Shown one piece after another: positions 1 to 35,609 of a stretch of 35,609 bases of DNA. The position numbers were made by a program, and so were the translations under genes. This DNA comes from an uncultured Prevotellaceae bacterium (GTDB lineage Bacteria; Bacteroidota; Bacteroidia; Bacteroidales; Muribaculaceae). The stretch spans positions 1-35,609 of the forward strand of contig CAMJZF010000013.1 of the NCBI GenBank assembly GCA_946410125.1, given 5' to 3'. A model generated the notes under the pieces. It did no database searches. It saw only the letters and a list, made by a program, of their open reading frames with translations, and was not told where the DNA came from. Within the stretch, counting starts at the first letter, position 1. Each line of letters starts with the position of its first letter.

Positions 1-723
1 TATGTGGTGGGCAACGAGCAGAACTACCACTTCCAGGTGCTCTCGCTGCTGCTCGACCGCCTGGGCTTCAAGTGGGGCAAAGACCTGATTCACTTCTCCT
101 ATGGCATGGTGGAACTACCCAACGGCAAGATGAAATCACGCGAAGGCACCGTGGTCGATGCCGACGACCTCATGGACAAGATGGTCGACGACGCCCTTGC
201 CATGACCAGCGACCGCCTCGAGGGCATGAGCGACGACGAGAAGCGTGAGGTTGCCCGCATCATTGGCATGGGAGCACTCAAGTACTTCATCCTCAAGGTT
301 GACCCACGCAAGAACATGCTCTTCAACCCCGAGGAGAGCATCGACTTCAACGGTAACACCGGGCCCTTCATCCAGTACACCTACGCACGCATCCAGTCGC
401 TGCAACGCAAGGCGGGCGACAACTTGCCTGCACTCAACGTTGAGGCAGTCACCCCCAACGACAAGGAGATTGCCATCATTCAGCGCGTTGCCGACTTCAC
501 CAGTGTGGTTGAGGAAGCCGGCAAGACCTACAGCCCGGCACTCATCGCCAACTACACCTACGAGCTCGCCAAGGAGTTTAACCAGTTCTACCACGACTAC
601 AGCATCCTCAAGGAAGAGGACGAGAACGTTAAGGCGTTCCGCTTAGAGCTCTCACGCACCGTTGCCGGCGTGATAAAGCGAGCTTTCTCGCTCTTGGGCA
701 TAGAAGTTCCCGAACGCATGTAA
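1..723 (+). CDS. argS: Arginyl-tRNA synthetase, C-terminal part (5' truncated by window edge)
   Basis: Frame open from base 1 (Y V V G N E Q...); contains YVVGNEQNYHF, GMVELPNGKMKSREGTVV and FIQYTYARIQSL typical of class I ArgRS and its anticodon-binding domain; stop at 721-723. Confidence 0.93.
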   Translation, partial: YVVGNEQNYHFQVLSLLLDRLGFKWGKDLIHFSYGMVELPNGKMKSREGTVVDADDLMDKMVDDALAMTSDRLEGMSDDEKREVARIIGMGALKYFILKVDPRKNMLFNPEESIDFNGNTGPFIQYTYARIQSLQRKAGDNLPALNVEAVTPNDKEIAIIQRVADFTSVVEEAGKTYSPALIANYTYELAKEFNQFYHDYSILKEEDENVKAFRLELSRTVAGVIKRAFSLLGIEVPERM

Positions 724-921
724 TTTTTAGTTTTCAGTTCTCATTTTTTAGTTATTTTCTGTTGGCGGAAGTAAGCTGAACTATAGAGCTTATGGGATAA
801 ATTTTGAAAAAAAAAATCAACCAAAACAAAGCAAATAAAAATTTTGGCACACTTTTTGCAAAAAACAAACTAAAAACTGACAACTGATTACTGATTACTG
901 ACAACTGATTACTAAAAACTC
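724..921. repeat. Inverted pair of AACTGA/TTTTCAGTT-type simple repeats filling the argS to BI-1 intergenic region
   Basis: TTTTTAGTTTTCAGTTCTCATTTTTTAGTT (about 724-753) and AACTAAAAACTGACAACTGATTACTGATTACTGACAACTGATTACTAAAAACTCC (about 868-922). Confidence 0.8.
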
Positions 922-928
922 CAACTAT

Positions 929-1663
929 ATGAATTACAACAATCTTCCACCGCTGCCACAGCCTCAGGCTACTCAGGCAGCACCACAACAAAGCGAGTGG
1001 TCACTCACCGCCTACATGACGCAAGTCATGCGCAAGGTCTATGTAAAAATGTTCCTCGGACTGCTTGTTACAGCCATCACATCATGGCTGGTGCTTAGCA
1101 GCCAGTCGTTGCTACTCACCCTAATTCAAAGCCGTGGATTACTCATTGGCTTGTGCGTTGGTGAGCTGGCACTGGTCTTCACCCTATCGATGGCAATCAA
1201 CAAGCTCAGTTCGCCCGTAGCAACCTTGCTGTTCTACCTCTATGCAGTGCTCAACGGCGTGACCCTTACACCCATCTTCCTGGTTTACACCATGTCGTCG
1301 ATAGCACTCACATTCTTTGTTACAGCCGGTGTATTCCTGGCTATGTCAATCTATGGCTACACTACCAAGAGCGACCTCACCAAGTTTGGAACTTTCATGG
1401 TAATGGCACTGATTGGCCTCATCGTGTGCACAATCATCAACATCTTCTGGGCCAACAGCGTGATGGACTGGATCATTAGCTTTGCCGGTGTGGCAATCTT
1501 TATAGGACTCACCGCCTGGGACACACAGAAGATCAAGCAGATGGCACAAGAGACCGACGAGGCCAACGCCGGCAAGCTCGCCACTCTGGGAGCGCTCTCG
1601 CTCTACCTCGACTTCATTAACCTGTTCCTCTACCTGCTGCGCTTCCTTGGCAACAGGGAATAG
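929..1663 (+). CDS. Bax inhibitor-1/YccA family membrane protein
   Basis: 244 aa, about 7 TM segments; YAVLNGVTLTPIFLVYT and FIGLTAWDTQKIKQMA motifs typical of the BI-1 family. Confidence 0.9.
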   Translation: MNYNNLPPLPQPQATQAAPQQSEWSLTAYMTQVMRKVYVKMFLGLLVTAITSWLVLSSQSLLLTLIQSRGLLIGLCVGELALVFTLSMAINKLSSPVATLLFYLYAVLNGVTLTPIFLVYTMSSIALTFFVTAGVFLAMSIYGYTTKSDLTKFGTFMVMALIGLIVCTIINIFWANSVMDWIISFAGVAIFIGLTAWDTQKIKQMAQETDEANAGKLATLGALSLYLDFINLFLYLLRFLGNRE

Positions 1664-1670
1664 GATTAGG

Positions 1671-1720
1671 AGTGGCTATGAGTAGCTATGAATGGCTATG
1701 AGTGGCTATGAATGACTAAG
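1671..1720 (+). repeat. Five tandem 10-bp units A[GA]T[GA]GCTATG
   Basis: AGTGGCTATG AGTAGCTATG AATGGCTATG AGTGGCTATG AATGACTAAG, starting 8 bp after the BI-1 TAG stop. Confidence 0.95.
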
Positions 1721-1733
1721 AACCAAATAAAAG

Positions 1734-1770
1734 GTCGCCTCTACGCAAGCAAGTAGCGGCGGCTTTTTTT
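1734..1770 (+). terminator. Rho-independent terminator downstream of the BI-1 gene
   Basis: GTCGCCTCTAC (1734-1744) pairs with GTAGCGGCGGC (1753-1763), one mismatch and one G-U, followed by TTTTTTT. Confidence 0.85.
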
Positions 1771-1979
1771 GCGCTCAAAAAACTCGATTCTTGCACTTTT
1801 TTTCAAAAAAAAGTAAGAATTTTAGCTTTTAGCAATGATATTGGCAAATTTATTTCTATCTTTGTAAGTTGCATAGGATGGAAAGCATCCTGTAGCATTT
1901 TAACGAGATAATATCATTAAATATATAGAAGATTAATACAATATCAACTATATAATTGAAATTTAAATTATTACCGAAT

Positions 1980-3794
1980 ATGTTGAAACGATTTTTCCTG
2001 GTAGTGTGCGGGTCTTTTGTGGGAACTTTCTTAGCTTTGTTGTTCTTCACACTCACAGCCGTCATCATGAGTTTTATTATCTTTGGCTCAATGGCAAGCG
2101 CCAAAGGCAACGTAAAGATTGAGAAAAACTCAATCATGTATGTTAAGCTCGACGGAACGCTCAGCGAGCGCGACGGCGGGGCTAATGCGTCGCTGATGAT
2201 GCTCATGCCCAACAACCAGGGCGGTCAGAGCCTGTCTACTCTCATCAAGGGCTTGAAAATTGCCAAGGAAGACAAGAATATCAAAGGTCTCTATCTCGAC
2301 TGCCGTGGCATGGCAGCGGGCATGGCTTCACTCTATGAATTGCGTGAGGCCATCAAGGACTTTAAAGCCAGCAAGAAATTCATCTATGCCTATGGCGACG
2401 AAGGAATATTGCAGAGCGACTACTACCTCGCCTCGCTTGCCGACAGCATTTTCCTTAACCCTGAGGGCGCGGTCGACATCCATGGCTTGGGCTCAATGAC
2501 CCCCTACATGAAAAAACTGCTCGACAAAGTGGGCGTTGAAGTGCAAGTAGTGAGGGTTGGCACTTTCAAGAGTGCTGTGGAGCCTTTCATGCTCGACCAG
2601 ATGAGCGATGCCAACCGCGAGCAGCAGGAGCATTACTTAGGCAGCCTGTGGGGAGTAATCTCTAAAGACATGGCAACCGACCGACACATCGACACCACCA
2701 AGTTTGCTGCCCTCACCGACTCGTTAATGTTAACAATGAGTGCCCAGGAACTGATGAAAAACAAGCTCGTTGACAAGCTGTGCTACCGCACCGAAATGGA
2801 AGACAGGCTGCGCCAGCTCACCGACGTTGACAAGAAAGACGACTTGAAGCTCGTTACTGCAAGCGACCTGGTTGAAGCCAGCGACAGCCCATTTGGCACA
2901 GGAAGCGATGTAGTGGCAGTGCTCTATGCCACAGGCGAAATTTACAGCGGAACCAGGAATGGGGGTGGCATTCCGAGCATCAATGGCGAAGAAGCCATTT
3001 ACAGCGAGACACTTGCCAAGCAAATCAGAGAGCTGCAGTTAGACGACAACGTTAAAGCCCTCGTCCTGCGAGTCAACTCTCCTGGCGGTAGTGCCTTTGG
3101 CAGCGAAGAAATTTGGAAAGCCCTTGAGGACTTCAAAGCCAGTGGCAAACCATTGGCAGTGTCGATGGGCGACTATGCCGCCTCGGGTGGCTACTACATC
3201 TCATCGGGAGCACAGCGCATCTTTGCCGACCCATTGACAATAACCGGCAGCATAGGCATCTTTGGCATGATTCCTAATGCCAGCAACTTCATCAACAACA
3301 CTCTGGGCGTGAAGATGGAAGAAGTTCACACCAACGAAAATGCCATTGCCGGCACGCCTTACAAGCCACTCACCGACAGCCAGAAAGCAGCATTGCAACG
3401 CATGGTGGAGCGCGGCTACGACACTTTTACAAAGCGTTGTGCGCAAGGTCGCAAGATGTCGCAAGACTCTATTAAGGTGATTGGTGAAGGGCGAGTTTGG
3501 GACGCTCTAACTGCCTATAAAATCGGACTCGTCGACCAACTGGGAGGACTCGAGGACGCAATAAAATGGGTCGCTCTACAGGCCAAGCTCAAAGATGGCG
3601 ACTACTCGGTTGTAGACTATCCTAACATGGAAATGTCGTTCATGGAAATGCTCAACTCAATGCAGGGAATGAGAATCGAGAACGAAATGCGCTCCCGCAT
3701 GGGCATTTTCTACAACAGCTATGAGCAACTGCAGGCTATCCTCAACCGCGACCGCGTGCTCTGCCTCATGGAGCCAATTGAAATTGTTTTTTAA
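1980..3794 (+). CDS. sppA: Signal peptide peptidase SppA, long (67K) type
   Basis: Likely start MLKRFFLVVCGS (ORF opens at 1956); N-terminal TM; LRVNSPGGSAFGSEEIW and MGDYAASGGYYISSGAQRIFADPLTITGSIGIFG catalytic motifs; two tandem S49 domains. Confidence 0.93.
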   Translation: MLKRFFLVVCGSFVGTFLALLFFTLTAVIMSFIIFGSMASAKGNVKIEKNSIMYVKLDGTLSERDGGANASLMMLMPNNQGGQSLSTLIKGLKIAKEDKNIKGLYLDCRGMAAGMASLYELREAIKDFKASKKFIYAYGDEGILQSDYYLASLADSIFLNPEGAVDIHGLGSMTPYMKKLLDKVGVEVQVVRVGTFKSAVEPFMLDQMSDANREQQEHYLGSLWGVISKDMATDRHIDTTKFAALTDSLMLTMSAQELMKNKLVDKLCYRTEMEDRLRQLTDVDKKDDLKLVTASDLVEASDSPFGTGSDVVAVLYATGEIYSGTRNGGGIPSINGEEAIYSETLAKQIRELQLDDNVKALVLRVNSPGGSAFGSEEIWKALEDFKASGKPLAVSMGDYAASGGYYISSGAQRIFADPLTITGSIGIFGMIPNASNFINNTLGVKMEEVHTNENAIAGTPYKPLTDSQKAALQRMVERGYDTFTKRCAQGRKMSQDSIKVIGEGRVWDALTAYKIGLVDQLGGLEDAIKWVALQAKLKDGDYSVVDYPNMEMSFMEMLNSMQGMRIENEMRSRMGIFYNSYEQLQAILNRDRVLCLMEPIEIVF

Positions 3795-3853
3795 GTAGAG
3801 ATATATTGTTTTTTAAAAAAAGTAACTGAGAATAAATACATCAACTCACACTG

Positions 3854-4975
3854 ATGGATTTAGACAACATATTCAGGGCTTCCCGAAATGTGCTCACAGC
3901 AACCGAAAAAGTGCTGCTAACACCCTTGTCATGGCTTTACGGAGCAGGGGTTTGGGTTCGACAGATGGGTTTCAAGACCGGCCTGCTCAAGCAGGTGGAA
4001 TTTGACATTCCCGTTATTACCATTGGAAATGTCACAGTGGGCGGCACCGGCAAGACACCACATGTCGAGTACATCGTTTCGCGCTTGTGCCGAAAATATG
4101 AGATTGCGGTGCTGAGCCGAGGCTACAAGCGACACACCAAGGGCTTTGTGCTTGCCAACGATAACCTCTCGCCAGTAGATTTAGGTGATGAACCTTACCA
4201 GATTTATCGCAAGTTTCGCGGCATGGTAACGGTGGCTGTGTGTGAAGATCGTCGAAAGGGCATTAACAACCTGTTGCGCATCAAGCCCGACATTAACCTT
4301 GTCATCCTTGATGACGCTATGCAGCATCGATATGTTAAGCCACAGGTAAGCGTGGCAATGGTCGACTACAACCGCCCTCCCTACGAGGACAAGCTCTTGC
4401 CGCTGGGCTCCTTGCGTGAGCCTGCCGACCGCATCCTCAAGTGCGACATGGTGGTTGTCACCAAGTGCCCCGACGAGGTCAAGCCCGTTGACCTGCGCAT
4501 GATAAAAGAGCACCTGGAACTGTTCAAGTATCAGCAGCTTTATTTCTCAAAGGTGCGGTATGGCGCTCCCGAACCGGTGTTCCCAATTGGCAACCCCGAC
4601 CTCACATCACTCAACTGGCTTGATGAGGACGACCTCATCCTGGGCGTTGCTGGCATTGCCAACCCACGCCCCTTTGCCAAGTATCTTAAGCAGTTTGGCA
4701 CTCGTCTCAAGGTAATTCACTACGACGACCATCACACCTACACCCGCGATGACTTCCGTTACATCTTCAAGCTCTTCAAGGAACTTGAAGGAAAAAGAAA
4801 ATACATAGTCACTACCGAGAAAGATGCAGTGCGCATCCTCAACAGCCCATATTTTCCTCCCACGAGGCAAAACGACATCTATTTCATACCCATTCAGGCC
4901 GATTTCCTCAACTATGAGGACCGCGACTTCATCACCGAGCTTCAAAGGAAGATTGAAGGCATCGAAGACTTGTGA
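3854..4975 (+). CDS. lpxK: Tetraacyldisaccharide 4'-kinase
   Basis: VITIGNVTVGGTGKTPHVEYI Walker A region, LSRGYKRHTKGF, GDEPYQIYRKF, VILDDAMQHRYVKP. Confidence 0.95.
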   Translation: MDLDNIFRASRNVLTATEKVLLTPLSWLYGAGVWVRQMGFKTGLLKQVEFDIPVITIGNVTVGGTGKTPHVEYIVSRLCRKYEIAVLSRGYKRHTKGFVLANDNLSPVDLGDEPYQIYRKFRGMVTVAVCEDRRKGINNLLRIKPDINLVILDDAMQHRYVKPQVSVAMVDYNRPPYEDKLLPLGSLREPADRILKCDMVVVTKCPDEVKPVDLRMIKEHLELFKYQQLYFSKVRYGAPEPVFPIGNPDLTSLNWLDEDDLILGVAGIANPRPFAKYLKQFGTRLKVIHYDDHHTYTRDDFRYIFKLFKELEGKRKYIVTTEKDAVRILNSPYFPPTRQNDIYFIPIQADFLNYEDRDFITELQRKIEGIEDL

Positions 4976-5041
4976 TAAAGTTTATTGGGAATGAGACGAT
5001 TAACAACTTGTTGACTTTTTATTAACTCTAATACAATATCT

Positions 5042-5884
5042 ATGACTAAAGAAATTAACTGGCTGGAAAAAATTCAAGAAACCGCTGCTTTCATCAAGGA
5101 GAAAGTGGGCGGCAAAATGCCTAAAGTAGCAATTGTTTTAGGTTCAGGATTAGGCAACTTGGCCGACAAAATCGACATCAAGGTTGCCATTCCCTATGGT
5201 GAGATTCCTAATTTCCCCATCAGCACCGTTGAGGGGCACAAGGGTCAACTCATCTTTGGCATGCTGGGCAAGAAATATGTAATGGCGATGCAAGGACGTT
5301 TCCATTACTATGAAGGCTACTCGATGAAGGAAGCCACGTTCCCAATTCGCGTAATGAAGGCCATTGGCGTGAAAGTGCTGTGCGTTAGCAACGCCGCTGG
5401 CGGCATGAACCCTGACTTCCGTGTGGGTGACGTGATGCTTATCACCGACCACATCAATCTCTTCCCCGACCACCCGTTGCGCGGCAAGAACTACAACGAA
5501 CTTGGCCCACGCTTCCCTGCCATGAATGAGGCTTACAGCCACCGCATCAACGACTTGGCACGCAAGATTGCCAAGGAGCACAAAATCAGGCTCATGGAAG
5601 GAGTCTATGTGGGAACGCAAGGCCCCACTTTCGAGACCCCATCGGAGTATCGCTTCTTCTATCGCATTGGCGGCGACGCAGTGGGCATGAGCACAGTGCC
5701 TGAGGTGATTGTTGCCCGCCATGCCGACATGGAAGTGTTTGGCCTTAGCGTTATCACCGACCTCGGCGGTGAGGGCATCTTTGTTGACGTCTCTCACGAA
5801 GAGGTTCAGCAAGCCGCCACTAAGGCCGAGCCCATCATGACCTTGATGGTACAGGAGGTAATTAACAACCTCGACGAGGTATAA
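5042..5884 (+). CDS. Purine-nucleoside phosphorylase
   Basis: AIVLGSGLGNLADKI, VEGHKGQLIFG, MQGRFHYYEGY, CVSNAAGGMNPDF, GGDAVGMSTVPEVIVARH. Confidence 0.94.
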   Translation: MTKEINWLEKIQETAAFIKEKVGGKMPKVAIVLGSGLGNLADKIDIKVAIPYGEIPNFPISTVEGHKGQLIFGMLGKKYVMAMQGRFHYYEGYSMKEATFPIRVMKAIGVKVLCVSNAAGGMNPDFRVGDVMLITDHINLFPDHPLRGKNYNELGPRFPAMNEAYSHRINDLARKIAKEHKIRLMEGVYVGTQGPTFETPSEYRFFYRIGGDAVGMSTVPEVIVARHADMEVFGLSVITDLGGEGIFVDVSHEEVQQAATKAEPIMTLMVQEVINNLDEV

Positions 5885-5909
5885 AAATTCCTCTAACCTA
5901 CAAGAATGA

Positions 5910-5954
5910 CTACAGATTATTCTGATTCTTAAAGAAAATCAGAATAATCTGTAG
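5910..5954. terminator. Perfect 18-bp inverted repeat (hairpin) between the PNP gene and thiL
   Basis: CTACAGATTATTCTGATT (5910-5927) / AATCAGAATAATCTGTAG (5937-5954), 9-nt loop; no strong T-tract, so terminator function is uncertain. Confidence 0.5.
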
Positions 5955-5994
5955 CTATTATCATTAACCTCAACATCAACTAATATTACTAAGA

Positions 5995-7026
5995 ATGAGT
6001 GAGACTGAGATTTCCACTTTAGGAGAATTTGGGCTTATCGACAGCCTGACACGTGACTTTAAGGTAAAAAATGACTCTACTGTGCGTGGCGTGGGTGACG
6101 ACTGCGCCGTGCTTGACTATGGCAACAAAAAGACGCTTGTGACGACCGACCTGCTACTCGAAGGCATCCATTTTGACCTCACCTACACCCCTCTCAAGCA
6201 CTTAGGCTACAAGGCTGTGGCAGTGAACCTGAGCGACATCTATGCCATGAATGGCACTCCACGGCAAATCACCGTTTCATTGGGAATTTCCAAGCGCTTC
6301 ACCGTTGAGCACATCAATCAACTTTATTCTGGCATCTATGCCGCATGCGAGAAGTATGGCATCGATTTGGTGGGCGGCGACACTTCGGCATCGGTAACTG
6401 GCCTGCTCATCAGCATCACTTGCATTGGTGAGGCCAACGAAGACGAAATCGTGTATCGCAACGGTGCTCATGACACCGATTTGGTGTGCGTGAGCGGTGA
6501 CCTGGGAGCCGCCTACATGGGGCTGCAACTGCTTGAGCGCGAACGTGTGGCAAGCGAAGGGCAGAAAGACTTCCAACCCGACTTTGCCGGTCGCGAGTAC
6601 CTGCTTGAACGTCAAATTAAGCCAGAACCACGTGCCGACGTGATTGCCGAGTTGCGGGAATTGGGCATCAAGCCCACTGCCATGATGGATATTAGCGATG
6701 GGCTGTCGAGCGAGTTGTTGCACATTTGCAAGCAGAGCAAAGTAGGCTGCCGCGTGTATGAAGACCGCATTCCCATCGACTACCAGACCGCTGTCATGGC
6801 CGAGGAGCTGAACATGAACCTTGTCACAGCCGCAATGAATGGCGGTGAGGACTATGAGCTGCTATTCACCGTGCCGCTCACCCAGCACGAAAAGGTGGAG
6901 CAAATGAAAACGGCGCGACTCATTGGCCGCATTACAAAGCCCGAACTGGGAGCCTACATGGTTACACGCGATGATGCCGAAGTAGAAATACGCGCACAAG
7001 GCTGGAACGCCTTTGATAATGCATAA
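5995..7026 (+). CDS. thiL: Thiamine-phosphate kinase
   Basis: GEFGLIDSL, GDDCAVL, TTDLLLEGIHFDL, GGDTSAS, DISDGLSSELLHI, NGGEDYELLFTV. Confidence 0.95.
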   Translation: MSETEISTLGEFGLIDSLTRDFKVKNDSTVRGVGDDCAVLDYGNKKTLVTTDLLLEGIHFDLTYTPLKHLGYKAVAVNLSDIYAMNGTPRQITVSLGISKRFTVEHINQLYSGIYAACEKYGIDLVGGDTSASVTGLLISITCIGEANEDEIVYRNGAHDTDLVCVSGDLGAAYMGLQLLERERVASEGQKDFQPDFAGREYLLERQIKPEPRADVIAELRELGIKPTAMMDISDGLSSELLHICKQSKVGCRVYEDRIPIDYQTAVMAEELNMNLVTAAMNGGEDYELLFTVPLTQHEKVEQMKTARLIGRITKPELGAYMVTRDDAEVEIRAQGWNAFDNA

Positions 7027-7046
7027 TGCACAATTCATAATGCACA
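7016..7046 (+). repeat. CATAATGCAC direct repeats overlapping the thiL stop codon
   Basis: ATAATGCATAATGCACAATTCATAATGCACA; CATAATGCAC at 7022-7031 and 7036-7045. Confidence 0.85.
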
Positions 7047-7048
7047 AA

Positions 7049-7086
7049 CGAAACTGCCTAACACATTTTGTCTTAGGCAGTTTTGT
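7049..7086. terminator. Bidirectional-type terminator hairpin between convergent thiL and HU-LysM genes
   Basis: AAACTGCCTAA (7051-7061) / TTAGGCAGTTT (7073-7083), 11-bp perfect stem with T-rich flank. Confidence 0.65.
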
Positions 7087-7136
7087 TATCTCATTTATAT
7101 ATGATATCTGCCACCTTCAAGGTCAAGCAATGGAAA

Positions 7137-8219
7137 TTATCGGCGGTAATGGCGTTTGTAGCTTTTCTTGGAACGTGAAGACTTCGAATATTTTTTAGCA
7201 TCTTTTTTCTTCATTGGCTTCACAGTCTTATAATTATACTTACCATTAGATTTTGTACTTTCTTTTGTGCCTTCCTCGCTAATATCTTTCTCTTCACCAT
7301 TGGCATTGCTTTCCATCGCCTTTATTTTCTTGTAGAGCTTCAAAGCTTCCTCGCCGGCATGACGTAAACTTTGCTTGCTGTCGCTGTTGATGCCATATTT
7401 TTCGGGAGGCGGTATAACAAGCACCGATCCATGAGGAATCTTGTGATAGTTAGGATATTTATCCTGATTCTCACGAGCTATATACACCCAGAAAACCTGG
7501 TCGCCATAGTGCTTCTTAGCCATTAGAGTCAAGACATTGCCATTGGCAAGCGTATCGGTGACTACGGGTTGTGCTTTGGCAGCTACAGTATCGGTCTTGG
7601 CGGTAATATTCTGCTGCCTATTATTTTCAGTCGACTTGCCACCGCGTAACGCCCATGTCGTTAGAGCGACAACCGCTATTGCAGCCACGCCAGCCCACCA
7701 CCACTTAGCAAAACCATTCTTTCCTGGCAGAGGTTCAGGTTCCTCTTTCACCTGAGGTGTGCTTTCCACAATCTTATCAGTAGCAACCGGCTCATCTATA
7801 GGCTTGACCTCGGGCTCTGCCGTGTCCTCAACCTCAGCCATGGGGATTTGTTCCTGAACTACATTTGTGGGCTCTTCCATCTTAGGTTCAGGCTGTTTCT
7901 GTTCCATCTCGGCATCGATTTCGGCAAGCTGTTCATTGGTAATCTCATCGCTGAGTTCCAATGGCTTAAACTGCGCAAAAGGGGCATTTACAGTCTCGGC
8001 AAGGTCGTTGTCGGGGGTGAAAAAAACTTCCTTTTCACCATCAACATTCTTGACCTTGAATGAGCCTATCCCCTTAATCTTCACAATCTCGCCATTGTCC
8101 AAAGCATGTGATACAGTGGCAAACAGTTCCTGAAGGAACAATTCGCTCATGCGAGTGGTGGTTTTTGCCTTCTCGGCCACCAGCTCAACCAGCTGTGGGA
8201 ACGCTATTCTCTCTTTCAT
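7137..8219 (-). CDS. HU-family DNA-binding domain, acidic linker, TM helix, LysM-like domain and basic C-tail
   Basis: N-term HU-like (FPQLVELVAEKAKTTTRMSELFLQELFATVSHALDNGEIVKIKGIGSFKV); TM KWWWAGVAAIAVVALTTWAL (about aa 172-191); LysM-like GNVLTLMAKKHYGDQVFWVYIARENQDKYPNYHKIPHGSVLVIPP (about aa 227-271); Lys/Arg-rich tail. Confidence 0.85.
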   Translation of the reverse strand: MKERIAFPQLVELVAEKAKTTTRMSELFLQELFATVSHALDNGEIVKIKGIGSFKVKNVDGEKEVFFTPDNDLAETVNAPFAQFKPLELSDEITNEQLAEIDAEMEQKQPEPKMEEPTNVVQEQIPMAEVEDTAEPEVKPIDEPVATDKIVESTPQVKEEPEPLPGKNGFAKWWWAGVAAIAVVALTTWALRGGKSTENNRQQNITAKTDTVAAKAQPVVTDTLANGNVLTLMAKKHYGDQVFWVYIARENQDKYPNYHKIPHGSVLVIPPPEKYGINSDSKQSLRHAGEEALKLYKKIKAMESNANGEEKDISEEGTKESTKSNGKYNYKTVKPMKKKDAKKYSKSSRSKKSYKRHYRR

Positions 8220-8494
8220 GACTGGTTGAGTTTTTTCTTGAGAACATTACTTGCGGTGTAATGAACTTCCACCCTTGGAGGAATGAGCATGCGCTTGCCG
8301 GTCTCGCTATCGGTCTCAATTGATTCCTTGTGGTTTATTGCTTCAAGGGTTCCGAATCGAGGCACACTAATGCTGTCAAGCTTCGAGCAACGTTCCTTCA
8401 CTACGTTGCTCAAAGCCTCAAGCAGTTTGCTGATGTCGCTTTTGTTGCGATTAAGCGACTTTGATAGCCTCTCGACCAATTCCTTGTGCTGCAT
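8216..8494 (-). CDS. HU/IHF-family DNA-binding protein (small)
   Basis: 92 aa; LVERLSKSLNRNKSDISKLLEALSNVVKERCSKLDSISVPRFGTLEA...IPPRVEVHYTASNVLKKKL; overlaps the next gene by ATGA. Confidence 0.85.
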   Translation of the reverse strand: MQHKELVERLSKSLNRNKSDISKLLEALSNVVKERCSKLDSISVPRFGTLEAINHKESIETDSETGKRMLIPPRVEVHYTASNVLKKKLNQS

Positions 8495-8503
8495 GCTTTG
8501 GGT

Positions 8504-8627
8504 TATGAGTTGTGAGTTTTCAGTTGCCAGTTTTCAGTCGAGAAATCGAGAAATCGAGAAGTCGAGCAATCGATGAGCTGTAACTTACTACTTAAAACTT
8601 ACTACTTATCACTTAAAAACTTACTTC
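8504..8627. repeat. Three adjacent simple-repeat arrays in the glnS-HU gap
   Basis: GAGTTTTCAGTTGCCAGTTTTCAGT; then TCGAGAAA TCGAGAAA TCGAGAAG TCGAGCAA TCGATGAG (8538-8577); then AACTTACTACTTAAAACTTACTACTTATCACTTAAAAACTTAC reaching the glnS stop. Confidence 0.9.
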
Positions 8628-10336
8628 TTCTGTGCTTTTGCCCAACTGTCCTTAAGGGTGATAGTGCGGTTAAAGACAAGGTGCTCGGGAGTACTGTCAA
8701 GGTCAACGCAGAAGTAGCCTATGCGCTGGAACTGGAATTTGTCTTCTGGCTTGGCAATTTGTGCAAGATAAGGCTCAACCTTGGCATTGGTGATGACCTT
8801 CAACGAGTCGGGGTTAAGAAGATCACGGAAGTCCTTGTCGGTCACTGCCGATGGGTTCTCTACAGCAAAGAGACGGTCATAGAGCCTCACCTCGGCTTCC
8901 TTGCAGTGACGAGCCGAAACCCAATGCAAAGTGCCCTTCACCTTGCGCATGCTGCCTGGTGTGCCGCTCAAGGTGTCGGGGTCGTAGGTACAGTGAATCT
9001 CGGTGACATTGCCTTCATCGTCCTTGACAACATCATTACACATTATTATATACCCGCCTTTCAGGCGCACCTCCTTGCCAGGAGTCATGCGGAAGAACTT
9101 CTTGGGAGGGTTCTCCATAAAATCATCACGCTCAATGAAAATCTCACGGCAGAACGGCATCTCGTGAGTGCCGGCGTTCTCCTGCTCGGGATTGTTGTCC
9201 ATTGCAAGCATCTCCACCTTATCCTCGGGATAGTTGGTGATGACAACCTTAACCGGGTTGAGAACAGCACACACGCGGTTGGCATTTTTATTTAAATCCT
9301 CACGAATGTTGTGTTCAAGCAAGTCAATATCGTTCAACGCCTCATATTTTGTGTAGCCAATGTCATCAAGGAAATTCTTGATTGACTGTGGAGTATAGCC
9401 ACGACGGCGCAAGCCGCAGATGGTGGGCATGCGGGGATCGTCCCATCCGGCAACAAGTCCCTCTTTCACCAGTTGCAGGAGCTTGCGCTTGCTCATCACT
9501 GTGTAAGTGAGGTTCAAGCGGTTAAACTCAATCTGACGTGGGCAGTACTGATCCACTGTGTCGCCGGCAAGCAGCTTGGCAAAGTACTCATAAAGTGGAC
9601 GGTGAGGGACAAACTCCAGGGTGCAAATCGAGTGGGTCACACCCTCGAAATAGTCGCTCTGTCCATGTGCGAAGTCATACATTGGATAAACTTTCCACTT
9701 TGTGCCTGTGCGCCAGTGAGGGGTCTTGATGATGCGATACATGATTGGGTCGCGGAAGTGCATGTTGCTCGATGCCATATCAATCTTGGCACGCAACACT
9801 CGTGCGCCCTCGTCAAACTCGCCGGCGTTCATACGCTCAAAGAGGTCGAGGTTCTCCTCTACCGAGCGGTTGCGGTAAGGGCTCTCGGTGCCTGCCTTGG
9901 TGGGAGTGCCTTTTTGCTCGGCAATCTGCTCACTCGTCTGGTCATCGACATAGGCGAGTCCTTTCTTTATCAATTCAATGGCAAAGTCATAGAGCTTCTG
10001 AAAATAATCACTGGCATAGTAAAGACGGTCGCCCCAGTCATAGCCCAACCAATGAATGTCGCGCTTGATAGATTCTACATACTCGGTATCCTCCTTTTGG
10101 GGATTGGTATCATCAAAACGCAAGTTACAAGTGCCGCCAAACATCTCGGCAACCCCAAAGTCCATGCATATTGCCTTGGCATGTCCAATGTGTAGATACC
10201 CGTTAGGCTCTGGCGGAAAACGGGTATTTAGGCGTCCGCCATTCTTACCTGCTGCCAAGTCGTCGGCAACTATTTGCTGTACGAAGTTGAGTACCTTCTT
10301 CTCCTCTGCTGGTTTTATTTCGGTGTTCTCGGCCAT
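8621..10336 (-). CDS. glnS: Glutaminyl-tRNA synthetase
   Basis: [27 protein letters not shown] (HIGH motif), [40 protein letters not shown] (MSK), [19 protein letters not shown]. Confidence 0.96.
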
Positions 10337-10409
10337 AATAGATTGAGATATAAAAAATAATCGGTGATTTAGAATTATAATACCTTAATGTTTTGCATTT
10401 TTCAAACTG

Positions 10410-10440
10410 CAAAGATAGTGCAAGATGAGAAAAATTCAAA
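10410..10440 (-). promoter_or_regulatory. Bacteroidetes-type promoter for glnS
   Basis: On minus strand: TTTG (10440-10437), N19, TATCTTTG (10417-10410); about 73 bp upstream of the glnS ATG. Confidence 0.65.
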
Positions 10441-10569
10441 ATCAATGACAAAGTTTTTGATTCAAACGCTAATCGGTCATTAGGATTTTCGAGAGTCAAC
10501 ACACACATTTAATTCCTATTTTTTAGAAAAAAACTGAAGTACTAAAAACCGGGACTGAAAAGTTTTTAG

Positions 10570-10577
10570 TACCTTTG
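10570..10577 (+). promoter_or_regulatory. Candidate Bacteroidetes -7 element for the transporter gene
   Basis: TACCTTTG matches TAnnTTTG; no clear -33 TTTG. Confidence 0.45.
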
Positions 10578-10650
10578 CAACCTCAAAAAGAGGATTATTG
10601 AGCACCCTACATGAAATGATGATGCTTTTAAAACTATAAAATCTAACTCA

Positions 10651-12327
10651 ATGAACTGGTTTACAGAAATATTGACAGGTAACGGCGTGGCACATTCCAT
10701 TTTTATCTACGCCATAGTGATAGCTATAGGTGTATTATTAGGAAAGGTAAAGATTTATGGAATTTCTCTTGGTGCCACATTTGTGCTCTTCGTAGGCATC
10801 CTTGCAGGTCACTTGGGGCTGGAAGTTGACACGAACACATTGAAGTTTATTCAGGAATTTGGACTCATTTTGTTCATTTTCTCCATTGGTCTTCAAGTGG
10901 GTCCTTCATTTTTCTCTTCATTCAAGTCGGGCGGCCTGCTTCTCAACGGACTTGCAGTATCAATTATCCTTCTCAATATCGTCGTTGCACTGGGCATCTA
11001 TTTTGGCATTGGTGACACCCAAATAACCGACATGGTGGGAATTCTATCGGGAGCCATCACCAACACTCCAGGCCTGGGTGCCGCTCAACAGACTCTCATT
11101 GAGACACAAGGCGATGGTGCCATACCTCTCAACGAATCAATGTCGATGGGCTATGCTGCTGCCTATCCGCTTGGTGTTGTGGGCATTATCCTCTCGATGA
11201 TAGTACTGAAGGCTATCTTCAAAATAAAAGTTGACACCGAATCAAAAGAGATAGAAGACGAGAAGACCAACTCACAGCTCCAGCCACACCTTGTAACATA
11301 TAAGGTAACCAACAAGCTGATAATTGGCACTACCATTCAACACCTGCATCAAATCATTGACCACAACTTCATTATCTCACGCATTCGCAAGAGCGACGGA
11401 CATGTTCACATACCTGTGAGCGAGACGGTCATTGAGGAAGGCGACCTGCTGCTTGTGGTAATGAGCCAGCAAGACGAGGAGATGTTTGATGCCGTACTTG
11501 GCCCTCATGAAGAGATGGACTGGAAAGCCGACCCCGACCCAGTTACCGCACGACGCATTGTGGTGACAAAGAGCGAATTGTCGGGGCGCAAGCTCGGTTC
11601 ACTGCGCCTGCGCATGGGTTATAAGCTCAATGTTACACGAGTGCACCGCGCCGGCCTTGATCTGCTCGCCAGCCCCAACCTTGCGTTGCAGGTGGGCGAC
11701 CGCCTCACCGTTGTGGGAAACATTAACGACATCAACCGCCTTGCCGAGCGCATGGGCAACTCATTGAAAACCCTTGACCACCCCAACATCTTCACAATGT
11801 TCCTCGGGATTGTGCTGGGTATCGTTTTAGGCAGTATACCATTGATGTTGCCCGGCATGAGTGTGCCAATGAAGCTGGGACTTGCCGGCGGACCTCTCAT
11901 CGTTGCCATTCTGCTGGGGCGCTATGGATATAAGTTCAAACTCATTACCTACACCAGCAGTAGCAGCAACCTGCTGTTGCGCGAACTTGGAATCTGCCTC
12001 TTTCTTGCCAGTGTGGGCATCGCTGCAGGTGGCAACTTTGCCTCAACGGTGTTTAACGCCCAGGGGGCACGCTGGGTGCTTTACGGCTTCCTTATAACTT
12101 TTGTTCCGCTCCTAATTGTCACCCTTGTAGCTCGTGGCAAGTTCAAGCTCAACTACTGCACTATCATGGGCATGGTGGCAGGTGCCACTACCGACCCTCC
12201 CGCTCTTGCCTATGCCAACAAGACCTCGGGCAACGATGCGCCAGCTGTTGCTTACAGTACCGTTTACCCACTCACGATGTTCCTGCGGGTGATAACAGCC
12301 CAGCTCATCATCCTCGCGCTGGCATAG
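10651..12327 (+). CDS. AspT/YidE/YbjL-type putative transporter with two TrkA-C (RCK_C) domains
   Basis: Two hydrophobic halves with GLILFIFSIGLQVGPSFF and ELGICLFLASVGIAAGGNF repeats; GAITNTPGLGAAQQ and GMVAGATTDPPALAYAN; central soluble RCK_C-like domains. Confidence 0.9.
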   Translation: MNWFTEILTGNGVAHSIFIYAIVIAIGVLLGKVKIYGISLGATFVLFVGILAGHLGLEVDTNTLKFIQEFGLILFIFSIGLQVGPSFFSSFKSGGLLLNGLAVSIILLNIVVALGIYFGIGDTQITDMVGILSGAITNTPGLGAAQQTLIETQGDGAIPLNESMSMGYAAAYPLGVVGIILSMIVLKAIFKIKVDTESKEIEDEKTNSQLQPHLVTYKVTNKLIIGTTIQHLHQIIDHNFIISRIRKSDGHVHIPVSETVIEEGDLLLVVMSQQDEEMFDAVLGPHEEMDWKADPDPVTARRIVVTKSELSGRKLGSLRLRMGYKLNVTRVHRAGLDLLASPNLALQVGDRLTVVGNINDINRLAERMGNSLKTLDHPNIFTMFLGIVLGIVLGSIPLMLPGMSVPMKLGLAGGPLIVAILLGRYGYKFKLITYTSSSSNLLLRELGICLFLASVGIAAGGNFASTVFNAQGARWVLYGFLITFVPLLIVTLVARGKFKLNYCTIMGMVAGATTDPPALAYANKTSGNDAPAVAYSTVYPLTMFLRVITAQLIILALA

Positions 12328-12353
12328 TGTTCTAATAATACCAATAATGAAAA

Positions 12354-12932
12354 ATGCAACATATTAACTTTACACAGATATTAAGTTCGGCACTGGTATT
12401 GCTCAGTATCATCGACATAGTGGGCTCGGTGCCCATTATCATGGACCTGCGTGCCAAGGGGCGCGAAGTGAGTGCCTGGAAGGCAACATTATACTCAGCC
12501 ATAGTCATGGTGGGGTTTTATTATGGCGGCTTTTGGATTCTCGATATTTTCAACTGCAACATCCAGTCGTTTGCCGCCGCTGGGGGCTTCCTGATGTTTC
12601 TCATGGCACTCGAGATGATACTCGATGTGGAAATTTTCAAGAACAATGCACCTAATGGTGGAGCAACCATAGTGCCCATGGTTTTCCCACTGATTGCCGG
12701 TGCCGGAGTGTTGACCACATTGATTTCGCTCAAGGCTATGTATAACGACGTCAACATCCTCATTGGCTTGGCAATCAACATGGTGTGGGTATTTGTTGTT
12801 ATCAAGGCTACCGACCGCATCCAGCACCTCTTGGGTGAAGGAGGAATCTTTTTCCTGCGCAAATTCTTCGGCATCATTCTGCTTGCCATGTCGGTGAAGA
12901 TGATGAGCGAAAACCTCTCCAAACTGTTCTAA
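12354..12932 (+). CDS. MarC family integral membrane protein
   Basis: 192 aa multi-TM; SIIDIVGSVPIIMDL, AAAGGFLMFLMALEMIL, PMVFPLIAGAGVLTTLISL. Confidence 0.88.
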   Translation: MQHINFTQILSSALVLLSIIDIVGSVPIIMDLRAKGREVSAWKATLYSAIVMVGFYYGGFWILDIFNCNIQSFAAAGGFLMFLMALEMILDVEIFKNNAPNGGATIVPMVFPLIAGAGVLTTLISLKAMYNDVNILIGLAINMVWVFVVIKATDRIQHLLGEGGIFFLRKFFGIILLAMSVKMMSENLSKLF

Positions 12933-13037
12933 GCCGTGCCCTTATAAATTCTACAATATCTCATAACAAAATACAATAAAAGCGACTTATTGGAGTTATA
13001 TATTTTAGATAACACTAATTTGTCGTTTTTTTAGATT

Positions 13038-14228
13038 ATGAAGAAATCAACAAGAATACTCGTGGTTGTTGCCATGCTCATGACTGGCATCGCAGCATTT
13101 GCCGACGATGACATTAAGAATGATGAGTTCAACCCCATCACCACCGGTGTGACCTCACTTAGCATCACCCCCGATGCCCGTGGTGCTTCGATGGGCGACC
13201 TGGGTGCGGCAACCGAGCCCGACGTCAACTCACAATTCTGGAATCCCTCGAAATATGCTTTTGCCTATAGCAAGGCAGGAGTATCAATATCTTATACACC
13301 ATGGTTGCGCAAGTTGGTAAATGACATTTTCCTTGCCAACCTTTCGGGTTATTGGAAGATAGGCAGCGGCGACAATCAGGCGGTGAGCGCGTCGATGCGA
13401 TACTTCTCACTGGGCGAGATTAACAGCACCGATGATGGTGGCAACGCACTGTCAAGCATCAACCCCTTTGAGGTATCGGTCGACGTGGGTTACTCACGCA
13501 AGCTCAGCGAGAAGTTCTCGATGGGTGTGGCTCTTCGCTACATCTACAGCGACTTAGGCTACTCCAACTATAGCGGCACCGACCAGACTACCGGATCGTC
13601 GGCATTTGCCGCCGACATTGCCGGCTACTTTACCACCTATCCCATGATAGGCCGTAACGAGTGCCAATGGTCTTTGGGTTTCAACATCTCTAATATAGGT
13701 TCAAAGGTGAGCTATAACGGAGGTGACGACCCTGCATTCCTGCCAGCAAATATCAAGCTGGGAACAGCGTTCACATTCCCTCTTGCCGACTATCACAACC
13801 TTACAATCAGTGCCGATGCCAACAAGCTCCTTGTTCCAGCGCGTCCTCGCTTGGCCAACTATGAGAATCAAGAGGCCTACGAACAAGCTTTGCAGGATTG
13901 GAAAGATATGTCATCAATCACCGGTATCTTCAAGTCGTTTAGCGATGCTCCCGGTGGCGCAAAGGAGGAATTACGCGAAATAACCTTCTCGATTGGTGCT
14001 GAATATTGCTACAACCAGCAGTTCTTCCTGCGTGGCGGTTTCTTCAATGAGAATAAGTACAAGGGTAACCGCAAGTACTTTGGTCTTGGTGCCGGCTTTG
14101 CGCTCAACGTCATCAAGCTCGATGCCGCCTACATGATTGCCACTGCCCAGAACAGCCCTCTCGACCAGACTCTCAGGTTCACCCTCTCGTTCGACATGGA
14201 CGGCATCCGCAACCTGTTCAACAAGTAA
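13038..14228 (+). CDS. porV: PorV (LptO)-like outer-membrane protein of the type IX secretion system
   Basis: Signal peptide; TSLSITPDARGASMGDLGAATEPDVNSQFWNPSKYAF; GVALRYIYSDLGYSNYSG; beta-barrel-like; C-term RFTLSFDMDGI. Confidence 0.83.
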   Translation: MKKSTRILVVVAMLMTGIAAFADDDIKNDEFNPITTGVTSLSITPDARGASMGDLGAATEPDVNSQFWNPSKYAFAYSKAGVSISYTPWLRKLVNDIFLANLSGYWKIGSGDNQAVSASMRYFSLGEINSTDDGGNALSSINPFEVSVDVGYSRKLSEKFSMGVALRYIYSDLGYSNYSGTDQTTGSSAFAADIAGYFTTYPMIGRNECQWSLGFNISNIGSKVSYNGGDDPAFLPANIKLGTAFTFPLADYHNLTISADANKLLVPARPRLANYENQEAYEQALQDWKDMSSITGIFKSFSDAPGGAKEELREITFSIGAEYCYNQQFFLRGGFFNENKYKGNRKYFGLGAGFALNVIKLDAAYMIATAQNSPLDQTLRFTLSFDMDGIRNLFNK

Positions 14229-14250
14229 AAACAACAATACATAATATTAT

Positions 14251-14276
14251 TAGGGATGAGGCTTGCCTTGTCCCTA
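14251..14276 (+). terminator. Hairpin between porV and ispF (possible terminator)
   Basis: TAGGGA-tg-AGGC-tt-GCCT-tg-TCCCTA, extended by AACAATA (14233-14239) / TATTGTT (14275-14281, overlapping the hairpin's last two bases). Confidence 0.45.
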
Positions 14277-14301
14277 TTGTTTAAAAACACGATACCCCCC
14301 T

Positions 14302-14769
14302 ATGCGCATTGGTTATGGTTTTGACGTTCACCGCTTGGTGGAAGGCCGCGAGTTATGGATTGGCGGTGTGAAAATAGAGCACAATAAAGGTTTACTGGGC
14401 CACAGCGATGCCGATGTGGCGATACATGCCCTGTGTGATGCCTTGCTGGGTGCCGCCGCACTGCGCGACATTGGCTATCACTTCCCCGACAGCGACCCTC
14501 GTTACAAAGGAATTGACAGCAGAGTGCTGCTGCGCAACGTAATGCAGCTGCTCAGGGAAAAAGGTTATCGCTTGGGCAACTGCGACATTACCATCTGTGC
14601 CGAGCAGCCTAAGATGAATCCTCACATCCCAGCCATGCAGCAGCAGCTTGCCGAGTGCATGCAATGCGACCCTTCGCAAGTGTCAATAAAAGCCACCACT
14701 ACCGAGCGTCTGGGTTACACAGGCCGTGGCGAGGGCATCGCCGCCCATGCCGTAGCATTAATTATTTAG
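14302..14769 (+). CDS. ispF: 2-C-methyl-D-erythritol 2,4-cyclodiphosphate synthase
   Basis: Likely start [15 protein letters not shown] (ORF opens at 14263); [56 protein letters not shown]. Confidence 0.96.
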
Positions 14770-14814
14770 TAGCATTGATTCTTTAAAGGAAGAAGGTAGA
14801 AAATACTTAATAGT

Positions 14815-14868
14815 TATAGTTATTCCTATCCATTCATAGCTATTCTTAGCTACTCCTATCCTATCCTA
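14815..14868 (-). repeat. Four degenerate 10-bp units (A[GA]T[GA]GCTA-type) immediately after the glpB stop
   Basis: Minus strand: TAG GATAGGATAGG AGTAGCTAAG AATAGCTATG AATGGATAGG AATAACTATA. Confidence 0.85.
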
Positions 14869-16104
14869 AATCTGCCTTGCCACTTGCAGGGCTGTCATTA
14901 CTGCCACACCCGTGTCATCGGCAAGTTTGAGTGAGTTGTGCCCGCTCAAGATTGACCCAATGGCATAGAGGTTTTCTATGGGCCGTCCATCTTTCATGGC
15001 ATGAAACTCCTCGTCGGTTTTCACGCCAAATTCCATGTAAGGCTGCGCCTCAAAGAGACCCTCCTTACTCCAATTTCCACATCCCTCTACATAGTCGATA
15101 TCAAGGTCAAAGATAGGCTCCCTGATACCAACACTACTCGACACCAGCCCACCGTTCATAAACGAACCTGTGGCAAGGACAAATTCATCGGCAACGATGT
15201 CTTGGTCAGGGAAATTCTTTGCCTCAACACTCACCACCCTGCCATTTGCAATCTTGCCATTCTTTACCATACTGCCCAGCAAAAAGGTGCCACCATTCTG
15301 AATAAAGAGTTTGCGAAGCTTCGAGAGCAACCGTGTCCCGGCAATGCTTGGGGGCAACGTTGACACAAACCTCACGGGAGCCTTGAGATGATGCTTTATT
15401 TTCTCAACATTATCATCACCATCAAGACCAAAAACGGCTGGCAACACAACAAGTTGCGCATCACCCATGCTTGAACGCACCTTACGCGCCAGCTCATTGA
15501 GCACTGCGTCGTTAAGCATTAGCTTTGCCACCGCAGTTGAGCGCATCACGTTAGGGCTGCTGGTGAGCTTGTCGACCGTGCCAAGCTTTATCTCACACAA
15601 GTCGCATTCAACACCAAGTTGTGAGAAAGACTCGCACACAAAGTTGGCAGGAAAATCAAGAAATCCATTAAGATTTACCACCGCTATTTTATTCCATGGG
15701 AGAGTGTTGGGTTTGTCGGTCGTGAGATAGTCGTCAAGAGTCAGCCATGTGGGTCGCCACAATCCAAGCGGCGACATGCGATAATGGTTCTTGGCAGTGT
15801 CGCCATAGAAAGTGAGCCCTGCACCCGAGAATATTACAGGTGCCATTGCAGCATTGTGCAACACATTAGACTTTCCCATCTTAGAATAAGGATGAGAAGC
15901 ATTTAAGGAGTCGATGGCATCAAGCGGACTTTCTACCACATTGCCATCGGTGTCAAAACCCAGCAAGTCGATAGAGCCAGAGTTCAGGCTAAGCTTGCTC
16001 TGCCCTTTTACCATCAACGCAACCTTCTTGCCAGTAGTGGCAAGTGCTATTCCACACATGATGGCACTGAGTCCGCCACCTATCACAATCACGTCATATC
16101 TCAT
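14866..16104 (-). CDS. glpB: Anaerobic glycerol-3-phosphate dehydrogenase subunit B-like flavoprotein
   Basis: Likely start MRYDVIVIGGGLSAIMCGIALATTGKKVALM 13 bp after the glpA stop (ORF opens at 16164); LNSGSIDLLGF; GHNSLKLADDTGVAVMTALQVARQI. Confidence 0.88.
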   Translation of the reverse strand: MRYDVIVIGGGLSAIMCGIALATTGKKVALMVKGQSKLSLNSGSIDLLGFDTDGNVVESPLDAIDSLNASHPYSKMGKSNVLHNAAMAPVIFSGAGLTFYGDTAKNHYRMSPLGLWRPTWLTLDDYLTTDKPNTLPWNKIAVVNLNGFLDFPANFVCESFSQLGVECDLCEIKLGTVDKLTSSPNVMRSTAVAKLMLNDAVLNELARKVRSSMGDAQLVVLPAVFGLDGDDNVEKIKHHLKAPVRFVSTLPPSIAGTRLLSKLRKLFIQNGGTFLLGSMVKNGKIANGRVVSVEAKNFPDQDIVADEFVLATGSFMNGGLVSSSVGIREPIFDLDIDYVEGCGNWSKEGLFEAQPYMEFGVKTDEEFHAMKDGRPIENLYAIGSILSGHNSLKLADDTGVAVMTALQVARQI

Positions 16105-16117
16105 ATCAGTGTGTAGC

Positions 16118-17749
16118 TTAAAGTGAAGATGTTTTATCAAGCGAAAGCCCGCACAGGCCTTCATAAATAGTTGTAGTGAGTTGAGCTTCGCTCAGAGTTG
16201 AGCCCCATGCAACCGGGCGCATGCCCTTCCATCGCTCGTTCATGAACAATGCCAAGTCGCTCAGTGTCTCTTGGGCATCGGCTCCCGACTTGCACATTAG
16301 TGAGGCAGCACGGCAGGCACACAGCTTGCCCTGGCACGACCCCATGCCCATGCGAGTGCGTCGCCTCAGGTTTGTCAAGTTCTTTACATTCAGTTTATCA
16401 ATGGCATATTTCATCTCGGCAACGCTGGCGTGCTCACATTCACACACCATAGCCTTGTCGGCGGTGCTTGTTTCCTTTATCTCCTTGCTCATCGAGCCAT
16501 GACGCTCATGTGCCGCCTTCATGGTAACTGCGTGCTGATGATTACCGCGTTTTTTGGGCGAGCTGTTATCTTCACTGCCCGGCAACGGCACAATGGCAGT
16601 AGTGCAAGCCCCAACCTTGTCAAGTTTCTTGCACACGAGGTCGGTTGCAATCTCGGCCATGAGACGATAAGTCATCATTTTACCACCGGTGATGGTAATG
16701 AATCCGCCCATGCCATCACGCTCCTTGTGGTCGAGGCACACGATGCCACGACTAATGCTGCGCCCCGAGGGGTCGTCATCGCTTGCCACTAAGGGCCTCA
16801 CTCCTGCATAAGCCCTGAGAATGCGCGTTCTTGCCAATGCAGGAACAAGTTTAACGCCTTCCTTTACAAGCAATTCCACCTCGGCTGGAGTAACATGCAT
16901 ATTATCTATTTCATCAAGTGGCACCCTGTCGCTGGTAGTTCCCAGCATACTCACAATGCGGTCGGGAACAAGGATATCACCATTGGCGGGCTTGCGACAG
17001 CGGTTAAGCACCATGTTGTTGACACGATGCCCGAAAATCACCAACGATCCCTTGGCGGGAAACATATTGATGACGACCCCAGCCTTCTTGGCGATAAGAG
17101 TACCCCAGATACCTGCAGCGTTGACAGTGACCGGTGCAAAAGCCCTGCTTTTCTCGCCAGTGAGATTATTGAGCAATTCCACGCCCACCACACTGGCATT
17201 CTCCACAATAAGACCGGTAACCTCATGGTAGTTAAGCGTCACTGCCCCATGACGGCGAGCGTCGAGCAGATTATAGGCAGTGAGGGAGAACGGGTCGATC
17301 GACGCATCGGGCACCTTCACGGCACCAATGAGCATGGGATTAAGGGATGGCTCAATGATACGTGCCCATTCGGGGTCGATAATCTCTGCCTCAATGCCGG
17401 CATTGAGACATGCATCAACAAACGTGGCTTGATACTCTATATCGTCCTCGGGAAGAGTGACAAAAAGTCCATCGGTCTCTTCCACACAATGCCGGGCGAT
17501 ATTGCGCAAAATGGCATTCTCGCCAATGCACTCGGCGGCACTCTCCTGGTCGGTCACCGCATATCGTGCCCCACTGTGCAACAGCCCGTGGTTGCGGCCG
17601 GTAGCTCCATTGGTGAAGTCAAATCGCTCTACGAGTAAAACCTTGAGACCACGCAGGGCACAGTCGCGAGCTGTGCCGGCTCCCGTAATACCGCCGCCTA
17701 TAATTATAACGTCATATTCGTGACGTGAACCATTATTGTTATCTAACAT
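16118..17749 (-). CDS. glpA: Anaerobic glycerol-3-phosphate dehydrogenase subunit A-like, with C-terminal BFD-like [2Fe-2S] domain
   Basis: YDVIIIGGGITGAGTARDCALRGLKVLLVERFDFTNGATGRNHGLLHSGARYAV; C-terminal CECEHASVAEMKYAI...RRRTRMGMGSCQGKLCACR. Confidence 0.92.
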   Translation of the reverse strand: MLDNNNGSRHEYDVIIIGGGITGAGTARDCALRGLKVLLVERFDFTNGATGRNHGLLHSGARYAVTDQESAAECIGENAILRNIARHCVEETDGLFVTLPEDDIEYQATFVDACLNAGIEAEIIDPEWARIIEPSLNPMLIGAVKVPDASIDPFSLTAYNLLDARRHGAVTLNYHEVTGLIVENASVVGVELLNNLTGEKSRAFAPVTVNAAGIWGTLIAKKAGVVINMFPAKGSLVIFGHRVNNMVLNRCRKPANGDILVPDRIVSMLGTTSDRVPLDEIDNMHVTPAEVELLVKEGVKLVPALARTRILRAYAGVRPLVASDDDPSGRSISRGIVCLDHKERDGMGGFITITGGKMMTYRLMAEIATDLVCKKLDKVGACTTAIVPLPGSEDNSSPKKRGNHQHAVTMKAAHERHGSMSKEIKETSTADKAMVCECEHASVAEMKYAIDKLNVKNLTNLRRRTRMGMGSCQGKLCACRAASLMCKSGADAQETLSDLALFMNERWKGMRPVAWGSTLSEAQLTTTIYEGLCGLSLDKTSSL

Positions 17750-17894
17750 TATTATTGAGAGAATTGTTTTTGGGGTTAATCAACTATTACAGCATGATCC
17801 ATGCTACAAAGATATAACAAAAAAACGCTACTGCCATCATTTTAATACTTTTTATATGACAACCGTGACGCATGTTATAAAAAAGTGAAATTTA

Positions 17895-17926
17895 TTTGTT
17901 AATTTCAAATAAAAAAGGTATTTTTG
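17895..17926 (+). promoter_or_regulatory. Bacteroidetes-type promoter for ugd
   Basis: TTTG (17895-17898), N20, TATTTTTG (17919-17926); 32 bp upstream of the ATG. Confidence 0.7.
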
Positions 17927-17957
17927 TAACGCACATTAATAAAAACACCTTTTTATC

Positions 17958-19268
17958 ATGAATATACTTATTGTTGGCACTGGCTATGCAGGACTCGTTA
18001 CTGGAGCCTGTTTTGCCGATCTGGGAGTAAACGTCACTTGCGTTGACAACGACGCACGTAAGATAAACCTCTTGCTCTATGGCGGGTTGCCAATTTATGA
18101 GCAAGGCTTGGAAGACATGGTAAAGCGCTCGGTAGCAGCACGCAGGCTCAACTTTACGAGCAATTTCTCCAACGTCTTTAACGATGTTGACTATGTGTTT
18201 TGCACCGTCGACACGCCACCAGCCCAAAATGGCGGCACCGACCTTACTCAGGTCATCGACACCGCCACTCGGTTTGCCAACCAAATCAACAAGTATGCCG
18301 TATTTATCATCAAGTCGACTGTACCATTGGGCACATCCAAGAAGATTAAGGAATTGATAACGGACATCCTTGACAAGAGAAATGTCGACTTTGGATTTGA
18401 CGTGGTTTCCAACCCCGACTTCCTTACCGAGGGCAATGCAATCAAGAACTTTATGAAGCCCGACCGCATCATCCTCGGCATTGACAATGAGCGTTCACGC
18501 AAGGCAATGGACACGCTCTATCACCCTCTCAAGTTCAAATATTTCCCTGTAATTTATACCGACTCGACAACTGCCGAGATGATAAAATATGCCGCCACAT
18601 CGATGCTTGCCACACGCGTGAGTTTCATGAACGAAATCGCCAACCTGTGTGAGATTGTTGGCGCCGACATCAACATCGTGCGACACGGTGTGGGTACCGA
18701 CAGCCGCATTGGTCCCAAATATATCTACCCTGGCTGTGGCTATGGCGGCACTCTCTTCCCAAAGGACATCAACGACCTTATCGACATTGCCGAGAAAAAC
18801 GGATACTCGATGGAAGTGCTCAAGGCGGTCGACAAGGTTAACAACAAGCAGAAACAACGATTGTTTGAGAAATTCAGCACCTTCTACGGCGGTGACATAA
18901 AAGGCAAGACTGTGGCATTGTGGGGATTATCGTTCAAGCCTAACACCGACGACATTCGCGAGTCGCCCGCCATCACCACCATCGACATGCTTGTGCAGGC
19001 TGGCTGTCACGTGCGCGTCTATGACCCCGTGGCAATGAATGCTATCAAGTTCCGCTGGACCGACATTTACTGTGCTCTCGACATCTACGACGCCGTCAAC
19101 AAGGCCGATGCCGTGATGCTTGTCACCGAGTGGCGACAATTCAGGGTTCCCTCGTGGGAAAAGGTAAAGGAAGCAATGAATGTTCCACTAATCATCGATG
19201 GCCGCAACATCTATGACGGCAAGGAATTAGAAGACATAGGATTTACCTATTACTGCATTGGCAAGTAG
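17958..19268 (+). CDS. ugd: UDP-glucose 6-dehydrogenase family (nucleotide sugar dehydrogenase)
   Basis: MNILIVGTGYAGLVTGACFADLGVNVTCVDND; STVPLGTSKKI; PDFLTEGNAIKNFMKPDRIILG; GCGYGGTLFPKDINDL; LWGLSFKPNTDDIRESPA. Confidence 0.95.
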   Translation: MNILIVGTGYAGLVTGACFADLGVNVTCVDNDARKINLLLYGGLPIYEQGLEDMVKRSVAARRLNFTSNFSNVFNDVDYVFCTVDTPPAQNGGTDLTQVIDTATRFANQINKYAVFIIKSTVPLGTSKKIKELITDILDKRNVDFGFDVVSNPDFLTEGNAIKNFMKPDRIILGIDNERSRKAMDTLYHPLKFKYFPVIYTDSTTAEMIKYAATSMLATRVSFMNEIANLCEIVGADINIVRHGVGTDSRIGPKYIYPGCGYGGTLFPKDINDLIDIAEKNGYSMEVLKAVDKVNNKQKQRLFEKFSTFYGGDIKGKTVALWGLSFKPNTDDIRESPAITTIDMLVQAGCHVRVYDPVAMNAIKFRWTDIYCALDIYDAVNKADAVMLVTEWRQFRVPSWEKVKEAMNVPLIIDGRNIYDGKELEDIGFTYYCIGK

Positions 19269-20354
19269 CTACTTACTACTTAAGACAAACGCTTCCCAGC
19301 GTTTGATTAGCCCGGCCATGTCGTCGGGGAGTTCGCTATTGAAATCCATTTGCTCGCCAGTGCGTGGGTGTACGAAGCCAAGCGTCTTGGCATGAAGGGC
19401 TTGGCGAGGGCACTGCTTGAAGCAGTTGTAGATGAACTGCGCATAGCTCGATGAAGTGTTGCCACGCAAAATCTTGTCGCCCCCATAGCGCTCGTCGTTG
19501 AATAACGGATGCCCAATGTGGCGCATGTGAACGCGAATCTGATGAGTTCGTCCCGTCTCCAACTGGCATTGCACCACTGCCACATGGTTGAGGTTCTCAA
19601 TAGTGTGATAGTGGGTCACGGCATGCTTGCCCTGGTCGCCATCGGGGAAAACCGCCATTTGAAGGCGGTCGCGCAGGCTGCGCCCAATGTTGCCCTCTAT
19701 GGTGCCGTCAAGCTCCTTCATGGCACCCCACACCACCGCGATGTACTGGCGCTTAGTTGTCTTGTTGAAAAACTGCAAGCCCAATGAGGTCTTTGCGTCT
19801 GGGGTCTTGGCAACGACGAGCAAGCCGCTGGTGTCCTTGTCAATGCGATGAACAAGTCCCATGCGAGGATCGGTGACATCATAGTTTGGGTTATCCTTGA
19901 AGTGCCATGCGAGGGCATTGACAAGCGTGCCATCGTAGTTGCCATGCCCAGGATGCACACACATTCCAGCAGGCTTGTTAACCACCAGCAAATCCTCATC
20001 CTCGTAGACGATATTCAGCGGTATATCCTGTGCGATAATCTCATTCTCATATCGAGGTCGGTCCATGACCACCGAAATCTCATCACCGGGGTGCACACGG
20101 TAGTTACTCTTGACAGCGCGACCATTCACGCGTATGCACTGTGCCTCGGCTGCATTCTGAATGCGGTTGCGCGAGGTCCCCTTGATGCGCTCCACGAGAT
20201 ACTTGTCGATGCGCAGCAACACATGCCCAGGCTCCACCACATAGTGATAGTGCTCCCAGTAGTCACGCCCGTTCTCGGTAAAATCGGGGTCAGAAAAGTC
20301 GTTTTGAATTTCCAGCCTCTCGTCTTCGGGCAAATTATCGTCAAGTATAGCCAT
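19269..20354 (-). CDS. rluD: RluA/RluD family 23S rRNA pseudouridine synthase
   Basis: S4 domain (LLRIDKYLVERIKGTSRNRIQNA); MGLVHRIDKDTSGLLVVAKT; LETGRTHQIRVHMRHIGHPLFNDERYGG. Confidence 0.93.
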   Translation of the reverse strand: MAILDDNLPEDERLEIQNDFSDPDFTENGRDYWEHYHYVVEPGHVLLRIDKYLVERIKGTSRNRIQNAAEAQCIRVNGRAVKSNYRVHPGDEISVVMDRPRYENEIIAQDIPLNIVYEDEDLLVVNKPAGMCVHPGHGNYDGTLVNALAWHFKDNPNYDVTDPRMGLVHRIDKDTSGLLVVAKTPDAKTSLGLQFFNKTTKRQYIAVVWGAMKELDGTIEGNIGRSLRDRLQMAVFPDGDQGKHAVTHYHTIENLNHVAVVQCQLETGRTHQIRVHMRHIGHPLFNDERYGGDKILRGNTSSSYAQFIYNCFKQCPRQALHAKTLGFVHPRTGEQMDFNSELPDDMAGLIKRWEAFVLSSK

Positions 20355-20376
20355 GAATGATTAGTTCTATAAGAAA

Positions 20377-20409
20377 TGGGAGCTTTGCCATCTCATAACA
20401 CAGCTCCCA
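20377..20409 (-). terminator. Hairpin between the PASTA gene and rluD (possible terminator/attenuator)
   Basis: TGGGAGCT (20377-20384) / AGCTCCCA (20402-20409); on the minus strand followed by TTTCTTATAG. Confidence 0.45.
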
Positions 20410-20447
20410 CTTTTATTTGAGGTGAGTTCTTAAATTAACTTGAGTTT

Positions 20448-21104
20448 TTATTTTCTGGTTTCTTCGGGGTGAAGCTTAGCTTCGGCGGCTGCCTTTTCGC
20501 GTTGCTGGCGTTGGAGCGAGTCTTGAACATTGTCGGGAAGAACGTCAAACGGCATCTCAGGCACGAGTCCATCGCCCACCTCAATGCTGATTTGATCTTT
20601 TATCGACACCTTACTGCCAGGAGTGATTGGGTGACCATTGACCTTAACGGCAAGCACAAGACCCTCGTCGGCACTTGGGACAGTATCAACACTTACATAT
20701 TTAAATCCCATCGACGTTAATCGGTTAACCGCATCGCGACAAGAGATGTCACTCAAGATAGGGAGGTTCACCATCTTGGGATTGAAAGCATTTATTGTCA
20801 AGTAAATGACACGTGTAGTCTTAGCCATGGCATTTCCTTTGGGCTCCTGCTCAAGCACCATGCCTGGCTTAATAGCCTCGTTGAAGAGTGAATCGCTGAT
20901 TTCCCATTCAAATCCTGCCGCCTCAATCTTGCGAATAGCGTTCTCAAGCGACATGTTGCGCACGCTGGGAACCTTTGCCTCCTGCCCATGCAAGGTAAAC
21001 ACGTCAATCAACAGGTAGAGTGAATACCACACCAGGAAAAAAACTATAATAACTCCCAACAGATTAAACAGGATGGGATGTTTCTTGCTAAAATCTCCAA
21101 ACAT
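20448..21104 (-). CDS. Single-TM protein with two PASTA domains
   Basis: N-term TM LFNLLGVIIVFFLVWYSLYLLIDVF; VPSVRNMSLENAIRKIEAAGFEWEI...VLEQEPKGNAMAKTTRVIYLTI; second PASTA NLPILSDISCRDAVNRLTSMGFKYV. Confidence 0.88.
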   Translation of the reverse strand: MFGDFSKKHPILFNLLGVIIVFFLVWYSLYLLIDVFTLHGQEAKVPSVRNMSLENAIRKIEAAGFEWEISDSLFNEAIKPGMVLEQEPKGNAMAKTTRVIYLTINAFNPKMVNLPILSDISCRDAVNRLTSMGFKYVSVDTVPSADEGLVLAVKVNGHPITPGSKVSIKDQISIEVGDGLVPEMPFDVLPDNVQDSLQRQQREKAAAEAKLHPEETRK

Positions 21105-21145
21105 ATATTATGTTACTAAAATCGTTAGTTTTCGTTTTAAACGCA

Positions 21146-21177
21146 CAAAGATAGCAATTTGGGGCTAAATGGACAAA
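21146..21177 (-). promoter_or_regulatory. Bacteroidetes-type promoter for the PASTA/rluD unit
   Basis: Minus strand TTTG (21177-21174), N20, TATCTTTG (21153-21146); 42 bp upstream of the ATG. Confidence 0.7.
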
Positions 21178-21242
21178 CAAAAACCTTTTTTTTGAGCATT
21201 TTTGAGCTAATCTCTCTTCAAAGCCAGAGTTGAGACTTTGCC

Positions 21243-22208
21243 TTATTTTAAATTCCAGCCACTCAGGTCAAAACCTCGCATGAAGTCGGGAGCAGGCATG
21301 CGACGCTTGCCCGAGAGCTGCAGCGAGAGTATTTCGAGCGAGCCATCTGCACAATCAACCACAAGGCGTTTTCCATCGGCAGTGATAGTGCCAGGCACAG
21401 CACTACCCTTTGGTACCGGCTCTCCGGTAGCAAAAATCTTGACGTGGAGTGCGTTACCTGCCTTGTCAACAAGCTCACTCCATGCTGCTGGATAAGGCGA
21501 GAGCCCCCGAATGTGGTTATAAACCTGCTCGGCTGGACGGTTCCAGTCGACACGGCAAGTCTCGGTAAAAATCTTGGGGGCTGGTGTGGGTTGCTCGCCT
21601 GCCGTGAGCATCTGGTCTTGCGGAATAGGCTTGACGGTGCCGGCAATAATAGCGTCAACAGTGTCGATTACCATATTGGCACCGAGCTTCATTAGTCGGT
21701 CGTGAACAACTTCTACATTATCGGTACGCCCAATCTCAATGGACTTTTGCTGTATCACATCGCCGGTATCAATTTCATGCTTGAGGAAAAAGGTGGTGAC
21801 ACCAGTCTCCTTGTCGCCATTCATCACAGCCCAGTTGATTGGAGCTGCGCCACGATACTTGGGCAACAGCGAGGCATGAAGGTTGAAAGTGCCCAACGGC
21901 GGCATCGACCACACGACCTCAGGGAGCATGCGGAAGGCTATAACAATGTGCAACTGAGCATTAAGGCTGCGAAGCTCGTTGACAAAGTTCTCGTCTTTGA
22001 GTCGCTCGGGCTGCATGAGATGTAGGACCTGCTGAACGGCATACTGCTTTACTGCCGACTGCAACATCTTGTGTCCACGACCTGCAGGCTTGTCGGGCAT
22101 AGTTACCACACCAACAACGTTATAACCGCCCTCAACCAGTAGCCGCAAACTCTCGACGGCAAAGTCGGGGGTACCGAAAAATACTATTCTAAGGTCTTCT
22201 TTTGTCAT
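21243..22208 (-). CDS. fmt: Methionyl-tRNA formyltransferase
   Basis: LRIVFFGTPDFAVESLRLLVEGGYNVVGVVTMPDKPAGRGHK; FNLHASLLPKYRGAAPINWAVMNGDKETGVTTFFL; DTGDVI. Confidence 0.96.
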   Translation of the reverse strand: MTKEDLRIVFFGTPDFAVESLRLLVEGGYNVVGVVTMPDKPAGRGHKMLQSAVKQYAVQQVLHLMQPERLKDENFVNELRSLNAQLHIVIAFRMLPEVVWSMPPLGTFNLHASLLPKYRGAAPINWAVMNGDKETGVTTFFLKHEIDTGDVIQQKSIEIGRTDNVEVVHDRLMKLGANMVIDTVDAIIAGTVKPIPQDQMLTAGEQPTPAPKIFTETCRVDWNRPAEQVYNHIRGLSPYPAAWSELVDKAGNALHVKIFATGEPVPKGSAVPGTITADGKRLVVDCADGSLEILSLQLSGKRRMPAPDFMRGFDLSGWNLK

Positions 22209-22262
22209 TTTCAGAAAATAAAATATGAAATTATAGTGTCTATAGTAACTATTATACTATTA

Positions 22263-24101
22263 TTAATCGTAACTGTAATGCTTCAATAGTTCGCGGTAAG
22301 AGTTGAAAATTTTTGATTTAGATACAAAGCCAACATACTTGCCCTTTTCTACCACCGGCAAGTTCCATGCCTTGGTCTCGTCAAAGGTTTTCATCACATG
22401 CTCCATGGGGGTGTCAACCTCGATTTGTGCTGGAGGAGCAGCCATAAAACGCTCCACATAGATGCGACGATAAAGGTCGGGGCGGAACATGATGTTGCGA
22501 ATGTCATCAAGAAGAACCACACCCAACAAATAACCATTGTCATCAATAACAGGAAACAGGTTGCGCGAGCTCTGTGCTATCACGTCGACCATTTCCTTAA
22601 GGCTCATCTTGGGATGAACTGGTGTGAAATCCTTCTCTATCACGCTGTCAATCTTGAGCAAAGTGAGCACCGATTTATCTTTATGATGGGTCAGCAACTC
22701 CCCACGCTTTGCCAAGCGACGTGAATATATACCGTAAGGCAGCATTATGCGAGAAGTGAGATAAGACACCACCGAAACAATCAACAATGGCAAGAACAGC
22801 TCATAGCCACCGGTCATCTCGGCGGTTAAAAAAATTGCCATGAGTGGGGCGTGCATCACACCAGCCATCACACCAGCCATGCCAAGCAAGGCAAAATTCT
22901 TGTGCGACAACGGAAGTGCCTGATCTACTACTCCCAGCGAGTTGAGCAAGAAGGCAAAGAAGAAACCTGCCATGCAACCCACATAAAGCGAGGGCGCAAA
23001 TGTTCCTCCCACACCGCCACCGCCGTTGGTGGCACTGGTGGCAAACACCTTAGTAAAGCACAGGCATCCCACAAGAGCAACAGCCCACCACACGCTATTG
23101 TGGTGATCATAGAACAAGCTATTGTCGAAGAGTGGCTTCACATCGCCGTTGAGCAGACTGTTTATTGCTCCATAACCTTCGCCATAGAGTGCAGGAAACA
23201 GGAAGATGAGAGAACTGAGAATCACCGCACCTATGGCAAAACGAACCCAAGGGTTCCTGATGCGTGCAAACATGTTCTCCATCATCTCTATTGTCTTGTT
23301 GAAATAGAACGAGACAAAGCCACAGAACAAGCCAAGCAATATCACAAATGGAATGCGTGAAGTGAAGAACGGCTCGCTTTGTGAGAAGAAAAACTCGACA
23401 TTATAGCCGGTAAACACATAAGCCACGGTGGCTCCTGTCACCGATGAAATAATCAAGGGCACCACCGAACGGGAGTTCAAGTCGATAAGCAGCACCTCGA
23501 TAGTGAAAAGAACACCTGCTATCGGGGCTTTGAAAATGCCGGCGATACCCGCTGCGGCACCACAACCCACAAGCAGCATGAGTGTCTGTGGTGACAATCG
23601 GAAAAACTGCCCAAGATTGGAGCCAATGGCAGCACCAGTAAACACAATAGGTCCCTCGGCTCCAACCGAACCGCCAAAACCAATAGTCACCGACGAGGCA
23701 GCCAGCGAAGCATACATGTTGTGGGGCTTCAAACGGCTCTTGCGCTGGGCAATAGCATAGAGCACACGGGTAACACCATGATAGATATCGTCTTTGACTA
23801 CATAACGCACATAAAGACCCGCGAGCAAAACACCCACAATAGGGAAAACAAGATATTCATAGTTCCCGCTTGAAATGTGCACATGCTTGGTGAGCAGTCC
23901 TGCTATAAAACCGATAAGGAATTTCAGCAACACTGCTGCCAGTCCCGACACAGCGCCAACCACCAGTGCCAGCACCACAACAAAGGTTTTTTCCTTGATG
24001 TGGGTCTCACGCCAATGCCGCAACCGTCCAATCCATCGACCAAACCATGATTCTTCGGGTTGAATGTTGTCTTTATTTACCCTGCCGTAACTATTCATCA
24101 C
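22263..24101 (-). CDS. ClC-family chloride channel/antiporter with C-terminal tandem CBS domains
   Basis: GFGGSVGAEGPIVFTGAAIGSNLGQ; KAPIAGVLFTIEVLL; GGGGVGGTFAPSLYVGCMAG; CBS pair near C-terminus. Confidence 0.94.
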   Translation of the reverse strand: MMNSYGRVNKDNIQPEESWFGRWIGRLRHWRETHIKEKTFVVVLALVVGAVSGLAAVLLKFLIGFIAGLLTKHVHISSGNYEYLVFPIVGVLLAGLYVRYVVKDDIYHGVTRVLYAIAQRKSRLKPHNMYASLAASSVTIGFGGSVGAEGPIVFTGAAIGSNLGQFFRLSPQTLMLLVGCGAAAGIAGIFKAPIAGVLFTIEVLLIDLNSRSVVPLIISSVTGATVAYVFTGYNVEFFFSQSEPFFTSRIPFVILLGLFCGFVSFYFNKTIEMMENMFARIRNPWVRFAIGAVILSSLIFLFPALYGEGYGAINSLLNGDVKPLFDNSLFYDHHNSVWWAVALVGCLCFTKVFATSATNGGGGVGGTFAPSLYVGCMAGFFFAFLLNSLGVVDQALPLSHKNFALLGMAGVMAGVMHAPLMAIFLTAEMTGGYELFLPLLIVSVVSYLTSRIMLPYGIYSRRLAKRGELLTHHKDKSVLTLLKIDSVIEKDFTPVHPKMSLKEMVDVIAQSSRNLFPVIDDNGYLLGVVLLDDIRNIMFRPDLYRRIYVERFMAAPPAQIEVDTPMEHVMKTFDETKAWNLPVVEKGKYVGFVSKSKIFNSYRELLKHYSYD

Positions 24102-25513
24102 ACGCCCTTTCCTGTAACTACAATTTTAATAGTATAAGCAAGTATCTTCACATCGTTTAGCAACGACATGTTCTCAATGTACAGCAAGTCATAGTCGAGC
24201 CGCTCAAGCATTTCATCGACATTGCGAGCATAACCAAACTTTACCTGACCCATCGACGTGATGCCTGGTCTAACCTGATGAACAAGAAGGTAGGCAGGCT
24301 TACGTGCCACAATCTGGTCGATATAGTATTGACGCTCAGGCCTGGGACCCACAAGCGACATGTCGCCCTTGAGCACGTTCCAGAACTGTGGCAACTCATC
24401 GATGCGATACTTGCGCAAGAAATGTCCCATGCGGGTAATGCGAGGGTCATTGTCGCTCGAGAGCTGAGGCACATTGTCTTTCTCGGCATCTACAACCATC
24501 GAACGGAACTTGTGAATCTTGAACTTCTTATTGTGATAGCCCACACGCTCTTGACTGAAAATTACAGGACCCCTTGAGTCCATTTTTATCATTATCGATA
24601 CTGTCAGGTAGATTGGGCTTAGCAATATCATTAATATTATAGAAACGACAATATCAAGCACCCTCTTGATATTCTTGCCTCCCTCGCTCATGGTGTTGCC
24701 GCCAATGTCGACAAGCGGATCACCATAGAGGTTGCTGAAACGGGCGCGCGACATGAACATGTTGTTCTTGTCGGGGGTCATCTTTATTGGGACGTTAAGG
24801 GCATACAGACGATCTATAACAGCAAGCATCTGCTCCATGCTTTGCTTGGTGGGAACAACAATCACCTCGCTCACGTCATATTCCTGACACTTTTGACCAA
24901 TCTGGTCAATCTCAAAGACAGGCAAATTTATATCCTTGACACGGTTTTCTCCAGGAAGGTCAACAAAGCCCACCACATTGTAGCCAAAGGTGTTTATCGT
25001 CTTTTTAAGGCGCTGGTAAAAAGCATATCCCGACGCTCCACTGCCAACAATCAGGGCATTGAACTGCAACTCGCCATTCCTTATCCTGCGAGTGCAGGCA
25101 TTGGTAATGAACAGGCGCACAACGTAAACAGCCACAAAAAGCAGTGCTCCAAGAAGAAGTATCACCTCATAATTGTCAATGCGGTTGTCGGCAAGGTCGT
25201 TGATAAGGGCCAGCAGGAACACCATGAAGCTGTTGCACACGGCACTTATCAGTGTTATAATGAACTCCTGCAATCGCGACTTGCGATAAGGAATATTATA
25301 GTAACCCGAAAGATAATAGACAAACATCATCAGCAACGGGAAAACAACTTGCCCCACAATTACATTTCCCGACAGCAAGAACGACTGCAACTCGACATAT
25401 CCCCTTACAAACCCTAAGTGGAATCGCAAGATATTGAAAATAAACCAAGCCACATTAGACGACAAATAATCGCCTACGACATATTTCATTCTTTGTTTAC
25501 GCTCGCCTGTCAT
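24098..25513 (-). CDS. WcaJ-type polyprenyl-phosphate sugar-1-phosphate transferase
   Basis: Multi-TM N-term, CoA-binding-like middle (ALIVGSGASGYAFYQRL), C-term bacterial sugar transferase KRVLDIVVSIILMILLSPIYLTVSIMIKMDSRGPVIFSQERVGYHNKKFKIHKFRSM...FLRKYRIDELPQFWNVLKGDMSLVGPRPE. Confidence 0.93.
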   Translation of the reverse strand: MTGERKQRMKYVVGDYLSSNVAWFIFNILRFHLGFVRGYVELQSFLLSGNVIVGQVVFPLLMMFVYYLSGYYNIPYRKSRLQEFIITLISAVCNSFMVFLLALINDLADNRIDNYEVILLLGALLFVAVYVVRLFITNACTRRIRNGELQFNALIVGSGASGYAFYQRLKKTINTFGYNVVGFVDLPGENRVKDINLPVFEIDQIGQKCQEYDVSEVIVVPTKQSMEQMLAVIDRLYALNVPIKMTPDKNNMFMSRARFSNLYGDPLVDIGGNTMSEGGKNIKRVLDIVVSIILMILLSPIYLTVSIMIKMDSRGPVIFSQERVGYHNKKFKIHKFRSMVVDAEKDNVPQLSSDNDPRITRMGHFLRKYRIDELPQFWNVLKGDMSLVGPRPERQYYIDQIVARKPAYLLVHQVRPGITSMGQVKFGYARNVDEMLERLDYDLLYIENMSLLNDVKILAYTIKIVVTGKGV

Positions 25514-25557
25514 TTGTCAATTATCCAAAGTCGCAATTAGTTCTTACGAGGGAGTTA

Positions 25558-26118
25558 TTACCTAATTATCTTGAATGTGCCGTCGCTGTGGAGCATGATG
25601 ATGTTAGATGCAACGTGGGGAGTATCGTCTTGCCGACGATATTTCACAACATAGTCAACCCCTTGCTTGATTTCTTCACTAATATCGCCAAAGGTCTTCG
25701 CACCGGGCTCACCGCTCACATTAGCCGACGTTGACACGATTGGTTTGCCAAACTCGGCACAAAGTCGCTGGCAAAACGCCTCATGCGGAACACGAATCCC
25801 CAACGAGTCGTTCTCACCAAGTAAATTGGGTGCTACATTAAAGGCTCCATCATAAATTATGGTCAGTGGTTTAACTGCAACATCGAGCAATTCACGCGCC
25901 ATCTCAGGCACGTCAATCACATAGTGGTCAAGATGCTCAGCACTGTCGAGAAGCACAATCAGTGCCTTGTTGTCATCTCTTTTTTTTAAGGCATATACCT
26001 TCTTTACCGCCTCCTCGCAAGTGGCATCACACCCTATTCCCCAAATCGTATCGGTGGGATAAAGGATGAGACCTCCGCGGTTGAGCACATCTATGCAAGA
26101 TTTAATATCTTCGTCCAT
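25558..26118 (-). CDS. L-threonylcarbamoyladenylate synthase (Sua5/YciO/YrdC family)
   Basis: GGLILYPTDTIWGIGCDAT; KVYALKKRDDNKALIVLLDS; LGIRVPHEAFCQRLC; PIVSTSANVSGEPGAKTFGDI. Confidence 0.94.
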   Translation of the reverse strand: MDEDIKSCIDVLNRGGLILYPTDTIWGIGCDATCEEAVKKVYALKKRDDNKALIVLLDSAEHLDHYVIDVPEMARELLDVAVKPLTIIYDGAFNVAPNLLGENDSLGIRVPHEAFCQRLCAEFGKPIVSTSANVSGEPGAKTFGDISEEIKQGVDYVVKYRRQDDTPHVASNIIMLHSDGTFKIIR

Positions 26119-26283
26119 TTACACGTCTTTTTATTTGCGCCTTCAAGAGCACAATCTCAAATCAAATAACAAAGGTAGCACAAAGTGACCGATAAAAAAA
26201 GTAAATTTCACTTTTTTACCCGTTTTAATAAAAATAATTGTTAAATCACGGTTTTTATTACCCCCTTCGATTAATATTTTTGG

Positions 26284-26291
26284 TAAGTTTG
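26284..26291 (+). promoter_or_regulatory. Candidate Bacteroidetes -7 element for the FMN-binding protein gene
   Basis: TAAGTTTG matches TAnnTTTG, 33 bp upstream of the ATG; no clear -33 TTTG. Confidence 0.45.
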
Positions 26292-26323
26292 CAGTCTAAT
26301 TCAATAAAAAAACGAACAATAAT

Positions 26324-26770
26324 ATGAAAAAGATTTATGTAACCCTTTCTATCGTGGCAATTGCTTTATTGGCTATGGCACCAAGTGCTATGGCTAAAGG
26401 CAAGAAGAGCACGTCACCACAAGTTATCTACACTGGTGAGATTGCCAAGAAGGTGATTGGCTACAACGGCACAACACCACTTAATATCACCATTACTAAC
26501 GGTAAAATCACCAACATCGAGGCTCTTGGCAACAAGGAGACTCCAGCCTACTTCAACAAAGCTAAAGAAAAAGTCTTCAAGCAATACATTGGCAAGAGTG
26601 TAAACGAGGCTCTAAAGTTAGATGCCGATGTTGCTACCGGAGCCACCTATTCGAGCGAAGCCCTCATCAAAAACATCAAGATGGGACTCGAGAAAGCCAA
26701 AGGCAGCAAGAGCGACAAAACCGCCAAGAAAGCCTCAAAATCTAAAGGCAAGAAACGAATGACAAGATAA
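26324..26770 (+). CDS. Exported FMN-binding domain protein (predicted covalent flavinylation site)
   Basis: Signal peptide MKKIYVTLSIVAIALLAMAPSAMA; GYNGTTPLNITITNGKITNIEALGNKETPAYFNKA; DVATGATYSSEALI matches the Dxx(S/T)GAT flavinylation motif; Lys-rich tail. Confidence 0.88.
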   Translation: MKKIYVTLSIVAIALLAMAPSAMAKGKKSTSPQVIYTGEIAKKVIGYNGTTPLNITITNGKITNIEALGNKETPAYFNKAKEKVFKQYIGKSVNEALKLDADVATGATYSSEALIKNIKMGLEKAKGSKSDKTAKKASKSKGKKRMTR

Positions 26771-26792
26771 AAATCGATACTTTAAAAGTCAG

Positions 26793-26826
26793 GGTTGCGC
26801 TCCTTCAGTGAAGTGCAACCTTTTTT
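26793..26826 (+). terminator. Rho-independent terminator after the FMN-binding gene
   Basis: GGTTGCGCT (26793-26801) / AGTGCAACC (26812-26820), one G-U pair, followed by TTTTTT. Confidence 0.85.
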
Positions 26827-26860
26827 ATAATATTAATGCCATTCTCCCGTTTTATAAGCA

Positions 26861-27370
26861 ATGAGACTTTTTAAATTCACATTTTTATTGGTCATCGCTT
26901 GTGCCATGCTCACGGGATGCGAGAAGATTAACAACAAGTCGCTTCCAGGATTTTCGGTACTCATCAACCTGGGCGACTATGGAAGGTGGAACACCTATGG
27001 CGTTCATGCTTTGGGTGAATATCGCGTTTTCAACCGAGCAAAGGGATTACCCTCCAATTTCCCTTATGACGTGAACACCTACACCGGTTTTGGCGGTGTG
27101 CTGCTCTTCATGGGGCAGGACATGCGAACACTTGAACCCGTGCCCTTTGCATTCGACATGGCATGTCCTGTGGAGCATGATGTAAACGTCACCATCACTA
27201 TAGACCCCGACAACCTTGATGCCGTGTGTTCCAAGTGCAAGTCGCGCTACGACGTTCTGATTGGGGCCGGAGGGCCCAAGAGCGGAATTGCTATCGACTA
27301 CAAAGTAGGGCTGAACGTCTATCAAGTGCGCCCCACCAGCAACGGAGGCTACATCATCACAAACTATTAG
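26861..27370 (+). CDS. Lipoprotein with Rieske-like fold and altered cluster motifs
   Basis: Lipobox MLTGC; CPVEH-x16-CSKCKSRYDV followed by GGPKSGIAIDYKVGLNVYQVR, similar to the Rieske CxH...CxxH...FD...G(P)A pattern. Confidence 0.65.
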   Translation: MRLFKFTFLLVIACAMLTGCEKINNKSLPGFSVLINLGDYGRWNTYGVHALGEYRVFNRAKGLPSNFPYDVNTYTGFGGVLLFMGQDMRTLEPVPFAFDMACPVEHDVNVTITIDPDNLDAVCSKCKSRYDVLIGAGGPKSGIAIDYKVGLNVYQVRPTSNGGYIITNY

Positions 27371-27371
27371 C

Positions 27372-27448
27372 CAGTTTTCAGTTCTCAGTTTTCAGTTGGG
27401 CGACAGCCCCTTTAACCTGTAACCGTTAACCTTTAAACCCTTAAACCC
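27372..27448 (+). repeat. CAGTTTTCAGTTCTCAGTTTTCAGTT array followed by a TTTAACC/TTAAACCC array
   Basis: Direct reading of 27372-27397 and 27411-27448, after the Rieske-like gene stop. Confidence 0.85.
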
Positions 27449-27587
27449 ATCTGAAATGCCACTCTTATCTTTACTCTAAAGTATATAGTAAGGCATAATT
27501 TCAAAAAAACTTTTGTTTTTTCTCAAAGAAATGAAAGTTTTTTTTTATTTTTGCACAAATAAAGAATAATCATAATTATAGATTACT

Positions 27588-28739
27588 ATGTTTCAGTTTA
27601 AAGTCCCCGATAAGATAATGATGGGCGACAACATTGTTGCCACAGCCGAAAACGTGTTTGGAGCCTATGGCAAGCATGCATTGATTGTTACAGGTCCTAT
27701 CGTGAGCCGCTCGACTATGACAGCAAGCCTTGAACGCACTCTTGACAGCGAGCGCATAAAATATACCGTCCTCCCTAATATTGAAGGAGAGCCCACAGTA
27801 AGCATGGTTGAGCAGGGCGTAAAAATGTATCAGGAGAATGGCTGCGACTTCATTATTGGTTTGGGAGGAGGCAGTCCCCTCGATGCTGCCAAAGCCATTG
27901 CAGCCATGACGGTCTTGCCTGGCTCGATAGCCGACTATAAAGGCTTCCGCATCGACAATGAGGTGTTGCCGCCGGTGATTTGTATCCCCACCACATCGGG
28001 TTCAGGTTCTGAGGTAACAAAATATACCATCATTACCGACGAGAACACCGGTGTAAAAATGTTCCTCTCGGGCGATGCCATGTTGCCTAAGATGGCAATG
28101 CTCGATTACACATTCTCCAATGGCTGCCCCAAGACTGTGACAGCTGCCACAGGCCTCGACGCATTGACACATGCTATCGAAGCATTTATTTCGGTTAACG
28201 CCCAGCCGTTGAGCGATGCCTTGGCATTAAGTGCCATCAAGCGAATAATGCGCTATTTGCCACAGGCTTATCGCGACGGCAGCAATGCAAAGGCTCGAAA
28301 GGAAATGTCAATTGCCGCATTGCAGGCAGGCATTTGCATCAACAACTCAAGCGTGACACTCGTCCACGGCATGAGTCGACCCATAGGGGCAAAATTCCAT
28401 GTCCCTCACGGCATGGCAAACGCCATGCTCCTCAAAACATGCCTTAACGACATGGAGATGTCGGCACGCCACAACCTGTCCCGCATCGCAACCTATCTGC
28501 GCATTCAGGCAGTAGACGAAATCGATGCCAGTGAGAAATTTGTCGAGGAGGTTGAGAAACTGATAGCAAAACTCGATGTCCCAAGTCTGAGCAAGTATGG
28601 TATCGACCGTGATGCCTATATGGCTGCTGTCGACGACATGAGCTTTGAAGCAATCATGAGCGGCAGTCCCTCGCATGCTCCGCGCGAATACACTGCCGAA
28701 GACATCAAGCATCTTTATATCAAGGCATTTGACGAATAA
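27588..28739 (+). CDS. Iron-containing alcohol dehydrogenase family protein
   Basis: IIGLGGGSPLDAAKAIAAM; ICIPTTSGSGSEVTKYTIITDE; GLDALTHAIEAFIS; LVHGMSRPIGAKFHVPHGMANAMLL. Confidence 0.94.
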   Translation: MFQFKVPDKIMMGDNIVATAENVFGAYGKHALIVTGPIVSRSTMTASLERTLDSERIKYTVLPNIEGEPTVSMVEQGVKMYQENGCDFIIGLGGGSPLDAAKAIAAMTVLPGSIADYKGFRIDNEVLPPVICIPTTSGSGSEVTKYTIITDENTGVKMFLSGDAMLPKMAMLDYTFSNGCPKTVTAATGLDALTHAIEAFISVNAQPLSDALALSAIKRIMRYLPQAYRDGSNAKARKEMSIAALQAGICINNSSVTLVHGMSRPIGAKFHVPHGMANAMLLKTCLNDMEMSARHNLSRIATYLRIQAVDEIDASEKFVEEVEKLIAKLDVPSLSKYGIDRDAYMAAVDDMSFEAIMSGSPSHAPREYTAEDIKHLYIKAFDE

Positions 28740-29869
28740 TGACATTTCTCAAAGTCAACACTTCTTATATTAAAAACACGATAGTGATGCTATCGTGTTT
28801 TATCACTACTATCTCGATGATGGGCTGCAATGGCAACAACAAGGGCTCTCAGGCAAGCCATGACACTGTTTCCTCCCACAGCATTGTCGATGACTCGGCA
28901 AGGATTGTGACTATTGCCATGACCGGTGACATAATGACCGGCACCACCTACCCCACTCCATGGCTTCCACCCAACGACGGCAAGGAGATATTCAACGACT
29001 GCAAGGAAATTCTGCGCAATGCCGATGTAGCTTGCGGTAACCTTGAAGGCGTGCTCGCCGACAGCGGCAATGCCCGCAAGGCAGGACGGCCTGGCACATT
29101 CTCTTTTTTGATGCCCACTAAGAGCGTTGACTTGCTTGTGGATGCCGGCTATGACTTCCTTGGTCTCGCCAACAACCACATCTTCGACTTTAGCGAGGAA
29201 GGCTGCCAGTCTACGGTCAACACATTGCAAAAAGCTGGAATAGGATTTGCAGGAATCAATGATGCCGAGTACAGCATTCGTGAGATTAATGGCGTGAGAT
29301 ATGGTTTTTGTGCCTTTGGTTTCAAGCGCTATAATCTCTCGGTTGACGACTCGGTAACAGTGAAACGCATTATCGGTCAACTCAGGCCCAAGGTCCACTT
29401 TGTGATAGTGAGCTTCCATGCAGGTCGAGAAGGTGCCGAGTTCAAGCACCTGCCACACGGACTGGAAACACATGCCGGGCAAAGCCGAGGCAATGCGCGA
29501 GTGTTTGCCCATCAGTGCATCGATTACGGAGCCGACATCGTGTATGGACACAGCCCTCACGTGTGCCGTGCCATGGAGCTCTACAAGGGGCACCTCATCG
29601 CCTATAGCCTGGGCAACTTTGCCACCCCAACAGGCATGAGACTTGAAGGAGAGCGCGGCTATGCCCCGGTGGTCACCGCCCGCCTCGACCGCCAAGGCAA
29701 GCTCATTGACGGCAAGATTCATTCCTTTATCCAGCGACGCAATGTCGGTCCACGGCGCGACACCACATGTAAGGTTGCCAAGGAAATAATGACGCTGACC
29801 CGCGAGGACATAAATGACAACAAACTAAATATTGCCCCTGATGGCACAATAACGACAAAAGAGACATGA
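28739..29869 (+). CDS. CapA-family (PGA_cap) lipoprotein, copy 1
   Basis: Lipobox SMMGC; IAMTGDIMTGT; NLEGVLAD; LGLANNHIFDF; VSFHAGREG; GADIVYGHSPHV; TAATG overlap with upstream gene. Confidence 0.88.
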   Translation: MTFLKVNTSYIKNTIVMLSCFITTISMMGCNGNNKGSQASHDTVSSHSIVDDSARIVTIAMTGDIMTGTTYPTPWLPPNDGKEIFNDCKEILRNADVACGNLEGVLADSGNARKAGRPGTFSFLMPTKSVDLLVDAGYDFLGLANNHIFDFSEEGCQSTVNTLQKAGIGFAGINDAEYSIREINGVRYGFCAFGFKRYNLSVDDSVTVKRIIGQLRPKVHFVIVSFHAGREGAEFKHLPHGLETHAGQSRGNARVFAHQCIDYGADIVYGHSPHVCRAMELYKGHLIAYSLGNFATPTGMRLEGERGYAPVVTARLDRQGKLIDGKIHSFIQRRNVGPRRDTTCKVAKEIMTLTREDINDNKLNIAPDGTITTKET

Positions 29870-30978
29870 AATCAATAAAATATCTATCCATAGCACTACT
29901 GGCAGCAATGGCTTCTTGTGTCAACGGCATTGGCACCGGCAACCCACAAGGCAGCAGCGACACCACCAGCACCGACTCAATCGCCAAAGATGAACCGGCA
30001 GCACAAAAAAGAATCATCGACACTGTCACAATTTCGATGAACGGCGACATGATGCTTGGCTCGATACAGCCCAACGTCATCATGCCCGCCAACGATGGCA
30101 AAGACCTGCTGCGCGATTGTGCCCAGATAATCAGGAGTGCCGATGTGGCTTGCGCTAATCTTGAAGGCGTGCTCGCCGACCACGGCACCACACGCAAGGC
30201 TCCGGGACCACTCTCCTACTCGTTTATGATGCCCACACGATTTGTCAACCTGCTCACCGATGCCGGATATGACTTCATGGGCATTGCCAACAACCATATT
30301 TATGACTTCTACAAAGAGGGCGTCAGGTCAACAATCAACACTTTGCGAGACGCAGGAATAGGAGTTGCTGGCACCAAAGACTGCGAAACGGCAATAAAAG
30401 AGATAAACGGCGTGAAATATGGCTTCTGCGCCTTTGGGCATGAGGATTACTCTCTCAAGACCCAAGACACTGCCACCGTGAAACGAATAGTTACCCAACT
30501 GCGCAAGGAGGTCGACATCGTGATAGTGAGCTTCCACGGTGGAGCTGAGGGGACAGAATGCCGACACGTGCCATTTGGCACCGAGTTTTTCCACAACATG
30601 AACCGTGGCGACGTGCGACAGTTTGCACATCTGTGCATCGACTGCGGAGCCGACATCGTGTTTGGCCACGGTCCACACGTGCCACGAGGCATGGAGCTCT
30701 ACCGCGACCACCTCATTGCCTACAGCCTTGGAAACTTTGCCACCCTGGGCATGAGCGTTACTGCCCAAACGGGCTATGCCCCACTGCTCGTTGCCCGTCT
30801 TGACGGTAACGGAAAGTTCATCGACGGCAAGATACACTCTTTCATACAAGGCTTTCGCACAGGTCCTCGACGCGACTCCAGCAATGCCGTCCCCAAGGAC
30901 ATGAGAGCACTTACCCTTGAAGACTTTAAAGACAACAAACTTAACATCGCCGACGACGGCACTATAACACAACTATGA
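29866..30978 (+). CDS. CapA-family (PGA_cap) lipoprotein, copy 2
   Basis: Lipobox AMASC; SMNGDMMLGS; NLEGVLADHGTT; MGIANNHIYDF; VSFHGGAEG; GADIVFGHGPHVPRGMELY; ATGA overlap with copy 1. Confidence 0.88.
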   Translation: MKSIKYLSIALLAAMASCVNGIGTGNPQGSSDTTSTDSIAKDEPAAQKRIIDTVTISMNGDMMLGSIQPNVIMPANDGKDLLRDCAQIIRSADVACANLEGVLADHGTTRKAPGPLSYSFMMPTRFVNLLTDAGYDFMGIANNHIYDFYKEGVRSTINTLRDAGIGVAGTKDCETAIKEINGVKYGFCAFGHEDYSLKTQDTATVKRIVTQLRKEVDIVIVSFHGGAEGTECRHVPFGTEFFHNMNRGDVRQFAHLCIDCGADIVFGHGPHVPRGMELYRDHLIAYSLGNFATLGMSVTAQTGYAPLLVARLDGNGKFIDGKIHSFIQGFRTGPRRDSSNAVPKDMRALTLEDFKDNKLNIADDGTITQL

Positions 30979-31604
30979 GACATTTATTAGTATTGATAAT
31001 GCTCGCTGCAGCACTGGCGGGCAATGCCTATGACGGAGTGAGCAAGCTCTTTGTCGAGGAGAATGGTGATTTGTTCAACTCACTGTCGCTCAGCACTCGA
31101 TATGAGTTGCTCAACAATTATGACCGCGAGACCAAAAGCGAAGTGACCAACAACCTGCACACTTCCGAATCAAGAATACTTGACTTGAGCAACGACTTCA
31201 TGAGGATTGCCACCTCATCGGGCAAAACGGTGGAGATGAAACTGCTCAAAAAGTCGGCACGCGACACCATAATCGCCGTTATCGAGACTGTTGACACGCG
31301 TCCCTACAAGGACAGCCGCATCTCTTTCTACGACACCAAGTGGAACAAGCTTCCCACCAAGAAATTCATCACCCTGCCCACTATCGACGACTTTTTCCTG
31401 CCTTCGGCTACCCGACAGCAGCGCGAGGAGCTGAAAAATGCAATCACTTTCACGATGATAGAGATGAAAATAGAGGGGAACACCCTGGTTGCCACATGCA
31501 ACCTTAGCGACTTTTTCATGGGTGAGAGTTTTAAGAGTTATTCAAGCATCGTAAAAGGCAAGATAGAGTATTCAATCAATAAGGCCAGTTTCAAGAAGAA
31601 ATGA
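30975..31604 (+). CDS. Exported DUF3256-like protein
   Basis: Signal peptide; LFNSLSLSTRYELLNNYDRETKSEVTNNLHTSESRILDLSNDFMRIATSSGKTVEMKLL resembles Bacteroidetes DUF3256; ATGA overlap. Confidence 0.6.
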   Translation: MRHLLVLIMLAAALAGNAYDGVSKLFVEENGDLFNSLSLSTRYELLNNYDRETKSEVTNNLHTSESRILDLSNDFMRIATSSGKTVEMKLLKKSARDTIIAVIETVDTRPYKDSRISFYDTKWNKLPTKKFITLPTIDDFFLPSATRQQREELKNAITFTMIEMKIEGNTLVATCNLSDFFMGESFKSYSSIVKGKIEYSINKASFKKK

Positions 31605-32896
31605 ACGAACCCTTATCATTAATAGAGTATAACTCACGCATCAAGCGCTTGCTCTACGACAGCAGCGTGCAAGAGTGCTGGGTCACCGCCGAGACCAGCG
31701 ACTTGAGGGTATCGAGAGGGCATTGCTACCTCGAACTTATTCAAAAGAACGAGCAAGGCGCCACCGTGGCAAGGCTCGGTGCCGTGATTTGGGCAAGCAC
31801 CTTTGCACAGCTTAACGCCTATTTTGCCAACACCACTGGGAAACAGCTCGCCTCGGCAATGAAGGTGATGGTGAAGGTAAGCACCAATTTCCATGAGATG
31901 TATGGCCTGAAGGCGGTCATCAACGACATCAATCCAGAGTACACACTTGGCGACATGGAGCGCATCAGGCGCGAAATTATCGCCAAGCTCACCGCTGACG
32001 GCATCATCGACATGAACAAGCAACTCGACTGGGGGCTCGCACCACAGCGCATTGCCGTGGTGTCGGCAAGCGGTGCCGCGGGCTACGGCGACTTTTGCAA
32101 CCAGCTGCACGGCAACGAGTTTGGACTAAAGTTCTACACCTGCCTCTTTGAATCGCCAATGCAGGGTGCCAACACCGTTCCGGGAGTCATAGCTGCTCTC
32201 GACCGTATCGCCGCCCACGAAGACATGTTTGACTGCGTGGTAATAATTAGAGGCGGAGGGTCAACGAGCGACCTCAATTCATTTGACAACTACGACCTTG
32301 CCGCCAACATCGCCCAATTCCCCTTGCCAATCATCACGGGCATTGGGCACGACCGCGACGTTACTATCCCCGACATGGTGTCGAAACTGCACGTCAAGAC
32401 ACCTACTGCCGCAGCACAGTTCCTGGTGCAATGCGGTGCGGCACAACTCGACCGACTTAATGCCCTGGCGACTGAGGTAGTAAACTCGTCGCGAGAGGCA
32501 ATAACACATGCACGCGAGCAACTTGCCTACTATGGCAACTTCCTGCCGCTTTCGGCACAGAAACTCGTGGAAACAAGCCGCGCCAAGTTAATGAACTACA
32601 CACAGGCAATTCCCATGGTTCTGAAGTCGCGCATCTCCAACGAGGGTATTAGGTTGCAACGATATGTCGACATTGCCAAGGCGGCTGCAGCCGGACGCAT
32701 GGAGCGAGAGCGCATGCGACTCGGCTCACTTGCCGACAAAGTGACCCTGCTCTCGCCACAAAACACCCTTAACCGAGGCTATTCTCTCACCACGCTCAAC
32801 GGCCACGTTGTTACCAGCGCCACCGCCATCGGTGCCGGTGACAGGCTTGTAACCACATTAAAGGATGGCACAGTACAAAGTATTGTAGAACAATAA
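31601..32896 (+). CDS. xseA: Exodeoxyribonuclease VII large subunit
   Basis: OB-fold N-term; IAVVSASGAAGYGDFCNQL; VVIIRGGGSTSDLNSFDNYDLA; ITGIGHDRDVTIPDMV; TPTAAAQFLV; NRGYSLT. Confidence 0.95.
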   Translation: MNEPLSLIEYNSRIKRLLYDSSVQECWVTAETSDLRVSRGHCYLELIQKNEQGATVARLGAVIWASTFAQLNAYFANTTGKQLASAMKVMVKVSTNFHEMYGLKAVINDINPEYTLGDMERIRREIIAKLTADGIIDMNKQLDWGLAPQRIAVVSASGAAGYGDFCNQLHGNEFGLKFYTCLFESPMQGANTVPGVIAALDRIAAHEDMFDCVVIIRGGGSTSDLNSFDNYDLAANIAQFPLPIITGIGHDRDVTIPDMVSKLHVKTPTAAAQFLVQCGAAQLDRLNALATEVVNSSREAITHAREQLAYYGNFLPLSAQKLVETSRAKLMNYTQAIPMVLKSRISNEGIRLQRYVDIAKAAAAGRMERERMRLGSLADKVTLLSPQNTLNRGYSLTTLNGHVVTSATAIGAGDRLVTTLKDGTVQSIVEQ

Positions 32897-32910
32897 CACC
32901 TATATTATAT

Positions 32911-33123
32911 ATGGAAAATCAAGAAATCAACAAGTTGACCTATACCCAAGCCGTTAACGAGCTTGAGGAGATTGTAAAGAAGATGCAAAGCCCCGAGTGC
33001 AGCATCGACAACCTGAGCCAGTACACCGCTCGCTCGCTGCAGCTGCTCAAGGTGTGCAAAGCCAAACTCACCGAGACCGACAAGGAACTGAAAAAAGTCC
33101 TTGACGAAATGAGCGACAACTAA
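32911..33123 (+). CDS. xseB: Exodeoxyribonuclease VII small subunit
   Basis: 70 aa; LTYTQAVNELEEIVKKMQSPECSIDNLSQYTARSLQLLKVCKAKL; immediately downstream of xseA. Confidence 0.92.
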   Translation: MENQEINKLTYTQAVNELEEIVKKMQSPECSIDNLSQYTARSLQLLKVCKAKLTETDKELKKVLDEMSDN

Positions 33124-33154
33124 AAACTGACAACTGATAACTGACAACTGACAG
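33122..33154 (+). repeat. Heptad array AACTGAC AACTGAT AACTGAC AACTGAC between xseB and the DUF2007 gene
   Basis: taaaaactgacaactgataactgacaactgacagct; fills nearly all of the 33-bp gap. Confidence 0.9.
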
Positions 33155-33156
33155 CT

Positions 33157-33402
33157 ATGGACAAAGAAGACGAAATTGTTGTTTTTGACATGTACAACAG
33201 CCCCATCGAGGCCAACATTGTCAAGGGCGTTCTCGAGAGCAACGGAGTGATTGCCGGTGTGATGGGCGACTCTACCGCCAATGCGCTCATGCAAGGCTTC
33301 TCACAAGGCACAATGAGGGTAGTGGTCTTTCGCCGAGACCTGCAAAAGGCTCATGAAATAATGCGTGCCAATCCCATCGAAGACCTGAGCAGCAACGAGT
33401 AA
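33157..33402 (+). CDS. DUF2007-type (putative signal-transducing) protein
   Basis: EIVVFDMYNSPIEANIVKGVLESNGVIAGVMGDSTAN...MRVVVFRRDLQKAHEIM. Confidence 0.75.
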   Translation: MDKEDEIVVFDMYNSPIEANIVKGVLESNGVIAGVMGDSTANALMQGFSQGTMRVVVFRRDLQKAHEIMRANPIEDLSSNE

Positions 33403-33498
33403 ACACACACTCGCCGCCACCTTCTCAACGGCGACACATCACAAGGGCCAAGTCACAAAAAGGGGTTTTATCCCAAATTGGTCATTAGGATTGGGGGT

Positions 33499-34197
33499 TT
33501 ATTCATTCCCTAACAGGACATCATAGACAGCGGTCACGTCGGCACTGGTCACGAAGCCGTCACCGTTAACGTCGGCAGTCTCAGCAAAGGTGTCGTCGGT
33601 ACCCAGCATAATGTCATAAATGGCGGTTACGTCGGCACTGGTCACAAAGCCGTCGCCGTTAACGTCGCCATAGATTGCCGGCAACCCTGTGCCATCGCCA
33701 AGCCCTTCAATAATCACTTTTCGCATCGACAGCACACAATAGGTGTCGGCATTCCAGCAAGCAAAGCGCACCTTGAAACGCGGCACCCTAATGGCGCGGA
33801 TGTCAAACTCCACCGTGAAAAACCGCTCAAGCTGCTTGTTGGTAAACTTGTGGAACACGCTCATGAGCACATTGTCTTCCTCATCAAGAATCTCAATAGT
33901 GGGCGATCCCTTAGTGGCATTATACCTGTCATTATTATAGAACGGCGAATAGGCCGTTACATCAACGACGATAGTGTCATTCCTTTTCTCAATCAGTGGC
34001 GAGACGAGAGTATAGTCGGTGCCGTTATTGCTGTGGAAGAGCGTGATTTTGTTCTGGCTGATGTTCTCGGTGTTCAAATCCATGTTGTCACGGGTGTACA
34101 CCCAGTCTTCATAGTGGTTTTGGTCAAAGAGCGCCACTTGCTCGGCATGAGCAGCAACAGTGGCAAGCATTAGGAGGGCTAAAACAATTTTTTTCAT
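33499..34197 (-). CDS. Exported protein with C-terminal dockerin type I-like domain
   Basis: Likely start MKKIVLALLMLATVAAHA (ORF opens at 34251); two Ca-binding-like repeats DVNGDGFVTSADVTAIYDIMLG and DVNGDGFVTSADVTAVYDVLLG, 31 aa apart, at the extreme C-terminus. Confidence 0.85.
   Translation of the reverse strand: MKKIVLALLMLATVAAHAEQVALFDQNHYEDWVYTRDNMDLNTENISQNKITLFHSNNGTDYTLVSPLIEKRNDTIVVDVTAYSPFYNNDRYNATKGSPTIEILDEEDNVLMSVFHKFTNKQLERFFTVEFDIRAIRVPRFKVRFACWNADTYCVLSMRKVIIEGLGDGTGLPAIYGDVNGDGFVTSADVTAIYDIMLGTDDTFAETADVNGDGFVTSADVTAVYDVLLGNE
33537..33668 (-). repeat. 93-bp-period duplication encoding the two dockerin half-repeats
   Basis: acgtcggcactggtcacgaagccgtcaccgttaacgtcg (33537-33575) vs acgtcggcactggtcacaaagccgtcgccgttaacgtcg (33630-33668). 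Confidence 0.85.
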
Positions 34198-34220
34198 ATT
34201 GCTGGTTATTTTTTCTTTTG

Positions 34221-34252
34221 CAAAAATAACAATTTTAATCATAACCTGCAAA
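34221..34252 (-). promoter_or_regulatory. Bacteroidetes-type promoter for the dockerin protein gene
   Basis: Minus strand TTTG (34252-34249), N20, TATTTTTG (34228-34221); 24 bp upstream of the likely ATG. Confidence 0.7.
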
Positions 34253-34307
34253 TATGTTGACTAAAACATCACAGCCACGAGGGGTTGTGTATTTCAATTG
34301 TGTTGAT

Positions 34308-34315
34308 TAACTTTG
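34308..34315 (+). promoter_or_regulatory. Candidate Bacteroidetes -7 element for mltG
   Basis: TAACTTTG matches TAnnTTTG, 18 bp upstream of the likely ATG at 34334. Confidence 0.5.
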
Positions 34316-34333
34316 CACAAAATTACAAAAATC

Positions 34334-35392
34334 ATGGCAAAATCAAGGAAGAAACATAACAAGAGAAGCTTCACAATGCCCAAGTGGATAAGAATCACGG
34401 CCATAGCAGCACTTGTGCTTGTTGCCGTGGGAGCAATATTGGCCTCACCCTATCTCACCACCACAAGCGACAAAGAAACCACCTTGTACCTGCGGCGAGG
34501 CACAAGCAACGATGCCGTTGCCGACTCGCTCGCCAAGATTACCAGCGAGAAGTTTGCCTCTAAGGTGATGCAACTCGTTGCCATGACCAATGGCGACCTG
34601 AGCTCACGCCAGGGAGCGTTCAACATCGATGAAGGCGAGAGTGCCTTGAACCTTGCCATTAAGCTGCGCCGCGGTGCCCCCGACGAGGTAAAGGTTACCA
34701 TCAACAACATCCGCACCAAGGAAGACCTTGCCAAGCGGCTCGCCAAGCGCCTGATGATGACCAAGGAAGAGATGCTCAGGGCTTTAAACGACAAGGAACT
34801 GTGTGCTGCCTACGATAAAAATCCAGACAACATAACCGGCATTTTCCTCCCCGACACCTATCAGTTCCTCTGGGACATTGAGCCTGCCAAGCTCATTGAG
34901 CACATGAGCCGGTACAGCAACAAGTTTTGGGACGACCAGCGCAAGGAGAAAGCCAGCAAGTTAGGGCTCACCCCCGACGAGGTGGTGGCTCTCGCCGCCA
35001 TCGTGGAGGGCGAGACCGCCAAGGCCGACGAGAAAGGGAAGGTGGCAAGGCTCTACCTCAACCGCCTCAAGAAGCACATCAAGCTGCAGGCCGACCCAAC
35101 TGTAAAATTTGCACTGCAGAACTTTGCCCTACGCCGCATCACATTTGCCGACACCAGCGTGCCGTCGCCCTGGAACACCTACTATGTCGAGGGACTGCCG
35201 CCAGGCCCCATCTGCATCCCCGACAAAGCCTCGATCGACGCCGTTCTTGACGCTCCCGAGCACAACTACATCTACATGTGTGCCAAGGAAGACTTTTCGG
35301 GCTATCACAACTTTGCCGAGACCTACCAGGAGCACGAAGCCTTTGCCGCGCGCTATCACCAGGCATTAAAAGAAAAAGGCATCCGCCGATAA
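34334..35392 (+). CDS. mltG: Endolytic transglycosylase MltG (YceG-like)
   Basis: Likely start MAKSRKKHNK; TM; GIFLPDTYQFLWD; LAAIVEGETAKADEKGKVARLYLNRLKKHIKLQADPTVKFAL; YYVEGLPPGPICIPDKASIDAVL. Confidence 0.94.
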   Translation: MAKSRKKHNKRSFTMPKWIRITAIAALVLVAVGAILASPYLTTTSDKETTLYLRRGTSNDAVADSLAKITSEKFASKVMQLVAMTNGDLSSRQGAFNIDEGESALNLAIKLRRGAPDEVKVTINNIRTKEDLAKRLAKRLMMTKEEMLRALNDKELCAAYDKNPDNITGIFLPDTYQFLWDIEPAKLIEHMSRYSNKFWDDQRKEKASKLGLTPDEVVALAAIVEGETAKADEKGKVARLYLNRLKKHIKLQADPTVKFALQNFALRRITFADTSVPSPWNTYYVEGLPPGPICIPDKASIDAVLDAPEHNYIYMCAKEDFSGYHNFAETYQEHEAFAARYHQALKEKGIRR

Positions 35393-35609
35393 TTCATGCC
35401 CGCAACAGTTTTTTATCAATTAAATACAATTCTTTGATACCGGAAGGGGCGCTTCTGACGGAGCTTAAAATTTAAGCTTCACTAAAATTAAAATAAAAAA
35501 TATTGGTTGACTTGGTTTTCTCTTGTTTGCTTTGGTTTGAAATATTAAAATCAGATTAATCAGAAGAATCAGTTGTTTATAAACAATTTTAGCGCGTTAG
35601 CGCATTAAT

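Follow-up and report, generated by a model that had tools for sequence, protein, structure and literature searches.

A two-gene Bacteroidota system predicted to anchor an HU-family pair at the cell wall, with DNA-binding features largely decayed in one lineage

The window analyzed here, 35,609 nucleotides of contig CAMJZF010000013.1 from an uncultured Prevotellaceae bacterium, carries two overlapping minus-strand genes whose products would form a membrane-threaded HU heterodimer with a LysM wall anchor. In the family at large this dimer would link the nucleoid to the wall, and in the window copy its contact with DNA would be weak or altered; our confidence in this reading falls slightly short of even. 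The modules, the gene overlap, the conservation of the pair, its natural fusion, the synteny and the loss of the DNA-binding arm were all computed directly. The features are as follows.

8216..8494, minus strand: partner gene, stand-alone HU-family protein of 92 aa (PF00216, E 6.2e-16)
7137..8219, minus strand: HU-TM-LysM gene, 360 aa
7974..8219, minus strand: HU fold of the 360-aa protein, aa 1-82 (Pfam, profile, AF2 model and Foldseek)
8022..8057, minus strand: shortened beta-arm, aa 55-66, KVKNVDGEKEVF (alignments)
7710..7943, minus strand: acidic Pro/Glu-rich spacer, aa 93-170, mostly predicted to be disordered
7641..7709, minus strand: TM helix, aa 171-193 (AF2 model and hydrophobicity in relatives)
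7395..7562, minus strand: LysM module, aa 220-275 (family profile and AF2 model)
7290..7376, minus strand: long helix after the LysM module, aa 282-310 (AF2 model)
7140..7259, minus strand: basic tail, aa 321-360 (composition and alignments)

The plus-strand frame across 7137-8219 is riddled with stop codons, and the 360-aa ORF runs on the minus strand from 8219 to 7137. Its N-terminal HU domain was identified by Pfam (Bac_DNA_binding, E 5.7e-8, aa 9-59) and by an AF2 model with the helix and strand order of HU (pLDDT about 85-92 over aa 11-80). HU chains were also the top Foldseek matches of this model (E 3.3e-5, TM 0.82 by target), and the family profile matches HU/IHF structures with E values as low as 1.7e-23. 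On the basis of its fold the protein belongs to the HU/IHF superfamily, and it is not a canonical DNA-bending HU/IHF. The spacer contains 21 Asp/Glu against 6 Lys/Arg over aa 93-167 (pI 4.1), and most of aa 113-169 is modeled at a pLDDT below 50. Some relatives carry an acidic spacer of several hundred residues and reach a total length of up to 754 aa, so the length of the tether is highly variable. The modeled TM helix corresponds to the one strongly hydrophobic segment present in each of 63/63 relatives, and the C-terminal tail contains 17 Lys/Arg against 1 Asp/Glu. A Lys/Arg/His-rich tail was seen only in the clade of the window, where the arm was lost and the pair came to lie between glnS and thiL, and this tail is presumably periplasmic.

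A single-sequence Pfam search of the 360-aa protein returned no LysM match, and the module is too divergent for Pfam to recognize from one sequence. However, a profile built from 33 relatives matches the LysM half of Kbp (9.7e-10), the nearest solved LysM by profile, together with other LysM proteins, and 12 of the 33 relatives match PF01476 at E<=1. In the AF2 model aa 220-269 adopt a beta-alpha-alpha-beta arrangement, mostly at pLDDT values above 90, and the fold and motif of LysM (PF01476) are thus recognized through profile and model. The first-pass annotation had described, at 7137-8219 and with the strand unstated, a 360-aa ORF with an N-terminal HU-like domain, an acidic Pro/Glu-rich spacer, one TM helix, a LysM-like module and a very basic C-terminal tail, and every element of this anatomy was recovered by the searches, model and composition given above.

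The partner gene lies directly upstream of the HU-TM-LysM gene and overlaps it by 4 bp (ATGA), and the pair is retained near-universally among the relatives examined. Within the genus and its near kin, 14 of 36 pairs overlap by 4 bp and the remainder are separated by gaps of 2 to 24 bp, one spacing value of -61 being an artefact of a too-early start codon. At the split loci examined the HU partner neighbors the HU-TM-LysM gene and is read in the same direction. Conservation across Bacteroidales, which the first-pass annotation had named as a check, is borne out by the presence of the pair in many families of the order. A phylum-wide LysM search beyond Bacteroidales returned mostly ordinary LysM proteins, the exceptions being four HU-TM-LysM proteins with a partner gene (L103, L112, L120 and L125), from four genomes of a further class in the phylum. 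The two-gene system is old within Bacteroidota. In these four loci the arms are of the canonical RNPQTG type and the small HU partner is divergent, and L112 and L125 adjoin a gene that by eye resembles a HemW-type radical SAM protein.

HU folds act as dimers, and given the overlapping, dedicated HU gene, the two products probably belong together in nature as an asymmetric HU heterodimer, with one subunit providing the anchor. Single-protein HU-HU-TM-LysM fusions occur in two families (L066, L068, L086 and L090). In the clearest fusion the first HU domain scores 26.3 bits with the small-HU profile against 13.0 with the LysM-HU profile, the second scores 50.6 bits with the LysM-HU profile, and the clearest fusion genes occupy the same chromosomal place as the pair, between rimO and moxR. 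In the other fusion family the first HU domain has diverged further and matches its profile weakly. Such natural fusions are classic evidence that two subunits work together, and combined with the dimeric habit of HU folds they make a heterodimer the natural reading. A natural HU-HU fusion was modeled confidently by AF2 (pLDDT 85.6, pTM 0.75); the similarity of this model to single-chain IHF is only TM 0.45, and chains of microtubule-doublet structures match about equally. The alignment rows for this model were supplemented by joining the two genes of nine relatives, with the in-frame stop codons between them read as Gln, and the resulting joined sequences serve the computation and do not exist as proteins.

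The beta-arm of HU/IHF carries a DNA-intercalating proline. Between the end of G-x-F and the start of N-x-P-F, the arm measures 38 residues in most LysM subunits, 22 in the window protein and 22 or 23 across its clade, where it is about 16 residues shorter. LysM subunits outside Bacteroidia retain RNPQTG-type arms, which together with their partner are consistent with an ancestral DNA-binding dimer. Most Bacteroidales have valine or another residue in the arm of the LysM subunit and keep the proline in the partner (NP, HP and the like). The clade of the window has lost both the arm of the LysM subunit and the partner proline, the arm of the window partner being of full length (ETDSETGKR), and the window pair thus lacks the extended, proline-bearing arm of HU/IHF. 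The arm state of the LysM subunit and the arm proline of the partner are concordant in 61/63 pairs; in a correlated-evolution test the average number of pairs agreeing in direction was 3.4 of 4, with 4-5 independent contrasts, which are too few for significance. Added over both HU domains, net charge has a median of 0 in short-arm pairs (n=17) and of 7.5 in full-arm pairs (n=46), and it is about +2 in the window pair, compared with +12 per monomer for the housekeeping HU of the same genome. A rank test run alongside takes no account of relatedness and carries no weight here. The first-pass annotation had cautioned that the arm looked shortened and that DNA binding might be altered or lost, and this caution proved right, and stronger than stated, once the partner proline and the charge were included. 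Because arm deletion, loss of the partner proline and loss of charge coincide, DNA holding is less likely for the window copy than for the family, and the grip on DNA appears to have largely decayed in this clade.

These same losses, including a summed charge of about +2 where full-arm pairs have a median of +7.5, also favor an alternative in which the HU pair of the window's clade serves as a protein-protein platform, a membrane and wall scaffold without DNA binding that would hold cytoplasmic clients at wall-defined sites. CCDC81-type HU domains have been proposed to act as such a platform, and the resemblance of the tandem-HU model to chains of microtubule-doublet structures speaks for this idea. 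FimV/HubP proteins provide a precedent as LysM-TM-acidic landmarks that act via protein clients (PMC12918733). However, the alignments still show a conserved HU body with its G-x-F and N-x-P-F motifs, the partner retains its full-length arm and a mild positive charge, and weak DNA binding without bending is possible for HU folds. We regard a scaffold devoid of DNA binding as a substantial possibility that falls clearly below even. For the window's clade, a scaffold whose DNA binding is slight or altered has almost the same probability as a tether. The nucleoid-to-wall tether is plausible for the family and weaker for the window copy.

Gene neighborhoods were scored by tblastn. Among 19 wider loci, spread across families outside the clade of the window, 12 have moxR-DUF58-bat immediately downstream of the pair, and at several ftsY and rimO precede it. 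Within the window's clade the pair follows glnS, with a convergent thiL downstream in 9 of 10 loci checked; thiL was not found at the tenth (L035). The bat genes of the window genome are on another contig than the HU pair, and the lineage has lost the moxR-DUF58-bat-adjacent position. These bat operon genes (L095/L096; G000 contig C8, 35814-37074, minus strand) adjoin the pair in most relatives. The linkage to moxR-bat suggests an envelope context. Leptospira biflexa lacking bat after deletion showed no phenotype in growth, shape or oxidative stress (PMC3557215), and since the function of bat is itself unsettled, the synteny suggests this context and no mechanism. The frequent position upstream of moxR-DUF58-bat across families could also be explained if the complex were a membrane-bound regulator of envelope genes, with LysM sensing the state of the wall and the HU pair shaping local DNA, for example at the moxR-bat operon. 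We consider this improbable, as the separate contig of the bat genes in the window genome and the location of nearly all window-clade loci between glnS and thiL indicate that linkage in cis is not required, and the regulator is a candidate only.

Returning to the wall-anchored heterodimer, its orientation in the membrane was assessed from the Lys/Arg residues beside the TM segment, topology prediction being a further check named by the first-pass annotation. These residues are more numerous on the HU side in 52/63 relatives, fewer in 6 and tied in 5, and an N-in/C-out topology is therefore likely for the family. In the window protein itself they are tied 3:3, so the flanking charges of this copy alone leave its topology unfixed, and N-in/C-out would be extended to it from its relatives. 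An inverted topology, with HU and the acidic region outside and LysM and the basic tail inside (a cytoplasmic LysM, as in Kbp), would suit Kbp as the best solved LysM match, the 3:3 tie and a basic tail apt for nucleic acid, but it is very improbable given the family bias of 52 against 6 and the lack of a signal-like hydrophobic segment ahead of the HU domain or anywhere in the partner.

The preferred reading, a wall-anchored HU heterodimer, would work as follows. The two overlapping genes would supply the subunits of one asymmetric HU-type dimer, one being the soluble 92-aa HU protein and the other an HU protein whose chain passes through the inner membrane to a LysM module in the periplasm. 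The paired HU domains would sit at the cytoplasmic face on a long acidic tether, and the predicted LysM would hold the complex to peptidoglycan. For the family at large this arrangement may provide a positional link from nucleoid to cell wall. In the window lineage, where the dimer has lost most of the DNA-bending features of HU/IHF, it probably contacts DNA weakly, without bending it, or under regulation. The first-pass annotation had pictured a single protein holding DNA on one side and wall on the other. Its modules and the likely family topology agree with this picture; however, a single protein is probably insufficient given the partner HU, and DNA holding is less likely here. The anatomy was right, and the partner gene, the bat synteny and the extent of arm decay had been missed. 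A broader history, in which this two-gene Bacteroidota system fixes the nucleoid to the wall through the anchored heterodimer and some lineages, that of the window included, dropped DNA bending, kept the anchor and gained a periplasmic basic tail, is speculative and on balance unlikely in its entirety.

Bacteria have no nuclear lamina, and to our knowledge the position of the nucleoid relative to the wall is poorly known beyond a few models. A dedicated HU pair with a wall-binding-type module, conserved across a dominant phylum of the gut and frequently a neighbor of the bat operon, offers a concrete target for knock-out and localization. Through the decay of the arm, nature supplies a comparison of copies predicted to grip DNA with copies predicted to lack that grip. 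Burroughs et al. in 2017, cited in PMC12218091, reportedly described an HU-CCDC81_bac-TM-SPOR type in Bacteroidetes (PF18174/PF18175) and proposed the idea of HU-envelope fusions, and the general idea of an HU-envelope link thus predates this analysis. A described HU-TM-LysM protein was not found in the open literature searched, nor were the small-HU partner, the natural fusions, the bat-operon position or the arm decay, which may still be published; the pairing, the bat linkage and the arm decay may be new.

Among known systems, the nearest family-level relative is the HU-CCDC81_bac-TM-SPOR type, which shares tandem HU domains, a TM segment and a periplasmic wall-binding-type domain. These proteins carry both HU domains in one protein, whereas the window system divides them between two genes, and they have a SPOR-like C-terminal region (assigned by eye) where the window protein has LysM. 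PF18175 scores 16.9 bits on the window protein, below the gathering cut-off of 35, and the combination of PF18174 and PF18175 above cut-off with SPOR is not found there. The same genome encodes a second membrane HU protein (L073, 940-1881, minus strand, 313 aa) with HU-CCDC81_bac_1 and _2 domains by Pfam, followed by a hydrophobic stretch and, by eye, a SPOR-like C-terminal region. Within the HU/IHF superfamily (PF00216), the window pair resembles above all the IHF heterodimer, as both gene products have an HU fold and two different HU subunits are encoded as a pair, and deep relatives of the window system keep RNPQTG-type arms. Unlike HU/IHF, one window subunit bears an acidic spacer, a TM helix and LysM, and in the window's clade the arm of the LysM subunit is deleted and the partner proline is gone. 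Kbp (YgaU), although nearest in its LysM, is a potassium-binding BON-LysM protein without TM or HU. Finally, FimV/HubP proteins share a periplasmic LysM, one TM segment and an acidic cytoplasmic region; they differ in their opposite order, signal peptide, cytoplasmic TPR domain and lack of HU and are not homologous as a whole, the window LysM being C-terminal and the window protein having no TPR. In FimV/HubP the periplasmic LysM binds peptidoglycan and is required for polar placement, while the acidic cytoplasmic part reaches clients (PMC12918733). FimV/HubP, a different family, is thus a working analogy for what may be a wall-anchored positional link.
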